From Roseateles depolymerans (GTDB taxonomy: Bacteria; Pseudomonadota; Gammaproteobacteria; Burkholderiales; Burkholderiaceae_C): DNA of 64,000 nt. How positions within the stretch are numbered: position 1 is the first letter of the stretch; every line of letters begins with the position of its first letter. The stretch lies in contig NZ_QUMT01000001.1 of assembly GCF_003387155.1 (NCBI RefSeq), positions 744,001 through 808,000 of the forward strand. Reading direction: 5' to 3'. The notes beneath the pieces were generated by a model. It saw only the letters and a program-made list of their open reading frames with translations, searched no databases and was not told the DNA's origin. Both the position numbers and the translations under genes were made by a program. Below, piece by piece: positions 1 to 64,000 of this stretch.

Positions 1-810
1 CGCCAGCAGCGCTGCGAACACCGTCTCGCGCTGCTCAGTGGACGCTTGGGCCCCCCAACGCCTGAACCAGTAGCAGGGGTCCTTCGGGTTCTTGTCAACG
101 TACGCGACGATCTCCGAGCCGGTGTACGCCGCGAGGTCCACACGAGGGGACGCGGGCTTTTGTCGCTCACGTGCCTTGCGGATGCCGGCCAGATAGCTTG
201 CGATATCGGCGTCGGTCTCGGCCGCGCGTTCGAGCATCGCCAATCCGTCCTCGGCGCCTGTGGACTCGTCAAACTCTGCGATCAGCCCGTCATCGACGCT
301 GAAATCGGGGTCCGCTTGCAACCAACGTCCAAGTTGGCGGGCCACCTGTTTCAGGCCGTCCGCACCATCGAGTGCGACGATCTGCTCGGCCCCGACCACA
401 TCCGACGTATCGGACGAGCGCGCCAACGACGCATACAGCAGCCGCCTGGCGTCGTTCGAACCGGCGGCGGCAAGTTCTTTGAGGAGGGCGCTGCGCTGCT
501 CCAGGTCCGGATGGTTCTCGGGCGAAAGAGGCTGAGCCATTGCCTCGATCGCCTTCAACACCGCCGCATCGAGCTTCGCGCGTTTGACGAGGGCGGCCAG
601 CCAGGGCGCCCGCTCTGCCTCACACTGCGGGTCATAGGTGAGGCACGACAAGCAGGCCGCAACGACGTCAGCCTCCAGTCCACCCGCTCCATGGCGCTCA
701 AGCTGCTGCATGGCGCGACCATGGCCGGTTCGCAGCGCAGCCGCGAAGGCTTCGTTGGAGAGAGGAAAAGTCGGCTGTTCAATCCGCATCGGAGGTGGCG
801 CTTCAATCAT
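1..810 (-). CDS. Hypothetical protein, C-terminus cut by window edge
   Basis: A minus-strand frame stays open from an ATG at 810 to base 1 (270 codons, no stop), so the C-terminus lies outside the window. The product begins MIEAPPPMRIEQPTFPLSNE and is rich in helix-forming Ala, Leu and Glu with short repeating amphipathic stretches, for example around ARRLLYASLARS, which recall an alpha-helical repeat protein. I see no signal peptide or membrane segment and recognise no family. An in-frame ATG at 789 is an alternative start. The longer plus-strand frame over the same bases has biased, unstructured composition and is rejected. It is divergent from the small membrane protein gene at 945. Function unknown. 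Confidence 0.6.
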   Translation of the reverse strand, partial: MIEAPPPMRIEQPTFPLSNEAFAAALRTGHGRAMQQLERHGAGGLEADVVAACLSCLTYDPQCEAERAPWLAALVKRAKLDAAVLKAIEAMAQPLSPENHPDLEQRSALLKELAAAGSNDARRLLYASLARSSDTSDVVGAEQIVALDGADGLKQVARQLGRWLQADPDFSVDDGLIAEFDESTGAEDGLAMLERAAETDADIASYLAGIRKARERQKPASPRVDLAAYTGSEIVAYVDKNPKDPCYWFRRWGAQASTEQRETVFAALLA

Positions 811-944
811 GGGGCGATGGTGATTCTCCGGCAGGCTGCTGGGCCGAAGGTGCGCCGTAGCGCCTCAAGGTCTTCATTCGGTGGTTACCATCGCCATCTC
901 CCACGGGGAAGACCCCCAAGTGGCCTCACCTCCGCAGACTCGCC

Positions 945-1289
945 ATGAAGACCAACGACCCCCATCCGACCCTGCCCGTATCCACCCCAGAAGAACGCGG
1001 CGGAGTCCTGGGTTTTGCCCTGATCTGCCTGCTTGCGCTGGTCGCCGTGGCGGCCCTGCGTGCGCCGGCGGCCTCGCGGGATGTGGCGGTCGGCGTGTTT
1101 CTGATGGTCTGGGGCTGCATGTTCCTGGCGGCCTACTTCTTCAGCCACAAGACGTTCTTCCTGCGCGGCCTGATCTGGTTCTGCACCCGGATGTCCTGCC
1201 CGTCCACGCCCAAGATGGCGTTTTTCTATGCGTTCATGACCTTTGGCATGGGCGTGGTGGCGGTGCTGTCGGGGCTGGGCTGGATCTGA
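945..1289 (+). CDS. Small multi-pass membrane protein, unknown function
   Basis: This 114-residue protein starts MKTNDPHPTLPVSTPEERGG, a short polar N-terminus. Three hydrophobic stretches follow, near residues 22-42, 48-66 and 90-113, which look like inner-membrane helices. The loop between the second and third carries HKTFFLRGLIWFCTRMSC. I recognise no family. It lies divergently from the truncated gene at the window start and 163 bp upstream of the YceI gene, in the same direction. The start codon is the first ATG before the hydrophobic core. Existence is supported by membrane-protein composition and lack of a competing frame; function is not inferred. Confidence 0.6.
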   Translation: MKTNDPHPTLPVSTPEERGGVLGFALICLLALVAVAALRAPAASRDVAVGVFLMVWGCMFLAAYFFSHKTFFLRGLIWFCTRMSCPSTPKMAFFYAFMTFGMGVVAVLSGLGWI

Positions 1290-1452
1290 CGCCGCAGCTC
1301 GCCGTTCGCTGCACCCTCCACTGAACCCCCAGTACACCCCCCTTTTTTCCGCTCTTTTCGGTCTTGCGCCGGTCTGCTGTGGCGGAGATGATGAGCCCGC
1401 CAATCGCCCTTTCCTTCCAGGGCGTTGCGCTTCACTCCAACAAGGACCGCAG

Positions 1453-2037
1453 ATGAAATTCCTGCTGCTGCCCGCGCTCTGCGTGGCGATGTTTGGCGCA
1501 ACGGTGCAAGCCGCTCAAGCCGCCGCCGTCACCTACGACATCGAACCCACCCACACCTATCCCAGCTTCGAAGCCGACCACATGGGCCTGTCCTACTGGC
1601 GCGGCAAACTGAACAAAAGCGCGGGCACCATCGTCTACGACAAGGCGACCGGGGCCGGCAGCGTGGAGGTGCAGATGGACCTGGCCAGCATCGATTTCGG
1701 GCTCGACGCGATGAACAACTGGGCCACGGGCAAGGACTTCTTCAATGTGGAGAAGAACCCCACCGCCACCTTCAAGGGCCGCTTTGACGGCGCCAAGGGC
1801 GGTGTGCCGAGCCAGGTGGTCGGTGAGCTGACCCTCAACGGCAAGACCCAGCCCATGACGCTGACGGTGCACCAGCTCAAGTGCATGCCTCATCCGATGC
1901 ACAAGCGTGACTTCTGCGGCGCGGACGCCTCGGGCAGTTTCAACCGGGAGGCCTTCGGCCTGAGCGCCGGCAAGGACTGGGGCTTCAAGATGGACGTGAA
2001 TCTGCGCATCCAGGTGGAGGCGGTGGCCCGGCCCTGA
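1453..2037 (+). CDS. YceI family periplasmic protein
   Basis: The product has 194 residues, the usual YceI size. It opens with a signal peptide (MKFLLLPALCVAMFGATVQA, cleavage likely after AQA). The mature part shows the YceI lipocalin-like pattern: a YDIEPTHTYPSFEADHMG start, then GSVEVQMDLASIDFG, FFNVEKNPTATFKG, a GELTLNGKTQPMTLTV strand and SFNREAFGLSAGKDWGF. YceI proteins bind isoprenoid-type lipids in the periplasm, but the ligand here cannot be told. The frame stays open upstream to 1243, but AAGGA just before the ATG at 1453 and the signal peptide fix the start. Two cysteines (CMPHPMHKRDFC) could form a disulfide. Confidence 0.92.
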   Translation: MKFLLLPALCVAMFGATVQAAQAAAVTYDIEPTHTYPSFEADHMGLSYWRGKLNKSAGTIVYDKATGAGSVEVQMDLASIDFGLDAMNNWATGKDFFNVEKNPTATFKGRFDGAKGGVPSQVVGELTLNGKTQPMTLTVHQLKCMPHPMHKRDFCGADASGSFNREAFGLSAGKDWGFKMDVNLRIQVEAVARP

Positions 2038-2085
2038 ACCGGCCCTGAAGCCGGGGACCGCCCAGCTTGGTGAACATCCCCATTC

Positions 2086-2109
2086 AAACCGTTGTTTAAA
2101 CACGGGTTT
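2086..2109. promoter_or_regulatory. Imperfect palindrome, candidate operator
   Basis: In the gap between the YceI gene and the exported protein gene at 2213, a perfect 10-bp palindrome (TGTTTAAACA, 2093-2102) is flanked by AAACC and GGTTT arms. It stands out as AT-rich in GC-rich DNA. It could be a dyad operator for the gene at 2213 or a weak terminator after the YceI gene; no T tract follows. Confidence 0.35.
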
Positions 2110-2212
2110 AGCCACGGTCGCTTACAACTCGGCCGGTGTCATGTTCAGAATCCGATCTTGTCTTGCCTGACACTTCCGGCGCCCGAAGACTCGTCGAACT
2201 GAATCTCTCGTC

Positions 2213-3469
2213 ATGCTGCCCCTGCCACGCCCGCCTCGTTTGCGCGCGCGCCCCTTGCGGGGGCTTCGCGGGTGGGGGGCTGCGACGCTGGTGATCACGC
2301 TGATGATGGCGCTGGCAGGGAGCCCGCCTGCCTGGGCGGCAGAGGGGCAACGTGCAGCCAAGCCCCGGGTCGCTCGGGCCGCTGGTGCTTCCGCCAATGG
2401 CGGCGCGGCGGCTGCGGGGCAGACCGACGCCCGTCGCGCCGCGCAGGTGGAGGCCGGCAACATCGCGGAGCTGCGCAGCCGGATGACCAGTCGCGATCTG
2501 GCGCTGCTTCGTCGCGCCGACATGGGCGACGCCCGCATCGATGTGTGGCTCTATCAGCCGTCCCGGCAGTACTACGTCAGCGTCTCGATGCAGGGGAGCC
2601 TGCGGCGCACGCTCAAGCCGGTGAACGAGGCGGAAGCCTGGCTCAACTTCGACAGCTTCCGGCGCCTAGCGGCGCTGGGGGACGTCGGACGGCCGGTGCT
2701 GCTGGGGCAACTGAATGCAGGGGCCACGGGCAATGCGGGCGCCGGGGGCGATGCGGGCTCGAATGCAGGGGCGGGCAGTGCCGGGATGGGGATTGCCGGT
2801 ATCGGTAATGCAGGGACAGGCAGTGCAGGGATCGTCAGTGCTGGAATAGTGAATCCCGGGATGGCGAGTGCAGGCATTGGCGGCAGCGCAGGACCGGGTG
2901 CAGCGGCCCCTTCGCCCGGCGCCGCCCCAGCGCTGCGGCCCGGCGGTCAGGATCTTCGGACGGTTCCCGTCCCGCGGGAGCGACTTGCCGCCGACGACGA
3001 GGTAGACGAGATGGACCTCGAGCGAGTCCGCCAGGCGAGAGAGGCCTATGCCACCTCGACGGGTGGCGCGGCCGCCGGCACGGTCATGAGCACGGGCACG
3101 GGGACAGGCGCGGGCACGGGCATGAGCGCGAACGCGAACACCGGCGGCGGCCGGGGGCTTGTCCCCACGCCCGCTGTATCTGCCGTATCACCCAGCCGCC
3201 AGCCTGCACAAGCACAATCCACCGCAGCGGCGACCGAGGCCTCGACCGTCGTCGGGCAGGCGGTGGAGACCTTGCGACGCGAGCGGATCGGTGATGACGT
3301 CGCCCGTCTCGTGTGGAGTGCCGACTCCGGCCAGTTCACCGCATCACTGACCCGGCAGGGACGGGTGGTGGACATGCTGCGCAGTCCGGATCGCCAAGCC
3401 GCCGTGGCGGCTTTCGACGATCTTGTGCGGCAGGCCAGGGCCCGTGCGGTGGCCAGCGCGGCACATTAA
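2213..3469 (+). CDS. Exported protein with two related domains joined by a Gly/Ala linker
   Basis: The 418-residue product has a long N-terminal signal sequence (hydrophobic core VITLMMALAGSPPAWA, cleavage after AWA). Residues about 75-155 (AELRSRMTSRDLALLRR ... YYVSVSMQGSLRRTL) resemble the pattern of DUF2968-type exported proteins of Burkholderiales. Residues about 345-415 (LRRERIGDDVARLVWSADSG ... FTASLTRQGRVVDMLRS) look like a second, shortened copy. Between them lies a low-complexity stretch of GNAG, GSAG and GIG units (about residues 165-235) and a Thr/Gly/Ala-rich segment. The domain match is by eye and tentative. Position in the periplasm or at the surface is inferred from the signal. 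Function unknown. Confidence 0.65.
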   Translation: MLPLPRPPRLRARPLRGLRGWGAATLVITLMMALAGSPPAWAAEGQRAAKPRVARAAGASANGGAAAAGQTDARRAAQVEAGNIAELRSRMTSRDLALLRRADMGDARIDVWLYQPSRQYYVSVSMQGSLRRTLKPVNEAEAWLNFDSFRRLAALGDVGRPVLLGQLNAGATGNAGAGGDAGSNAGAGSAGMGIAGIGNAGTGSAGIVSAGIVNPGMASAGIGGSAGPGAAAPSPGAAPALRPGGQDLRTVPVPRERLAADDEVDEMDLERVRQAREAYATSTGGAAAGTVMSTGTGTGAGTGMSANANTGGGRGLVPTPAVSAVSPSRQPAQAQSTAAATEASTVVGQAVETLRRERIGDDVARLVWSADSGQFTASLTRQGRVVDMLRSPDRQAAVAAFDDLVRQARARAVASAAH

Positions 3470-3530
3470 GCGAATCGGCGGCGCCAGGCCTTCCCGAGCC
3501 GACGGATCAGCGCCCAGCCGCCAACGAGCT

Positions 3531-3602
3531 ATCGAGCCGTCGAACCACCGAGGCACCGAGCCACCGAGCCACCGAGCCACTGAGCCACTGAGCCGTCGAG
3601 CC
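3531..3602. repeat. Octamer tandem repeat, nine copies
   Basis: Nine consecutive 8-bp units of consensus ACCGAGCC (variants ATCGAGCC, GTCGAACC, ACTGAGCC, GTCGAGCC) fill most of the gap between the converging gene at 2213-3469 and tamB. Such arrays can change copy number by slippage. No gene lies in it. Confidence 0.85.
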
Positions 3603-3621
3603 ACAGCCCCAGCGGCGCCGT

Positions 3622-6600
3622 TCACTCCCACTTCCAGATCCAGATCAGATCCAGCCCCTGCTGGTCCTCCCCCGCCTGGGCCCGCAGCGTGAAGCGCTGT
3701 GCCAGCTTGTAGATCAGCTGCCAGTTGCCGGTGGTGGCATTGAGGCCCCGCTCATAGGCCACGAACACGCCGCGGCTGATCTGCTTGCCCAGGCGCACGA
3801 CCGTGCCTCTCGCATCGTCCCCTTCGCCGCTGAAGGACAACTCATCCAGCCCGATCCGGTGGATCAGCTTGTCGCTGGCGCTTTCACCGTCGCCGCTGAT
3901 CAGCGCCATCGCCGCGCGCTGCATCAGCGCCGTATCACTGCGACCGAGGTTGTCCGGCGAGCGGCCCAGCACCAGCCATGACAGCTTGTTGGTCTCGCTC
4001 ATGTCCGGATCCGAGTACAGCTTGATGCGCGGGTTCGACGCCGTGCCGGTCACGGTCACGCCCACGCGCACCGCGTCGTTCTCCAGACCCGGCCGGATCG
4101 CCAGCACGTCCAGCCGCGGGTTGTCCAGCGGCCCGACGAAGGTGAACACGCCGCGCTCCACATCCAGCTTCTGCCCATAGGCATTGAAGGTACCGCCCTC
4201 ACTGCGGACCTCACCTTCCAGCGTGGGACGGGGCTGGCCGTCCTGGGCCAGATGCAGCGCGCCACGGATGCGGGTGTCGATGCCGTAGCCGCGCAGCTGC
4301 AGGCGGCGGCCCAGTTCCACATCCACATCCAGCTTGACCTGCAGCGGCTTGCCGTTGATCTCCGTGCGCGGCTGCGCGTTCTGGCGCACCACCTGCACGT
4401 CGCTGTCCAGCTGAGGCGCATCGCCGCGGGAGAAATCGAACAGGCCCTCGTTGATGACGAAGCGGCCCTTGAGGCCCAGCAACTGGGCCTGCGCATGGAT
4501 CTGCGCGGACCCGCTGGCCACCACGCGCCGGTCCACCCGCTGCAGCAGGGCAAAGGTGTCGGCGGTCAGCGTCAGTTGGGCGCTGGGGTCACGGCCGAAA
4601 CGCACATCCCCCTGGGCACTGATCTGGCCATTGCCGCCCTTGGCGGTGAAGCTCTCCAGCCGGGCCTGCGTGCCGGTCATGGTCATGACCAGTGCACCGT
4701 TGTTCATGTCCACGCCCATCAGCGCATTGCGCAGCGACAGCTTCTGGCCGCCGATCTGGCCGCGCACTTCCGGGGCGCCCAGCGTGCCGCCCAGGCCAAT
4801 GGACGCATGCAGGCTGCCGCCCAGACGCCAGCCGGCCGGCACCCACGGGCCCCAGTTGCCGAGGTTGTCCACCTGGGATTCGATGGACCCTTCCAGCTTC
4901 GCGTCCTTGTCCGGCAAGGCCAGCGGGTCGTTCATGCGGAAGGTCACCGCGCCGCCCACCGCGCCCATGTTCTGGCCGGCCACGCCCTGCACCACATGCC
5001 ACACGCCGCGGTCGGCCTGCAGGCCCAGGCGCAGGTCGGTCAGCCCCAAACGCTGGGTGCTGACTTCATCGGTCACCGTGAGGTCACCGGCCGTGCGCGA
5101 CACCAGAAAGTCGATGGCCAGGTTGCGAGCGTCTCGCCGTGTGTTGAAGTGGCCCTCGATGCGCAGGTCCCCGCCCCAGCCGAAGTCCGGCTGCAGGCGG
5201 GCCAGTGCCGGCGCCGCTGCCAGCGGTTCGAGGTCGGCCTGCAGGTCCCAGTCGGCAGGGGACTGCCAGCTCATGCGGGTCCAGCGGATGCCGGCGCCCA
5301 GCACCTCCAGGCGACCCGGCGCGAGGCTGGCCTGGCGGACCTGCATCTGTGGTTCCAGTCGCACCGTGGCGGCCAGCGGACCGGCCTTGAGCAGCGCATC
5401 GTTCACCTGATTGGCTCGCAGGTTGAGCATCAGGTCCCGGGCCTGCCACTGGCCGCCCTGGCGCCAGGCGACCAGGGGATCCGACTCCAGCCCGCCCTGC
5501 AGCGACAGCTGCGCCTGGGCACCCTTGGCGTCAAGCTGCAGGCCGCTCACCACCACACCGCTGGCTGCCGCGGCACGCGCCACGACCTTGCTGTTGGTCG
5601 GGGCCGTGAGGATGGGGGGCAAGGGCAGTCGGCCCTGTGTCTCCAGGCTGAGCTTGTGCTGGGCCCAGCTGCCTTGCAGATTCAGCGTGGCATCTTCCAG
5701 TTGCACCTGGGCAGGCGCGACCCGCAGTTGCTTGAGCTGGGTGGTCCACAACAGCTTGGCGTCCCGCACGCTCGACAGCGACCAGACCCCGCTGCCGCTG
5801 GCCAACTGGATGGGGGCCAAGCTGCCAGTGGTCGCGGTATTCGTATTGGCGCTTGCGTTGGCGGTGGCACCCCTGCTGGAAGCAGCATTGCTGCCACTGC
5901 CTCCCAGCGAGGTGCTGCGCGGCACCGACGAACTGCCGGCCGAGGCTGCATTCACCGTCCGTCCAGCGGATGGACCCGCCCGGGACCCTGCACCGGTACT
6001 CCCGCTGCCACCCGGCACGGCGCCGGCACTGGCGGTGTTCGGCCCCATGCTGGACGCACGCGCGGAGACCGAAGGCAGTCCGGCCACACCGCCCAGAGCA
6101 AAGCCTTGCAGGTCCCACTTGCCGTCGCTGGTGTAGAGCGCCTGTCGCGAGCCTGGTCGAACCAGTTGTACCGTGGTGGAGGCCGTGAAGGCGCCTTGCA
6201 CCGTGGCTGTCGGCCACTGGCTGCGCAGCAGCGGCTGCAGGCTGGCGAGATTGGGCGCGGCCAGGTCGATGGCCAGGTTGACCTGCTCGCCACCCTGGCG
6301 CAGGGCGGGGTCGATGCGGGTGCGGGCCTGCAGCGTGGCGTCTGCCAGGCGCAGGTCGGCATTCAGGTCGGGCGTGCCGGCGCCCTGGCGTGCATAACGG
6401 ACCTGGCCCTGCAGCGGCAGGCTCTGCCAGACGCTGGGCAGCACATCCAACTGCGCCTGGCCCTGCGGCCAGAGGCTGCCGCGGACGGACTGCAAGCGCG
6501 CCTGCAATCGCCCGTTCAGGGTCTGGGTGCCGGCGCCGCCGATCGGTGCCCCTGAAGTGCTGGCCGTTGCGTTGGCCCTTGCATTGGCCCTTGCATTGGG

Positions 6601-8148
6601 CGTCCCGCCGGCCGTCGTACTGGCCTTCCCGCTGCCGCCTTGCAAGCGTCGCAGGTCCAGCCCCTGCACACTCGCGTCCAGCCGGGTCTGCCAGCCGCCG
6701 CTCAGCGTCATGGCGTCGGTCAGGGTCAGCTCGCCCGACGCCTTGATCGTGGCCGGCCCTGAGCTTGCTTCAAACGCATTCAGGACCACGGACTGGCGCC
6801 GCAGGTCGGCATCCAGCACCACGTCCAGCGGTGCCTGCCACTGGCCTTGCCCCAGGCGACCCTGCAGCCGGCCATCGACCTGCAACTCATCGTCGGCCGA
6901 TGCACCGGTCAGGCTGGCCTTGGTGCCAAGTTTCACGGTGCCTCGGGCCTGGATGAGGGGCCAGTCCGCATGCCATTGGCGGCTGTCCAGGCCGTCGATT
7001 TGCAGCGTCAGCACGGAGCCGTCGCGCGCGCTGGTCTGGCCGCTGGCCTGAAGGCGACCGCCACCAGACAGCTGCGCATCCAGCTTGGGCAGGCGCAGAC
7101 GGGTCCAGTTGGCCGGGTCCAGCAGGGCTTCCAGCGTGAGGGACTTCAGCGGAATCCGGTCCTGGTCCAGGCGACCCGCTTCCGTGTTGGACAGATCCGC
7201 CTTCAGCGTCAGCGACTGGTCCTTGTTGGGCGTGAGCAGCACGCGGCCCGTCAGGCCGGTGTGCGGCACACCGGCGTCCGGCAGCAGGGCGGCCAGGTTC
7301 AGGTCCTTGGCATCGGTCTCCAGCCGCGCCAGCGGGAAAGCCGCAAACGGCTGGACCTGGGCGGCCACCTGGAGCTTTTGCTGCGCCGCCTCCAGTTGGC
7401 CCTGCAGGTTCAGGTCGCGCAGCGGGCCGTTCAGCTGGAAAGGCGCCGTCCATGGCAGCTTGCCTTGCGGCTGGCTGAGTCGCCACTGGCTGGTCAGGGC
7501 CAGGTCGGCGTTGGTGCGGATCTGGGCACGGCCGGACAGCGTCAGCATCTGCCATTGCAGCGAGCGCAGCTCCAACTGGTGATGCTCACCGCCGTCCGCG
7601 CCGATGCGGGCCTGCCCGCGCAGCCCCTTGAGCGGTTGGGCCAGACCGGTCACGAACAGTTCACCGACGTCCAGGTCCGCAATGCTCACCGCCACCGGAC
7701 TGATCAGATGGGCCGGCGGCTGCGGTGCGCCGGTGCTGGGGGAGGGCGCCATCTGCACCCGCAGCCGGGCCACCGCCAGGCGGTCCGCCTGCAACTCGCC
7801 CCACAGCAGGGGCGAACGGTTCCAGGCCAGGCGAAGGCCGCGCCATTGCAGTTGCTCCAGCACGATGCGGTCTTCAGTGCCCGGCAGCACAAGCTCGGCG
7901 CGGTCCACGTCGAAGTCGCCGAGCAGCCGGCCGCGTGCGTTCTGCAGCGACAGGCCCGGCACCTGAGACAGCACCCAGGCCGTGCCGCGTTCGGTCTTGA
8001 GCCCCCAGGTCAGGGCCAGCAGCAGCAGGCCGATCAGGACCGGAATCGCCAGCAGCGTCCAGACCAGACCGCGCGCGGCGCGGCGGCGTCGGCTGGCGCG
8101 GGCGGGCACCGCCTCGGCCGGTTGTTGGGAATCCTGCGGCTCACTCAT
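3622..8148 (-). CDS. tamB: Translocation and assembly module protein TamB
   Basis: At 1508 residues this is a long TamB. A single N-terminal membrane anchor (about residues 27-48, LVWTLLAIPVLIGLLLLALT) is followed by a very long repeated beta-strand region typical of the AsmA/TamB bridge. The C-terminal DUF490 region includes a LGKQISRGVFVAYERGLN motif and ends LIWIWKWE. TamB spans the periplasm and works with TamA in outer-membrane protein insertion and lipid transport (family knowledge). Two Ala/Ser/Gly/Asn-rich inserts, near residues 510-535 and 695-776, are unlike the rest and look like disordered linkers. Its ATG overlaps the tamA stop (ATGA), so the two are translationally coupled in a minus-strand operon with the VWA gene. 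Confidence 0.95.
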   Translation of the reverse strand: MSEPQDSQQPAEAVPARASRRRRAARGLVWTLLAIPVLIGLLLLALTWGLKTERGTAWVLSQVPGLSLQNARGRLLGDFDVDRAELVLPGTEDRIVLEQLQWRGLRLAWNRSPLLWGELQADRLAVARLRVQMAPSPSTGAPQPPAHLISPVAVSIADLDVGELFVTGLAQPLKGLRGQARIGADGGEHHQLELRSLQWQMLTLSGRAQIRTNADLALTSQWRLSQPQGKLPWTAPFQLNGPLRDLNLQGQLEAAQQKLQVAAQVQPFAAFPLARLETDAKDLNLAALLPDAGVPHTGLTGRVLLTPNKDQSLTLKADLSNTEAGRLDQDRIPLKSLTLEALLDPANWTRLRLPKLDAQLSGGGRLQASGQTSARDGSVLTLQIDGLDSRQWHADWPLIQARGTVKLGTKASLTGASADDELQVDGRLQGRLGQGQWQAPLDVVLDADLRRQSVVLNAFEASSGPATIKASGELTLTDAMTLSGGWQTRLDASVQGLDLRRLQGGSGKASTTAGGTPNARANARANATASTSGAPIGGAGTQTLNGRLQARLQSVRGSLWPQGQAQLDVLPSVWQSLPLQGQVRYARQGAGTPDLNADLRLADATLQARTRIDPALRQGGEQVNLAIDLAAPNLASLQPLLRSQWPTATVQGAFTASTTVQLVRPGSRQALYTSDGKWDLQGFALGGVAGLPSVSARASSMGPNTASAGAVPGGSGSTGAGSRAGPSAGRTVNAASAGSSSVPRSTSLGGSGSNAASSRGATANASANTNTATTGSLAPIQLASGSGVWSLSSVRDAKLLWTTQLKQLRVAPAQVQLEDATLNLQGSWAQHKLSLETQGRLPLPPILTAPTNSKVVARAAAASGVVVSGLQLDAKGAQAQLSLQGGLESDPLVAWRQGGQWQARDLMLNLRANQVNDALLKAGPLAATVRLEPQMQVRQASLAPGRLEVLGAGIRWTRMSWQSPADWDLQADLEPLAAAPALARLQPDFGWGGDLRIEGHFNTRRDARNLAIDFLVSRTAGDLTVTDEVSTQRLGLTDLRLGLQADRGVWHVVQGVAGQNMGAVGGAVTFRMNDPLALPDKDAKLEGSIESQVDNLGNWGPWVPAGWRLGGSLHASIGLGGTLGAPEVRGQIGGQKLSLRNALMGVDMNNGALVMTMTGTQARLESFTAKGGNGQISAQGDVRFGRDPSAQLTLTADTFALLQRVDRRVVASGSAQIHAQAQLLGLKGRFVINEGLFDFSRGDAPQLDSDVQVVRQNAQPRTEINGKPLQVKLDVDVELGRRLQLRGYGIDTRIRGALHLAQDGQPRPTLEGEVRSEGGTFNAYGQKLDVERGVFTFVGPLDNPRLDVLAIRPGLENDAVRVGVTVTGTASNPRIKLYSDPDMSETNKLSWLVLGRSPDNLGRSDTALMQRAAMALISGDGESASDKLIHRIGLDELSFSGEGDDARGTVVRLGKQISRGVFVAYERGLNATTGNWQLIYKLAQRFTLRAQAGEDQQGLDLIWIWKWE

Positions 8149-10037
8149 AGCGCAATGGCCACACTGAAGTGGAATCGGTATTTGTCGGCCAGGTTGCCCT
8201 TGGCAAAGTCCATGCGCAGCACGCCCACCGGACTGCGGTAGCGCAGGCCGGTGCCCACGGCGTAGGCCGGCTTGTAGCCGCCCCAGTTCTGGGACGCCTG
8301 GCCGGCATCGATGAAGACGGCGCCCATCAGCTGCGGAATCTTGGGCGTGAGCGGGTGCGAGACTTCCACGCTGCCATCCAGCAGCACTCGGCCGCCGGTC
8401 TGGTTGCCATTGGAGTCCAGCGGGCCCAGCTCGTTGAATCCGTAGCCGCGCACGGTGTCGTCACCGCCGGTGCGAAACCGCAGCGCTTCCGGCAGGCCTA
8501 GCTTGCCCTTGGCAATGATCTGGCCCGCTTCCACCCGACTGGAGAACAGCCAGCGGCCGGGCAGCGGCGTGTACCAATAGAACTTGCCCACCGCCTTGCC
8601 GAAGGGGCCGTTGGGCTCGGTATTGCTGCTGGCCCAGCCGCCGCCAAAGACCACGCTGGCGGTCCAGCCCTTGGTGGGCAACAGCTTGGAGTCGACGCGG
8701 CGCCAGATGTTCTGCTGGTTCACCGACACCGCACCGGCCATGGTCGTCTGCACATTGGGCGCATGCTCCCAGGAGCGCAGCACTTCGATGTATTGCAGGC
8801 GGTCTTCAGGGTCGGTCTCCCGGGCATAACCGACCCGGCCCCGCAGGTTGACGTTGACCTGGTCCCCGGACTTGAGGCGCTCGGCGTAGAACGCGGCCAG
8901 GCTGCGCTGCATGTTGGGCTGCGGATGCGAGCTGATTTCGGTGTCGATGGAGCTGTTGTCCCGGCCGATGGTCAGCTTGGTGCGCTCCCGGATGTTCAGG
9001 CCGAAGGGCTTGCGGTGGGTGTGTTCGATCCCGACGGTGGGGCCGTTGACGGTGTGATAACCGACGCTGGTGGTGACCTGCTGGCGGGCCGCTTCCCGCA
9101 GCTTGGCGGTGACCGGCACCTCCACCGTTTCGACGCCGGGTTCGGGCGTCACCTGCTCGGGATTGATCTCGACACTGGCGCTGTCGAAGAGCTGGGTGCC
9201 CAGCAGGCGCTCCTGGAAGTCCAGCAGCAGCCGTTCGTTGTAGGGGTCATGCTCCTTGTAGCCGGCGAGGCGCCGCACCGCCGCTTCGGGCTGGTGCTTG
9301 AGGCCTTCGACCTTGAGCTCGCCCAGGGTGAACAGCGGGCCGGTTTCCAGCGTGACGGCCAGGTCGACCGTGTTCTCGTCGGCCAGCACGACCGCCTGGC
9401 TGTGGGTCATGCGCGCCAGCGGATAGCCCTGGGCGCGGGCGCGGGTGAGCAGGGCGTTCTTGGCGGCCGCCCAGTCGCCCTGGCTGAAGCCGGAGTGGGG
9501 CGGCAGTTGCCAGCTTTGGGTGAGGGTGCGTTCCAGCGCGGTGGCGAGTTTGTCGCCGCGCTCGGCCATGGCCCGCAGCGGACCTTCGATCCGCAGGTCC
9601 AGGCTGCCGACCAGGGCGCGCGGGCCGGTGTCCACCACCAGGCGCAGGTTGCGCACGCCGTCGCTGAGGTCGCCGACTTCCTCGGTACGGACCTTGGCAT
9701 TGAAATACCCTGCCGTTTCCAGCAGTTGCCGCGCCTGTTCGGGCGCCACTGCGGCAAGGCGGCGGAGTTCGGCCGCGGTCAGGGCCTGGTCGTCCGGCGT
9801 GTCGCGGAAGCGCGCGAGGTCCAGGTGGGTCATGAGCAGGGACCGCAGCTCCGGCGGTGCGTCCACGGTCAGCTCGTAGGCTTCGAGGCGGCGGCGGTCC
9901 ACCAGCGTGCTGCCTTCGGGCAGTTCGGTGGGCGCGGCGACCTTGAGCTCGGCCTTGTTGTCCGACCCCAGCAGGGCGCATCCGCTCAACGAAGTGACCA
10001 GGGCGGCCCCCAGGGCCAGTGCCAGCCAACGCTTCAT
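8145..10037 (-). CDS. tamA: Outer-membrane assembly factor TamA (Omp85/BamA superfamily)
   Basis: The 630-residue product has N-terminal POTRA-like domains (about residues 45-310) and a C-terminal 16-strand barrel of the Omp85 type, with the late signature GTGLRYRSPVGVLRMDFAKG. TamA sits in the outer membrane and partners TamB. The start at 10037 was chosen because MKRWLALALGAALVTSLSGC is a clean signal peptide ending in a lipobox, and because its ATG overlaps the stop of the VWA gene (ATGA). The frame is open further upstream, to 10208, but that extension lies inside the VWA gene. The lipobox Cys (residue 20) suggests a lipid-anchored N-terminus. Confidence 0.93.
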   Translation of the reverse strand: MKRWLALALGAALVTSLSGCALLGSDNKAELKVAAPTELPEGSTLVDRRRLEAYELTVDAPPELRSLLMTHLDLARFRDTPDDQALTAAELRRLAAVAPEQARQLLETAGYFNAKVRTEEVGDLSDGVRNLRLVVDTGPRALVGSLDLRIEGPLRAMAERGDKLATALERTLTQSWQLPPHSGFSQGDWAAAKNALLTRARAQGYPLARMTHSQAVVLADENTVDLAVTLETGPLFTLGELKVEGLKHQPEAAVRRLAGYKEHDPYNERLLLDFQERLLGTQLFDSASVEINPEQVTPEPGVETVEVPVTAKLREAARQQVTTSVGYHTVNGPTVGIEHTHRKPFGLNIRERTKLTIGRDNSSIDTEISSHPQPNMQRSLAAFYAERLKSGDQVNVNLRGRVGYARETDPEDRLQYIEVLRSWEHAPNVQTTMAGAVSVNQQNIWRRVDSKLLPTKGWTASVVFGGGWASSNTEPNGPFGKAVGKFYWYTPLPGRWLFSSRVEAGQIIAKGKLGLPEALRFRTGGDDTVRGYGFNELGPLDSNGNQTGGRVLLDGSVEVSHPLTPKIPQLMGAVFIDAGQASQNWGGYKPAYAVGTGLRYRSPVGVLRMDFAKGNLADKYRFHFSVAIAL

Positions 10038-11215
10038 CGGTTGAGCACGCGCATCGCCTGTTCCAGGCCACTCATGGTCAGCGGCATCATGCGCTGCTGC
10101 ATGAGCTGCTGGATCAGCGCGATGCTCTGGCGGTACTGCCACACACCCGCCGGCTCGGGATTGATCCATACGTGTTTCGGGAAGGCTTGGGTCAGCCGTT
10201 GCAGCCATTGCGCGCCGGCTTCCTCGTTGTTGTATTCCACACTGCCGCCGGGCTGCAAAATTTCGTAGGGGCTCATGGTGGCGTCACCGACGAAAATCAG
10301 CTTGTAGTCGCGGTTGTATTTGTGGATGAGATCCCAGGTGGAGGTCTTCTCGCTGAACCGGCGACGGTTGTTGCGCCACACGTGGTCGTAGACACAATTG
10401 TGGAAGTAGAAGAACTCCAGGTGCTTGAATTCGCTTTTGACCGCGGAGAACAGTTCTTCCACACGGTGCACATGCTCGTCCATCGTGCCGCCCACATCCA
10501 TGAGCAGCAATAGCTTCACCTTGTTGTGGCGCTCGGGCACCATGCGGATGTCGAGCATGCCGGCGTTGGCCGCCGTTTTGTGGATGGTGTCGTCGAGGTC
10601 CAGTTCCATGTCGGACCCCTCCCGCGCAAAGCGGCGTAGGCGGCGCAGCGCGACCTTGATGTTGCGGGTGCCGAGTTCGATCTGGTCGTCGTAATCTCTG
10701 TAGGCGCGCTGTTCCCAGACTTTGACCGCGCTGCGCTGTCCGCCCGGGCCGCCGATGCGCACGCCGCGCGGGTTGACGCCGCCATTGCCAAAAGGACTGG
10801 TGCCGCCCGTGCCAATCCAGCGGTTGCCGCCCTCGTGGCGTTCGTTCTGCTCCTGCAGGCGCTGGCGCAAGGTGTCCATCAGCTCGTCCCAGTCCATGGC
10901 CTTGAGCTGGGCCAGCTGTTCAGGCGTGAGTTCGCGCTCCAGCTGGCGGGTGAGCCAGTCCTGCGGGAGGGTGCGGGTCAGGTCGGTGATGAGCTCGACA
11001 CCCTTGAAGTAGGCGGCGAAGGCGCGGTCGAACTTGTCGAACAAAGCCTCGTCCTTGACCAGGGTGGTGCGGGACAAGGCATAAAACTTGTCCACCGTGG
11101 GGCCGCCGTCATCGTCCAGCACACCCGCGCGCAGGGCTTCGAGCAGGGTCAGGTATTCCTTGACCGAGACCGGGAGCTTGGCGGCGCGTAACGTGTAGAA
11201 GAACTGGATCAGCAT
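10034..11215 (-). CDS. VWA domain protein, CoxE-like
   Basis: The 393-residue protein starts MLIQFFYTLRAAKLPVSVKE, as in CoxE-like VWA proteins that partner MoxR ATPases. The VWA fold begins near residue 230 with LLLLMDVGGTMDEHVHRVEE, a MIDAS-type loop with Asp, Gly and Thr at the metal-binding positions. A charged central part (residues about 110-180) carries a Gly/Asn-rich segment. Family members act with MoxR AAA+ ATPases as chaperones or in metal insertion. The likely partner is moxR at 14430, three genes upstream on the same strand rather than adjacent. A strong ribosome site (AAGGGGAGG) precedes the ATG. The stop overlaps the tamA start. Confidence 0.88.
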   Translation of the reverse strand: MLIQFFYTLRAAKLPVSVKEYLTLLEALRAGVLDDDGGPTVDKFYALSRTTLVKDEALFDKFDRAFAAYFKGVELITDLTRTLPQDWLTRQLERELTPEQLAQLKAMDWDELMDTLRQRLQEQNERHEGGNRWIGTGGTSPFGNGGVNPRGVRIGGPGGQRSAVKVWEQRAYRDYDDQIELGTRNIKVALRRLRRFAREGSDMELDLDDTIHKTAANAGMLDIRMVPERHNKVKLLLLMDVGGTMDEHVHRVEELFSAVKSEFKHLEFFYFHNCVYDHVWRNNRRRFSEKTSTWDLIHKYNRDYKLIFVGDATMSPYEILQPGGSVEYNNEEAGAQWLQRLTQAFPKHVWINPEPAGVWQYRQSIALIQQLMQQRMMPLTMSGLEQAMRVLNR

Positions 11216-11283
11216 GGGCCTCCCCTTGAACTGCAGGACGTCAGGGCATTATCCATGCCGGGGGGGCTTCAATTCGGGGCATC

Positions 11284-11299
11284 GGGGGGGGGGGGGGGG
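11284..11299. repeat. Run of 16 consecutive G
   Basis: A pure 16-base G homopolymer lies about 70 bp upstream of the VWA start codon. Runs this long are prone to slippage and to sequencing error. A separate 7-G run lies nearer the gene, at about 11260. Confidence 0.9.
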
Positions 11300-11329
11300 C
11301 GAAGGCGGTCTTCCAAGGTGGGAGCGGTC

Positions 11330-11430
11330 AGCAGCCTAAGGGCCAGGGGAATTTCTCCATGTCCCTTCTGTCTGGCTTCGCCAGCCATTCATTCCTTGAC
11401 TTACGAAATTCCCCTGGCCCTTAGGCTGCT
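11330..11430. repeat. Perfect 26-bp inverted repeat with 49-bp spacer
   Basis: Arms at 11330-11355 and 11405-11430 are exact reverse complements (outer end AGCAGCCTAAGGGCCAGGGG). The spacer holds its own small hairpin (CTGGC TTC GCCAG). The element lies in the 442-bp gene-free stretch 11216-11657 between the S9 peptidase and VWA genes, which otherwise holds only the G run and the VWA leader. It could be a small non-autonomous mobile element or dispersed repeat, or a strong transcript hairpin. I see no transposase and no clear target-site duplication. Confidence 0.85.
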
Positions 11431-11657
11431 TCCGACACACCCAGCACTGCGACGAAAACGCGGGGTGTGCGGCGGTTGAGCACGCTTCGAACGTCGATGA
11501 CCCGCAACCGCTTCCCCCTTCAAGACCAAACAGCCTCACGAAGGAAAAGAGCGCCTCAACGGGCGCTCTTCTGGCGGACATCCTCAGCCCAACATCAACG
11601 CGCATTCAGCCTCAAGGCGGCATCAGGCTGCGGCCGCGTGGGGGGCGGGGACGCCCC

Positions 11658-13793
11658 TCAAGACTTCTTCGACTTCTTGTCGTAGCGCTTCAACCAGTCA
11701 AAGAACTCCTGATACCAGAGCTGGCTGTTGCGCGGCTTCAGCACCCAATGGTTCTCGTCTGGGAACCACAGCAGGCGCGCATCGATCCCCCGCGCCTTGA
11801 GCGTGTTGTAGTAAGCCAGGCCCTGTGCATCCGGCACGCGGTAGTCCATCTGGCCATGAATGACCAGCGTCGGCGTGTTGAAGTGTTTCGCGAAACTGTG
11901 CGGGCTCTGCGCCGCCACACGCTCGGGCCGGTCCCAGTAAGCAGCGCCCAGTTCCTTTGCATGCCAGTGATAGGCGTCGTTGGCAAACATGGCCTGCCAG
12001 TCGTAGCAGCCCGCATGGCAGACATACGCCTGATAGCGGCCTGGTGCGACATGACCATTCATCCACGCCACCATGTAGCCACCGTAGCTGCCACCCGTGG
12101 CAAAGACGCGGCGTCGGTCCGCCCAGGGACGGGTCAGGAGCAGGTCGGTCGCGGCTTCAATGTCCTGCAGCTCGAGCTCGCCCCAGCGGTGCGTGATGGA
12201 GTCCAGGAAGGCCTGACCAAAGCTGGAGGAGCCGTGATAGTTGACGCAGGCCACCACAAAGCCCTGCGCCGCCATCACCTGATGGTTCCAGCGCCAGTGC
12301 CAGCTGTCTCCGAAGGCCGTGTGCGGGCCGCCGTGGATGACATGCATCAGCGGATGCTTCTTGCGGCTGTCAAAGCCCGGCGGGTAGATGAGCCACATCT
12401 GCACCGCGTCGCCCTGCGCGCCCTCGTACCAGACCTCCTCATGGCGGCCGGTGCCGTGCCGGGCGAGCAGGTCGTCGTTGAAGGCGTCGATGCGGCGCAG
12501 TTGCTGTTCGTCGGCCTCGCCCTCGCGTTCGACCACGGAGACGCGCGGCGGGAAGGCGACGCTGTCGTGCTGGACCACCAAGGTGCCGGCTTCCAGTGCG
12601 AAGGCGCCGGCATGGCCGCCCTCGAAGAGGATGAAAGCGCTCAGCGTCTTGACGTCAAAGCGCCAGAGGTGGCGGCGTCCGCGGTCCTCCGCCAGGCACA
12701 GCACGCCCAGGTCGTCTTCGTCCCAGCACAGCGGAGCCTCGACGTCATGGTCCCAGCCCTCGGAAAGCACCGCCCAGTTGCCCTGCGTGTCCAGCACCGC
12801 GATCCAGTGCGGCATGGTGTGCTTGAGGCCTTGGTGACTGGCCAGGAAGGCCAGGTGGTGGCCGGCGTGGCTGTAGCTCGGCGCCGAGAAGTCCCAGTCG
12901 GCATCCTGCAGCAGGACCTGCACCCGGCCGCTGCGCACATCGATCTCGGCCAGCGCGTTGCGGTAGTCCAGGATCTTGGTCGGCGCCGGGTCGAAACTGA
13001 AGGCGATCCGCCGGCCGTCCGGCGAGATGTCGAAGGTGGTGGCGTCCGGCTCGGAGCGGCTCAGCTCATAGTCGGTCCCCTCGAAGAGGTCGCGCACACG
13101 CCCGCTGTCCAGGTCCAGCACATGCAGGTGGGGCACGCGGCCCATCGGCAAGGAATGGTCCCAGTAGCGGTACAGCGCCTCTTCAGTCACGTAGCCCGTG
13201 GCCTTGCGGTCCTTGTCTTCCTGGCGGCGTGCGTGCTGGCCCGCTGGCCCCTTGCGGGTGGGGTCCACCCAGGAAACAAAGGCAATGCGTCGACCGTCCG
13301 GGAACCATTTGAAGGACTCGACGCCAAAGGGCAGATGCGTCACCCGGCGCGCTTCGCCGCCGTCCGGCGGGATGAGGTAGAGCTGCGGAACGTCATCCTT
13401 GTCCCCCGCCTGCTCGCGCCGGGCAATGAAAGCAATGTCGTCGCCCGTCGGGCTCCATTGCGGCTGCCCGTCCTTGTCGCCCGCCTGCGTGAGGCGACGC
13501 GGGGATCCACCCAGCGTCGAGAGCAGCCACAGCGAACTGCTGCCACTGTTCTTGTCCATGTCGTAGCGGGTGACCGGCACCACCACCTGCGCACCATCCG
13601 GCGACAGGCTGGGCACCCCCACACGGTCCATTGCCCACAGGGCCGCGACGTCCAGACCAGGACCTTCGGAGGCGTCCTTGTGCTTGCCAGGGCCCTTCTT
13701 GCCGCGCGCCTTCGTGCGCTTCAGCGAGGCTTCCGGGTCGCCCTGGCTGGCGAGGTCCGAGGCACGGGCGGCAGTCTTTTTCACGGTGGGCAT
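11658..13793 (-). CDS. S9 family serine peptidase (acylaminoacyl/prolyl oligopeptidase type)
   Basis: The 711-residue enzyme has an N-terminal Lys/Ala-rich leader, a beta-propeller of WD40-like strands (repeats such as PSLSPDGAQVVVPV, PQWSPTGDDIAFI and DISPDGRRIAFSF) and a C-terminal alpha/beta hydrolase. The nucleophile sits in GGSYGGYM, and the Asp and His are probably those of GQMDYRVPDAQ and FPDENHWV. Such peptidases release acyl- or dipeptides from short peptides; with no signal peptide it should be cytoplasmic. The start at 13793 overlaps the upstream GNAT stop by one base (TGATG), so I prefer it to the longer frame from 13853. Same operon as moxR and the GNAT gene. Confidence 0.92.
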   Translation of the reverse strand: MPTVKKTAARASDLASQGDPEASLKRTKARGKKGPGKHKDASEGPGLDVAALWAMDRVGVPSLSPDGAQVVVPVTRYDMDKNSGSSSLWLLSTLGGSPRRLTQAGDKDGQPQWSPTGDDIAFIARREQAGDKDDVPQLYLIPPDGGEARRVTHLPFGVESFKWFPDGRRIAFVSWVDPTRKGPAGQHARRQEDKDRKATGYVTEEALYRYWDHSLPMGRVPHLHVLDLDSGRVRDLFEGTDYELSRSEPDATTFDISPDGRRIAFSFDPAPTKILDYRNALAEIDVRSGRVQVLLQDADWDFSAPSYSHAGHHLAFLASHQGLKHTMPHWIAVLDTQGNWAVLSEGWDHDVEAPLCWDEDDLGVLCLAEDRGRRHLWRFDVKTLSAFILFEGGHAGAFALEAGTLVVQHDSVAFPPRVSVVEREGEADEQQLRRIDAFNDDLLARHGTGRHEEVWYEGAQGDAVQMWLIYPPGFDSRKKHPLMHVIHGGPHTAFGDSWHWRWNHQVMAAQGFVVACVNYHGSSSFGQAFLDSITHRWGELELQDIEAATDLLLTRPWADRRRVFATGGSYGGYMVAWMNGHVAPGRYQAYVCHAGCYDWQAMFANDAYHWHAKELGAAYWDRPERVAAQSPHSFAKHFNTPTLVIHGQMDYRVPDAQGLAYYNTLKARGIDARLLWFPDENHWVLKPRNSQLWYQEFFDWLKRYDKKSKKS

Positions 13794-14425
13794 CAGGCGG
13801 AGTTCCGGGGTTTGTCCAGTTGCCACTGGAGATGGTTGCGAACGGTCGGCCATTCGCTGGCCGTGATGCTGTAGACACAGGTGTCACGCAAGCTGCCATC
13901 GGGCAGGCGCTGGTGAGCCCGCAAGATGCCGTCCAGTTGCGCACCCAGCCGCTCGATGGCGCGTCGGCTTTGCTGGTTCAGCCGGTGCGTGCGGAGCTCC
14001 ACCGCAATGCAGCCCAGCGTGTCGAAGGCATGCTGGAGCAGCAGCAGCTTGCATTGCGTGTTGAGCGCACTGCGGTGGCAACTGGCCCGCGTCCAGGTGG
14101 CACCGATCTCCACCCGCGCATGCTGGGCGTCGATGTGCAGGTAACTGGTCATGCCCGCCACGCGGCCCTGCGCATCGAAGCTGGTGAAGGGGTTCCATTC
14201 ACCGGCGTCGCGAAGTCGCAATCGGCGGTCGATCTCTTCCGCCATACGGTCCGGGTGAGGCACCGAGGTGTACCAGAGGTCGTGAAGGCCTCCGTCCTGA
14301 ACCGCTTCGATCAAGCCGTCCAGATGCGAGTGGGACAAGGGCTCCAGCCGGGCGTGAGGGCCGGTGAGTGTCACCGGGGCGGAAAAGGCGTTGGCAGGGA
14401 CCTGTGGCATTGAAGGAAAGCCCAT
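13793..14425 (-). CDS. GNAT family N-acetyltransferase (RimL-like)
   Basis: The 210-residue protein follows the RimJ/RimL layout: PVTLTGPHARLEPLSHSHL at the start, WNPFTSFDAQGRVAGMTSYL in the middle, EIGATWT, then a helix (LNTQCKLLLLQHAF) and the late VELRTHRLNQQSRRAIERLG motif. The family transfers acetyl from acetyl-CoA to amines such as protein N-termini or small molecules; the substrate is unknown. It starts 4 bp after moxR stops and overlaps the next gene by one base, so the three are probably co-transcribed. Confidence 0.9.
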   Translation of the reverse strand: MGFPSMPQVPANAFSAPVTLTGPHARLEPLSHSHLDGLIEAVQDGGLHDLWYTSVPHPDRMAEEIDRRLRLRDAGEWNPFTSFDAQGRVAGMTSYLHIDAQHARVEIGATWTRASCHRSALNTQCKLLLLQHAFDTLGCIAVELRTHRLNQQSRRAIERLGAQLDGILRAHQRLPDGSLRDTCVYSITASEWPTVRNHLQWQLDKPRNSA

Positions 14426-14429
14426 CCCA

Positions 14430-15272
14430 TCAGCGGTTGCGGCTTTGCATGTAGACCAGCTTCTCGAACAGGGTCAGGTCCTGCTCGTTTTTCAGCAGCG
14501 CACCCACCAGCGGCGGAATGGCTACCTGCTCGTCCTGCGTCTGCAGCGCTTCCAGCGGAATGTCCTCCGCCAGCAGCAACTTGAGCCAGTCGATCAGCTC
14601 AGAGGTGCTGGGCTTCTTCTTCAGGCCCGGCAGCTTGCGAACGTCATAGAAAGTCTTGAGCGCTGCCGCCAGCAGCTCTTTCTTGAGCTCCGGGAAATGC
14701 ACGTCCACGATGGCCTGCATCGTGTCCGCCTCCGGGAACTTGATGTAGTGGAAGAAGCAGCGGCGCAGGAAAGCGTCCGGCAGCTCCTTTTCATTGTTGG
14801 AGGTGATGAAGACCAGCGGACGATGCTTGGCACGCACCCATTGCCGGGTCTCGTACACATAGAACTCCATCCGGTCGAGCTCGCGCAGCAGGTCGTTGGG
14901 GAATTCGATGTCGGCCTTGTCGATCTCGTCGATCAGCAGCGCCACCGGCGTGTCCGACGCAAAGGCCTGCCAGAGCGTGCCCTGGATGATGTAGTTGCCA
15001 ATGTCCCGGACCTTGTCGTCCCCCAGCTGGCTGTCCCGCAAACGGCTGACGGCGTCATATTCATACAGGCCCTGCTGCGCCTTGGTCGTGCTCTTCACAT
15101 GCCACTGCAGCAGCGGCAGGTTCAGCGCACGGGCCACTTCCTCCGCCAGCAGCGTTTTGCCGGTGCCCGGCTCCCCCTTGACCAGCAGCGGCCGCTGCAG
15201 GGTGATGGCCGCATTGACGGCCAGCATCAGGTCCGGAGTGGCGACGTAATCCTGGGTGCCTTGGAATTTCAT
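14430..15272 (-). CDS. MoxR family AAA+ ATPase
   Basis: The 280-residue ATPase has a Walker A of GEPGTGKT (about residues 38-45), a Walker B-like segment VALLIDEIDKAD, sensor 1 in VFITSNNEKELPDAFLRRC and the ALNLPLLQWHVKSTTKAQQG segment seen in this MoxR subgroup. MoxR ATPases act with VWA proteins to mature or remodel partner enzymes. The expected VWA partner is encoded at 10034-11215 in the same direction but separated by two genes and an inverted-repeat element. It is the first gene of the minus-strand series and shares a divergent promoter region with the c4 cytochrome gene. Confidence 0.94.
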   Translation of the reverse strand: MKFQGTQDYVATPDLMLAVNAAITLQRPLLVKGEPGTGKTLLAEEVARALNLPLLQWHVKSTTKAQQGLYEYDAVSRLRDSQLGDDKVRDIGNYIIQGTLWQAFASDTPVALLIDEIDKADIEFPNDLLRELDRMEFYVYETRQWVRAKHRPLVFITSNNEKELPDAFLRRCFFHYIKFPEADTMQAIVDVHFPELKKELLAAALKTFYDVRKLPGLKKKPSTSELIDWLKLLLAEDIPLEALQTQDEQVAIPPLVGALLKNEQDLTLFEKLVYMQSRNR

Positions 15273-15303
15273 GGGCAGGTGTCTAGCGCAGAGAGTGAAA
15301 ACC

Positions 15304-15327
15304 AGTATATAGGGGCCCCCCTATAAT
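15304..15327. promoter_or_regulatory. Divergent promoter region between moxR and cytochrome gene
   Basis: An exact TATAAT (15322-15327) on the plus strand is suitably placed for the cytochrome gene, and TATACT on the minus strand (15309-15304) for moxR. Both sit on a palindrome, TATAGGGG CC CCCCTATA (15308-15325), so one regulator or DNA bend could affect both. No convincing -35 is seen for either. Confidence 0.5.
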
Positions 15328-15358
15328 CGCGCCGGCCCAAATCGATGAAGATGCAAGC

Positions 15359-16036
15359 ATGAGAAGACAACTGCAGACATCCTTTGCGTTGGTGCTGGCT
15401 GGTAGTGCTTTTGTTGTTGCGGCTCAGACCAGTGCATCATCGTCATCCCCCGCTGCGGCCGGCCCGTCCGTGCCCATGGAGAGCAAGGTGGCCATGTGCA
15501 TTGGCTGCCACAGCATTCCGGGTTACCAAGCCACCTTCCCCGAGGTGTACAAGGTCCCGATGATCGCCGGCCAGAACAGCAAGTACCTGGCCTCCGCCCT
15601 GCATGCCTATGCCAAGGGCGAGCGAAAGCATCCCACGATGCGCAGCATCGCCCAGTCGCTGTCCGACCAGGACATCACCGACATCGCGGCCTACTACGAG
15701 AAGCAGGCCCAGGTGCCCGCCGTCCCCGAGACGGTGACGCCCCCCGCCGACATCAAGGCCCTGCTGGACAAGGGCAACTGCGCCAGCTGCCACGGCGCCA
15801 ACTTCAGCAAGCCGATCGACGGCACCTACCCCAAGATCGCCGGTCAGCATCCGGATTACCTCTACGCCGCCCTCAAGGCCTACCAGACCGAGGGCAACCC
15901 CCATCTCGGTCGCGGCAACGCCATCATGGCCGCCCAGGTGAAGCAATTCAGTCACGCTGAACTGAAGTCATTGGCGAAATATTTGGCAAGCTTGCCCGGT
16001 GAACTCCGGACCGTCCCCCAGTCCAAATTTCGCTGA
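15359..16036 (+). CDS. Diheme cytochrome c, c4 type
   Basis: The 225-residue product has a signal peptide (LQTSFALVLAGSAFVVAAQT) and two heme c sites, CIGCH (about residue 45) and CASCH (about residue 141), in two similar halves, as in c4 cytochromes. Conserved segments around each (MIAGQNSKYLASALHAYA and KIAGQHPDYLYAALKAYQ) confirm the internal duplication. It should carry electrons in the periplasm to a terminal oxidase. A TATAAT box and a short leader precede the ATG, and a strong terminator follows at 16101, so it is probably transcribed alone. Confidence 0.94.
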   Translation: MRRQLQTSFALVLAGSAFVVAAQTSASSSSPAAAGPSVPMESKVAMCIGCHSIPGYQATFPEVYKVPMIAGQNSKYLASALHAYAKGERKHPTMRSIAQSLSDQDITDIAAYYEKQAQVPAVPETVTPPADIKALLDKGNCASCHGANFSKPIDGTYPKIAGQHPDYLYAALKAYQTEGNPHLGRGNAIMAAQVKQFSHAELKSLAKYLASLPGELRTVPQSKFR

Positions 16037-16100
16037 CCCTGATTTCGGCTAAATTTACCGATGGGTGGAAGACGCCCCTCGGGAGCCAAGCCGACAAGAG

Positions 16101-16126
16101 CCGCCCTCGCAGGGCGGTTTTTTTTT
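16101..16126 (+). terminator. Rho-independent terminator after cytochrome gene
   Basis: A perfect 7-bp GC-rich stem (CCGCCCT / AGGGCGG) with a CGC loop is followed by nine T residues. Confidence 0.93.
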
Positions 16127-16208
16127 GCGGTCATTCCGTTTTTGTAGGTCTTTTGGGGGCGCCGCACGAGGAGGGCGCCATACTGTGCTGCCTTGGTCGA
16201 AGCCTCCC

Positions 16209-17456
16209 ATGCTCAAGAAGATTCCCACCGCTCAGGTCTCCTTAGGAATGTATTTGCACGGCCTTGAAGGGTCCTGGCTGTCGCATCCCTTCTGGAAGAC
16301 CAAGTTCGTGCTCACCGACCCGGCAGACGTGAAGGCGCTGCTGGCCAGCGGCGTTCCGTTCTGCTGGATCGATGCTTCCAAGGGCCTGGACGTGGGGCAA
16401 TCCGCTTCAGACCCCGCGCCGGCCCCGGCCCCCGAGCCTGAACCCGAACCCGTCCCGCAAGCCCCGGCGCTGGTGAAGTCCACGCCCACCCTGTCGCTGG
16501 ACCGGCAGCCGGCCACCATGGGCGAGGAAATCGAGCGGGCCGCGCAGGTGGTCAACAAGTCCAAGCAGGCGGTGATGAGCCTGTTCAACGAGGCGCGTCT
16601 GGGCAAGGCGGTGGACGCCGAGCAATGCCTGCCCCTGGTGGAAGAAGTGGCCAGCTCGGTGGTGCGCAACCCCTCCGCGCTGATCAGCCTGGCGCGGCTC
16701 AAGACCAAGGACGACTACACCTACATGCATTCGGTGGCGGTCTGCGCGCTGATGGTGTCCCTGGCCCGTCAACTGGGCCTGGACGAAGCCACCACCCGCG
16801 AGGCCGGACTGGCTGGCCTGCTGCACGACGTGGGCAAGATGGCCATGCCGCTGGATGTGCTGAACAAGCCCGGCGCGCTGACCGACGCCGAGTTCGCCAT
16901 CATGCGCGGCCACCCGACCCGCGGCTATGAAATGCTCAAGGACGGCTCCGCCGTGCCGCCCTCCGCGCTGGACGTGGCGCTGCATCACCACGAGAAGATG
17001 GACGGCACCGGCTACCCGGCCAAGCTGGCGGGAGAGCAGATCACGCTGATGTCCCGCATGGGCGCGGTGTGCGACGTGTACGACGCCATCACCTCCAACC
17101 GTCCCTACAAGAATGCGTGGGACCCCGCCGCCTCGCTGGCCCGCATGGCGCAGTGGAACGGTCATTTCGACCCGCTGGTGTTCCAGGCCTTCGTCAAGTG
17201 CGTCGGCATCTATCCGGTGGGCACGCTGGTCAAGCTGCAATCCGGCCGTCTGGCCGTGGTGCTGGACCAGAACACCACCGCGCTGACCGCGCCCCGCGTG
17301 CGGGTCTTCTACTCGACCAAATCGCAGATGCCGATTCCCACCCAGATCCTGGACCTCTCCGCCGCAGGCGCGGGCGACCGCATCGTCGGCCGCGAGGACC
17401 CGGCCGCCTGGGGCTTCCAGCGCCTGGACGAACTCTGGCAGAAAGCCGCGACCTGA
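16209..17456 (+). CDS. HD-GYP domain protein with N-terminal DUF3391, probable cyclic-di-GMP phosphodiesterase
   Basis: The 415-residue protein begins with a DUF3391-type domain (MLKKIPTAQVSLGMYLHGLE, about residues 1-70), then a Pro/Glu-rich linker (PAPAPEPEPEPVPQAP) and an HD-GYP domain. The metal-site HD lies in LLHDVGKMAMP and the GYP motif in KMDGTGYPAKLAGEQ, followed by VCDVYDAITSNRPYK. Such domains hydrolyse cyclic-di-GMP to GMP or pGpG. All key residues are visible, so activity is likely. An open frame extends upstream to 16065 but through the terminator, so the ATG at 16209 is chosen. It ends 4 bp before ureD, an unexpected partner that may be co-expressed. Confidence 0.93.
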   Translation: MLKKIPTAQVSLGMYLHGLEGSWLSHPFWKTKFVLTDPADVKALLASGVPFCWIDASKGLDVGQSASDPAPAPAPEPEPEPVPQAPALVKSTPTLSLDRQPATMGEEIERAAQVVNKSKQAVMSLFNEARLGKAVDAEQCLPLVEEVASSVVRNPSALISLARLKTKDDYTYMHSVAVCALMVSLARQLGLDEATTREAGLAGLLHDVGKMAMPLDVLNKPGALTDAEFAIMRGHPTRGYEMLKDGSAVPPSALDVALHHHEKMDGTGYPAKLAGEQITLMSRMGAVCDVYDAITSNRPYKNAWDPAASLARMAQWNGHFDPLVFQAFVKCVGIYPVGTLVKLQSGRLAVVLDQNTTALTAPRVRVFYSTKSQMPIPTQILDLSAAGAGDRIVGREDPAAWGFQRLDELWQKAAT

Positions 17457-17460
17457 GCCG

Positions 17461-18312
17461 GTGCAGACCCTCGCCCACAAGACCTGGCTCGCGCGGCTGA
17501 GCGCCGACTACCGTGTCGAGCGCGGACGCTGCGTCGTCAGCCATGCCCATGAAGGGCCGCTGCGGCTGCTCAAGAGCCTGTATCCGGAAGGCGATGCGCT
17601 GTGTCACAGCGTGCTGGTGCATCCGCCCAGCGGGCTGGTCGGCGGGGACACGCTCGACATCCGCCTGACCCTGGCCACGCAGGCGCACGCGCTGATCACC
17701 ACGCCAGGCGCGACGCGGTTCTACCGCAGCCCACACGGCGCCCCCGCCACGCAGCGGGTGCATGCCCGGCTGGAGGCCGGTGCACGGCTGGAATGGCTGC
17801 CGCTGGAGGCCATTGCCTACCCGGGCTGCGAAGCCTTGAACGAAGCGGTCTTTGATCTGGCGCCGGGCGCCGAACTGCTGGCCTGGGACATCACCGCCCT
17901 GGGCTTGCCGGGAGCCGGACAGCCGTTCGACCACGGCCGCTTCACCCAGCATCTGGAACTGCCCGGCCACTGGCTGGAGCGGGGCACGCTCGATGCGCAG
18001 GATGCCGTGTTGATGCACGGGCCGCTCGGCCTGTCCGGCCAGCGTTGCCTCGGCACCTTGATCTTTGCCGCCGGGGACGCGATTCCTCGGGAGCGGCGGG
18101 AGCTGGCCCTGGAGGCCGTCCGCGCGGTGATCGAAGCCGATCCCCTGCAACGCCTGGCCGGCGCCACGGCGGCGCAGGACCGTGTGCTGGTGGTGCGGGC
18201 CGTCGGGCCGGTGGTGGAACCGGTGGCCCAGTTGCTCAGGGCCTGCTGGTCCACCTGGCGGCAGACCCTGTGGGGCCTCCCGGCCCAGGTTCCCCGTCTC
18301 TGGTCGATGTGA
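17461..18312 (+). CDS. ureD: Urease accessory protein UreD
   Basis: The 283-residue protein, with a GTG start, matches UreD/UreH: an early LSADYRVERGRCVVSHAHEG, LLKSLYPEGDALCHSVLVHP, PSGLVGGDTLDIRLTL, the TTPGATRFYRSPHG motif and EWLPLEAIAYPGCEA. UreD binds urease apoprotein and with UreF and UreG forms the complex that delivers nickel to the active site. It lies about 15.8 kb away from ureABC, behind an HD-GYP gene, whereas ureD usually stands just upstream of ureA. The remaining urease genes run from 34082 to 39142, and no second ureD is seen there. Confidence 0.95.
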   Translation: MQTLAHKTWLARLSADYRVERGRCVVSHAHEGPLRLLKSLYPEGDALCHSVLVHPPSGLVGGDTLDIRLTLATQAHALITTPGATRFYRSPHGAPATQRVHARLEAGARLEWLPLEAIAYPGCEALNEAVFDLAPGAELLAWDITALGLPGAGQPFDHGRFTQHLELPGHWLERGTLDAQDAVLMHGPLGLSGQRCLGTLIFAAGDAIPRERRELALEAVRAVIEADPLQRLAGATAAQDRVLVVRAVGPVVEPVAQLLRACWSTWRQTLWGLPAQVPRLWSM

Positions 18313-18319
18313 GGTATTT

Positions 18320-18351
18320 CACATCCGAATAACCCGCCCGGATGTGGCGGG
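18320..18351. terminator. Hairpin between converging ureD and small gene
   Basis: Two overlapping, mutually exclusive stems are possible: CACATCCG/CGGATGTG (18320-18346) and CCCGCC/GGCGGG (18333-18351). On the minus strand the second is followed by TTATT, so it may terminate the 84-residue gene; on the plus strand no T tract follows. Confidence 0.4.
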
Positions 18352-18433
18352 CGGCCTGCGGCTCAGAGCGCTCGCCCGATCCAGGGCAGGCAATGACGCG
18401 CGCAGTGGGCAGCGGCCCGCAGGCCGCTTGGCT

Positions 18434-18688
18434 TCACAGCCAGGAATGACCGGCGGCGCGGCGCAGCGAGTCGGCGAACGCCGGACGGGCGGCGTCTTCC
18501 TGACGGGCTGCGGCCAGCATGGCGGCACGCAGACGGCGTTCCCCGATGAAACGCGCGCCCAGCTCGATCAGACCGATCACTTCGCTGGCAATGGCCACCA
18601 CCCGTTCGCCCGCTTCGCGTGCAATGCCGGCGCGCTGAACGTCGGCGGGCATGACTTGCAGGGGAGCTTCAAAAACTTGGGTGTGCAT
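18434..18688 (-). CDS. Small hypothetical protein
   Basis: This 84-residue protein (start MHTQVFEAPLQVMPADVQRA) is mostly amphipathic helix, with GERVVAIASEVIGLIELGAR and FIGERRLRAAMLAAARQED. No signal peptide or clear membrane span is seen, and I do not recognise the family. AAGGACCCACC before the ATG gives a fair ribosome site, and this start is preferred to the upstream one at 18793, which would overlap the LysR promoter region. It is divergent from the LysR gene, which might regulate it. Function unknown. Confidence 0.6.
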   Translation of the reverse strand: MHTQVFEAPLQVMPADVQRAGIAREAGERVVAIASEVIGLIELGARFIGERRLRAAMLAAARQEDAARPAFADSLRRAAGHSWL

Positions 18689-18831
18689 GGTGGGTCCTTG
18701 TGGACGGTTGCAGCACCTGCTGCAGATCCGTTGGCGTGATATTGGGGTATTTACGTAGTCCTGCCCAATTGAGAAGCAGAATCGGGTCATCACTGACGCG
18801 AATGACCCGGCCTTTCCCCTAGCATCGAGCC

Positions 18832-19818
18832 ATGCACAGTTCCCGCCCCGTCAACTTCCGGACCCTGGACCTCAACCTCCTGCGGGTGTTCGATGTGGTG
18901 ATGGAAGAACGCCATGTCACGCGCGCGGCGCAGCGGCTGTCCATCACCCAGCCGGCGGTCAGCAACGCGTTGCGGCGCCTGCGGGAGGCGACCAACGAGG
19001 AACTGTTCATTCCCACGCCCACCGGCGTGGCTCCGACGCCCCATGCGCTGGCCCTGTGGCCGACCATCCGCACCGCGCTGGCCAATCTGCAGGACGCTCT
19101 CGCGCCCCAGGCTTTCGACCCAAAGGCCGCTGGCAACACCATCAGCTTCACCCTGGCCATGGCAGACGCCACCGCTGCGCTGGTGGTGCCGGCGCTGGCC
19201 CGGCGTTTCCTGGAAGACGGCGTGCATGTGGGCCTGCGCATCGTGCCGCTGACCACGCGGGACCCGCGCGAGATGCTGGAGCAAGGCCGCGCCGATGTGG
19301 CCATCGGCTTCTTTCCGGACATCGTCACACTGATGGGCCAGCCCGGGGGCGAAGCCTTTCGCAAGGCCTCGCTCTATGTCAGCCAGTACCTGTGCGTGAT
19401 GCGGCGGGACCATCCCCTGGCTGCGCCCGAAGCGCTGACGCTGGATGCCTACTGCGCGGCCCAGCATCTGCGGGTGAGTTTTGCCGGTCGGCCGCATGGC
19501 TTCGTGGATGACGCCCTGGCGGCGCTGGGTCGCCAGCGCACCGTGGCCATCACCGTCAACAGCTTCTTCACCGGAGGCCTGGCGGTGCAGCAGTCCGACC
19601 TGCTGACCGTCCTGCCCAACAGCTTCATCCCCGCCACCGGCATCAGCAGCCTGCTGGCCAGCCGGGAATTGCCGTTCAAGCTGCCGCACATCGACATCAG
19701 CCAGGTCTGGCATGTGCGGCATGAGCTGGATGCGGCACAGCGATGGTTGCGGCAGATGCTCTCCGAAGCGGCGGCGACCGTGCGGGCGGGGACGCCCACA
19801 CCGCCGGTGCTGCAATAA
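18832..19818 (+). CDS. LysR family transcriptional regulator
   Basis: The 328-residue protein has a classical LysR N-terminus. The winged helix-turn-helix spans about residues 12-70 (FRTLDLNLLRVFDVVMEERH, VTRAAQRLSITQPAVSNALR, RLREATNEELFIPTPTG), followed by an effector-binding domain with two lobes (ISFTLAMADATAALVVPALA). The pattern is closest to the NodD/LeuO-like branch. The inducer is unknown. It is divergent from the 84-residue gene and convergent with urtE, so a role in urea transport control cannot be assumed from position alone. Confidence 0.94.
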   Translation: MHSSRPVNFRTLDLNLLRVFDVVMEERHVTRAAQRLSITQPAVSNALRRLREATNEELFIPTPTGVAPTPHALALWPTIRTALANLQDALAPQAFDPKAAGNTISFTLAMADATAALVVPALARRFLEDGVHVGLRIVPLTTRDPREMLEQGRADVAIGFFPDIVTLMGQPGGEAFRKASLYVSQYLCVMRRDHPLAAPEALTLDAYCAAQHLRVSFAGRPHGFVDDALAALGRQRTVAITVNSFFTGGLAVQQSDLLTVLPNSFIPATGISSLLASRELPFKLPHIDISQVWHVRHELDAAQRWLRQMLSEAAATVRAGTPTPPVLQ

Positions 19819-19878
19819 GCCCGACGCGGAAGGGCATCCGGCATCGGGCATCGGGCGAGCGCTTGGCGCGAGCCGGGA

Positions 19879-20604
19879 TCAGATCGCCACCAGCCCCCGG
19901 ATCTCCGGTTGCTGCATCGCGGCACGGTCGCCCCGCGCAATGACTGATCCGCGCTCCAGCACCAGAAACTCATCGGCCAGCTCGGCCGCAAAATCGTAGT
20001 ACTGCTCACACAGCAGGATGGCCACCGGATGCCCGTCCAGGCCTTCATCGGCCAGGCGGCGGATCACCCGTCCGATGTCCTTGATGATGCTGGGCTGGAT
20101 CCCTTCGGTCGGCTCATCCAGGATCAGCAGCCGCGGTGACGAGGCCAGCGCCCGTGCAATCGCCAACTGCTGCTGCTGCCCGCCGGACAGGTCCCCGCCG
20201 CGCCGCCGCAGCATTTGCTGCAGCACCGGAAACAGCTCATACAGATGCGTGGGCACCGGCGTGCCGCCCGGCTTGCTGGCCAGGCCCATGCGCAGGTTCT
20301 CCTCCACCGTGAGGCGGGCGAAGATCTCGCGCCCCTGCGGCACGTAGCCGATACCCGCTCGTGCGCGCTGGTAGGGCGTGGCCCGGCTGATGTCCTCGCC
20401 GGCCAGTCGCACCGTGCCGGAGCGGATGGGCACCAGCCCCATCAGGCTCTTGAGCAGGCTGGTCTTGCCCACGCCATTGCGGCCTAGCAGCACAGTGATG
20501 CGGCCGGGGCTGGCGCTCACCGACACGTCCCGCAGGATGTGGGAGCCGCCGTAGTACTGGTGGATGCCTTCTGCACTGAGCATTGCGTCGTTCATGGCGG
20601 TCAC
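19879..20604 (-). CDS. urtE: Urea ABC transporter ATP-binding subunit UrtE
   Basis: The 241-residue ATPase has Walker A LLGRNGVGKTSLLKSL, signature GGDLSGGQQQQLAIARAL, Walker B RLLILDEPTEGIQP and the QYYGGSHILRDVS opening typical of UrtE/LivF. The text GREIFARLTVEENLRMGL is also characteristic. It energises urea import with UrtD through the UrtBC channel. The assigned start is a GTG overlapping the urtD stop (GTGA); an ATG nine bases downstream (20595) is a good alternative. It is the last gene of the urtABCDE operon. Confidence 0.95.
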   Translation of the reverse strand: MTAMNDAMLSAEGIHQYYGGSHILRDVSVSASPGRITVLLGRNGVGKTSLLKSLMGLVPIRSGTVRLAGEDISRATPYQRARAGIGYVPQGREIFARLTVEENLRMGLASKPGGTPVPTHLYELFPVLQQMLRRRGGDLSGGQQQQLAIARALASSPRLLILDEPTEGIQPSIIKDIGRVIRRLADEGLDGHPVAILLCEQYYDFAAELADEFLVLERGSVIARGDRAAMQQPEIRGLVAI

Positions 20605-21437
20605 CGCCCCAGATAGGTCTCGATGACCCGTTCATCCGCCTGCACCTGCGCCAGCGTGCCCTCGGCCAGGACCGATCCTTCGGCCAGCACGGTCACCTTC
20701 TCGGCAATGGTGTCCACAAAGCCCATGTCATGCTCCACCACGATGATGCTGTGCCGCCCCTTGAGGGTGAGGATGAGTTCGGCCGTGCGCTCGGTTTCCT
20801 GGTCGGTCATGCCGGCCACCGGCTCGTCCAGCAGCAGCAGCCGCGGGTCCTGCACCAGCAGCATGCCGATCTCCAGCCACTGCTTCTGGCCGTGGCTCAG
20901 CAGTCCGGCCGGGCGCTGCAACTGGTCGGCCAGGCGGATCAGCACCAGCACCTCGGCCAGCCGGTCTTTCTGCGCGCCGGTGAGTCGCCCCCAGACGGAT
21001 GCACGCAGGCGCCGGTCCCCCTGCAGCGCCAGCTCCAGGTTCTCGTAGACGGTCAGCGCCTCGAAGACGGTCGGGCGCTGGAACTTGCGGCCGATGCCCA
21101 GCTGCGCAATCTCGGCCTCGCTGTGCCGCAGCAGGTTGATGGTGCCGCCGAAGTAGACCGTGCCGCTGTCGGGCCGGGTCTTGCCGGTGATGATGTCCAT
21201 CATCGTGGTCTTGCCGGCGCCGTTCGGTCCGATGATGCAGCGCAGTTCCCCCGGCGCGATGTCGATGGACAGGCCCCGGATGGCCTTGAAGCCGTCGAAG
21301 CTGACGTGGACGTCTTCCAGGTAGAGGATGCGCCCATGCGTCAGGTCCAGTGCGCCCGGCTGCACGACGCGCCCATAACCCGCGCCGCTGGCCCGGGCCA
21401 GACGTTCGGTGCCTTGCTCCAGCAGGTCGGGATTCAT
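20601..21437 (-). CDS. urtD: Urea ABC transporter ATP-binding subunit UrtD
   Basis: The 278-residue subunit has Walker A IGPNGAGKTTMMDIITGKTR, a signature-like LLSHGQKQWLEIGMLL, Walker B RLLLLDEPVAGM and the DVHVSFDGFKAIRGLSIDI start typical of UrtD/LivG. SHGQKQW in place of the usual LSGGQ motif is characteristic of UrtD. The start at 21437 overlaps the urtC stop by ATGA. A longer frame upstream runs through urtC and is rejected. About 28 residues precede the ABC core, including ASGAGYGRVVQPG. Confidence 0.95.
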   Translation of the reverse strand: MNPDLLEQGTERLARASGAGYGRVVQPGALDLTHGRILYLEDVHVSFDGFKAIRGLSIDIAPGELRCIIGPNGAGKTTMMDIITGKTRPDSGTVYFGGTINLLRHSEAEIAQLGIGRKFQRPTVFEALTVYENLELALQGDRRLRASVWGRLTGAQKDRLAEVLVLIRLADQLQRPAGLLSHGQKQWLEIGMLLVQDPRLLLLDEPVAGMTDQETERTAELILTLKGRHSIIVVEHDMGFVDTIAEKVTVLAEGSVLAEGTLAQVQADERVIETYLGR

Positions 21438-22621
21438 GCGGCCTCCTGGCCGGACGCTGCCGAGGCCCGTGCACGACGCAGCCGGCGCACCAGCCCGGCA
21501 ATGCCGTCCGGCATGAACAGCGTCACCGCCACGAACAGCGCCCCCAGCACATACAGCCAGAACTCCGGGGCCACCTGGGTGAGCCAGCTCTTGGCGCCGT
21601 TGACCACAAAGGCACCGGCAATCGGGCCGGCCAGCGTGCCGCGTCCGCCCACGGCCGCCCAGATGGCGATCTCGATGGAATTGGCCACGCTCATTTCGCT
21701 GGGGTTGATGATGCCGACCTGCGGCACATACAGCGCGCCAGCCACGCCGCACAGCAGGGCCGACAGCACCCAGGCCGCCAGTTTGTAGGGCAGCGGCGAG
21801 TAGCCGCAGAACATCAGCCGCGACTCCGCGTCCCGCACCGCACTGAGCACCCGCCCGAACTTGGCGCGGGTGAGCCAGCGCAGGCCCAGATAGGCGCCGA
21901 TCAGCGCCAGCGCGCTCAGCACGAACAGCACCATGCGCATGCCCGGTGTGGTGATCGACAGGCCCAGGATGCGCTTGAAGTCGGTGAAGCCGTTGTTGCC
22001 GCCGAAGCCGGTCTCATTGCGGAAGAACAGCAGCATGGCCGCATAGGTCATGGCCTGGGTGATGATGGAGAAATACACGCCCTGGATGCGGGAGCGGAAG
22101 GCGAAGAAGCCAAACACCAGGGCCACCGTGCCCGGCACCAGCAGCACCAGCAGCAGCGTGGCGCTGAAGCTGCCGCTGAGCGTCCAGTGCCAGGGCAGGG
22201 ACTTCCAGTCGAGGAACACCATGAAGTCCGGCAGCGCGCTGCGGTACTGGCCATCGGTGCCGATCTGGCGCATGAGATACATGCCCATCACATAGCCGCC
22301 GAGCGCGAAGTACAGGCCGTGCCCCAGCGACAGGATGCCGGTGAAGCCCCAGATCAGGTCCATGGCCAGGGCACACAGCGCGTAGCAGCAGAACTTGCCC
22401 AGCAGGCTCACCCAGTAGCCATCCAGATGCAGCGGATGCTGCGGCGGCAGGGCCAGGTTGAGCAGCGGCACCACCAGGCAGGCGACCAGCACCGCCAGGG
22501 CCAGGCCGATCCAGCCGGCGCGGCTGAGCAGCGCGGGCGGTGTGGGCAGGGTCAGGGGCGCGGCCAAGGACGGGCCCATGGACGGACCCATGGCGGGAGA
22601 GGAGGGAAGGCGGGAAGTCAT
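21434..22621 (-). CDS. urtC: Urea ABC transporter permease UrtC
   Basis: The permease of about 395 residues is mostly membrane helices and carries the UrtC pattern: DGYWVSLLGKFCCYALCALA, MDLIWGFTGILSLGHGLYFA, GGYVMGMYLMRQIG, FGGNNGFTDFKRILG and AAVGGRGTLAGPIAGAFVVN. It forms the channel with UrtB. The N-terminus is uncertain. The frame is open to a TTG at 22690, with ATGs at 22633 and 22621; I chose 22621, which has a GGA eight bases upstream. About 40 Pro/Ala/Met-rich residues precede the first helix. Confidence 0.92.
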   Translation of the reverse strand: MTSRLPSSPAMGPSMGPSLAAPLTLPTPPALLSRAGWIGLALAVLVACLVVPLLNLALPPQHPLHLDGYWVSLLGKFCCYALCALAMDLIWGFTGILSLGHGLYFALGGYVMGMYLMRQIGTDGQYRSALPDFMVFLDWKSLPWHWTLSGSFSATLLLVLLVPGTVALVFGFFAFRSRIQGVYFSIITQAMTYAAMLLFFRNETGFGGNNGFTDFKRILGLSITTPGMRMVLFVLSALALIGAYLGLRWLTRAKFGRVLSAVRDAESRLMFCGYSPLPYKLAAWVLSALLCGVAGALYVPQVGIINPSEMSVANSIEIAIWAAVGGRGTLAGPIAGAFVVNGAKSWLTQVAPEFWLYVLGALFVAVTLFMPDGIAGLVRRLRRARASAASGQEAA

Positions 22622-22709
22622 CAGGCGATCCATGAAGACGGCGGGGTCGCAAAGGGAGAAGCAAAGGGCGTGGCGGAATCCGTAGCGCAAGCCGAGGCAG
22701 CGGGGCGGC

Positions 22710-24308
22710 TCATCGCGTTCTCACCGCAAAGAGGCCCTGCGGTCGTTTCTGGATGAAGACGATGATGAAGACCAGCACCGCAATCTTGGCCAGCACTGCG
22801 CCCACCACGCCCTCCAGCGCCTTGTTGGCCAGCCCCAGGCCCAGCGCCGCGAGCACCGTGCCGGCAAGTTGCCCCACACCGCCCAGCACCACCACCATGA
22901 AGGCATCGACGATGTAGCTCTGGCCCAGGTCCGGGCCCACATTGCCCACCTGGCTCAAGGCGCAGCCGGCCAGGCCCGCCAGGCCCGAGCCCAGCGCAAA
23001 GGCATAGGTGTCCACACGGGCGGTCGGCACGCCCATGCAGGACGCGATCGGCCGGTTCTGCGTGACGGCCCGCACGAACAGGCCCAGCCGTGTGCGGCCG
23101 ATCAGCAGCGCCATGCCGCCCAGCACCGCCACTGCAAAGACGATGATCACCAGCCGGTTGGTCGGCAGGGCCAGACCCGGCAGCAGGTTCAGCGACCCGG
23201 CCATCCAGCCGGGGCTCTCCACCGCCACGTTCTGCGCCCCAAAGAGGCTGCGCACCGCCTGCATCAGGATGAGGCTCAGGCCCCAGGTGGCCAGCAGCGT
23301 CTCCAGCGGCCGTCCATACAACCAGCGCAGCACCGTGCGCTCCAGCAGCGCCCCGACCGCGGCCGACGCGAGAAAGGCCGCCGGCATCGCCACCACGAGA
23401 TAGGCGCCGAACCAGGTCGGCGGCATCCACTGGCGGAAAGCGACCTGCACCAGGTAGGTGGCGTAGGCGCCGATCATCATCAGCTCGCCATGCGCCATGT
23501 TGATCACGCCCATCAGCCCATAGGTGATGGCCAGCCCCAGTGCCACCAGCAGCAGGATGCTGGCCAGGCTGACGCCGGTGAACAGCGCGCCCAGGCGCTC
23601 GCCCCAGGCCAGCGTCGATTCCACCTGCGACAGCGACTTGCGTAGCGCGGCCACGACCGCCGGGTCCTGCTCTTCCGCCAGGCGCTGGTTCAGCAGCAGC
23701 CGCGTCTCCGGGCTGTGGGACTCGCCCAGCAGGCGGGCCGCCTGCAAGCGCTTGGCGGCATCGGTGCTGGCGGCCAGGGCCGCGGCCTGGGTGAGCGCCA
23801 GGGCTTCCTTGACCGCGTCATCCTTCTCCTGGGCCAGGGCCCGCGCCAGCAGCGGGGCCTTGGATTCATCCACGCCGGCATCCAGCAGGGCGCGGGCGGC
23901 GGCCAGACGCTCGCGGGCATCGGGGCTGGACAGGCGCAGGCTGGCCAGTGCCCCATCCAGCTCGCTGCGCAGCCGGTTGTTGAGCATCACATCCTCCAGG
24001 CCTTCGGGGGCCGGAGAGACTGCTGCGCCGGTGACCGCATCGGTGAGCTGTTCACCGTCCAGGATCAGCACCCGGTCGCCGGCCCGCTTGAGCCGTTCTT
24101 CCGCCAGGGCCTTGAGCACCCGCACGGCCCGCTCATCCGGTGCGGCGACCAGTGCATCGATCGCGGCGATGCGGTCGTCCGTCTCCCCTTGCGCGAGCGC
24201 CAGCGCCTGCTGCGGCGTCACCGCCTCGGCCAGGGAGAACCCGCCGAGGCACAGTCCCATCAGGACCCAGGCGAGGACCCTGGACAGCCAGGGCAGGGGT
24301 GATTGCAT
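22710..24308 (-). CDS. urtB: Urea ABC transporter permease UrtB
   Basis: The 532-residue protein begins with a signal-like segment (LAWVLMGLCLGGFSLAEA). A soluble helical region of about 230 residues follows, rich in Ala and Leu with helical-repeat periodicity, then a membrane domain from about residue 245 (GVSLASILLLVALGLAITYG). This layout is usual for proteobacterial UrtB, which is longer than LivH. Motifs include GVINMAHGELMMIGAYATYL and GLFVRAVTQNRPIASCMGVP. The start at 24308 has GGAG six bases upstream; ATGs at 24326 and 24320 are alternatives. Confidence 0.95.
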   Translation of the reverse strand: MQSPLPWLSRVLAWVLMGLCLGGFSLAEAVTPQQALALAQGETDDRIAAIDALVAAPDERAVRVLKALAEERLKRAGDRVLILDGEQLTDAVTGAAVSPAPEGLEDVMLNNRLRSELDGALASLRLSSPDARERLAAARALLDAGVDESKAPLLARALAQEKDDAVKEALALTQAAALAASTDAAKRLQAARLLGESHSPETRLLLNQRLAEEQDPAVVAALRKSLSQVESTLAWGERLGALFTGVSLASILLLVALGLAITYGLMGVINMAHGELMMIGAYATYLVQVAFRQWMPPTWFGAYLVVAMPAAFLASAAVGALLERTVLRWLYGRPLETLLATWGLSLILMQAVRSLFGAQNVAVESPGWMAGSLNLLPGLALPTNRLVIIVFAVAVLGGMALLIGRTRLGLFVRAVTQNRPIASCMGVPTARVDTYAFALGSGLAGLAGCALSQVGNVGPDLGQSYIVDAFMVVVLGGVGQLAGTVLAALGLGLANKALEGVVGAVLAKIAVLVFIIVFIQKRPQGLFAVRTR

Positions 24309-24370
24309 TGTGGACTCCATGCGCAAGAAAGCCCCGCCAGCATCAGGCCGGGCGGGGCGGCACCATCAAC

Positions 24371-25651
24371 TCACTTCTTGGCCGGCTCATCCGGCTTGGA
24401 CTCGTTGCCCGGGATGTACGGGCTCCAGGGCTTGGCCTTGACCGGTGCCGGGGTCTTCCACACCACGTTGAACTGACCGTCCGCCCGGATCTCGCCGATG
24501 AAGACCGACTTGTGCAGGTGGTGGTTCTTCTCGTCCATCTTGGACGTGATGCCCGACGGCGCGCTGAAGGTCTGGCCGGCCATGGCGGCGATCACCTTGT
24601 CCACATCGGTGCTCTTGGCCTTTTCCACGGCCTGCTTCCACATGTTGATGCCGATGTAGGTGGCCTCCATCGGGTCGTTGGTCAGCGGCTTGTCCTTGTG
24701 GCCGGGAATGTTCTTGGCCTTGGCATAGGCTGACCACTTCTTGATGAAGGCGTCATTGGTCGGGTTCTTGATCGACATGAAGTAGTTCCATGCCGCCAGG
24801 TGCCCCACCAGCGGCTTGGTGTCCACCCCGCGCAGTTCCTCTTCGCCCACGGAGAAGGCGACCACCGGCACGTCCTTGGCCTTCAGGCCGGCATTGCCCA
24901 GCTCCTTGTAGAAAGGCACGTTGGAGTCGCCATTGATGGTGGACACCACTGCCGTCTTGCCACCGGCGGAGAACTTCTTGATGTCGGCCACGATGGTCTG
25001 GTAGTCGCTGTGGCCGAAGGGGGTGTATTTCTCGTCGATGTCGGCGTCCTTCACGCCCTTGCTGTGCAGATAGGCGCGCAGGATCTTGTTGGTGGTGCGC
25101 GGGTAGACGTAGTCGGTGCCCAGCAGCACCCAGCGCTTGGCACCGCCGCCGTCCTTGCTCATCAGGTAGTCCACCGCCGGAATCGCCTGCTGGTTGGGCG
25201 CGGCGCCGGTGTAGAACACGTTCTTGCTGAGTTCCTCGCCCTCGTATTGCACCGGGTAGAACAGCAGGCCGTTGAGTTCCTCCACCACCGGCAGCACCGA
25301 CTTGCGGGACACCGAGGTCCAGCAGCCAAAGATCACGGCCACCTTGTCCTGCGTGAGCAGCTGACGGGTCTTTTCCGCAAACAGGGGCCAGTTGGACGCC
25401 GGGTCCACCACCACCGGCTCCAGCTTCTTGCCCAGCACACCGCCCTTGGCATTGATTTCATCGATGGCCATCAGCACGGTGTCCTTGAGCACCGTCTCGG
25501 AGATGGCCATGGTGCCCGAGAGGCTGTGCAGCACGCCCACCTTGATGGTGTCGGCGGCCAGGGCGGGCAGGGCGGTCAGGCTCAGGCCGGCCAGGGCGCT
25601 GGCAGCGGCCAGGACTTTGACGGCGTGGCGGCGGGAAGACGGTGCGGGCAT
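24371..25651 (-). CDS. urtA: Urea ABC transporter substrate-binding protein UrtA
   Basis: The 426-residue protein has a signal peptide (VLAAASALAGLSLTALPALA, cleavage after ALA). The mature part has UrtA motifs: DTIKVGVLHSLSGTMAISE, FGCWTSVSRKSVLPVVEELN, GLLFYPVQYEGEELSKNVFY and LGTDYVYPRTTNKILRAYL. It captures urea in the periplasm and passes it to UrtBC. It is the first gene of the operon, 63 bp before urtB. A GGAG lies eight bases before the ATG. Its leader, shared with the divergent DUF3395-like gene, holds no confident promoter. Confidence 0.96.
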   Translation of the reverse strand: MPAPSSRRHAVKVLAAASALAGLSLTALPALAADTIKVGVLHSLSGTMAISETVLKDTVLMAIDEINAKGGVLGKKLEPVVVDPASNWPLFAEKTRQLLTQDKVAVIFGCWTSVSRKSVLPVVEELNGLLFYPVQYEGEELSKNVFYTGAAPNQQAIPAVDYLMSKDGGGAKRWVLLGTDYVYPRTTNKILRAYLHSKGVKDADIDEKYTPFGHSDYQTIVADIKKFSAGGKTAVVSTINGDSNVPFYKELGNAGLKAKDVPVVAFSVGEEELRGVDTKPLVGHLAAWNYFMSIKNPTNDAFIKKWSAYAKAKNIPGHKDKPLTNDPMEATYIGINMWKQAVEKAKSTDVDKVIAAMAGQTFSAPSGITSKMDEKNHHLHKSVFIGEIRADGQFNVVWKTPAPVKAKPWSPYIPGNESKPDEPAKK

Positions 25652-25849
25652 GTCTGGGCTCCAGGAAGGTAGAGGAAAGTGGAAAAGGACAGGGCGATGC
25701 TAGGGAGACCCCGCGCGCCGACCTATACGGCGGATGGCGTACGGCGGCTGAGACGGCCTGTAACACCTGCGCAACATCGGGCGGTCCACTCGGCGGGCGC
25801 CTCATGCGTTGAAGCAACAATCCGTCCCTCTGATTTCCGGAGCACTTCC

Positions 25850-26902
25850 TTGAAGGCACTTTCCATCCTGACCGGCGTCGACCGGTCGTCCCGATCCTTC
25901 CTGCAGTGGCTGGCTCGCTGCCTGATGATGGCGCTGGCCCTGATCACCGCCACCACGGCTTCGACCGCCTGGGCCTACGACGGCGACGACGGCGAATGGC
26001 AGATCGTCAATGCCCGTTACGGCACGGCGCAGCGCAACATCGACGTGACCAACCGGCTCAAGGAGCTGGCCCGGTCCGACCGCAGCTTCAAGGTGGCCAA
26101 CCAGCTGTTCCACAACGATCCGGCGGTTGGCGACCGCAAGACCCTGCGCATCATTGCCAAGGGCCGCAACGGCGAGTTCCGCAACTTCGACTACCGCGAG
26201 GGCGACTGGGTGGACGGCAACAAGTTCACCGGCTGGAGCCGCGGCGACTGGGGCCACCATGAGTGGAACGGCGGCTGGGACGGCCCGCGTCCGGGTCAGG
26301 GCGGCGGCAACGACCGCGAGGACGATGGCGACTGGGCCATCCTGCAAGCCCGCTACGGCACCGCCGACCGCAACATCGACGTGACCGGCCGTCTCAAGGA
26401 ACTCGCCCGTGCCGACCGTCGCTTCAAGCTGGCCAACGAGCTGTTCCGCGAAGACCCGGCGGTGGGCTACCGCAAGACCCTGCGCATCACCGCCCGCGGT
26501 CGCAATGGCGAGATCCGCAACTTCGACTATCGCGAAGGCGATTGGGTGGACGGCAACAACTTCACCGGCTGGAGTCGTGGCAACTGGGGCGACGGCCAGT
26601 GGAGCGGCGGCTGGGACGGTCGCCCCGGAAACGGCGGCTACCAACCGCCGGCCCAGACCGACAACCGCGTCATCATCAACCGCGCCTCCTACGGCACCGG
26701 CAACCGCCAGGTGGACGTGACCGCCCGCCTGCGCAACATCAGCCGCGGCGGTGGCTTCGCCATCAAGGTGGACAACAGCCTGGCGGATCGCGACCCGGCC
26801 GTGGGCGACACCAAGTACCTGCGCATCTACTACCAGATCGGTCGAGGACAGGAGCAGGTGGCCGAAGCCCGTGAGGGCACCATGCTGCGCATCAATCCCT
26901 GA
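25850..26902 (+). CDS. Exported protein with three DUF3395-like repeats
   Basis: The product has a signal-like hydrophobic stretch (CLMMALALITATTASTAWA) and three tandem copies of one domain, starting near residues 47, 155 and 273. Copies 1 and 2 share INVxVTxRLKELAR-type, PAVGxRKTLRI and GNFDYREGDWVDGN-type segments, and each is followed by a Trp/Gly-rich spacer. The third is more divergent and ends YLRIYYQIGRGQEQV. The pattern resembles DUF3395, also found at the end of DnaJ-C11 proteins. I place the start at a TTG (25850) with GGAG seven bases upstream, giving 350 residues; the frame is open to 25679. Divergent from urtA. Function unknown. Confidence 0.7.
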   Translation: MKALSILTGVDRSSRSFLQWLARCLMMALALITATTASTAWAYDGDDGEWQIVNARYGTAQRNIDVTNRLKELARSDRSFKVANQLFHNDPAVGDRKTLRIIAKGRNGEFRNFDYREGDWVDGNKFTGWSRGDWGHHEWNGGWDGPRPGQGGGNDREDDGDWAILQARYGTADRNIDVTGRLKELARADRRFKLANELFREDPAVGYRKTLRITARGRNGEIRNFDYREGDWVDGNNFTGWSRGNWGDGQWSGGWDGRPGNGGYQPPAQTDNRVIINRASYGTGNRQVDVTARLRNISRGGGFAIKVDNSLADRDPAVGDTKYLRIYYQIGRGQEQVAEAREGTMLRINP

Positions 26903-26948
26903 TCGCGGCGCATGCGGCTGGGAGGCGCGGCCTTCCGCCGCATCGCGG

Positions 26949-26973
26949 GGCCCTGACCATTCTTGTCAGGGCC
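26949..26973 (+). terminator. Hairpin after DUF3395-like gene, possible terminator
   Basis: A perfect 9-bp stem (GGCCCTGAC / GTCAGGGCC) with a 7-base loop lies 46 bp past the stop codon. No T run follows, so termination would be weak or need another factor. Confidence 0.5.
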
Positions 26974-27008
26974 TGAACTGCGCGGAGCAGCGCGCCGACT
27001 GAGGCGCC

Positions 27009-29216
27009 ATGTACTCCCGCCCCCACTCTTCCAGCGGCCCGTCGGCGTTCGCCCCGGACGTGCATATCCAGATCGAGGACGAACCGGACTTTCCGTCGTC
27101 GCGGTCCTCGCAAGTACCCACCCCGGGCCGTACCTCGGGCCATACTCCGGGTCATATTCCGGGCCATACTCCGGGCCACACCCCGCGCACTTCCCTGCAC
27201 GCGTCGCGGAGCACGTCGCCCGGTGGGTCGTCCGCGGGTGCCTCGGCTCATTCGTCGGTGGGCTCCCACGGGGCCACGTTCGAGTTCCCCGACGGCTTGG
27301 GTCATACCGTTTTGACCATGCCGCCGTTCGAATCCTTTCTGGGGATGTCTGACTGGGTGGATGACGTGGCACAGCAATGCTCCTCTCAGGAATCTTTGAG
27401 CCTGGCCGAACGGCTGCGCAGGGCCGACTGCTTCCAGGAAGCGAAGCTGCTCGAAATGAACTGGGAAGACGACTCCGACGACCTGGACAGCGAGGTCGAG
27501 CGTCTCAGCAACGCCGGTGTCAGCAGGGACAGTGTGAGCAGCAACAGCGCGAGCAGCGCCAGCTTCCGCAGTGGCAGCGCCCGTAGCGCCCGTAGCGCCC
27601 ATAGCGCTCATAGCGCTCATAGCGCTCATAGTGAACCAATCGGCAACGCCCGCATCGGTACTGCGAGCCCAGCACACGGGGCGTCCGCGTCTCCGAGCCC
27701 TGGCCCCGACCCCCACCGCAGCGGCGACCCCCTGCAAGCGTGCACGATCCAGATCGAAAGCTATCTGAAGGACGGCAATATCCACGGCCTGCCTCCGGAC
27801 CTCCAGCGAGCGGTGCGCGAGGCCACCGACGGCACCCGGCCCAGCGGCCCCAGCGGCCGGCTTCTGGCCGTGCTGGCGGGACTTCGGCAGCTCTCGGACC
27901 GCATGGATGACACCGACCTGGGCCGCACCGCGCTGAACTTCGGGCACACGACCGTGCGGTCGCTGGGCTCGGTCGGCCTGACCACGCTGGCCCGGCAGGC
28001 CGTCGGCCGCGCGATCGACCTGGCCCTGGCCAGCGGCACGTCGGAACTCACCCGCACCCTCATCGGCGCGGGCGCCATGGGCCTTCCGATCCTGGGGCAG
28101 ATGGCCTTGCTGTGGCGGGACCATCGCCAGCAGGAGGCGACCCCCTATTCACGGCTGACACGCATGGTGCTGACCGGCCTGTGCCTGGGCACCTGCGGCC
28201 TGGCAGTGGCCACCGGCACCCTCACCAACCCCGGCCTGCGGCTGGCGGAGGTGGTGCTGTATCCGTTGCTGCGCGACGCGGTGCAGGCCCGCTTCCCGAT
28301 GATCTCGGACCCTGACAGCGGCCCCACCAAACGCTCGCTCGCAGTCGCGGGAGGGGCGTATGCGGTGAACCAGCTCGGGGTGAGCCGGGCCTTTGCCGCC
28401 GCGCCGGACGCCACCGCCACGGGTCTGCTGATGCCCGGGCTGCTGGCCCGCAGTCTGGCCAATGCGGCGGGGGAATCGGTGGACCTGATGTCGCTGCTGT
28501 ACGCCAACCACATGACGCGTCACGGCCGCTCGACGGTGCCGCGGCTGCGCATTGGCAGCGGGGATGTAGCGCAGGCCATCCGCACGCCGCTGCATTGGGA
28601 CACCATGACCGCGCGCGGCTGCTTCGTGGCCGGTTTCAACCAGCTCTATGACACGATGCTGGCCGACAACACCCTCACGCGGCTGCTCAGCCCTGTGGTG
28701 GGAGAGGCCAATGCGTTCACCGCCGCGGACTGGCTGACCGAGCTGACCGCCGCCGCGCTGACGGTGATCACCTATCCCTTCTGGACCGATCCGGTGCATG
28801 CACGCGGATTCGATGTCAGAAACCCGCCGACGCCGACGCCGGCGCCCTCACTGGCGCAGGTGACCGCCATGGAGGAAGGGGAGGCCGCACCTGGGCTCGC
28901 TAAGTCGCGCCCCGCGACGTCGCCGACCCATTCCGTCGCCTCGACGTCCGCGTTGCTGTCACGGTCCTCGTCGCCGGCCCTGCAGGGTTCAGCGGGTTCG
29001 CCGGGGTCTCCGAGTTCTGTGGGACCACTGGATTTCCCGGGCTCACCCGCACCCACCGCGCAACACCGCAGCCTCAGTCTCAGCCGCAGCCGCGAGCCGG
29101 TGCAATACGCCGGCAATCATGCAGAGCCGCCCGTGGCCACCGACACCAGCGGGGTCACACTGTTGAAGTACGTCAACGAATCCGAGCCAGGCCGGATACA
29201 GATCACCCGGCTTTGA
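27009..29216 (+). CDS. Large hypothetical protein with Ser/Pro-rich N-terminus, candidate secreted effector
   Basis: The 735-residue product has no signal peptide. Residues 1-110 are rich in Ser, Pro, Gly, His and Thr and contain GHTPG repeats. Residues about 175-215 contain Ser-Ala-His repeats. A structured core follows (about 235-605) with long hydrophobic helices such as MVLTGLCLGTCGLAVATGTL and FGHTTVRSLGSVGLTTLARQ. The last 120 residues are again Ser/Pro-rich. A disordered, Ser-rich start before a helical core is common in type III effectors, but no secretion system is seen in the window and I recognise no family. The 5' half contains short DNA repeats. Function unknown; the effector idea is only compositional. 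Confidence 0.7.
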   Translation: MYSRPHSSSGPSAFAPDVHIQIEDEPDFPSSRSSQVPTPGRTSGHTPGHIPGHTPGHTPRTSLHASRSTSPGGSSAGASAHSSVGSHGATFEFPDGLGHTVLTMPPFESFLGMSDWVDDVAQQCSSQESLSLAERLRRADCFQEAKLLEMNWEDDSDDLDSEVERLSNAGVSRDSVSSNSASSASFRSGSARSARSAHSAHSAHSAHSEPIGNARIGTASPAHGASASPSPGPDPHRSGDPLQACTIQIESYLKDGNIHGLPPDLQRAVREATDGTRPSGPSGRLLAVLAGLRQLSDRMDDTDLGRTALNFGHTTVRSLGSVGLTTLARQAVGRAIDLALASGTSELTRTLIGAGAMGLPILGQMALLWRDHRQQEATPYSRLTRMVLTGLCLGTCGLAVATGTLTNPGLRLAEVVLYPLLRDAVQARFPMISDPDSGPTKRSLAVAGGAYAVNQLGVSRAFAAAPDATATGLLMPGLLARSLANAAGESVDLMSLLYANHMTRHGRSTVPRLRIGSGDVAQAIRTPLHWDTMTARGCFVAGFNQLYDTMLADNTLTRLLSPVVGEANAFTAADWLTELTAAALTVITYPFWTDPVHARGFDVRNPPTPTPAPSLAQVTAMEEGEAAPGLAKSRPATSPTHSVASTSALLSRSSSPALQGSAGSPGSPSSVGPLDFPGSPAPTAQHRSLSLSRSREPVQYAGNHAEPPVATDTSGVTLLKYVNESEPGRIQITRL
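27582..27626. repeat. 9-bp tandem repeat inside the 735-residue gene
   Basis: Five units of CGTAGCGCC or CATAGCGCT encode Ser-Ala-Arg/Ser-Ala-His triplets. Because the unit is a multiple of three, copy changes would keep the frame. Confidence 0.8.
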
Positions 29217-29280
29217 TGGGTATTGCTCGGCGGTCATCGGCGCGATGGGCGCCATAGGCGCTCATCGTCTTTCACCGACT

Positions 29281-30339
29281 TCAGAGCTCCCACTGCGGAT
29301 GGATCTCCCTCGCCCGGGTGAGGGCCATGGAAGCCGCCGCCGTGCGGGTCTCAACGCCCAGCTTGGCGTGGATGCGCTCCAGGTGTTTTTTCACCGTGGC
29401 CGGGCTGGCGCCCAGGATGTCTCCGATGTCCCGGTTGATCTTGCCCTTCACCACCCAGTAGAGCACCTCCGCCTCCCGGGCCGTCAGGTTGAAGGACAGA
29501 CCCAGCGACCGGATGACCGCAGCGTCGGACACTTCCCGCATCACAATCAGCCAGTCGCCCCCGGGACCTGGGCCGTCCTCGCCCCCGATGCAATGGTGCA
29601 GCCGGAAGCTGAGCCGCCGCGCTCCGAGTTCCGCGGTGAGGCGAGGCGGCTCGGCCGGCGGCATGCTGACGCTGTCTTGGAGACCCATGCCTACTGCACC
29701 GCTCGCACCGTTTGCACCGCCCACGCTGCCCATCCCCTCCAGGCATCGGCGCAGCCACTGCAACACCAGCGGCGGTGTGGTGGGCGCCATGGTGCCGAAG
29801 TAGAGCTGCAGCAGCTCACGCGCCAGCGGCGTCTGCCACAGCAGCCGTCCACTGCTGGCCCGCACGGCAATGCTGGCATACCCAAACGCGTCCAGCGCCT
29901 GCCGGGTCTGCCGGGCCTGCCGCGCGCCCTGCAGATGCACCTGCATGCGGGCCAGCACGGCGCGGGGGTCCAGCGGCTTGGTCACGTAGTCCACCCCGCC
30001 GGCCTGCAGCGCCGCCACGAGATGCTCGGTCTCCGTCAGGCCCGTCATGAAGATGATGGGGATGTGCGCCGTGGCCGGGTCGGCCTTGAGCCGTCTGGCC
30101 ACCTCGAAACCGTCCATGCCCGGCATCATCGCGTCCAGCAGCACGATGTCGGGCCGGCCCTGCAGGGCGCGGGTCAGCGCGGCTTCGCCGCTGGTGGCGG
30201 CCAGCACGGTGTAGCCGTGTTCATCCAGCGCGTCATGCAGCAGCGACAGGTTGTCGGGCACGTCGTCCACCAGCAGGACGCGGTCGCCCTCCTGCTGCTC
30301 CAGCAAGGCGGCGACGGAGGTGGGCAGCGGGGTGTTCAT
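29281..30339 (-). CDS. Response regulator, receiver plus LuxR-type DNA-binding domain
   Basis: The 352-residue regulator has a receiver domain (residues about 20-140; VLLVDDVPDNLSLLHDALDE, phospho-acceptor Asp69 in IVLLDAMMPGMDGFEVARRL, Lys in VDYVTKPLDPRAVL). A middle sensor-like region (about 150-285) follows, then a LuxR helix-turn-helix (LTAREAEVLYWVVKGKINRD, ASPATVKKHLERIHAKLGVE). It lies one base downstream of the permease-kinase stop (TGA C ATG), so it should be the cognate regulator. MNTPLPTSVA at 30339 is chosen over the earlier in-frame start at 30360, which would overlap the kinase gene. Likely targets are the adjacent urea genes, by inference. Confidence 0.92.
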   Translation of the reverse strand: MNTPLPTSVAALLEQQEGDRVLLVDDVPDNLSLLHDALDEHGYTVLAATSGEAALTRALQGRPDIVLLDAMMPGMDGFEVARRLKADPATAHIPIIFMTGLTETEHLVAALQAGGVDYVTKPLDPRAVLARMQVHLQGARQARQTRQALDAFGYASIAVRASSGRLLWQTPLARELLQLYFGTMAPTTPPLVLQWLRRCLEGMGSVGGANGASGAVGMGLQDSVSMPPAEPPRLTAELGARRLSFRLHHCIGGEDGPGPGGDWLIVMREVSDAAVIRSLGLSFNLTAREAEVLYWVVKGKINRDIGDILGASPATVKKHLERIHAKLGVETRTAAASMALTRAREIHPQWEL

Positions 30340-30340
30340 G

Positions 30341-33300
30341 TCAGGGCAGGGTGGTGGCAACGGGGGGAAGGGTCTGCAGCATGGCCTCGAACTGGAACTG
30401 GCGGGCCAGTTCCCGCTGGGCTTCGCAGAACGGCCGCCAGCGGGTATCGGCCGCCTCGATCTGGTCCAGTTGCTGCAGCACGCCGCGGTAGTAGCCCAGG
30501 GTCAGCGCCTCGCGCAGTCCGGTCAGCAGCGCGGGCGGGGGCTGCAGTCGGGGCTGTGGCGGCTCGGGGGTCTGCGGGGCCGTGCTGGACGTCATCCAGC
30601 GCAGCGACAGCCGCTCCTCCAGCCAGTCCAGCAGCAGTTCGTGGCGAACCGGCTTGAGAATGAAATCGCGCGGAGTGATGCCTGCATCGTTGTCCTGACC
30701 GCGCTCGAAGGCATTGGCTGACACCACCGCCACCGCCTGGAGCGAGGGCAGCCGTTGCCGCAGACGACGGATGGTTTCCCAGCCGTCGATGCCGGGCATG
30801 GCCAGGTCCATGAGCACCGCGTCGGGCACCCATCCGGCGGCGACGAGGTCGAGCGCATCATGGCCGCTGGACGCTTCCCTTACGACGAAGCCCAGCGGCT
30901 CCAGCAACTGGATCAGCAACTGACGGTCTTCCGCTTCGTTGTCCACGACCAGCAGCCGGGGAGACGCATCCGCAATGCGCAGCCGCTGGACCCCGTGGGG
31001 GCCGTTGCCAGCCGCGCCACCGATCAGGCTGGAGACGACGCTGCGCGGCAGCTCCCGGTCCGGGATGCGGCCATGCAGTTCCGGCAGGAACAGCCGCACC
31101 CGGAAGGTGGAGCCTTGGCCAGGCGTGCTGCTGGCCGTGAGCTCGCCGCCCATCAGTTCGGTGAGCATGCGGGCGATGGTCAGGCCCAGTCCGGCCCCCG
31201 GGGTGCTGCCGCCCGCACCACCCGCACTGCTGCCGCGGGTGAAAGGCTCGAAGATGCGGGCCAGCTCCTGCTCATCCATGCCGGGGCCGGTGTCGGTGAT
31301 CTCCACCGTGGCCATTTCGCGACCATGGCGCACCTTCAACGTGACCGCACCGTCGCGGGGGAATTTGATGGCGTTACCCAGCAGGTTGATCAGGATCTGG
31401 CGCAGCCGCTGCTCGTCGGCACGCACCCAGGTGGGCAGGGCGCCGGAGGGTTCGAAACGGAAGGCCAGCCCCTTGGCGCTGGCCTGCGGCTCGAACATGT
31501 CCACCAGGTCCTGGAGCAGGTCGGCAAACCGCAGCGGCGCCGGCTCCAGGGTCAGCCGCCCGGCTTCGATGCGAGCGATGTCCAGCGTGCCGTCGATCAG
31601 CCGCATCAGGTGCTCGCCGCCGCGTTTGATCACCTGCACGGCTTGGCGGCGCTGCGGCGCGAGCGAGGCATCGGCGGCCATCAGCTGCGCATAGCCCAGG
31701 ATGCTGTTGAGCGGCGTTCGCAATTCATGGCTGATGGCGCTGATGTAGCGGCTCTTGGCCTGATTGGCTGCTTCCGCCGCCGCCTGGGCGCGCTCGGCCT
31801 GCTGACGGGCCGCTTGCAGGGCTTCGTCAGTGCGGCGGTGGGAATCGATTTCCCGGACCAGCGCCTGCGTCTGCCGGTTCGACTCCTCCTGCGCCACCTC
31901 CCGGCTCTGATGGGCCAGCACCAGCCACCAGGCCACCGTGCCGGCCACCAGCAGCAGCGCAAAGAAGGCCTTGAGCAATCCGCCGTACAGGCCCTGCTGC
32001 AAGGCACGGGCGGCTTCTCCGTCCACCAGGGGCATCTGCTGCAGTTGCTGGTGATAGAGCAGGCCGAAGATGGCGGCCAGCACCGGCGTGATCACCAGCA
32101 TCAGCAGCAGGTAATGACCCAGGCCCGTGTCCAGATAGGGCCAGGCGCGTCGCGGCAGCACCCGCCGCATCAGGCGGGACCATTGTTCGGACAGCCGCGC
32201 GTGGGGCTTGCACAGGTCGCCGCAGCGCGCGTCCAGGGTGCAGCAGAGCGAGCAGATCCGGCCGCGGTAGGCCGGGCAATGGGCCAGGTCCGGGCCTTCG
32301 TAGTCGCGCTCGCAGATGACGCAGCGATGGACCGCGGCAACCTCTAGCGCGGGGCCGGCGTTCGGCGCCGTACCGGGGACAGTACCTGGCGCGCTACCGG
32401 GCGCATCACCGGGCGCAGTACCAGGCGCAGTACCTGGCGCAGTACCTGGCGCGGCCGGTTCAGAGCTGCGGGCCAGGTAATAACGCCCTCGCGTGGCCCA
32501 GGCGATGAGCGGCGCCGTCACCAGCGCCGTGATCATGGCGATGATGGCCGACCAGGCCTGGGCCAGCGAGCCCATCACCCCGAGGTGGGCGGCGATGGAC
32601 AGGACCGAGGCCAGCGCCATCGCGCCCACGCCCACCGGATTGACGTCGTACAGATGCGCCCGCTTGAACTCGATACCCGGCGGGGACAGCCCCAGCGGCT
32701 TGTTGATCACCAGGTCCGCCACCACCGCCATGATCCACGCGATGGCGATGTTGGCGTACAGGCCCAGCACATGGCCCAAGGCATCGAACACATTCATCTC
32801 CATCAGCATGAAGGCGATGAGCGTGTTGAAGACCACCCACACCACGCGGCCGGGATGGCTGTGGGTCAGGCGCGAGAAAAAGTTGCTCCAGGCCAGCGAG
32901 CCTGCATACGCATTGGTGACATTGATCTTGAGCTGGGAAATGACCACGAACAGCGCGGTGGCGGCCACGGCCCAGCCGTAGCGCGGGAACACATACTCGT
33001 AGGCTGCCAGGTACATCTGGTTGGGGTCCACCGCCCGCTCTGCCGGCACCGCATGGCTCACCGCCAGATAGGCCAGCAGCGCCCCGCCCAGCATCTTCAG
33101 CACCCCGAGCAGCACCCAGCCCGGCCCGCCCAGCAGCACGGCGGCCCACCAGCGTCGGCGGTTCTCCTGGGTCTTGCGGGGCATGAAACGCAGGTAGTCG
33201 GCCTGCTCGCCCATCTGCGTGATGAGGGCCACCCCCACGGTCAGCGCGGCACCAAAGGCGTGCAGATCAAAGGCCGCAGTGCCGGACTGCGACCCGGTTT

Positions 33301-33964
33301 GGTTCGTGATGCCGGCAAATGCACCAGGCTGGCGCCAGGCGACCCAGGCAAACGGCATGATCAGCAGGGCCAGCCACAAGGGCTGCGTCAGCACCTGCAG
33401 CCGGCTGATGGCCGAGATGCCGTGGGTCACCAGCGGGATGACCACCAGGGCGCAGATCAGGTAGCCCCATTGCGGCGGGATGTCCAGCGCCAGGTCCAGC
33501 GCATAGGCCATGACCGCTGCTTCCAGCGCAAAGAAGATGAAGGTGAAACTGGCGTAGATCAGCGAGGTGAGGGTGGAGCCCAGGTAGCCAAAGCCGGCGC
33601 CGCGGGTCAGCAGGTCCATGTCCACGCCGTGGCGGGCGGCGTAGACACTGATGGGCAGGCCGGCCAGAAAGATGATCAGACCGGTGGTGAGAATGGCCCA
33701 GGCGGCATTGGTCCAGCCGTAATGCAGCAGCAGCGTGGCGCCCACGGCTTCCAGGATCAGGAAGGACGCGGCCCCGAAGGCGGTGTTGGCCACCCGCAGC
33801 GGACTCCAGCGCCGAAAGCGCTGCGGCGTGTAGCGCAGGGCGTAGTCTTCCAGCGTTTCATCGGCCACCCAGGCGTTGTAGTCCCGCCGCAGCTTGATGA
33901 TGTGCTGCGGAGCAGGCGCGGACGCGGACGCGGACGCTGATGGGGAGGCGGTGGCGGGCTCCAT
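30341..33964 (-). CDS. NCS1-type permease fused to hybrid sensor histidine kinase
   Basis: The 1207-residue fusion has an NCS1 nucleobase/hydantoin-type permease (residues about 40-510; [40 protein letters not shown]), then an Ala-Pro-Gly-Thr linker. A Cys-rich segment follows ([30 protein letters not shown]), then two further membrane helices and a coiled region. The HisKA domain has His746 in [20 protein letters not shown] and the ATPase domain shows [13 protein letters not shown] and [19 protein letters not shown] receiver follows (Asp1053 in [18 protein letters not shown]), and a helical tail. The permease part probably senses or carries a nitrogen compound. Divergent from ureA. Confidence 0.92.
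32370..32453. repeat. 12-bp tandem repeat, seven copies, coding for the kinase linker
   Basis: Seven consecutive 12-bp units (consensus GTACCTGGCGCA) encode the Ala-Pro-Gly-Thr linker between the permease and the Cys-rich segment. Copy-number change would lengthen or shorten the linker in frame. Confidence 0.85.
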
Positions 33965-34025
33965 GACAGGAAGAGCGCGAATGCACGATCTGTGCCGAGT
34001 CCCGCCCGGGTTTGTGAGCATGCAC

Positions 34026-34041
34026 CGGCATGGGGCTTGCT
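34026..34041 (+). promoter_or_regulatory. Sigma-54-type promoter upstream of ureA
   Basis: CGGCATGGGGCTTGCT matches the sigma-54 consensus (TGGCACG N4 TTGCW) with two mismatches: GG (34027-34028) and GC (34039-34040) are exactly ten bases apart and the -12 part is perfect. Transcription would start near 34052, about 30 bp before ureA. A dyad GCAC N5 GTGC at 33983-33995 upstream is like an NtrC half-site pair but with shorter spacing. Confidence 0.6.
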
Positions 34042-34081
34042 AGAAGATCGGCCAGAGACTCCCACCCCACGGGTGACCGCC

Positions 34082-34384
34082 ATGGAACTGACGCCCCGAG
34101 AAAAAGACAAGCTGCTGATCTTCACCGCCGCGCTGCTGGCCGAGCGCCGCAAGGCCAAGGGCCTGAAGCTGAACTATCCGGAAGCCGTGGCCTACCTCAG
34201 CGCCGCGGTGATGGAGGGCGCCCGCGAAGGCAAGACCGTCGCGCAGATGATGAAGGAGGGCCGCGAGCTGCTCACGCGTGACGACGTGATGGACGGCGTG
34301 CCCGAGATGATTCCGGACATCCAGGTCGAAGCCACGTTCCCGGACGGGACCAAGCTGGTGACGGTGCATCAGCCCATCGCCTGA
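34082..34384 (+). CDS. ureA: Urease gamma subunit UreA
   Basis: This 100-residue subunit is a textbook Ure[21 protein letters not shown], then [60 protein letters not shown] and [11 protein letters not shown]. It forms the gamma part of the (UreABC)3 trimer that hydrolyses urea to ammonia and carbamate. An earlier in-frame ATG at 33992 would overlap the sigma-54-like promoter, so 34082 is chosen. It is the first gene of the ureAJBCEFG cluster. Confidence 0.97.
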
Positions 34385-34419
34385 TCCGAACGACAGTTGA
34401 TTTTCGAGGACCCACCCGC

Positions 34420-35031
34420 ATGCTGACCATCGCTTCCCGCCGCTTCGGCGTCATCCTGGCCGCCATGGCGGCTGCGCTGCCCACCCTGGCGCTGGCCCAT
34501 GCCGGCGAGGGCTTGCCGCACGACCATGGCCTGTCGGCCGGCTTCCTGCATCCGTTCACAGGGCTGGACCATCTGGCCGCCATGCTGGCCGTGGGTCTTT
34601 GGAGCGCGCTGACCCAGCAGGGCCGGCGCATGCTGGTTGCGCCGCTGGCGTTCGTGGGCTGGCTACTGCTGGGCGCGTTGGCGGGCGTGGCGCTTGCGCG
34701 GGCCGGCCTTCAAGTGCCGATGGTGGAGCCGATGGTGGCGGCGTCGGTGCTGGTGCTGGGCCTGGTGGCGGCGGCCCGCTGGTCGCTGGCGCCGCTGGCC
34801 TCGGCCGGTCTGGTCGGCGCCTTTGCGGTCTTCCATGGGCTGGCGCACGGAGCGGAACTGCAAGGGGTTCAGGCGCTGGTCGGCATGCTGGCCGCCACGC
34901 TCCTGCTGCATGCGCTGGGCCTGATGCTGGGCTTGCGGCTGCGCACGTTGGCGCCGCTGTGGTCGCGACTGGCCGGTGCGTCGGTCGCGCTGCTGGGCCT
35001 GGGGCTGCTGACCCGCATGGTGTGGGCATGA
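34420..35031 (+). CDS. ureJ: HupE/UreJ family nickel permease-like protein
   Basis: The 203-residue membrane protein has a cleavable start ([28 protein letters not shown]). The HupE/UreJ hallmark [20 protein letters not shown] follows, then [20 protein letters not shown] and several hydrophobic helices, with a second His motif ([12 protein letters not shown]). These proteins are thought to bring in nickel for urease or hydrogenase. It lies between ureA and ureB, overlapping ureB by ATGA, so it belongs to the urease operon. No hydrogenase genes are in view, which supports UreJ over HupE. Confidence 0.92.
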
Positions 35032-35333
35032 TTCCCGGCGAACTGCTGACCGACGAGGGCGAGCTCACCCTCAATCCGGGACGGGCCACCCTGACGGTGG
35101 TCGTGGTGAACGGATCGGATCGTCCCATCCAGGTGGGGTCCCACTACCACTTCGCCGAGACCAATGCCGCCTTGCAATTCGACCGCGCGGCCGCGCGCGG
35201 CATGCGCCTGAACATCGCATCCGGCACGGCGGTTCGCTTCGAGCCGGGCCAGCAGCGGACGGTGGAGCTGGTGGCGATCGGTGGGGCCCGCGAGATCTGG
35301 GGCTTCCGTGGCTTGATTCAAGGAGCGCTCTGA
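35028..35333 (+). CDS. ureB: Urease beta subunit UreB
   Basis: The 101-residue subunit reads [80 protein letters not shown] and ends with the GFRGLIQG motif, all standard for UreB. Its start overlaps the ureJ stop (ATGA) and its stop shares one base with the ureC start. It packs against UreC in the urease trimer. Confidence 0.97.
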
Positions 35334-37051
35334 TGGCTCGCATCGGCAAACGCGCCTACGCCGAGATGTTCGGCCCGACCACCGGCGACCGCCTGCGCCT
35401 GGCGGACACCGCTTTGGTCATCGAGGTGGAACAGGACCTGACCCTGCGGGCCGGCGGCTATGGCGAGGAGGTCAAGTTCGGCGGCGGCAAGACCATCCGG
35501 GACGGCATGGCCCAGTCCCAGCGCACGCGTGACCAGGGGGCGGTGGACACGGTGCTGACCAATGCGGTGATCCTGGACCACTGGGGCATCATCAAGGCGG
35601 ACATCGGCCTGAAGGACCACCGCATCGTGGCCATCGGCAAGGCGGGCAATTCGGATACGCAGCCGGGGGTGGACATCATCATCGGCCCCGGCACCGAAGT
35701 GATCGCGTGCGAGGGGATGATCGTCACCGCGGGCGGCATCGATTCCCACATTCACTTCATTTGCCCGCAGCAGATCGAAGAGGCGCTGGCCAGTGGCGTG
35801 ACCACGATGCTGGGCGGCGGCACCGGCCCGGCCACCGGCACCTTCGCCACCACCTGCACGCCGGGCCCCTGGCACATCGAGCGCATGCTGCAGGCGGCGG
35901 ACGCCTTCCCGATGAACCTGGGCTTCCTGGGCAAGGGCAACGCCAGCCGACCGGAGGCGCTGACCGAGCAGATCGACGCGGGTGCCATCGGCCTGAAACT
36001 GCACGAGGACTGGGGCACGACCCCGGCTGCCATCAGCAACTGCCTGGATGTGGCCGAGGCTACCGACACGCAGGTGGCCATCCACACCGACACGCTCAAC
36101 GAGAGCGGCTTCGTGGAGGACACCGTGGCCGCTTTCAAGGGCCGCACCATCCACACCTTCCACACCGAGGGCGCGGGCGGCGGCCATGCGCCGGACATCC
36201 TGAAGGTGGTGGGCGAAGCGAACGTGCTGCCCAGCTCCACCAATCCGACGCGGCCCTACACCATCAACACGCTGGACGAGCATGTGGACATGCTGATGGT
36301 GTGCCACCACCTGGACCCGGCCATTGCCGAGGACCTGGCCTTCGCCGAGAGCCGCATCCGCAAGGAGACGATCGCGGCGGAGGACATCCTGCATGACCTG
36401 GGTGCGATCAGCATGTTCAGCTCCGATTCCCAGGCCATGGGCCGGGTGGGTGAGGTGATCCTGCGCTGCTGGCAGACGGCGCACAAGATGAAGCTGCAGC
36501 GCGGCGCGCTGCCGGGGGATTCGGAGCGTCACGACAATGCGCGGGTGAAACGCTATGTGGCCAAGCTGGCCATCAATCCGGCGATTGCGCATGGCATCAG
36601 CCACGAGGTGGGCAGCATCGAGGTGGGCAAGTGGGCCGACCTGGTGGTGTGGAAGCCGGCGTTTTTCGGGGTGAAGCCGTCGCTGATCCTGAAGGGCGGG
36701 GTGATTGCCATGGCCGCCATGGGTGACCCGAATGCCTCCATCCCGACACCGCAGCCGGTGCATTACCGCCCGATGTTCGGCAGCTTTGGCGGGTCGCTGG
36801 CGCGGGCATCGCTGAGCTTCGTGTCGCAGTCGGCGCTGGCGTCGGGGGTGCAGCAGCGCTACGGTCTGGCCAAGACGGCGGTGGCCGTGAGGGGCATCCG
36901 CGGCGTGGGCAAGAAGGACATGATCCTGAACGACTACGCCCCCCGCATGGACGTGGACCCTCAGACCTATGCCGTGCGCGCCGATGGGCAGCTGCTGCAC
37001 TGCGAGCCGGCCACGGTGTTGCCGATGGCGCAGCGGTACTTTCTGTTTTGA
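35333..37051 (+). CDS. ureC: Urease alpha (catalytic) subunit UreC
   Basis: At 572 residues this is full length. Nickel ligands His139 and His141 lie in [14 protein letters not shown]; the carbamylated lysine is Lys222 in [15 protein letters not shown]. The flap and catalytic His are in the [20 protein letters not shown] segment (His325/His326), and Asp365 in [15 protein letters not shown] is the last nickel ligand. All catalytic residues are present, so an active enzyme is expected. The subunit splits urea into ammonia and carbamate in the cytoplasm. A 66-bp gap separates it from ureE. Confidence 0.98.
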
Positions 37052-37117
37052 GTGCAGATGAGGAGGTCTTCCGACTCCTCGCTCTTCACTAGCTCCAAAG
37101 GCTACACAGGCTTTCTC

Positions 37118-37816
<699 letters not shown>

Positions 37817-37829
37817 CCCCATCGCCCCG

Positions 37830-38495
37830 ATGCTTCGCCTGATGTGGCTGGCCTCGCCGGCGCTGCCCATCGGCGCGTTCTCCTATTCCGAGGCGCTGGA
37901 AGCGGCGGTGGAGCACGGCCTCGTGCACAACGACGTCAGTGCCGCCCATTGGCTCTCCCAGCAGCTGGCCCTGCTGGCCCGTGGGGACCTGGCGGCGATG
38001 GCGCACGCCATCCCTGCCTGGCAAGGCGGCGACGAAGCCACCCTCCGCGCCATCGCCGACTGGCTCCGCCAGACCCGCGATGGCGCAGAGTCGAGGCTGC
38101 AAAGCGAGCAGATGGGACAGTCGCTGCTGGTGTGGCTGCGGCCGCAGGGCATGGCGTCCGCGGACCAACTGGCGCTGCTGGACCGGATCGGGCCACCGCC
38201 CCACTACGCGCTGGTGATGTCCCTGGCGCTCGCCACCGTGGATGTCCCGCTGGCCCAGGCCCTGCAGGCGCAGGCCTTTGGCTGGGCCGAGAACCAGGTC
38301 CAGGCCGCCCTCAAGGCCGTGCCGCTGGGCCAGACGGCCGGTCAGCGCGTGCTGGCCCGCCTGGCCGCCGAGATCCCTGCGGCGGTGGCCACCGCCCTGG
38401 CCACGCCGCCTCATCAGCGGCAGCTGTTCGCCCCCATGCTGTCCATCCTGGCAGCCCGCCACGAAACCCAATACTCCCGACTGTTTCGATCATGA
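37830..38495 (+). CDS. ureF: Urease accessory protein UreF
   Basis: The 221-residue protein starts [20 protein letters not shown] and continues [20 protein letters not shown], with [20 protein letters not shown], the [12 protein letters not shown] helix and the [20 protein letters not shown] motif. UreF is an all-helical protein that binds UreD and UreG and controls GTP-dependent nickel insertion. The chosen ATG lies 14 bp after ureE stops. A longer upstream frame runs through the ureE His codons and would be a Thr-rich shadow. Confidence 0.95.
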
Positions 38496-39142
38496 GCAAC
38501 GCCCTTCACCACATCCCCGGCCGCAGCAAGCGGCTGCCTCCCCTGCGTGTCGGCATCGGCGGCCCGGTGGGGTCCGGCAAGACCACGCTGCTGGAGATGC
38601 TCTGCAAGGCCATGCGCGACCGCTGGGATCTCGTGGCCATCACCAACGACATCTACACCAAGGAAGACCAGCGCCTGCTCACCATCAGCGGCGCCTTGCC
38701 GCCCGAGCGCATCATGGGTGTGGAGACGGGCGGCTGCCCGCACACCGCCATCCGTGAGGATGCGTCGATCAACCTGGAGGCCATCGACCGCATGCTGGGC
38801 CAGTTCCCGAATGCGGACGTGGTGTTCATCGAATCCGGCGGCGACAACCTGGCCGCCACCTTCAGCCCGGAACTCAGCGACCTGACGATCTACGTGATCG
38901 ACGTGGCCGCCGGCGAGAAGATCCCGCGCAAAGGTGGCCCCGGCATCACCAAAAGCGACCTGTTCGTCATCAACAAAACGGACTTGGCGCCACATGTGGG
39001 CGCGGACCTGTCCGTGATGGAAGCGGACACGCGCCGCATGCGGCCCAGCCGTCCCTTCGTGATGACCAACCTGAAGACCCTCGCGGGCCTGGATCAGGTG
39101 GTGAAGTTCATCGAAGACAAGGGCATGCTGAGCACGGGCTGA
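38492..39142 (+). CDS. ureG: Urease accessory GTPase UreG
   Basis: The 216-residue GTPase has the P-loop [18 protein letters not shown], the [14 protein letters not shown] region, the metal-binding [20 protein letters not shown] motif with its Cys-Pro-His, [20 protein letters not shown], and the base-specificity [20 protein letters not shown]. It loads nickel into urease using GTP. Its ATG overlaps the ureF stop (ATGA). It is the last urease gene here and ends 3 bp before the convergent tctA stop. Confidence 0.97.
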
Positions 39143-39145
39143 GAC

Positions 39146-40669
39146 TCAGGCCTCCACCGGCGCCGGCTGCGCCGCGCCCTGCGCCTTTGCCCGGCGCCGC
39201 GCCGTCCACACGAAGCTGCCCAGCTGCCAGACCAGGAACACCGCCATCAACCCCAGCAGCGTCGCGCTGATGGGCCGCTGCACAAACACGTCGAACTTGC
39301 CGCGGCTGATCAGCATCGCGCGCCGGAAGTTTTCCTCCAGCATCGGCCCCAGGATGAACCCCAGCATCAGCGGCGACGGGTCCATGTCGAGCCGCATGAA
39401 CACATAGCCGCACAGCCCGAACAGCGCGGTGACGAAGATGTCGTCCAGGTTGTTGTTGACGCTGAACGTGCCGATGCAGCAGAAGAACAGGATGGACGGG
39501 AACAGCACGTTGTAGGGAATCTTGAAGACCGACAGCCAGTAGCGCACCAGCGGCACATTCAGCACCAGCAGGAACACGTTGCCGATCCACATGCTGGCCA
39601 CCAGGCCCCAGAACAGGTCGGGGTGCCCGCCGATCATGTTGGGCCCGGGCTGGATGCCCTTGATGATGAAAGCCCCCATCATCAGCGCCATCACCGGGTT
39701 CTCGGGAATGCCGATGCTCATCAGGGGAATGAAGCTGGTGCGGGAAGCAGCCTCGTCCGCGGCCGCCTGGCCGGCCACGCCCTCGATCACGCCGGTGCCG
39801 ATCTCGTGCCGGTACTTGCTGACCTTCTTGTCCAGCGCATAGGCCGCGAACTGGGCGATCACCGGGCCGCCGCCGGGCAGGATGCCCAGGAAGGACCCCA
39901 CCGCACTGCCGCGCAGGGCGCTGGGCAGGATGCGCTTGAATTCCGGCCAGGTTGGCATCAGGTGGATCTTGCCGTTGAAGGGCGTGCGCTCATTGCGGGC
40001 ATCGAGGTTCTTGGCAATCTCCGCAATGCCGAAGCAGCCCAGGGCCACGCTCACCAGGCCCACCCCTTCGGCCAGGAAGGGCTGGTCGAAGGTGAAGCGC
40101 TCCACACCGCTGTTGACGTCCGTGCCGATCTGACCAAACAGCACCCCGATCAGGCACATGGCCAGGCCGTTGAGCAGATGCCCGGTGGTGACGAAGCTCA
40201 CGCACAGGAAGCCCAGCAGCATCAGCGCGCAGTAGTCCGCCGGCCCGAAGAGAAACGCCACCTCTCCGAGGCTGGGCGCCAGCCAGGCCAGCACCACGAT
40301 CGCCACGGTGCCGCCGATGAAGCTGGACACACCGGCGGTGAACAGCGCCAGTCCCGTCTGGCCCTTGAGGTTCATCTGGTAGCCGTCGATGCAGGCCACG
40401 ATGCTGCTGGCATGCGGAATCTTCATCGTGATGGCACTGACGCTGTCGCCGTACTGCGCGCCGTAGTAGATGCCCGCCAGCATGATCAGCGCGCCGGTGG
40501 TGGGGATGCTGTAGGTCAGCGGCAGCAGCAGGCTGATGGTGGCCAGCGGGCCGAGGCCGGGCAGCAGCCCCACCAGGGTGCCGACCATGCAGCCGATGGC
40601 GCAGAACATCAGGTTCTGCAACGTGAGGGCGTGGCTGAAGCCGAACGCGAGGTTGTTGAGGACGTCCAT
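39146..40669 (-). CDS. tctA: Tripartite tricarboxylate transporter large permease, TctA family
   Basis: The 507-residue permease has the TctA signatures: GTLVGLLPGLGPLATISLLL, GALIMLAGIYYGAQYGDSVS, AITMKIPHASSIVACIDGYQ, GGTVAIVVLAWLAP, SVGSFLGILPGGGPVIAQFA-type text, AGQAAADEAASRTSFIPLMS and GIPENPVMALMMGAFIIKGI. TctA is the large membrane component of TTT uptake systems for di- and tricarboxylates or related anions. The start is one base after tctB stops (TGACATG). The substrate cannot be read from sequence, and no tctC is nearby. Confidence 0.94.
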   Translation of the reverse strand: MDVLNNLAFGFSHALTLQNLMFCAIGCMVGTLVGLLPGLGPLATISLLLPLTYSIPTTGALIMLAGIYYGAQYGDSVSAITMKIPHASSIVACIDGYQMNLKGQTGLALFTAGVSSFIGGTVAIVVLAWLAPSLGEVAFLFGPADYCALMLLGFLCVSFVTTGHLLNGLAMCLIGVLFGQIGTDVNSGVERFTFDQPFLAEGVGLVSVALGCFGIAEIAKNLDARNERTPFNGKIHLMPTWPEFKRILPSALRGSAVGSFLGILPGGGPVIAQFAAYALDKKVSKYRHEIGTGVIEGVAGQAAADEAASRTSFIPLMSIGIPENPVMALMMGAFIIKGIQPGPNMIGGHPDLFWGLVASMWIGNVFLLVLNVPLVRYWLSVFKIPYNVLFPSILFFCCIGTFSVNNNLDDIFVTALFGLCGYVFMRLDMDPSPLMLGFILGPMLEENFRRAMLISRGKFDVFVQRPISATLLGLMAVFLVWQLGSFVWTARRRAKAQGAAQPAPVEA

Positions 40670-40670
40670 G

Positions 40671-41090
40671 TCAGAGCAGCGGCAGGTTCAGGCCCAGCAG
40701 CTTCTGGAAGCCGAAGGCGATGGCCAGCAGGCCGGCGGAGATCTTGACGTTGCGCAGCCAGCTGTAATCGCGGCCGGCCGCTGTGGCCAGGAACACCATC
40801 ACCACGATGCCGGCCGACATGTTGACCAGCTTGGACACCAGGGCGAAGGCGCACAGACTCCCCAGGATCAGGCCGATGTTGCTCACCTTCAGCTCGAGCC
40901 GCTCCGACGGCTCCACCAGCGCGCGTGCCATGGTGGCCAGCGCCACCAGCAGCAGCATGACGCTGATGGCCAGCGGGAACAGGCCCGGCCCGGCATGGTC
41001 CAGCCGTCCGATCGTGTAGCGAAACGACCCGAGGCCGAAGCCCAGGGCCACCAGGGCGAGGAACAGGCCTCGCGCCAGATGTCGGTTCAT
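40671..41090 (-). CDS. tctB: Tripartite tricarboxylate transporter small permease, TctB family
   Basis: The 139-residue protein has four hydrophobic segments, with LARGLFLALVALGFGLGSFR, YTIGRLDHAGPGLFPLAISV, MLLLVALATMARALVEPSER and a second pair of helices after a polar loop, as in TctB. TctB works with TctA and a periplasmic binding protein TctC. It is first in a two-gene operon with tctA. No tctC gene precedes it; the next gene upstream is a regulator. Confidence 0.9.
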   Translation of the reverse strand: MNRHLARGLFLALVALGFGLGSFRYTIGRLDHAGPGLFPLAISVMLLLVALATMARALVEPSERLELKVSNIGLILGSLCAFALVSKLVNMSAGIVVMVFLATAAGRDYSWLRNVKISAGLLAIAFGFQKLLGLNLPLL

Positions 41091-41153
41091 GTGATGGGTC
41101 TCCTCCGCGGCGTCGGTGCGCCGGACGTCACGTCATCGTCGGAGTCGCCCTTG

Positions 41154-41170
41154 TGCACGCCTATCGTGCA
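41154..41170. promoter_or_regulatory. 6-bp inverted repeat upstream of tctBA, candidate operator
   Basis: TGCACG CCTAT CGTGCA is a perfect 6-bp dyad with a 5-base centre, in the leader of tctB. Size and symmetry fit a regulator dimer site, but no partner protein is identified. Confidence 0.3.
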
Positions 41171-41277
41171 AGTACGTACACGACAGGTCGCCGCAAGCGG
41201 GCCGAAGGTTTTCTGCAAGCTTCGGGGCGGTCCTCGCCCGGACGCCCACTTGCGCGCTGGGGTCGCGTCGCCAGCGC

Positions 41278-43104
41278 TCAGTCGTTGAGGTGGGAGGGAA
41301 GCGTGGGATGAGGCGCCGCAGGCGCGAGCCGATGCAGCGTTGAAGGAAGCATCGACAGGCCCGACTGCGTCAGCGGCGCTGTTGCCAGCGGTTGCCGCTG
41401 CTCTTCCATCAGCATCTGGTGCGCGAAGCTGCGGGCCATCGCATGCATGCGGTAGCCCGGCGTATCGCCGGGGCGGGGAAACAGCCAGCTCTTGTTCACG
41501 AGGCTGTGCACCACTTCCAGCACCTGCTGCCGGTCCATGGTGGCGGGCGCCACGAAGCTGAGGATGTCGGCCAGCGCGATCGGCCCGCGGACCACCGACA
41601 GCCAGCGCAGCAGGCGCTGTTCCGGCTCACTCAGCAGGTCGTAACCCCAGCGCAGCAAGGCCTGGAGATTCTGGTGGCGGGAGATGGCATTGCGATGCGC
41701 GCCGCACAGCAGCAGGAAGCGGTCGTCCAGGCTGGCGGCCAGGGCCTTGAGGCCAAAGGTCCGGACCATGGCCGCTGCATGTTCGATGGCCAGTGGAACG
41801 CCGTCCAGGCCCTGGCAGATGTGGATGATCCATCCGGCATCGGTGTCGCACGGGTCGAAGGTCTGGTCGGCCGCCTGGGCGCGTTGCACGAACAGCTGCA
41901 CCGCCGGGGAGTGCAAGGCTTCGGCCATCGACGGCACCGGGTCACCGGGCATCGGCAGGCTGGGCAGCAGATAGACCTGCTCCCCCACGGCGCGAAGCGG
42001 CTCCCGGCTGGTCAGCAGCAGGTGCAGGCCGGGCAGGGCGGCCAGCAGGCTCTCCACCAGTTGGCCGACGGACTTCACCACGTGCTCGCAGTTGTCGAGG
42101 ATGAGCAGCCGGCGCTCGCCGACACTGGCGGCGCCCAGATGCAGGCGCAGGCGTTCGAAGAGTCCCTCGATGCTGCGGTCCAGGTCCAGCGCGCGGGCCA
42201 CGGCAAAGGCGACATCCATCGGACTGGCCAGGGCCGGCAGCGTTGCCAGGTCCACGAACCACAGGCCGTTTGGATAACGCGGGTGCAACTGACGCGCAGC
42301 GGCCAGCGCCACGCTGGTCTTGCCGATGCCGCCGGGCCCCACCAGTGTCACGAAGCCGTAACGCGAGAGCTGACGGTCCAGCGCATCGACCGTGCCTTCG
42401 CGGCCCAGCAAGGGACCGGAGGGGCGTGGCAACTGCTGAAATCCCGGTGGTGTCGGGGCCAGCGCGCCTCCTTCCTCCGCAGCGAGTGCGGACAGGGCCG
42501 CCAGACCGAGCAGCGCGCTGGAGACATCGCCGCGCGGGGCCGTGGTCCGCGCCGCGGTTGCACGGGGCAGTGCATGGGAAGACGATGCGGCAGAGGATGA
42601 GGCAGAGGCAGACAGCGAGGCAGAGGATGAGGCAGACGACGCGGTCGCCGACCCGGTCGGCGATGCGGCCGACGGAACGGCACCGGCGAAGGCGGATGCT
42701 TGGGCCCGTGGCAAGCCGGTGGCGACGGCCGCTGGCGCGCTTTCATCCAGCGGTGCCGGGGCGGTAGGCAACTCGTCCAGTGGCGGCGGCGCCACTGAGA
42801 CGGCGGGCACCACCAGGCTGTAGCCTCTTCCGGCGACGTTGGCGATGTAGCGGGCGTCGCCATCACCAGCGCCCAGGGCCTTTCGCAGCGCCGCCATGTG
42901 AACACGCAGGGTGTTGTCCTCCACCACTTCCTGGGGCCAGACCAGCGCCATCAGCTCCTGCTTGCTGACCACCTCACCGGCCCGCGCCACCAGCACCACC
43001 AGCAGGTCGAGCGCGCGTGCGCCCAGCTTCACCTGTCGCGTGCCCTCGAAGAGCTGGCGACGTGAAGCCAGAAGCAGGAAGGGACCGAAACGGTGGCAAC
43101 TCAT
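41278..43104 (-). CDS. Winged-helix regulator with NB-ARC-like ATPase domain
   Basis: The 608-residue protein has an OmpR-type winged helix (residues about 1-100; FEGTRQVKLGARALDLLVVL, VEDNTLRVHMAALRKALGAG, YIANVAGRGYSLVVP), then a Ser/Ala-rich linker of about 110 residues. An ATPase follows with Walker A GPGGIGKTSVALAAARQL, Walker B RRLLILDNCEHVVKS and LLLTSREPLRAVGEQVYLLP. This resembles SARP/LuxR-like signal-transduction ATPases that usually end in a TPR domain; no clear TPR is seen here. MSCHRFGPFLLLASRRQ at 43104 is the chosen start. It is divergent from the three tandem paralogues and may control them. Confidence 0.88.
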   Translation of the reverse strand: MSCHRFGPFLLLASRRQLFEGTRQVKLGARALDLLVVLVARAGEVVSKQELMALVWPQEVVEDNTLRVHMAALRKALGAGDGDARYIANVAGRGYSLVVPAVSVAPPPLDELPTAPAPLDESAPAAVATGLPRAQASAFAGAVPSAASPTGSATASSASSSASLSASASSSAASSSHALPRATAARTTAPRGDVSSALLGLAALSALAAEEGGALAPTPPGFQQLPRPSGPLLGREGTVDALDRQLSRYGFVTLVGPGGIGKTSVALAAARQLHPRYPNGLWFVDLATLPALASPMDVAFAVARALDLDRSIEGLFERLRLHLGAASVGERRLLILDNCEHVVKSVGQLVESLLAALPGLHLLLTSREPLRAVGEQVYLLPSLPMPGDPVPSMAEALHSPAVQLFVQRAQAADQTFDPCDTDAGWIIHICQGLDGVPLAIEHAAAMVRTFGLKALAASLDDRFLLLCGAHRNAISRHQNLQALLRWGYDLLSEPEQRLLRWLSVVRGPIALADILSFVAPATMDRQQVLEVVHSLVNKSWLFPRPGDTPGYRMHAMARSFAHQMLMEEQRQPLATAPLTQSGLSMLPSTLHRLAPAAPHPTLPSHLND

Positions 43105-43143
43105 GGAGGCGGAGAGGGGCGGAGCAGAACTTCGGAACGCATC

Positions 43144-43162
43144 GTCCCGGTTCACCCGGGAC
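43144..43162. promoter_or_regulatory. 7-bp inverted repeat in the divergent region
   Basis: GTCCCGG TTCAC CCGGGAC is a perfect dyad of 7-bp arms with a 5-base centre, between the ATPase regulator and the first tandem paralogue. Fits an operator for the regulator, or a transcript hairpin. Confidence 0.4.
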
Positions 43163-43224
43163 AAGTCACTTCCCCGATCGAGGGTGCCCCGAAGCCGGAC
43201 GGTCGAACCTGTCCGGGCCTCACC

Positions 43225-43262
43225 GGGGACATAGCGGGTTCGGTCGCGCGTGCGGCCGGGAA
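43225..43262 (+). repeat. Conserved leader repeat, copy 1
   Basis: GGGGACATAGCG followed by a CGG TCGCGCGTGCGGCC GGGAA pattern. The same sequence stands before the second and third paralogues. It carries a TAG and ends in a GGGAA ribosome-site-like stretch, 9 bp before the first ATG. Confidence 0.8.
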
Positions 43263-43271
43263 AGAACCTGC

Positions 43272-45155
43272 ATGGTCCCATTGTTAGCATCCCGCCTGGC
43301 ACCCGGCGCCGATCCTGTAGAGATGACCCCGCTGCCGTCGTTGGCACCTTCGGAGGTCTTGGCCTACCCTTGCACGTTTGGCACGACCTCCTGCAGCGGC
43401 GGGCCGACCCTCTGGGTGGCCGACCTGGATGTGCTGATGCATCAGCTTCGGGACCCGCTTCATCGCGTCGATCTCACGCACATGGGGCTGATACTGCCCT
43501 TGCTGTCGCAAGCCGCGCCTGCCCTGGCCCCCCAGTTCCCGCTGCCCCCGATCGTGTGGTGCGCACCTGGGGACACGAATCGCGGTTCCATCGATGGCAG
43601 TGGGCCCGTTCTTCTCATCGGGCCGGCGGCGACCGAACACGGGCGGGAGCTGCATGCGGCCCTCATCATGGCGGCGGGCCCGGTACCTTGCGCATTGCCC
43701 GCGCATCTCCCTTCGGCTCAACGATTCAGATGTCCTCCGAATGACGTTTTTGACGTGGTCGTGAAAACGCTCGAGAACGTGCTGCGTTGGACGTCGCCAA
43801 GAATCGAAGGTGAACGGTCCGGAAGCGGGGCAGGGCCCGGCATGTCGCTGCGCAGGGCGTTGGCGGACTGGCTGGAGGGGACACCGTCTCGTCAGCAGAC
43901 GCGGGGCCCTTCGCCGCAGCAGTTCCCTTCGCGCCTGTCTCCCGGGACTGGCTCCACGTCGCCCGCGTGTGCGGCGGAGCCACTCGGACCGTCGTCGCCC
44001 TTGTTGTCTCCTCCTTCGTCGTCCTGTGTGCCGCCATCCATGTGGCCGTCTGCGTCGCCACGACTCGCGTTTCCGCCCTCGCCACTTCCGCTGAGTCCGC
44101 TAAGCCCGCAAACCCAGATAAGCCCGCAACTCCAGCCAAGCCCGCAAACCCAGCCAAGCCCGTTGAGCCCGCTGGCCCCGCTGAACCCGGCAAGCCCGGC
44201 AAGCCCGGTGGCAGCCTCTCCGCTGATCACCGAGACGCTCGCGCTGGCCACCCTCTTGCGAGAAGGCGGCTGGAACACCGCGCTGGAACGAGTGGCGCCG
44301 CAACTGCTGGCCAGGCTGCCGCCCTCGCACCCGCTGCGACTGGGGAAGGTGGCGATCAGGCTGGACCATGGCCAGGTGCTGGAGTTTGGTGGCGAAGAGG
44401 CCGGCAAGCCCGCCAGGCAGATTCGATGGGCCGCGGAGTTCGCCGAGGCGGAGGTGTCGCCTGCGCCCGAATCGGATGATTTCCACTACCTCGTTGGGCC
44501 TCACGCCTACCTGGCTGCCTTGCTGGGGAAACCCTTTGAAGACACTGCGGCGGCGCAAAGGGCGCGGCATCTGCTGGCGGATCTGATCGAGCGTCACACC
44601 GAGGTGGCGGCGCTGTCGCTGGCCATTTTCAAACGCTGGCCGGACCGGGATCCTGAGGTGATGCTGCGGTTCTGCCTGCATGGCGATCAATGGCGGCCTG
44701 CCGGGCGTCAATTGCTGAACGCCTCGCCGGGACTGCGCGACATGACGGCCGTGGAAATCGCGCATTGGCAGGCCCCGGCGGCCTTGCTGCAGCTCACGCA
44801 GGAGTGGATGGAACAGGAGGGCCTGTGTATTGCCGACGCGCGCTGGCATCTGTCGCCCATGGGGGTCTCCAGTCATGGCTTGAAGGCCCTCAAGCAGGCG
44901 CGCCTGGGGGTGCTGGTGATGAACAGTGCCCAGCAGACCTCGGCGTGGGAAGCGCTGGCGCAAGCGTTCCCTGAACTTCGTTATGAACTGGGGTCGCTGT
45001 ATGCGCTCGCAGCCTTCCTGCGGCAGCGGCCGGACATGGTGAGCAGGAAGGTGCCGACAGACCGGCATCTTGCGGGTTTGGCCTATCGCGAGGCGCTGAA
45101 AGCGGCGAGTGTTCTGGAAGCGCCCGAACTCAGTCGGGACCGGGCGGGGACATAG
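43272..45155 (+). CDS. Tandem paralogue 1, uncharacterised two-domain protein
   Basis: The 627-residue product is the first of three related proteins. The N-terminal domain (about residues 35-205) has LMHQLRDPLHRVDL, PPIVWCAPGD, ELHAALI, LPAHLPSAQRFRCPPNDVFD and SLRRALADWLEG. A Pro/Ser/Gln-rich linker with SPQTQ-like repeats follows (about 210-315). The C-terminal domain has LREGGWNTALERVAPQLLAR, LPPSHPLRLGKV, KRWPDRDPEVMLRFCLHGD, DARWHLSPMGV and LRYELGSLY. No signal peptide, transmembrane span or known enzyme motif is seen. I do not recognise the family. It lies beside a divergent regulator and ends with the leader repeat of paralogue 2 at its stop codon. Confidence 0.75.
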   Translation: MVPLLASRLAPGADPVEMTPLPSLAPSEVLAYPCTFGTTSCSGGPTLWVADLDVLMHQLRDPLHRVDLTHMGLILPLLSQAAPALAPQFPLPPIVWCAPGDTNRGSIDGSGPVLLIGPAATEHGRELHAALIMAAGPVPCALPAHLPSAQRFRCPPNDVFDVVVKTLENVLRWTSPRIEGERSGSGAGPGMSLRRALADWLEGTPSRQQTRGPSPQQFPSRLSPGTGSTSPACAAEPLGPSSPLLSPPSSSCVPPSMWPSASPRLAFPPSPLPLSPLSPQTQISPQLQPSPQTQPSPLSPLAPLNPASPASPVAASPLITETLALATLLREGGWNTALERVAPQLLARLPPSHPLRLGKVAIRLDHGQVLEFGGEEAGKPARQIRWAAEFAEAEVSPAPESDDFHYLVGPHAYLAALLGKPFEDTAAAQRARHLLADLIERHTEVAALSLAIFKRWPDRDPEVMLRFCLHGDQWRPAGRQLLNASPGLRDMTAVEIAHWQAPAALLQLTQEWMEQEGLCIADARWHLSPMGVSSHGLKALKQARLGVLVMNSAQQTSAWEALAQAFPELRYELGSLYALAAFLRQRPDMVSRKVPTDRHLAGLAYREALKAASVLEAPELSRDRAGT

Positions 45156-45184
45156 CGCATGCGGCTGCGCGTGCAGCCTGAAAG
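45146..45184 (+). repeat. Conserved leader repeat, copy 2
   Basis: GGGGACATAGCGCATGCGGC TGCGCGTGCAGCC, matching copies 1 and 3 at most positions. The TAG is the stop codon of paralogue 1; an AAAGGA ribosome site follows just before the ATG of paralogue 2. Confidence 0.85.
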
Positions 45185-45186
45185 GA

Positions 45187-46998
45187 ATGCGCTTGTACCC
45201 TTTGATGACTCCGATGCCGATGCACGATGACGCCGCCTCGGCGATGACCCCGCTGGCGCCGCCGCTGAGGGCCGCATCGGCCTCTCCCGATCTGCCCGAG
45301 TGGCCGGGCGGCGGCGGCCTGGCGGCGCTGGGCCGGGTCGACCGGCAGCGCCTCGCGCAGCAACTGCGCGATCCGCAGCATCGTTTTGAGATGGAGGACA
45401 ACGCGGCACTGGCGTGGCTGTTCCAGACGGCCGCGCCTGCGTTGCCCTCCTGGCGGGACTGGCCCGCAGTGCGCTGGTGCACGCCGGATCAAACGATGCA
45501 AACGCCCGACTCGCATCCCGGCCCCTATCTGCTGGTGGCGCCGGTCTGGACGGATGGCGGGTGGGAGCTTCATTCCACATTGGCTTCGGACCTCCATCCC
45601 GAACAGACGGCGCTCCCCGCGCACGTGCCGGTGTGCAACAAGTTCCGATGCCCGCCGCACGACCTCCTGGACGTCGTGGTGCAGACGATCGAGAACGCGC
45701 GCCCGAGGAAGATTCCCGGCTGCGGCCTCGCGCCGCAGGGGGGCGGGGCAGCGCCCGGTTCGGCCCTGCGCCGTGAACTGGCGCAATGGCTGGACACCGC
45801 CGACGAAGAGGCGATGATGTCGGCGCCTTCTTCGCTCCGGATGCCGGGGTTCCCGCAACGCGCCCTCGGCAGCCCGCTCCATGCGGTGGCGCTCCTGAAG
45901 CGGCCGTTGGCGGCTGTATCGCCGCCGGCGTCTCCAGAACCTGCAGCGTCCATAGCGCCCGCAGCACTTCCAGCACCCTCAGCACCTGCCGCGCTTTCCG
46001 CGCCTGCCTCCCAGTCGATCCCCTCGATTCCGACGTCGCTCCACCTCCGTGTACTCGCGCTCGCCGAGCAATTGAGGCAAGGGCTATGGAATGATGTCCT
46101 CGGCCGTGTGGCGCCGATGTTGATGGCCCGGCTTCCTTCGACGCATCCGCTTCGTTTGGGGAAGGTCGACATCACCTTCGGCGATGGTCGGCGCCTGCGC
46201 ACCCAGATCGGTGAGCAGGGCCAGCCCCGAGAAGTGATTTGTGATCCACAAGGTCTCTTCGTCAAGGTCACAAGCCGAGCCAGCACGGTGCCACCGGCCA
46301 TGTTTGCAGGTTCGGACGCGCTGCTCAATGCCTTGATCTTTGGGCGGTACTCTTCGCCGGCGATGGCGGCCGGGGCCCGGCAACTGCTGGCCGATCGGAT
46401 CGAAAAACAGCCCCTGCTCCCAGCGTTGATCCTGGCCATTCTGGATCGCTGGCCCGAGCGCAACCCCGAGCTGATGCTGCGGTTCTGCCTGCATGGCAAG
46501 ACCTTGCAACCGGCTGCCCAGCAGCTGCTGGGTATCGCGGCGCCGGCGCGAGACCTGACGGTCGAGGAGGTGAGGCAATGGCAGCATCAAAGGCCCGACA
46601 TGCATTGGAGCCAGGATCAGATGCTCCGTGAGGGCATCAGTGTGGCGGATTACCGCTGGCATTTCTCGCCGCTGGGGCTGTCGGGGAACGGGGTGCAACT
46701 GCTTCAGCAACATGGCTTCACGCCCACGCTCCCGCGCGCGAAAAGGTCCAAGGACGTTCCCGGTGTCGAGCAATTGAAGGACGCTCTTCCGAGCCTGCGC
46801 TATGAGTTCGGAACGATGGATGAGCTCGCAAAGTACCTGCGGCTGTCCGTTGCCATGCTGAAGGGCTATGTTGGGAGCGACCTACTCGACGCCGTCGAAG
46901 CCTACCGCTATCGAATGACGTGGGAAGAATGCGAGGACTCGCCGGTCGCGCAGATGCAGGGGAGATCCGAACTCGGTGGGGGCCCGGTGGGGACATAG
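45187..46998 (+). CDS. Tandem paralogue 2, uncharacterised two-domain protein
   Basis: The 603-residue protein has the same plan: N-terminal domain (LAQQLRDPQHRFEMED, WPAVRWCTPDQ, GPYLLVAPVWTDGGWELHST, LPAHVPVCNKFRCPPHDLLD, ALRRELAQWLDT). A Pro/Ala-rich linker of about 90 residues follows, then the C-terminal domain (LRQGLWNDVLGRVAPMLMAR, LPSTHPLRLGKVDITFGDGR, DRWPERNPELMLRFCLHGK, DYRWHFSPLGLSGNGVQLLQ, LRYEFGTMDELAKYLRLS). Start MRLYPLMTPMPMHDDAAS shares MHDDAAS-like text with paralogue 3. AAAGGA precedes the ATG. Function unknown. Confidence 0.75.
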   Translation: MRLYPLMTPMPMHDDAASAMTPLAPPLRAASASPDLPEWPGGGGLAALGRVDRQRLAQQLRDPQHRFEMEDNAALAWLFQTAAPALPSWRDWPAVRWCTPDQTMQTPDSHPGPYLLVAPVWTDGGWELHSTLASDLHPEQTALPAHVPVCNKFRCPPHDLLDVVVQTIENARPRKIPGCGLAPQGGGAAPGSALRRELAQWLDTADEEAMMSAPSSLRMPGFPQRALGSPLHAVALLKRPLAAVSPPASPEPAASIAPAALPAPSAPAALSAPASQSIPSIPTSLHLRVLALAEQLRQGLWNDVLGRVAPMLMARLPSTHPLRLGKVDITFGDGRRLRTQIGEQGQPREVICDPQGLFVKVTSRASTVPPAMFAGSDALLNALIFGRYSSPAMAAGARQLLADRIEKQPLLPALILAILDRWPERNPELMLRFCLHGKTLQPAAQQLLGIAAPARDLTVEEVRQWQHQRPDMHWSQDQMLREGISVADYRWHFSPLGLSGNGVQLLQQHGFTPTLPRAKRSKDVPGVEQLKDALPSLRYEFGTMDELAKYLRLSVAMLKGYVGSDLLDAVEAYRYRMTWEECEDSPVAQMQGRSELGGGPVGT

Positions 46999-47026
46999 CG
47001 CAGTCGGCTGCGCGTGCGGCCGGGAA
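46989..47026 (+). repeat. Conserved leader repeat, copy 3
   Basis: GGGGACATAGCGCAGTCGGC TGCGCGTGCGGCCGGGAA, closest to copies 1 and 2 in turn. The TAG is the stop codon of paralogue 2. The paralogue 3 ATG lies 10 bp after it. Confidence 0.85.
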
Positions 47027-47036
47027 GGACTCTGCC

Positions 47037-48809
47037 ATGTACCTCATGTCCACCGGGCGGCCGATGCACGATGAAGCTGTCGTTGCGGCCAGCCCTTCTG
47101 CCTTGGAACTGGCGACGGGCGATGGCGCCGCGGGTGCGTGGCGGGTCGAGCCGGGCGGCAGCATCGCGGAACGCTTGACGCCCGCCGAACGCGATCAACT
47201 CGTTTGGCTGCTCCGGGACCCGCAGCACCGCTTTCCGGTGGACCAGGGCGCTGCGCTGGTGTCGCTGATCGGGGCGGCCCTGCCAGCGTTGCGATCCTGG
47301 ATCGATTGGCCGGCCACTGTGTGGTGTGCGCCGGGTCAGCCGATTCCGGGGCCTGTAGACCCGTCCTCGCTTTATCTGCTGGTGACGGCGGTCCGCAGGG
47401 ACACCGGGTGGGAACTGCACACCGCCCTCACCGGGGACCTGCGGCCGGATCAGGTGGCGATTCCCGCGCACGGGCGGGCCGACAACCAGTTTCGCTGCCC
47501 ACCGAATGACCTCCTGGATGCCCTGGCCCTGACGCTGGAGAACGAGCTGGCGCAGCCGGTCTCCGTGTTGCGGCTGCGACAGATCCTCGCGGATTGGCTC
47601 GAGAGCGGGCCCGTTGAGGAGAGGCCGCTTTCCCCACCGCAACGGGGGGGCCACTTGGCGCCGCAACCGGGGCTGCAACCGACGCCGCACGATCGGACGC
47701 CGCCGCAGCCCGGTCCTCGCGGCAGTCACGCCGCGCTGTCGGCCTGGCTGCAGGCGCGGGGCCACACTGCTGCAGGGCCGTCATCGTCCAGGCGGGCCTC
47801 CGAACTGAATGACGCGATCCCGGTGGCGCTGAGAAGCAGGACGCAAGCGCTCGCCCAAGCGCTCAGACAGGGACAGTGGCACGAGGTCCTGGACCGCATG
47901 GCGCCGCAGTTGCTGGCCCGACTGCCGCCGTCGCACCCCTGTCGCCTGGGCGCTGTTGACGTGACTCTGGGCGATGGAACCCCCCTGTGCCTCAATCCCG
48001 CAAAGGAGGTGACAGGGTGGCGGGTGCACTGTGCACCGGGCATGGCCCTTATCGTCGTACCGCCCTTCCTTGGCAACCTGGCCCAGCAGACCTTCCAGGG
48101 GCCGGACGGCTATCTGCAGGCCCTGATGCAGGGAGACAGCGGGGGTGCAGTCAGCGGCACCGAGGTCCGACACCTGCTGGCCGACCTCATTGAAAGCCAT
48201 CCCACCGTCTCCGCGCTGATGCTGGCGATCTTTGATCGCTGGCCGGAGCGTGACCCCGAGGTGATGCTGAGGTTTTGTCTGCACGGCGACACCTTGCAAC
48301 GAGCCGGCCTTCAGCTCCTCGATCCCTCCCGCCCGGCGCGTGACCTGTCCCCGTCTGAGCTGTGGGACTGGCAGAGAAAACCCATCAGAACGCGCCTGGA
48401 CGAAACCCCGATCGTGCGTGCAGGCATCAGTCTGGCGGACGTGCGGTGGCATTGCTCGCCGCTGCGCCTGTCCCGGTACGGCGTCGAGGCGCTCGTGCCC
48501 CCTTTGAGCTTCATCGCGCCCCACTGGAAGGAGCAGATCGCCGGTGTCAAGCTGCTGAAGCAGTCCTTCCCGCAGCTGCGTTATGAATTGGGGTCGATGT
48601 ATCAGCTCTGCATGTATCTGCAGCTGACGCCTGAGGAGCTGATGAAAAACATCGATGCCAAGCTGTCCGACCGCGCGACTGACTACTGCGAGCGGATGAC
48701 GCGGCAGGGCGTGCTGCTTCCCTCCCTTCCGAGCGCGGGCCTTCAGCCGTTGCCATCCTCCAGCCCCGTGACGGAACCGCCAGACACGGACCAGGGCCAG
48801 CCTTCATAG
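47037..48809 (+). CDS. Tandem paralogue 3, uncharacterised two-domain protein
   Basis: The 590-residue protein starts MYLMSTGRPMHDEAVVAASP and repeats the plan: LVWLLRDPQHRFPVDQG, WPATVWCAPGQ, GWELHTALTGDLRPDQVAIP, AHGRADNQFRCPPNDLLDAL, RQILADWLES, a shorter Pro/Arg-rich linker. The C-terminal domain has LRQGQWHEVLDRMAPQLLAR, LPPSHPCRLGAVDVTLGDG, DRWPERDPEVMLRFCLHGD, DVRWHCSPLRLSRYGVEAL and LRYELGSMY. It is closer to paralogue 2 at the N-terminus. Its 3' end overlaps the convergent propeller gene by 67 bp. Function unknown. Confidence 0.75.
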   Translation: MYLMSTGRPMHDEAVVAASPSALELATGDGAAGAWRVEPGGSIAERLTPAERDQLVWLLRDPQHRFPVDQGAALVSLIGAALPALRSWIDWPATVWCAPGQPIPGPVDPSSLYLLVTAVRRDTGWELHTALTGDLRPDQVAIPAHGRADNQFRCPPNDLLDALALTLENELAQPVSVLRLRQILADWLESGPVEERPLSPPQRGGHLAPQPGLQPTPHDRTPPQPGPRGSHAALSAWLQARGHTAAGPSSSRRASELNDAIPVALRSRTQALAQALRQGQWHEVLDRMAPQLLARLPPSHPCRLGAVDVTLGDGTPLCLNPAKEVTGWRVHCAPGMALIVVPPFLGNLAQQTFQGPDGYLQALMQGDSGGAVSGTEVRHLLADLIESHPTVSALMLAIFDRWPERDPEVMLRFCLHGDTLQRAGLQLLDPSRPARDLSPSELWDWQRKPIRTRLDETPIVRAGISLADVRWHCSPLRLSRYGVEALVPPLSFIAPHWKEQIAGVKLLKQSFPQLRYELGSMYQLCMYLQLTPEELMKNIDAKLSDRATDYCERMTRQGVLLPSLPSAGLQPLPSSSPVTEPPDTDQGQPS

Positions 48810-51800
48810 CCGTAAAGACGCAAGGCCGGCACACAGAGCGACAGGCTGAACGAGGCACCGTCGGCATTGCGGCGTGAATGAACCGTGCGGATCCATCCGC
48901 CGAGAGCGCGGGCGCGCTGCTCGAGGGAGTCCTGCGCGGTGGTGTCCCGTTCGGCGGTTGCGGTGAGCCCCTCGGGGGACGCCGCGGCCGCACCCTGCTG
49001 ATCGGCGGTCACCACCAGGCGCAGGCCCCACCAACGCCAGATGAGCCGCGCCCGCACGGCCCCGGTGCGGGTGCCCGTGCCGGTACCGGTCACCCGCGCA
49101 AAGGCCTGTGCCAGCATGGCGTTGCCCAGCGCCTGCAATGCGGCCTTTGCATGGGGACGCAAAGGCCGTGAGGCGCCTTCGACCTCCATCAGGAAGTCGA
49201 TCTTCTGCTCGGCGGCCCGCCGCTCGCCCAGCCTGGACCAGATCACCGCCACATCCTGCTGCTCAAGGCGCTGCGTATTGCGCAGGGCGCTGACCTGTTC
49301 CCGGCCCTGCAGGATCAGCTCATCCGCCCGGTTCAGCGCAGCTTCCATCAGAGGATGGTTCGGGTCTTCCGACCGCATCCGGTTCGCCACTTTCTGGAAG
49401 TGCAGCGTGAGCCCGTGCAGCCCCTGCAGCAGCGTGTCGTTGAGCTGCTGCGCGAGCTGCTCGCGTTCGTCCATGCGAATGCGCAGCCGGTCATGCTCGC
49501 GCCGCGCCAGCAGGCCCAGGCGCCAGCGCAGCACGGACGCCAGCAGCGCAGTCCCCGCCAACGCCAACAGCACCCGCATCCACAGCCTTTGCAGGAGGGT
49601 GGGCTGGAGGATGAAGCGCAGGGTTGCGGGGTGGGGCGAAGGCGGACCGTCGGCCAGCGAGGCCCGGACCTGCAGTTCGTGGCGGCCCGGTGGCAGGTGG
49701 CTGTAGGACAGGTCTCGCTGGCTGCCCAGCGGGCGCCAGTCGGTGTCCACCCCCATCAGGCGCGCCTCGAAGCGCACCCGCTCGGGGGCCCCCAGCGCCA
49801 GCGCGGTGAATCGTACCGAGACGGTCTGGGTCCCGGCAGGCAGCTCCAGATCGTCCCGGGCGTCCTGCCAGCGCTGGTCCGCCGCCACCGCCAGCCATTG
49901 CACCTCGGGGCCGGGCCTGGCAGCGGGCAGGCGATCCAGGTCCAGGGCCGCGATGCCCTCCAGCCCGGCGAACCAGAGCCGACCCGGTCCGCTGGCGACC
50001 ACGCTGGCCTGCGGGCCCAGGGCCATGGCGGCGGCCGGGTAGCCGTCGCCGCTGTCGAAGACCTGCAGGGCCACTTCAGTCTGCGGGTCCGCGACCCACC
50101 GGCTCAGCGCATCGGCCGGCACACGGACCGCCCCGCGAACGCCGTTGAGCCAGAGGTCGCCCGCCGGCGTTTCCGTGGCGCCGGTGATGCCCCGCAGCGC
50201 TTCCGGCTGGGTGGACCGCAGGCTGCGGAAACGCCCCTGATGCAGCATCTGCAGGCCGCGGTCGCCGCCCACCAGCACGTATCGGCCGCTGTAGACATAG
50301 TTCACCGCGCCGACGGCCAGGCCTTGCCGGCTGTCATACAGCTGCGCGCCCTGCTCGTCATGGCGCATCAGGCGGTTGTTGGCATACCCGGTCCACACCG
50401 CCGTTGCGCCTTCCAGGGCAAAGGCGGTTGGCCGCTCGTCCTGCAGTCCGGGGAAGGGCAGCGTCTGCCAGGCGCCGTCCCGGAGCAGTTGCAGGCCCAC
50501 CGATGGGAACAGCGCCCACAAGCCCTGCCGATTGCTGAGCAGCTGGGTGCAGGAGGGCGCTGTCGATGCCGCAGCGGGAGGCGCGACGGGGCGTGCCTGG
50601 GCGCCCCGGAGCTGCCACAGTCCTGTCGTGCTGCCCACCCATTCACGTCCTTCCCCGTCCCGATGCAAGGCGCGGATGCGTCCGCGGTCGCGGGACCATT
50701 CGAGGGGGCTGAAGCCCTGATGTTCATTCCACCGCCACAGCAGGCTGCCATGCTCGGCATCCACGGCGGACAGCAGCAGGTGTTGCCGCAAGGGGCCGCC
50801 GGGGTCCACCACGCGGTAGGACTGGAGCAGGAAGTTGGTGGCAGCGCTGGAGGGGGTGAAGCGGGCCAGCAGCGTGTCCCGAAAACGGTCGAGTCCGGAC
50901 TGGGTGGCCACCCACAGGTTCCCCTCGCGGTCTTCGAGGGCGGTCATGCCGATGTCGCTGGTGAGGCCGTCGCGGCGGGTCCAGGATTCGGTGACCGGCG
51001 GCAGGTGCAGCGGGCGCCGGGCGGTGGTCCAGTCGACCGGCAACTGCGTGCGACAGAGGCCCGCGGGGCAGTAGGCGCTCCAGACATTGGCCTGATCGTC
51101 GATCCAGAGGGCGGAGGAGTCGGGTTGACGGACGGCAGGGCCGCTGGGCCGTTCGCTGCCGGGCAGTGGATGCAGTCCGTCTGCGGTGACCACCCAGCTG
51201 ATGCCCCCAACGATGCGGATGGCCCGCCCCGCAGCGAGCCCGCGGACCCTTTCGACAAACTGTTGCCGCTCCGGGTCCAGCCTCCACCATCGATCGTCGG
51301 AGGCCAACCATAAGGCCCCGTTGGCGTCGGTGTGCAGCCCGGCGGGGGGTGTGGCGGGTGCCTGGAAAGAGGCGTCCGGATGACGCCACAGGCCTCCCTC
51401 GAAGACCAGCAGTTGCCCGGACACCACCGCCCAGGTCTGGCCACTCGCCGAGGTCGCCAGCTTGGTGGTCTGGAAGCTGGGGAGATCCGCAGGCAGGGGA
51501 TAGACGGTCAGGTGCCCGCGCGGGTCGATGCGGGCAATGCCGCCGTCCAGCAGGCCGACCCACAGGTCTCCGTTGCTCGCGGCGGCCAGGGTGCTCACGG
51601 GACGGGCGCCGAACTCCGGATCTTCTGCGGCGACGAACTGCTCAAAGCGGACGCCGTCGAAGCGGTACAGGCCGGAGGTGCTGCCCAGCCAGAGCCAGCC
51701 GTCGGCGGTCTGGCTGATCTTGCGGATGCCGATGGGGGCGCCGTCGTTGGCGGTCCAGCGGCTGTGGTGCAGTTGCTCGAAGCTGCGATGCCGGTCCAGG

Positions 51801-51871
51801 GCGTAGGCGGGGAGGGTGCCCAGCCCCAGGACCAGAAACAGGACCAGGCGCAGGAACCTACCCAGCACCAT
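48743..51871 (-). CDS. Beta-propeller sensor with degenerate histidine kinase core
   Basis: The 1042-residue protein has a signal/anchor (VLGRFLRLVLFLVLGLGTLP). Two seven-bladed propellers of the two-component-regulator type follow (repeats such as ISQTADGWLWLGSTSGLYRF and ALEDREGNLWVATQSGLDRF), then a Y_Y_Y-like domain (about 735-790), a membrane helix (MRVLLALAGTALLASVLRW) and a HisKA_3-like segment. In that segment the phospho-acceptor His is replaced by Asn811 (REQLAQQLNDTLLQGLHGLT). The following ATPase region lacks clear G boxes. It is thus a sensor that probably cannot autophosphorylate. No response regulator is adjacent. The start at 51871 is chosen before the signal segment. Confidence 0.85.
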   Translation of the reverse strand: MVLGRFLRLVLFLVLGLGTLPAYALDRHRSFEQLHHSRWTANDGAPIGIRKISQTADGWLWLGSTSGLYRFDGVRFEQFVAAEDPEFGARPVSTLAAASNGDLWVGLLDGGIARIDPRGHLTVYPLPADLPSFQTTKLATSASGQTWAVVSGQLLVFEGGLWRHPDASFQAPATPPAGLHTDANGALWLASDDRWWRLDPERQQFVERVRGLAAGRAIRIVGGISWVVTADGLHPLPGSERPSGPAVRQPDSSALWIDDQANVWSAYCPAGLCRTQLPVDWTTARRPLHLPPVTESWTRRDGLTSDIGMTALEDREGNLWVATQSGLDRFRDTLLARFTPSSAATNFLLQSYRVVDPGGPLRQHLLLSAVDAEHGSLLWRWNEHQGFSPLEWSRDRGRIRALHRDGEGREWVGSTTGLWQLRGAQARPVAPPAAASTAPSCTQLLSNRQGLWALFPSVGLQLLRDGAWQTLPFPGLQDERPTAFALEGATAVWTGYANNRLMRHDEQGAQLYDSRQGLAVGAVNYVYSGRYVLVGGDRGLQMLHQGRFRSLRSTQPEALRGITGATETPAGDLWLNGVRGAVRVPADALSRWVADPQTEVALQVFDSGDGYPAAAMALGPQASVVASGPGRLWFAGLEGIAALDLDRLPAARPGPEVQWLAVAADQRWQDARDDLELPAGTQTVSVRFTALALGAPERVRFEARLMGVDTDWRPLGSQRDLSYSHLPPGRHELQVRASLADGPPSPHPATLRFILQPTLLQRLWMRVLLALAGTALLASVLRWRLGLLARREHDRLRIRMDEREQLAQQLNDTLLQGLHGLTLHFQKVANRMRSEDPNHPLMEAALNRADELILQGREQVSALRNTQRLEQQDVAVIWSRLGERRAAEQKIDFLMEVEGASRPLRPHAKAALQALGNAMLAQAFARVTGTGTGTRTGAVRARLIWRWWGLRLVVTADQQGAAAASPEGLTATAERDTTAQDSLEQRARALGGWIRTVHSRRNADGASFSLSLCVPALRLYGYEGWPWSVSGGSVTGLEDGNG

Positions 51872-52125
51872 GCCTATCCTTGTGCCCAGGAGAACGCCCG
51901 AGGAGGGGCCAAGCGATGGGCACAAAGACATCCTCAGGGATGGGCCGACCCTCAGCCACACCCAGGCCGTTCGAGGAAATGGAGCACTCAAGGCGACGAC
52001 CAGTGGAGGGGGAGGCGGAAGGACTGCGCAGTGGATCTGCATCTTCGCCCTGGGCACCGCCGGGCGTCACTTCCCCATTCGAGGCATGCTGGCTGACAAC
52101 TGCAGCCCGGTTGCCACGCCGTGTG

Positions 52126-52743
52126 CTACATCTGCGGGGCTTCGGTTCGCGGCCAATGAGGGTTGACACTCGCAAAGATCTTGTGATCCCGCCAGGCGCC
52201 GTTGATGAAGAGATAGTCGCGGCACAGGCCTTCCTCCTGGAAGCCCATGCGGGCCATCACCCGGAGGCTGGGCGCGTTGTCCGGACGCACCGCCACCTGG
52301 ATGCGGTGCAACCGGACTGGCGGGCTGAAGAGTTCGCCCATCAGGCAGACCAGCGCCTCCTGCATGTAGCCGCGGCCTTGTTGCAGCGCATCGAGGTTGT
52401 AGCCAAGCCAGGCGTTCTGCGCGACGCCGCGCGAGACCATCGAGACCTGGCACTGGCCGATGATCTCGTCCGGCTGCTCATGACGGGCGAGCCAGTAGCG
52501 CCACATCTGTCCATTCGCGAAGGACAGGACCTCTGCGGCCAGTCGGGCCCGTGTCGCCTCCACCTCCAGAAAATCCGCCGACCGCGGCGGTTCCCACGGC
52601 GCGAAGTGCGCCAGGTTGCGGCGATGGAAGTCGCTGATGGCCGGCGCCAGCAGCGGATGGGACGCCCGCAGTGTCAACCGATCGGTGTTCAGCGTCGTGG
52701 CGGGGTTGCGGGTGTGGGGGCCGGCGGCCTCGAGGGAAGTCAT
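52126..52743 (-). CDS. GNAT family N-acetyltransferase (RimJ-like)
   Basis: The 205-residue protein follows RimJ/RimL order: LNTDRLTLRASHPLLAPAIS, FHRRNLAHFAPWEPPRSADF, IIGQCQVSMVSRGVAQNAWL, GYNLDALQQGRGYMQEALVC and the late RIQVAVRPDNAPSLRVMARM, GFQEEGLCRDYLFINGAWRD. It resembles ribosomal-protein S5 alanine N-acetyltransferase, but the true substrate is not shown. It is flanked by 254 bp and 242 bp of non-coding DNA with no striking features other than a short CCGCAT hexamer repeat near 52840. Confidence 0.92.
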   Translation of the reverse strand: MTSLEAAGPHTRNPATTLNTDRLTLRASHPLLAPAISDFHRRNLAHFAPWEPPRSADFLEVEATRARLAAEVLSFANGQMWRYWLARHEQPDEIIGQCQVSMVSRGVAQNAWLGYNLDALQQGRGYMQEALVCLMGELFSPPVRLHRIQVAVRPDNAPSLRVMARMGFQEEGLCRDYLFINGAWRDHKIFASVNPHWPRTEAPQM

Positions 52744-52985
52744 GGTGTCAGGCGATCGTGCGGGTGAGCGTGCAGGTCAACGTGCCCGCAATGATGCCGC
52801 CAATCATGCAGGCGATCCGCGCACCTGCACCCGGATCCGCATCCGCATCCGCAAAGCGGCCCAGCGCACATTGCACCGCCCCTTCTTCCAGTGTCAGCCG
52901 ACCGCGCCGCCGCCGCCCAGCGCTACATTGCCCTAGCCGCGGCCGCCGCCTTGACGACCGGGACCTACAAGCAGGAGACACAGCC

Positions 52986-55055
52986 ATGCATGCCGGTCGA
53001 TTCTTGTCCTGGTGTTCCGCCGTCTTCGCAGCCCTGGGGGTCGTGGCGGCGATGAGCTGGCCCGCCGCGGCCCAGGCCGCCACCACCACGCTGGTCGGGC
53101 AGGGCAGCAGCCGTTGCCTGGATGTCCAGGGCGGCAGCGGCTCCGCGCCGGGCGCGGCCATGATCATCTACGACTGCCATGGCGCCTCCAACCAGGTGTT
53201 CGAATTCACCGCCGCCGGCGAGATCCGGGTGATGAATGGCACGCGGTGCCTGGACGCCTATCAGCAAGGCACGGCGCTCGGGACCGTCGTGGTGGCCTAC
53301 ACCTGCAATGGCCAGGCCAATCAGAAATGGACCTACAACAACAATGGCACGATCACCGGCCGGCAGTCCGGTCTTTGCCTGGATGTCTACCGAGGGCTGA
53401 CCGCGGCCAGCACCCCGGTCATCCTCTACACCTGTCGCGCCACCAGCAACCAGGTCTGGGTCCGCAACGACGGCGTGGTCATCGACACCCAGGCGCCGAC
53501 GCCACCGACGCGACTGGCCGTCTCGAATCTGCAGTGCCGTTCCGCGACGCTCTCCTGGTCCGCCTCCACGGACAACATTGGCGTGGCCTTCTACGACGTC
53601 TATCACGACGGCCAGCAGATGACCACGGTGACCGGCAATACGCTGGCCACCACCTTGACGCTGAGCCCCGGCGCCAACTGGGGGCTCTACGTGAATGCCA
53701 GAGACGCGGCGGGCAATGTCTCCCAGGCCAGCGCCACCTTGCCGGTGAGCGTGCCGCAGTGCTCGTCGGACACCCAGCCGCCCACGGTCCCCGGCGGGCT
53801 GACGGCCTCCGCGACCGGCACCTCGGTCGCGCTGAAGTGGAATGCCGCGACTGACAATGTCGGCGTGGTGGCCTATGACCTCTATCGCAACGGCACGAAG
53901 ATCGGCTCCACCGCGGCGCTGACCTACACCGAGAATGCGCTGGCGGCCAACACCACCTACCGTTATGCCGTCGCCGCGCGGGATGCGCAGAACAATGCCT
54001 CGACCCGCTCCACCGAGGTGAGCGTGACCACCGGCGGCAGTTGCAGCAGCGCCGTCTGCTCGGTGACGCAGGTCAGCACCGAGACCGACCTCCCCTGGGG
54101 CATGCTGGCCCTGCCGGACGGCCAACTGCTCTACACGCGCCGGGACGTGCGGGACGTGGTGCGGCTGAATCCCACAACGGGGGTGAAGACCTCCATCGGC
54201 GCCCTGCCCAATGCCGCCGGCACGGACGGTGAAGGCGGTGCGATGGGCCTGGCCGCCGCGCCGGGCTTCCCCACCACCGACAACTGGCTCTACATCATGT
54301 ACACGACACCCACCGACAACCGGGTGGTGCGGGTGAGGTATGTGAACAGCACACTGGACCTGTCGTCCCTGCAGGTGCTGCTCAGCGGCATCGCCCGCAA
54401 CAAGTACCACAACGGCGGACGACTGCGCTATGGCCCCGACGGCAAGCTCTATGTGGCCACGGGCGATGCCCAGAACGGCGACTTTGCCCAGAACACCAGC
54501 CACCTCAGCGGCAAGGTGCTGCGGATGAATGTCGATGGCACGACCCCTTCCGACAATCCCTTCGGCAACCTGGTCTGGAGTTATGGGCACCGCAATCCGC
54601 AAGGGCTGGCCTTCGATGCGCAGGGTCGGCTGTGGGAGCAGGAATTCGGCGACAGCACCATGGACGAGACCAATCTCATCCAGAAGGGCGGCAATTACGG
54701 CTGGCCGATCTGCGAGGGCACGCTCTCCCGCAGCGGCACCGGCTGTGCGACGGCGGGCTTCATTGCGCCGAAGCGGACCTATCCGGTGGCGGATGGCTCG
54801 TGCAGTGGCATCGCCATCGTGCGGCAGGCGCTGTATGTGGCCTGCCAGCGTGGGGAACGTGTCTATCGGCACGAGATCAGTGGCGACAGCCTGATCAATA
54901 CGCAGGAACTGTTCCGGGGCACCTATGGCCGGATCAAGACCGTGGAGCCTTCGATTGACGGGAACCTCTGGCTCTCCACCACCAATGGCGGAGACAAGGA
55001 CAATATCGCCAACAATAGCAACAACAAGATCATCAAAATCAACCTGGGGCCCTGA
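52986..55055 (+). CDS. Secreted ricin-type lectin, fibronectin III and sugar dehydrogenase-like protein
   Basis: The 689-residue protein has a signal peptide (LSWCSAVFAALGVVAAMSWP, AAAQA). A ricin-B/CBM13 trefoil follows (residues about 32-160) with three QxW-type sites (SNQVFEF, NQKWTY, SNQVWVR), then two fibronectin type III domains (about 170-260 and 262-350). The C-terminal half is a glucose/sorbosone dehydrogenase-type beta-propeller (about 355-689; WGMLALPDGQLLYTRRDVRD, GGRLRYGPDGKLYVATGDAQ, SGKVLRMNVDGT, GHRNPQGLAFDAQGRLWEQE). PQQ would be the cofactor. It probably binds a polysaccharide outside the cell and oxidises sugars. The RBS AGGAG lies just before the ATG. Confidence 0.9.
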   Translation: MHAGRFLSWCSAVFAALGVVAAMSWPAAAQAATTTLVGQGSSRCLDVQGGSGSAPGAAMIIYDCHGASNQVFEFTAAGEIRVMNGTRCLDAYQQGTALGTVVVAYTCNGQANQKWTYNNNGTITGRQSGLCLDVYRGLTAASTPVILYTCRATSNQVWVRNDGVVIDTQAPTPPTRLAVSNLQCRSATLSWSASTDNIGVAFYDVYHDGQQMTTVTGNTLATTLTLSPGANWGLYVNARDAAGNVSQASATLPVSVPQCSSDTQPPTVPGGLTASATGTSVALKWNAATDNVGVVAYDLYRNGTKIGSTAALTYTENALAANTTYRYAVAARDAQNNASTRSTEVSVTTGGSCSSAVCSVTQVSTETDLPWGMLALPDGQLLYTRRDVRDVVRLNPTTGVKTSIGALPNAAGTDGEGGAMGLAAAPGFPTTDNWLYIMYTTPTDNRVVRVRYVNSTLDLSSLQVLLSGIARNKYHNGGRLRYGPDGKLYVATGDAQNGDFAQNTSHLSGKVLRMNVDGTTPSDNPFGNLVWSYGHRNPQGLAFDAQGRLWEQEFGDSTMDETNLIQKGGNYGWPICEGTLSRSGTGCATAGFIAPKRTYPVADGSCSGIAIVRQALYVACQRGERVYRHEISGDSLINTQELFRGTYGRIKTVEPSIDGNLWLSTTNGGDKDNIANNSNNKIIKINLGP

Positions 55056-55126
55056 GCGGTCCGTGCCGCTGCGACCCGAGACAACGTGGCGGCATCGACC
55101 CCAGCCCCTCAGCCAACGAGGGTGGC

Positions 55127-56659
55127 ATGCGAGAGCAAGAGCAAGAGCAAGAGCGTGGATGGCGGTGGTGGTTGTGTCTGGCCGTCCTGGCGGGGGTCAT
55201 CGGGTTGCATCTCCCGTTTGTGATGTCGGATGCGGAGGCGAGCCTGGGATTCAGCCGCGGGCCGTGGACCGATGAAGGTCTCTACACCGCGCAGGTGCGC
55301 AATGCCATGCGCACGGGGACGCTGGACCTGGCCGAGTCCGACGGCGTCATCAAGGAGCCGCTGTATGCCCTGCTGTCCTGGGGCGTGCTCAAGGGCGTCG
55401 GGGACTCGATGACGGTGATGCGTCTGACGATGCTGGGCCTGAGCACGCTGCTGCTGGCGGTCGTGGCGTCCGGACGCTCGACGCTGGGCCGCGCGGTGCT
55501 GGTCGGGCTGCCGGTGCTGGCGCTGTCGTATTACCCCTTCCATTACGCGCATCTGGCGCTGGTGGAGATGACGGCGGCATTCCTGGTCGTCGGCGCCTTA
55601 TGGGCGGTGCACCAGCGGCTGCTGGGAGCGGGGCGATGGACCTGGGCGCTGTCGGCCGTGCTGATCTTTGTGGCCTATGGCATGAAGGTCCAGTTCGTGT
55701 ATGCGGCCGTCATTGCGCCGGTGGCCTTTGTGCTGGCCTGGATCCTCAATCCGGATGAATGGCGCACGGGGTGGCGTGCGGCACTGGCCAATGTCGTCGG
55801 GTCGAGCGTGGCCGCCGCGGTCATGGCGGGGGTGTTTGCCGTGGGCTGGTACTGGCCCAACCGCGTGCTGATGAAGTTCGTGCTGGGCTCGCAGAGCTCG
55901 CGAGGGTCGTCGTCCCTGTCCCAGTTGCTGCACAGCCTGGCCGACAACCTGCATACGCTGGCGACGGACCGGCGGCTGTGGGCTGTGTGGCTGCTGGTGC
56001 TGGTGGGGCTGGCTGCGGCAGCCGTGGCATGGCGTGCCGTGCGGGTGAACAAGGCCCAGCAGCGGCAGTGGGTGGCCCTGATGGCTCCGCCCGCGGCCTG
56101 GGTGCTGATTGAACTGCACAAGCTGACCCTGAGTTATCTGCCCAGTCGGTACTTCCTGTCGCTGGTGATGGCATTGGGGCTGCTGGGAGCGGCAGGACTG
56201 TGTGCGGCGTGGATGTGGGTGGAGCGCAATCCCGCGCGTGCAAAGCGCAATGCTTCCGTGTCATGGCGACATGCCGTCGTGGCGGCGCTGGTGGTGGTGC
56301 TGGGCCTGGACGCGCGGGATTACGCGAAAGCCTACGAGCGACGCAGTTACGCCATCCGGGACACCCAGCGCAGGCTGGCGGCCGAGGAGCGGTGGAATGA
56401 CCAACTGGTGATCGGTCCCTGGGCGTCCACCTTGTTCTGGGGCTCCGGCGCCATTACCAAGCCGGTGTGGAAGGGCTACTTCAATGACGGGGACGTGCTG
56501 CGCAGCCTCAAGCCCGCAGCCATCCTGAGCGAGCCGGATCAAGGCGATTCGGACGGCGCCTACCAGGCCGCCGGCCTCACACTGCAGCAGCCCCCGCTGT
56601 GGTCGGTGACGGTGCGGGACTGGACGGTGAATGTGCATGCCCCGGCGGCGGCGCCGTGA
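55127..56659 (+). CDS. GT-C type membrane glycosyltransferase (family 39-like)
   Basis: The 510-residue protein begins with a Gln/Glu-rich polar tip and then about ten hydrophobic helices. The early extracytoplasmic loop has the acidic WTDEGLYTAQVRNAMRTGTL, like the Asp-Glu site of GT39/ArnT-type enzymes that use polyprenyl-phosphate sugars. Later helices include GRAVLVGLPVLALSYYPFHY and a C-terminal soluble tail (VIGPWASTLFWGSG). The donor and acceptor are unknown. Its end overlaps the convergent Stealth gene by 83 bp. It is adjacent to the lectin-dehydrogenase gene, 71 bp downstream, possibly a sugar-related pair. Confidence 0.75.
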   Translation: MREQEQEQERGWRWWLCLAVLAGVIGLHLPFVMSDAEASLGFSRGPWTDEGLYTAQVRNAMRTGTLDLAESDGVIKEPLYALLSWGVLKGVGDSMTVMRLTMLGLSTLLLAVVASGRSTLGRAVLVGLPVLALSYYPFHYAHLALVEMTAAFLVVGALWAVHQRLLGAGRWTWALSAVLIFVAYGMKVQFVYAAVIAPVAFVLAWILNPDEWRTGWRAALANVVGSSVAAAVMAGVFAVGWYWPNRVLMKFVLGSQSSRGSSSLSQLLHSLADNLHTLATDRRLWAVWLLVLVGLAAAAVAWRAVRVNKAQQRQWVALMAPPAAWVLIELHKLTLSYLPSRYFLSLVMALGLLGAAGLCAAWMWVERNPARAKRNASVSWRHAVVAALVVVLGLDARDYAKAYERRSYAIRDTQRRLAAEERWNDQLVIGPWASTLFWGSGAITKPVWKGYFNDGDVLRSLKPAAILSEPDQGDSDGAYQAAGLTLQQPPLWSVTVRDWTVNVHAPAAAP

Positions 56660-57776
56660 GGGGTTGAAGCGGCATTGCGCGGGACGCGGCGGGCGCGTGA
56701 GGGCAGGGCACCGATGCATGCGGCGCCATGCCGTCAGGGACCTCGAACCGGGAGGGCGTTGGCAGCAGAGCGCCCAGTTGCCCGCGCACTTGAAGCAGCC
56801 GGGCGTCGTCGGCTGAAGCGTCATCGCAGGTGTCGTTGATGCAGAAAAATGACCATTCGCCGAAGCGCTCGGCCAGACGTTCAAAGCACTGAGGCGCCTC
56901 TTCCGCCCCGGTGGCGATGTAGAGGTGGTCTCGTGTGACCGGGGCCGCAAGGCCGGTGTGGATCATCCAGCGCAAGACCAGGTCGGACACGATGGGCGGC
57001 ACGCGCCAGGACCGGAAGGGGGTCGAACGCACCTGCTGAAAGAGCTCGGGGGCGCGCCGTTCCAGTTCGAACATCGCGCTTCTCAGCAGGGGACGCGGTG
57101 CATGGGCGCACAGACGCGGGTCGTGCTGGTAATCGGGAGATTGCGCGCGCAGCCAGCGCCGTGACAGGGCCGCGGCATTGACCAGGGCCGTTTCCGTGGG
57201 GACAGGCGCGTCGGGGATGTCGCTCGGCGCCGCCTCCATGGCAATGGAGAGTGGCGTGCCGAACCACTCAGCCGGGTCGACCGGAGCGCCGAAGAAGATG
57301 TCGTCATTCAGGTAGAAGAAGCGCTCGGACAGACCCGGAATCCGGTGGATGTACGACTCGATATGGCCGGAGTCGAAGACGGGCAGGTCGCTGCCGGTCA
57401 TGAGGTCTTGATGATCAACGACCGTGATGCCGGGATCATGGCTCAGCCAGGCGGGCGCCTGACCGTCGGTGACGATGTAGACCTGCCCATGGTCCGGAAA
57501 GAACCGCTCCAGCGCGCGAAGGTTGAATCGCAGTTCTTCGTTGTCGCGGAACCGGCCCAGCACGTTGCCATAAGCGGCGAGGTCGCCGGCATGGCGACTG
57601 GCCCAGGCGGCATAGGCCTGCTGCCTTTTGACCTGCCAGAGCGGGTCGGACCCGTCCACCCACAAATAGACGATGTCGATCGGGCCGCCGTGCCGGTGAG
57701 AGTGATCGATTCGCCGCCCGTTCCACGCTTGGGGGTCCATGTCCAGCCGCTGCTCCGAAAGGTTCGACAGTGGCAA
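56577..57776 (-). CDS. Stealth family sugar phosphotransferase
   Basis: The 399-residue protein has the Stealth conserved regions in order: CR1 (DIVYLWVDGSDPLWQVKRQQ, about residues 34-53), CR2 (RDNEELRFNLRALERFFPDH, VYIVTDGQAPAWLSHD, HIESYIHRIPGLSERFFYLN and DDIFFGAPV) and CR3 (LCAHAPRPLLRSAMFELERR). Known members transfer hexose-1-phosphate to make capsular polysaccharide and include the human GlcNAc-1-phosphotransferase. This one may build a phosphodiester-linked surface glycan. The C-terminal 60 residues are Pro/Ala/His-rich. It lies next to a membrane glycosyltransferase. Confidence 0.9.
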   Translation of the reverse strand: MPLSNLSEQRLDMDPQAWNGRRIDHSHRHGGPIDIVYLWVDGSDPLWQVKRQQAYAAWASRHAGDLAAYGNVLGRFRDNEELRFNLRALERFFPDHGQVYIVTDGQAPAWLSHDPGITVVDHQDLMTGSDLPVFDSGHIESYIHRIPGLSERFFYLNDDIFFGAPVDPAEWFGTPLSIAMEAAPSDIPDAPVPTETALVNAAALSRRWLRAQSPDYQHDPRLCAHAPRPLLRSAMFELERRAPELFQQVRSTPFRSWRVPPIVSDLVLRWMIHTGLAAPVTRDHLYIATGAEEAPQCFERLAERFGEWSFFCINDTCDDASADDARLLQVRGQLGALLPTPSRFEVPDGMAPHASVPCPHAPAASRAMPLQPLTAPPPGHAHSPSSPAPSPTTAGAAAV

Positions 57777-57876
57777 AGCCGGTTGGCTTGCCGCCTGGAG
57801 CGGGTCATCGCCGCTGCCTTCGGCTCAGTGGCTGGAGAGGATCTTCGGTTCTGGCGTGCGGCGCTTCGATGCCCGC

Positions 57877-58698
57877 TTACTTGGTGTTGGCGTTCACGAT
57901 GCCCTTGAAGTCATAGGGCACCACGATCGTGTTCACCTTGCCGGCCGCGATGCCTTCGGCAATCTTGAGCTGCGCCTGCGCGTTCATGTATTCGATCGCC
58001 TTGCTGTTGGCATTCAGCGCGGCAATGCGCTCGGCTTCCTTCTTGGCGGTTTCCACCTCGATCTCCTTGGCGCGCAGGGCATTTTGGGCGGTCACGACCG
58101 CATTGGCGGAGGCGATGATGTCGTCCGCCGGCAGCACGTTGCGCACCTGCACGAGCGACACGGAGAGCGAGGACGCCAAGCCTTCCGAGGTCAGCGTTTC
58201 CGTGACGATGCGCTTGATCTCGGCCTCGATCTTCTGCCGGTTGTCGGCCACGGACAGCGCCTTGTATTCCCGCACTGCCTTGTAGGCGGCGTTGTTGGCG
58301 ACGGTGTTCATGTAGCCGTGCATCAGGTACCAGTCCTTGGCGGCGCTGTCGTAGGTATGGAAGCTGCGGCTCTTGGTGGTCCAGAGATCGGAGACGGACG
58401 ACGGGTTCACCGAGTAGACCAGGGTCATGTCGAAGTCCTTGAGCGTGCTGTTGTCAGCCGTCAGGGGGTTCTTGTTTTCGAGGACCACGGCGATGTCGCG
58501 CACCGGGAAGGTGAGCACATCTCCGAAGAGCGTCTGGTTGAAGCTGCCCGGCAGCAGCTCGGCGCCGCTGATCTGCTTGTCGACGCCCACGCGCAGGCCG
58601 ACTTCCCCGGTCTCGATGCGGGTGCAGGCGGTGGTGAGCGCGGCCAGCGTGAGCAGCGCGACGGTCGTGGTGATGGAACGGGGCTTGAATGGGGACAT
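57877..58698 (-). CDS. SPFH/prohibitin-type lipoprotein
   Basis: The 273-residue protein has a lipoprotein signal (VALLTLAALTTACTRIETGE; Cys25 in LTTAC). Its SPFH (band 7) domain has GEVGLRVGVDKQISGAELLP, VLTFPVRDIAVVLENKNPLT and DFDMTLVYSVNPSSVSDLW, followed by a helical heptad region (IASANAVVTAQNALRAKEIE, VETAKKEAERIAALNANSKA). SPFH proteins organise membrane-associated complexes. Here a lipid anchor replaces the usual N-terminal membrane helix, placing the domain in the periplasm. It has the small membrane protein gene immediately upstream, 13 bp away. Confidence 0.88.
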   Translation of the reverse strand: MSPFKPRSITTTVALLTLAALTTACTRIETGEVGLRVGVDKQISGAELLPGSFNQTLFGDVLTFPVRDIAVVLENKNPLTADNSTLKDFDMTLVYSVNPSSVSDLWTTKSRSFHTYDSAAKDWYLMHGYMNTVANNAAYKAVREYKALSVADNRQKIEAEIKRIVTETLTSEGLASSLSVSLVQVRNVLPADDIIASANAVVTAQNALRAKEIEVETAKKEAERIAALNANSKAIEYMNAQAQLKIAEGIAAGKVNTIVVPYDFKGIVNANTK

Positions 58699-58711
58699 GG
58701 TTCCCTCCTCC

Positions 58712-58894
58712 TCAGAACAGTTGGACGATGAGCGTGGCCAGACCGAGGGCCATGGCGGCCCCCAGTGCGAGCCATCGGGACAGCCGCAGCCAGGCGAAGG
58801 CTTGCTGGCGGCTGAGGGATCTCACCCACAAGGTCAGCCCGACACAGGCGGCCCAGATCAGGAACAGCACCAACCAGGCACGTAAAAGCGCCAT
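58712..58894 (-). CDS. Small membrane protein next to SPFH gene
   Basis: This 60-residue protein starts MALLRAWLVLFLIWAACVGL and has two hydrophobic helices separated by a basic stretch (RSLSRQQAFAWLRLSRWLAL). It lies 13 bp before the SPFH gene, which supports a joint operon and a possible membrane partner role, but I recognise no family. A GAGGAG sits directly against the ATG, closer than ideal. Confidence 0.7.
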   Translation of the reverse strand: MALLRAWLVLFLIWAACVGLTLWVRSLSRQQAFAWLRLSRWLALGAAMALGLATLIVQLF

Positions 58895-59025
58895 CTCCTC
58901 ACTCCTTGATGTCAGTCACGCTGTCCGGAGTCTTGGATGCTCCGGGTTCAGCGGGGCGGAGCTTAGCGGGATGGGCAGGGGTGGGGTAGCACCACGAAGG
59001 AGGGGAAACGGGGAGGGGGAAACGA

Positions 59026-59049
59026 AAAAACCGCCCGAAGGCGGTTTTT
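59026..59049. terminator. Bidirectional terminator below SRP RNA
   Basis: AAAAACCGCC CGAA GGCGGTTTTT is a perfect 10-bp stem with a tetraloop, flanked by an A run and a T run. It can end transcription from the SRP RNA on the minus strand. Confidence 0.9.
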
Positions 59050-59057
59050 CAAAAGGA

Positions 59058-59077
59058 CAACCGCCCCAAGGCGGTTG
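59058..59077. other. Hairpin between SRP RNA and terminator
   Basis: CAACCGCC CCAA GGCGGTTG is a perfect 8-bp stem, 15 bp from the SRP RNA 3' end. It is similar in sequence to the terminator stem next to it, perhaps a second terminator half. Confidence 0.7.
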
Positions 59078-59091
59078 CTTGCTGAATAAGG

Positions 59092-59188
59092 TGACGAGCC
59101 TTACCCCCGGCACTGGTTACAACGGTTAGGGCTGCTTGGTTCCCCATCTGACCCGGTTGGCCGCGCTTCCATGCGAGGAGGCCCGTCA
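59092..59188 (-). ncRNA. ffs: Signal recognition particle RNA, 4.5S type
   Basis: On the minus strand, about 97 nt contain the conserved SRP core GGGTCAGATGGGGAACCAAG CAGCC: the GTCAG, the GGAA tetraloop and AGCAGC are in place. The ends pair (TGACGGGCCT with AGGCTCGTCA, one G-U), closing the long hairpin as in E. coli 4.5S RNA. A TACAAT box (59201-59196) sits 7 nt before the 5' end and terminators follow. It binds Ffh to target membrane proteins. No tRNA is adjacent. Confidence 0.93.
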
Positions 59189-59400
59189 GGGACGCATTGT
59201 ACGCGAGTGTGGAGACCCTACCGGAAAGCCAGAACATGATCTGCATCACATCCTTCGCACGTCCGTCCGTGGGCACCTTCACGCACCACCGCCGGATGTG
59301 CTTAGAATGCGTCACGGACCTTGCGCTTTCCGCGCGAACGTCCACCGCCGATTTACCAACTACTTGCGGGCGGTCAACAAGTACGGCTAAAGCGTTGCGG

Positions 59401-59460
59401 CTCCGATGATGCCCCCGGGCCGGCAAACGCCGGTGATTCTGTGGGCTCTCGGAGTTTTTT
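59401..59460 (+). terminator. Terminator-like hairpin ending at a start codon, possible attenuator
   Basis: CTCCGA (59401-59406) pairs with TCGGAG (59449-59454), enclosing a smaller GCCGGC AAAC GCCGG hairpin. Six T residues (59455-59460) follow and the ATG of the next gene is at 59462. A TAGAAT -10-like box lies upstream at 59303, so a leader of about 150 nt is possible. Confidence 0.55.
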
Positions 59461-59461
59461 C

Positions 59462-59884
59462 ATGTCTGCTCGCCTCGCACAGTTCGACGCTCTGCTGTCC
59501 CGCCGCCGTGCGGCCCGGCCCCTGAACGTCGCCCAGCCCGCCGTCCGCGTCCTGCGCGACCCCTGGGGCGAACCGGTGGCCGAGTTCCAGCACACCCCTT
59601 CGGATCTGGACCTGCTCAAGGCCGCTCATCGCCTGCATGGGGATGACTGGATCGGGGTCCTTGCCGATGAATCCCGCAGCCGCGGTCTGACCGCCGCCTG
59701 GCGTCTGGCCCTGTTGCGCGCCGACCGTCATGGCCAGCCCCGCCTGTCGGCGCAGGCCGGCCCCCAATGGCTCAGTGCGGCGTCGCAAGGTCGGCCGGGC
59801 GTGCGTCCAACGGCGCTGCGTCGGGAGCTCTGCGCGCTGGCCGTCCAGCAGCTGTGGGCGACCGGTTGGCGTCTGGTGGGGTGA
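59462..59884 (+). CDS. Small hypothetical protein behind attenuator-like leader
   Basis: This 140-residue protein starts MSARLAQFDALLSRRRAARP and contains VRVLRDPWGEPVAEFQHTPS and DLDLLKAAHRLHGDDWIGVL in the first half, then a more basic, Arg/Leu-rich second half. No signal or membrane segment. I do not recognise the family. The chosen ATG directly follows the six-T hairpin tail, so no normal ribosome site is visible. A GGAG within the hairpin arm lies 8 bp before the ATG and would be masked when the hairpin forms. Confidence 0.65.
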   Translation: MSARLAQFDALLSRRRAARPLNVAQPAVRVLRDPWGEPVAEFQHTPSDLDLLKAAHRLHGDDWIGVLADESRSRGLTAAWRLALLRADRHGQPRLSAQAGPQWLSAASQGRPGVRPTALRRELCALAVQQLWATGWRLVG

Positions 59885-59932
59885 GCGAGCGTCGCGACGA
59901 AGACCGACGGTTCAAGCGCGTGGCTTGGCCGG

Positions 59933-60310
59933 CTACAAGCCCAACGCCACGTCCCGCGTGACGGACACTGCCACCACATACGCCAAGGCCATCAGCGCCA
60001 CCAGGTATTCGAGGACGCGAAATTCCCCGCGCCCCAGCGCGAAGTGCCCGCTCGTGAAGTAGACCGCCAGCGCGATGAACTTGCCCACCATCCATGGTTC
60101 CGTGGTCGGGTCGTGGTGCAAGGCGCCCCACAGGCTCAGGCCGGACACCACGATCAGCACATGGCTGCTGAACACCAGCGTGCGCAGCCGCGCATCCATC
60201 ACCCAGACCGCGCCGAACTGATGCGCCAGCCCGCGCACGACAAACAGGACCACGCTGCACCAGCCCAGCAGTGCATGCATCTTGACCATCGGCAGGTAGA
60301 ACCAGTCCAT
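59933..60310 (-). CDS. SirB family membrane protein
   Basis: The 125-residue protein has about four membrane helices, with KMHALLGWCSVVLFVVRGLA near the start, LRTLVFSSHVLIVVSGLSLW, VGKFIALAVYFTSGHFALGR and YLVALMALAYVVAVSVTRDV. The HALLGW and RTLVFSSHVL motifs fit SirB2-type proteins, whose role is unclear. MDWFYLPMVK at 60310 is the chosen start; a frame opens 24 bases earlier but starts with less typical residues. It lies 72 bp after the PurM-like gene stops on the same strand. Confidence 0.85.
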   Translation of the reverse strand: MDWFYLPMVKMHALLGWCSVVLFVVRGLAHQFGAVWVMDARLRTLVFSSHVLIVVSGLSLWGALHHDPTTEPWMVGKFIALAVYFTSGHFALGRGEFRVLEYLVALMALAYVVAVSVTRDVALGL

Positions 60311-60382
60311 GGAGGGTGAGCTTCGCCACCGCACCTGCCAAAGTCAATCCGTCGGAGCAGGGGGGAGATGCCCCCCGTGCCA

Positions 60383-61513
60383 TCAGCGCAGCTGCAGGTC
60401 GTCGTCGCCAAAGCGGATGTTCAGCGGCTCGATCAGCAACTGCTTCTCGCCCGCTTCCACCGCTCCCGCCACCCAGGCGTCAATGCCGCAGGCCTTGGAG
60501 ATCTCCACCACCTTCGCCGCCTGGTCCGCTTTCACGAACAGCGCAAAACCCGCGCCCATGTTGAGCGTGGAATAGGCTTCGCGGTCGTCCTGCTGCGCAT
60601 GCTGCTGGATGAACTTCAGCACCGGCGTCACCGGCGGCACGGTGTGGATGCGGTAAGTGAACTTGCCAGGGTGACGCAGCAGCTTGCGCCAGCCGTGACC
60701 GGTGATGTTGGCGCAGTAGTGCGGCGTGATGCCGGCCTTGTACAGGGCCTCGGTCACCGGGGAATAGAGCGTGGTCGGGGCCAGCAGGGCGTCGCCGTAG
60801 GTCAGGCCGGGCTGCACCTCGGTCAGGTAGCCCTGCGGCAGGCGCTCGATCAGCTTGCGGGCCAGGCTCAGGCCGTTGGCATGGATGCCGCTGGAGGCCA
60901 GCAGGACGATGGCGTCGCCGTCGGCCAGCTTGTCGCCCACCGACAGGCGTTCCTTCGGATTGATCAGACCGGTGCAGGAGGCCGCCAGGTCGATGCGGCC
61001 CGCTTCCACGATGCCCGCCAGCGCCGGCGTCTCACCGCCGCCCCAGGCCACCTGGCAGGTGTCGCAGGCCTTTTTCCAGCCGGCCACCAGGGCTTGCGCC
61101 CGCTGGGCGTCGCCGAACCAGTCCGATCCGCCAGCCGCCCAGTAGGCCTGCACCACCAGCGGCGTGGCGCCGACGGTGATCAGGTCGTTCACCGCCATGG
61201 CGATGGTGTCCTGCGCGATGCCGTCGTAGTAGCTCTTGCCGGTGAGGGTGGCCATTTCGTCGGCCACCAGGGCCTTGGAGCCCAGGCATTCGACGATGGA
61301 GGCGATGTAGAACGGACCCACGTCCACCACGTAGGCGGACTCTCCGCGCGAGGCCTTGACCTCGGTGAAGCCATGCGCCGACAGGTGCCCGGCGGTGGCA
61401 GCCGCCGCGCGCTGGGCGCTGACCTTGAGCGGATCGATCAGGTCGTAATTGACACCGGCCTGCTCATAGCTCAGGGTGCCGGAGGAGGAATCTTGGGGGG
61501 CGTGGGTGCTCAT
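60383..61513 (-). CDS. AIR synthase (PurM)-like protein
   Basis: The 376-residue protein matches the PurM-like fold: YEQAGVNYDLIDPLKV, AQDTIAMAVNDLITVGATPL, QVAWGGGETPALAGIVEAGR, DAIVLLASSGIHANGLSLAR, NITGHGWRKLLRH and AYSTLNMGAGFALFVKADQA. PurM makes aminoimidazole ribotide in purine synthesis. However, GTDGVGTK, expected in true PurM near residue 70, is replaced by SYVVDVGPFY-like text here, so it may be a related enzyme with a different role. Divergent from dnaX across 96 bp. Start ATG is first in frame, with no alternatives that fit better. Confidence 0.8.
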   Translation of the reverse strand: MSTHAPQDSSSGTLSYEQAGVNYDLIDPLKVSAQRAAAATAGHLSAHGFTEVKASRGESAYVVDVGPFYIASIVECLGSKALVADEMATLTGKSYYDGIAQDTIAMAVNDLITVGATPLVVQAYWAAGGSDWFGDAQRAQALVAGWKKACDTCQVAWGGGETPALAGIVEAGRIDLAASCTGLINPKERLSVGDKLADGDAIVLLASSGIHANGLSLARKLIERLPQGYLTEVQPGLTYGDALLAPTTLYSPVTEALYKAGITPHYCANITGHGWRKLLRHPGKFTYRIHTVPPVTPVLKFIQQHAQQDDREAYSTLNMGAGFALFVKADQAAKVVEISKACGIDAWVAGAVEAGEKQLLIEPLNIRFGDDDLQLR

Positions 61514-61609
61514 GGGCGGGGATTATCCTTCACCTCTACTGACAAACCCTGGTCAACCCTTCGACCGGTCCCGCCGGCGGGTCGGGCGCCCCCCGTAGAA
61601 TGCCGCGCC

Positions 61610-64000
61610 ATGAGTTACCAGGTCCTCGCACGCAAGTACCGCTCCCGTACCTTCGAGGAGCTGATGGGTCAGGAGCATGTGGTGCAGGCCCTGGCCAATG
61701 CACTCACACAGCAGCGGCTGCACCATGCCTATCTGTTCACCGGCACCCGGGGGGTGGGGAAGACGTCCGTCTCCCGCATCCTGGCCAAGAGCCTGAACTG
61801 CATCGGCCCGGACGGGCAGGGCGGCATCACCGCCCACCCGTGCGGCGTCTGCGATGCCTGCCGGGACATCGATGCCGGCCGCTTCGTGGACTATGTGGAG
61901 CTGGACGCCGCCTCCAACCGCGGTGTGGAGGAAATCTCCCAGCTGCTGGACCAGTCGGTCTACAAGCCGGTGGTCGGGCGCTTCAAGGTCTACATGATCG
62001 ACGAAGTGCACATGCTCTCGAACACCGCGTTCAACGCGATGCTCAAGACGCTGGAAGAACCGCCGGAATACCTCAAATTCGTGCTGGCGACGACCGACCC
62101 GCAAAAGGTGCCGGTGACGGTGCTGTCGCGCTGCCTGCAATTCAATCTGCGACCCATGGCGCCGCAGACGGTGCTGGAGCATCTGACCAAGGTGCTGACC
62201 ATCGAGCAGGTGCCGGCCGAGCCCGGCGCCTTGCGGCTGCTGGCCCGTGCGGCCCGTGGATCGATGCGGGATGCGCTGTCGCTGACCGATCAGGCCATCG
62301 CCTTTGGTTCCGGCGAACTGAAGGAAACCGGTGTGCGCCAGATGCTGGGCAGCGTGGACCGCGGCCATGTGCTGGGCATCCTGCAGGCACTGGTGGCGGG
62401 CGACGGCGTGGCGCTGGTGGGGGCCTCGGACCGGCTGCGGGACATGGGCCTGTCGGCCGGTGGCACGCTGGAAGATCTGGCGGTGGCCTTGCAACATCTG
62501 GCGGTGGCGCAGGCTGCGCCGGGCGCTCTGGATGCGTCTGACCCGGACCTGGCCGAACTGCTGCCGCTGGCGACCCAGTTGCCGGCGGATGAGATCCAGC
62601 TGATGTACAGCATGGCGCTGCATGGCCGTCAGGAGCTGCCGCTGGCGCCCGATGAGTATGCGGGGCTGACGATGGTGCTGCTGCGCATGATGGCCTTCCG
62701 GCCGGAAGGCGGTGGGCCGCGTGGCGGCGGCGCGCCGAACGGGGGCGGCGGTGCCGCTGGCATGGGCGGTGCAGGGGCTGGCAGCATCGGTGCTGGCGCT
62801 GGTGGGGCTGCTGCGGGTGACGCGTCAGTCGGCGGTGCAACGGCTGGCAGTGCGCCGGCTGGTGGTGCTGCCACTGTCGGCGCGTCGGCCGGGGCCGCTA
62901 CCGCGCATGGATCTGCCCTCAGAGGCGCTCCGGCAGCGGTCGCAGGCGCGGCGACGCCGGCCAATCAGGCCGCGACCCCGTCTGCAACGGAGGCAGCCGA
63001 CGGGGCAAGTCCCGCCACCGTGCCAAGCGCAGCAACCACGTCGGCACCGAGCATCGCCGTGGTCCCATCATCCGATGGACGCGAAGCATCCGATGCGTCG
63101 AAGGCAGGCAGTGCGGGAAGTGCAGGCAATTCAGGCCATGCAGCTGATGCAGCCGATGCCGTCCCAGCATCAGCTACGCCCACGCAGGCTGCTGATGGCG
63201 ACTCGCACCCTCAGCGACAGGCCACTGCACAGGCCGCGCCAGACGCGACTGCACAGTCGACCCCACACGCGACCCCACAGGCCACCGACGCGGACGCCTC
63301 CACCCACTCGAGCGCGTCCAGCAAATCTGGCGATGAGCGCGGCGCTCAAGCGCATCGTGAAGCACCGCCATGGGATGCTGCGTCGTCAGACCCTGACTTC
63401 GCGGCGTCCACGCACCCCGGTGCAACGGTCCGTTCGGAGGCACCGAGCGAGGGCTCGTCGTCCAGCGCCGTGTCGGTCAAGTCTTCCGCCGAGGCTCCTG
63501 CCCCAGCAGCGACATCGGCCTGCGCCCAGCGCTCCGCATCGACTGCAAGGGATGCAGCGGTAGCAGCGGATGCAGTGGCGCCCGCAGTCGCATTGGCAAC
63601 TGCAGCGACGACGCCAGCAAACGCCCCCGCGCCTTCAGCCCCCGCTGCCCGCAGCACCGGCCAGCTCCGCGCGGCCCCCGCTGGCGCCCCGGCCACCCGC
63701 TTCAGCGACCGGCTGCGCCCTCGCGCTGCCCCGGTCCAGGCCGAGCCGTCTGAGCCGGCGGAGCCGCCCGAGGACCTGTCTCCCCCGCACGACGACGATG
63801 GCGCTCCGCCCTGGCTGGATGTGCCGCCGCCCTCCGACGAGGAAATGAGCGTCGGCCCGTCCATGCTGGACGGTGACCTCGCCGACCTGGACCCGGCCGC
63901 CGCCCAAGGCGCTGGCAGCGGAAATGGCAGCAACAGCGGAAATGGCGGAGACGGCATCTACCTCTCCACCGCCGTGGAGGAAGTGACCCTCGTCCCGACC
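61610..64000 (+). CDS. dnaX: DNA polymerase III gamma/tau subunit, C-terminus beyond window
   Basis: A frame open from ATG 61610 to the window end (797 codons) starts MSYQVLARKYRSRTFEELMG. It has Walker A GTRGVGKTSVSRILAKSLNC, a zinc-binding CGVCDAC, DYVELDAASNRGVEEI, Walker B YMIDEVHMLSNTAFNAMLKT and LEEPPEYLKFVLATTDPQKV, all DnaX. From about residue 365 a very long Ala/Ser/Gly/Pro-rich linker (about 370 residues) precedes DGIYLSTAVEEVTLVPT at the edge, where the tau-specific domains would begin. The clamp loader loads the beta sliding clamp. No obvious slippery A-run is seen in the visible part. Confidence 0.97.
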   Translation, partial: MSYQVLARKYRSRTFEELMGQEHVVQALANALTQQRLHHAYLFTGTRGVGKTSVSRILAKSLNCIGPDGQGGITAHPCGVCDACRDIDAGRFVDYVELDAASNRGVEEISQLLDQSVYKPVVGRFKVYMIDEVHMLSNTAFNAMLKTLEEPPEYLKFVLATTDPQKVPVTVLSRCLQFNLRPMAPQTVLEHLTKVLTIEQVPAEPGALRLLARAARGSMRDALSLTDQAIAFGSGELKETGVRQMLGSVDRGHVLGILQALVAGDGVALVGASDRLRDMGLSAGGTLEDLAVALQHLAVAQAAPGALDASDPDLAELLPLATQLPADEIQLMYSMALHGRQELPLAPDEYAGLTMVLLRMMAFRPEGGGPRGGGAPNGGGGAAGMGGAGAGSIGAGAGGAAAGDASVGGATAGSAPAGGAATVGASAGAATAHGSALRGAPAAVAGAATPANQAATPSATEAADGASPATVPSAATTSAPSIAVVPSSDGREASDASKAGSAGSAGNSGHAADAADAVPASATPTQAADGDSHPQRQATAQAAPDATAQSTPHATPQATDADASTHSSASSKSGDERGAQAHREAPPWDAASSDPDFAASTHPGATVRSEAPSEGSSSSAVSVKSSAEAPAPAATSACAQRSASTARDAAVAADAVAPAVALATAATTPANAPAPSAPAARSTGQLRAAPAGAPATRFSDRLRPRAAPVQAEPSEPAEPPEDLSPPHDDDGAPPWLDVPPPSDEEMSVGPSMLDGDLADLDPAAAQGAGSGNGSNSGNGGDGIYLSTAVEEVTLVPT

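What the first reader, a model, noticed from the sequence alone, without database searches (positions are those of the whole stretch)
43272..48809. Three tandem paralogues of an unrecognised two-domain family
Three consecutive genes (627, 603 and 590 residues) share two conserved domains: an N-terminal one with LRDPQHRF, VWCAPG and FRCPPNDLLD, and a C-terminal one with RWPERDPEVMLRFCLHG, RWHxSP and LRYELGS. Variable Pro/Ser/Ala-rich linkers join them. They lie beside a divergent regulator with an ATPase domain. I cannot tie either domain to a known family, and there is no signal peptide, membrane helix or enzyme motif. Recent local expansion beside a dedicated regulator suggests a responsive or secreted system, such as effectors or antagonistic proteins; that part is inference.
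Basis: partly seen in the sequence, partly recalled or inferred. Interest (0 to 1): 0.8.

Follow-up and report, generated by a model that had tools for sequence, protein, structure and literature searches.

The report
Fast-evolving orphan protein family in Roseateles
Three neighbouring genes belong to a protein family found so far only in some Roseateles-type bacteria; the genes change fast, share a private control signal, and seem to carry a protein-cutting-enzyme-like fold without the usual cutting residue, which hints at a purpose-built system for binding some unknown target.

Summary
Three genes (627, 603 or 601, and 590 aa) have the two domains described and no convincing match in Pfam, NCBIfam, PHROGs, PADLOC or PDB sequences. 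The expansion is not recent: paralogues are 38-43% identical. The family occurs in 5 of 16 genomes of the genus (Roseateles) and was found in no other genus sampled.

New findings:
(1) All five N-domain genes of the own genome start with one leader, which occurs exactly five times in 5.66 Mb: three times here and twice before genes that join the N-domain to an OmpR-type DNA-binding domain.
(2) Its core, GAAC-N18/19-GACAKAG, precedes 11 of 17 family genes, in all five genomes; other sites are at background level.
(3) dN is 3-6 times that of the neighbouring regulator and propeller sensor; the sensor's kinase H-box lacks histidine.
(4) The C-domain model is confident (pLDDT 87.6). Its weak best neighbours are papain-like folds (PopP2, Lem17; OTU and SENP with the full-length model). 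The presumed catalytic cysteine is absent in 14 of 15 members.

Best reading: a dedicated, diversifying set of binding (pseudo-enzyme) proteins, perhaps exported. The hybrids keep an intracellular regulatory role nearly as likely.

The parts
43272..45155 (+). family gene 1, 627 aa
45187..46998 (+). family gene 2, 603 aa (601 aa if it starts at TTG 45193, which fits the leader spacing)
47037..48809 (+). family gene 3, 590 aa; its 3' end overlaps the convergent sensor gene by 67 bp
43205..43271 (+). private leader of gene 1: GAAC-N19-GACATAG, possible hairpin GGUCGC-GCGU-GCGGCC, ribosome-site region
45126..45192 (+). private leader of gene 2; overlaps the end of gene 1; possible hairpin GGCUGC-GCGU-GCAGCC
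46969..47036 (+). private leader of gene 3; overlaps the end of gene 2; possible hairpin GGCUGC-GCGU-GCGGCC
43410..43904 (+). N-domain of gene 1
45328..45822 (+). N-domain of gene 2
47175..47624 (+). N-domain of gene 3; ordered part is residues 42-192 of the model
44214..45125 (+). C-domain of gene 1; presumed cysteine slot is Ala
46030..46944 (+). C-domain of gene 2, modelled alone (pLDDT 87.6, pTM 0.87); slot residue 97 is Ala
47820..48725 (+). C-domain of gene 3; slot residue 358 is Gly; invariant Arg378 and Cys414
41278..43104 (-). divergent regulator: OmpR-type winged helix plus AAA/STAND-like ATPase with P-loop-like GPGGIGKTS
43163..43174 (.). AAGTCACTTCCC, box in the divergent intergenic region, found beside the regulator in all five family-bearing genomes
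48743..52057 (-). sensor: Reg_prop propeller, Y_Y_Y, weak HisKA_3; H-box histidine replaced by Asn, ATP-binding G1 box lost (by eye)

Best explanation
The locus is a self-contained module of one Roseateles lineage. A propeller sensor (48743-52057) and a winged-helix/ATPase regulator (41278-43104), both slowly evolving, sit with a variable number (1 to 9) of fast-diversifying proteins. In the own genome these are expressed from a private promoter/leader found before no other gene. Each protein has a disordered Pro/Ser/Ala-rich tail, an N-domain of about 150 residues, a disordered linker and a C-domain of about 305 residues. The C-domain starts with a papain-like (CE/OTU/YopJ-type) core of about 140 residues and ends with a helical half that holds many of the invariant residues. 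In the window copies the presumed catalytic cysteine is Ala or Gly, so they most likely act by binding, not by cutting or transferring. Sequence change is fastest in the N-terminal tails, as expected if they meet a changing partner. I judge it slightly more likely that the partner lies in another cell and the proteins are exported than that they work inside the bacterium. Shown: family limits within the genomes searched, copy number, leader exclusivity, rate contrast, confident C-domain model, residues at the slot. Inferred: that the neighbouring regulator and sensor drive the promoter, the papain-like homology, the position of the slot, the binding role, the export.
Confidence: 0.4

Rival explanations
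1. The proteins are intracellular signalling or gene-control partners. The N-domain is a sensing or pairing module, the C-domain a binding output, and in two paralogues the output is an OmpR-type DNA-binding domain. The set diversifies to recognise different internal signals.
For: Two genes at G000:C6 (L020:7863-9077 and 9980-11122) have the same N-domain and leader, with Trans_reg_C E 2.3e-15 and 3.2e-15. No hydrophobic stretch suited to a membrane helix in the window proteins. The regulator beside the array is itself a winged-helix protein.
Against: The hybrids occur in 1 of 5 family-bearing genomes. Their DNA-binding part has dN/dS 1.25 over 94 codons, odd for a working regulator. Copy number runs from 1 to 9.
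Confidence: 0.35
2. Type III-injected YopJ/OTU-like effectors with ordinary enzymatic activity.
For: The closest structural rows are such effectors or deubiquitinase-like enzymes. T3SS secretin over cut-off in 15 of 16 genus genomes. The G011 member, on a deep, long branch, has Cys in the slot.
Against: 14 of 15 members lack the cysteine. No sequence-family match. The secretin is over cut-off in 10 of 11 genus genomes without the family. The promoter motif is absent from 155 kb around four T3SS loci.
Confidence: 0.12
3. Relics or selfish tandem repeats under weak constraint.
For: High dN/dS; N-terminal tails 0.69-1.55; a duplicated stretch beside a tRNA-Ser.
Against: No internal stop in 15 N+C copies or 2 hybrids; dN/dS 0.43-0.81 in the N- and C-domains; the leader is more conserved than the first 600 coding bases (66-88% against 49-74% DNA identity in ten pairs).
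Confidence: 0.08

Closest known systems
PopP2 (YopJ family, CE clan) and Lem17, injected effectors
   Different: No sequence match; the slot is Ala, Gly, Ser, Asn or His in 14 of 15; the C-terminal helical half is not covered; secretion untested. That Lem17 is YopJ-like is my reading, not from a call.
EschOTU-type permuted OTU deubiquitinase (6w9s)
   Different: Poor rmsd; no Pfam OTU match; cysteine absent in the window copies; G011 has Gly, not Asn or an acidic residue, two after the His.
OmpR/PhoB-type winged-helix regulators
   Same: Output domain of the two C6 hybrids (Trans_reg_C).
   Different: The fused N-domain has no Pfam match; the window copies have no DNA-binding domain by Pfam.
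Reg_prop/Y_Y_Y hybrid sensor kinases
   Same: Reg_prop and Y_Y_Y over Pfam cut-off.
   Different: HisKA_3 below cut-off; H-box His is Asn in 5 of 5; G1 box lost in 3 of 5 (by eye).

Membership tests
OTU deubiquitinases | match to the sequence family | tested here: not met
   no OTU hit for the three proteins (E up to 1), 15 N-domains (E up to 10) or 14 C-domain rows (E up to 10); HMMER's filters drop most weak matches
OTU deubiquitinases | catalytic cysteine | tested here: not met
   slot residue Ala 7, Ser 4, Gly 1, Asn 1, His 1, Cys 1 of 15 members; slot placed by motif and model, not by superposition
OTU deubiquitinases | fold | tested here: inconclusive
YopJ-family acetyltransferase effectors | match to the sequence family | tested here: not met
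   no such Pfam hit; no PDB sequence hit for the C-domain profile at E up to 10
YopJ-family acetyltransferase effectors | fold of the catalytic core | tested here: inconclusive
YopJ-family acetyltransferase effectors | delivery by a type III system | not testable with these tools
   secretin over cut-off in 15 of 16 genus genomes; delivery needs an experiment
Type III regulon of this genus | promoter shared with T3SS genes | tested here: not met
   0 sites of GAAC-N17-19-GACAKAG in 155 kb round four secretin loci of G000 and G001; 1 with a looser pattern
OmpR/PhoB winged-helix regulators (C6 hybrids only) | Trans_reg_C domain | tested here: met
   E 2.3e-15 and 3.2e-15, over cut-off
Known anti-phage defence proteins | PADLOC model match | tested here: not met
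   0 families for P0001-P0003 at E up to 0.1
Histidine kinases (neighbouring sensor) | phospho-accepting histidine | tested here: not met
   Asn at the H-box position in 5 of 5 genomes; HisKA_3 E 0.018, below cut-off

The most novel reading that the evidence does not exclude
Probability: 0.25. Interest if true: 0.8.

Novelty: new variant of a known kind. Interest (0 to 1): 0.6.

Why it matters
It is an orphan family with confidently predicted domains, a dedicated cis-signal that can be tested with a simple reporter, and natural variation in copy number from 1 to 9. If the C-domain is a dead papain-like fold, it offers a bacterial case of enzyme-to-binder conversion, with one cysteine-bearing relative for comparison. 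The hybrids show one domain placed on two different outputs.

Tried and rejected
Known-family filing: Pfam, NCBIfam, PHROGs, PADLOC and PDB sequences gave nothing convincing. STAT_int (E 0.018, gene 3), linaridin_rel (E 0.16, gene 1) and PDB lactate dehydrogenase (E 0.35) are below any useful threshold.

Mobile carriage: no match in 72,556 plasmid records (P0003) or 50,697 phage records (P0002); the other paralogues were not tried there.

Wider spread: P0003 alone matched 4 of 60 genomes, all in the genus and one of them the own genome. A1 on 399 family-level genomes: only G000 and G001 matched, 3 candidates scored per genome. C-domain on 399 order-level genomes: only G000 matched, 5 scored per genome. 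Distant relatives may have been missed. Genome contigs with P0003: none; with A2: two loci, both already held as G001 and G008. Metagenome and viral-contig collections were not searched.

Internal N/C duplication: element orders look alike, but hhalign gave probability 0.5% and E 0.12 over 18 columns.

Relatives at the site in family-lacking genomes: weak fam1 hits (E 0.03-0.5) in 7 of 8. In the 6 with a containing ORF, that ORF ends in a CorC/HlyC-like transporter (my recognition), on the strand opposite to the hit; G007 had no containing ORF. Rejected as chance.

Hairpin covariation: 35 of 36 cells paired, but 238 of 500 shuffles do as well, so only a lead.

The Cys in G011 alone could be chance: gene 1 has 9 Cys in 627 residues, and 15 members were looked at.

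Regulator distribution: two searches failed on the machine. Regulator and sensor were checked only at the syntenic site, not elsewhere in family-lacking genomes.

Fold searches: viral library no match below E 0.37; Foldseek PDB none significant. No OTU row is among those shown for the C-domain model and no YopJ-family row among those shown for the full-length model. VIA rows barely cover the C-terminal helical half, so nothing is said about its fold.

Literature: searches naming Roseateles or Mitsuaria showed nothing on this family in the listings and abstract starts seen; one search was too broad to be useful. PMC7396840 and PMC10318531 were seen only as passages; the latter mentions catalytically inactive papain-like domains, so a dead one has precedent. 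Searches were seen as listings. Subscription papers are not held.

Full report
WHAT IS THERE. The three frames are as described. Gene 2 probably starts at TTG 45193, because the start codons then fall at nearly the same distance from the leader in all copies. No member gave a convincing match in the libraries searched. The window lies in G000, C1:744001-808000. I therefore call the genus Roseateles.

DISTRIBUTION. With the 13-sequence profile, 5 of 16 genus genomes have the family: G000 5 genes, G001 9, G008 1, G012 1, G011 1. A search with the N-domain alone finds the same 17 proteins in the same 5 genomes. Of 399 genomes drawn from the taxonomic family only G000 and G001 matched, and of 399 from the order only G000 matched with the C-domain; only 3 and 5 candidates per genome were scored in those two searches. 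Plasmid and phage collections gave nothing.

TWO ARCHITECTURES. Fifteen proteins are N-domain plus C-domain. Two, close together at G000:C6 (L020:7863-9077 and 9980-11122), carry the same N-domain followed by an OmpR-type winged helix (Trans_reg_C, E 2.3e-15 and 3.2e-15). They lie directly after a tRNA-Ser(TGA) gene (L020:7693-7782). A 37-nt stretch just behind the tRNA gene is repeated at 89% identity before the second hybrid.

PRIVATE LEADER. All five genes in the own genome start with the same leader of 65-68 nt. The pattern GGGACATAGCGNNNNNGGNNGCNCGTGC, allowing 3 mismatches, occurs exactly 5 times in 5.66 Mb, once before each N-domain gene and nowhere else; the reversed control pattern gives 0. 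Between paralogues the leader is 66-88% identical, against 49-74% for the first 600 coding bases (ten pairs). Its upstream half, GAAC-N18/19-GACAKAG, is also found before the G008, G012 and G011 genes and before three of nine G001 copies. The G011 site was not used to define it. Over 16 genomes the pattern has 32 sites: 11 before family genes and 21 elsewhere, against 39 for the reversed control. In the own genome 5 of its 8 sites are the family leaders; I did not examine the other 3. The six other G001 copies lack an exact site. The pattern with spacing 17-19 is absent from 155 kb around four T3SS secretin loci of G000 and G001; one of two looser versions has one site there. The downstream half can form a 6-bp hairpin in 35 of 36 cells, with one two-sided change. 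Slid controls pair 28-50%, but shuffles do as well as the real alignment (238 of 500), so this is only a lead.

NEIGHBOURS. In all five family-bearing genomes the array sits with the winged-helix/ATPase regulator, the Reg_prop sensor, a GNAT gene and a PQQ-type dehydrogenase near tctA. In the eight other genomes whose tctA site was read (20 kb each), none of these genes was found. Three further genus genomes without the family (G006, G014, G015) had only distant tctA matches (at most 68%) and were not read. In G001 the regulator lies inside the array. tctA identity to the own genome is 90-93% in the four other positives and 86-88% in the eight negatives, so the positives may be one clade, and this all-or-none pattern may be a single event. 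The sensor's H-box has Asn for His in all five, and the ATP-binding G1 box is gone in three of five (by eye), so ordinary phosphotransfer is unlikely. Against G008, G001 and G012, the family's dN (0.56, 0.79, 0.95) is 3-6 times that of the regulator (0.10, 0.15, 0.15) and the sensor (0.16, 0.21, 0.29). dN/dS is 0.46-0.62 for the family, 0.19-0.29 for the regulator and 0.22-0.35 for the sensor (these two with G011 as well), and 0.08 for tctA in one pair (the family comparison mixes paralogues). Within the family, dN/dS is 0.43-0.58 in the N-domain and 0.44-0.81 in the first half of the C-domain, 0.38-0.98 in linkers and 0.69-1.55 in N-terminal tails; the winged helix of the hybrids is 1.25 over 94 codons (six pairs).

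ACTIVE-SITE SLOT. In the gene 2 model a helix begins at residue 97, inside the segment G-x-D-x-h-L-x-A, where papain-like enzymes of this order carry the catalytic cysteine (recalled; the reversed His-aromatic-Asn...Cys order of EschOTU is described in PMC7396840, passages). The slot is Ala in 7, Ser in 4, Gly, Asn and His in 1 each, and Cys in 1 of 15 members. The Cys is in G011, whose branch is the deepest when the N-domain tree is rooted at the midpoint, but is long and of unsure place. It also has His-Tyr, with the His 39 residues before the Cys. An Arg 20 residues after the slot in gene 3 (Arg378) is invariant in the members aligned, and so is Cys414 in the helical half. I read the window copies as pseudo-enzymes, with the caution that one Cys in 15 could be chance and that the slot was not placed by superposition.

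MECHANISM. The best-supported chain is: cue, then sensor and regulator, then private promoter, then a set of diversifying binding proteins. The last step splits. Export to a changing partner in another cell fits the rate pattern, the disordered tails, the structural neighbours and the T3SS secretin over cut-off in 15 of 16 genomes. Against it, the secretin is about 100 kb away in four of five positive genomes and about 600 kb away on the same contig in G011, shares no promoter motif in G000 and G001, and is over cut-off in 10 of 11 genomes without the family. An internal regulatory role fits the winged-helix hybrids. I put 0.4 and 0.35 on these.

RATING. The family is new to every library searched; papers were searched for it only. 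The kind, a lineage-specific fast-evolving array with dedicated control, is known, so I call it a new variant. Interest 0.6.

Noticed in passing
L020:7693-11122 (G000:C6): Two N-domain/winged-helix hybrids sit directly behind tRNA-Ser(TGA), with a stretch behind the tRNA repeated before the second copy and an IstB-like remnant between them (recognised by eye).
   Followed up: partly
L075-L082: In all 8 family-lacking genomes whose tctA site was read, a tRNA-Ser(TGA) lies 2-11 kb from tctA; none is in the stretches read round tctA in the five family-bearing genomes. The family may mark a rearrangement or insertion point.
   Followed up: partly
window 48743-52057 and its counterparts in four genomes: A Reg_prop/Y_Y_Y sensor whose H-box histidine is Asn in all five genomes and whose ATP-binding box is lost in three of five: a silent histidine kinase kept at 61-76% identity.
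   Followed up: partly
G000:C1:685507-687165 and C1:1505732-1507276: Two type III secretin loci in the own genome; 15 of 16 genus genomes have a secretin over the cut-off.
   Followed up: partly
L020:9074-9601: A 175-aa minus-strand reading frame between the two hybrids, not identified.
   Followed up: no
window 37563-38495: Low-complexity Thr/Met-rich stretch at the start of a ureF-like frame (recognised by eye), of different make-up in relatives.
   Followed up: no
C-domain helical half, e.g. window gene 3 residues 401-486: Two similar helix-hairpin-helix motifs with an invariant Cys, Gln, Arg and Trp in and between them; possible internal repeat or ligand site.
   Followed up: no
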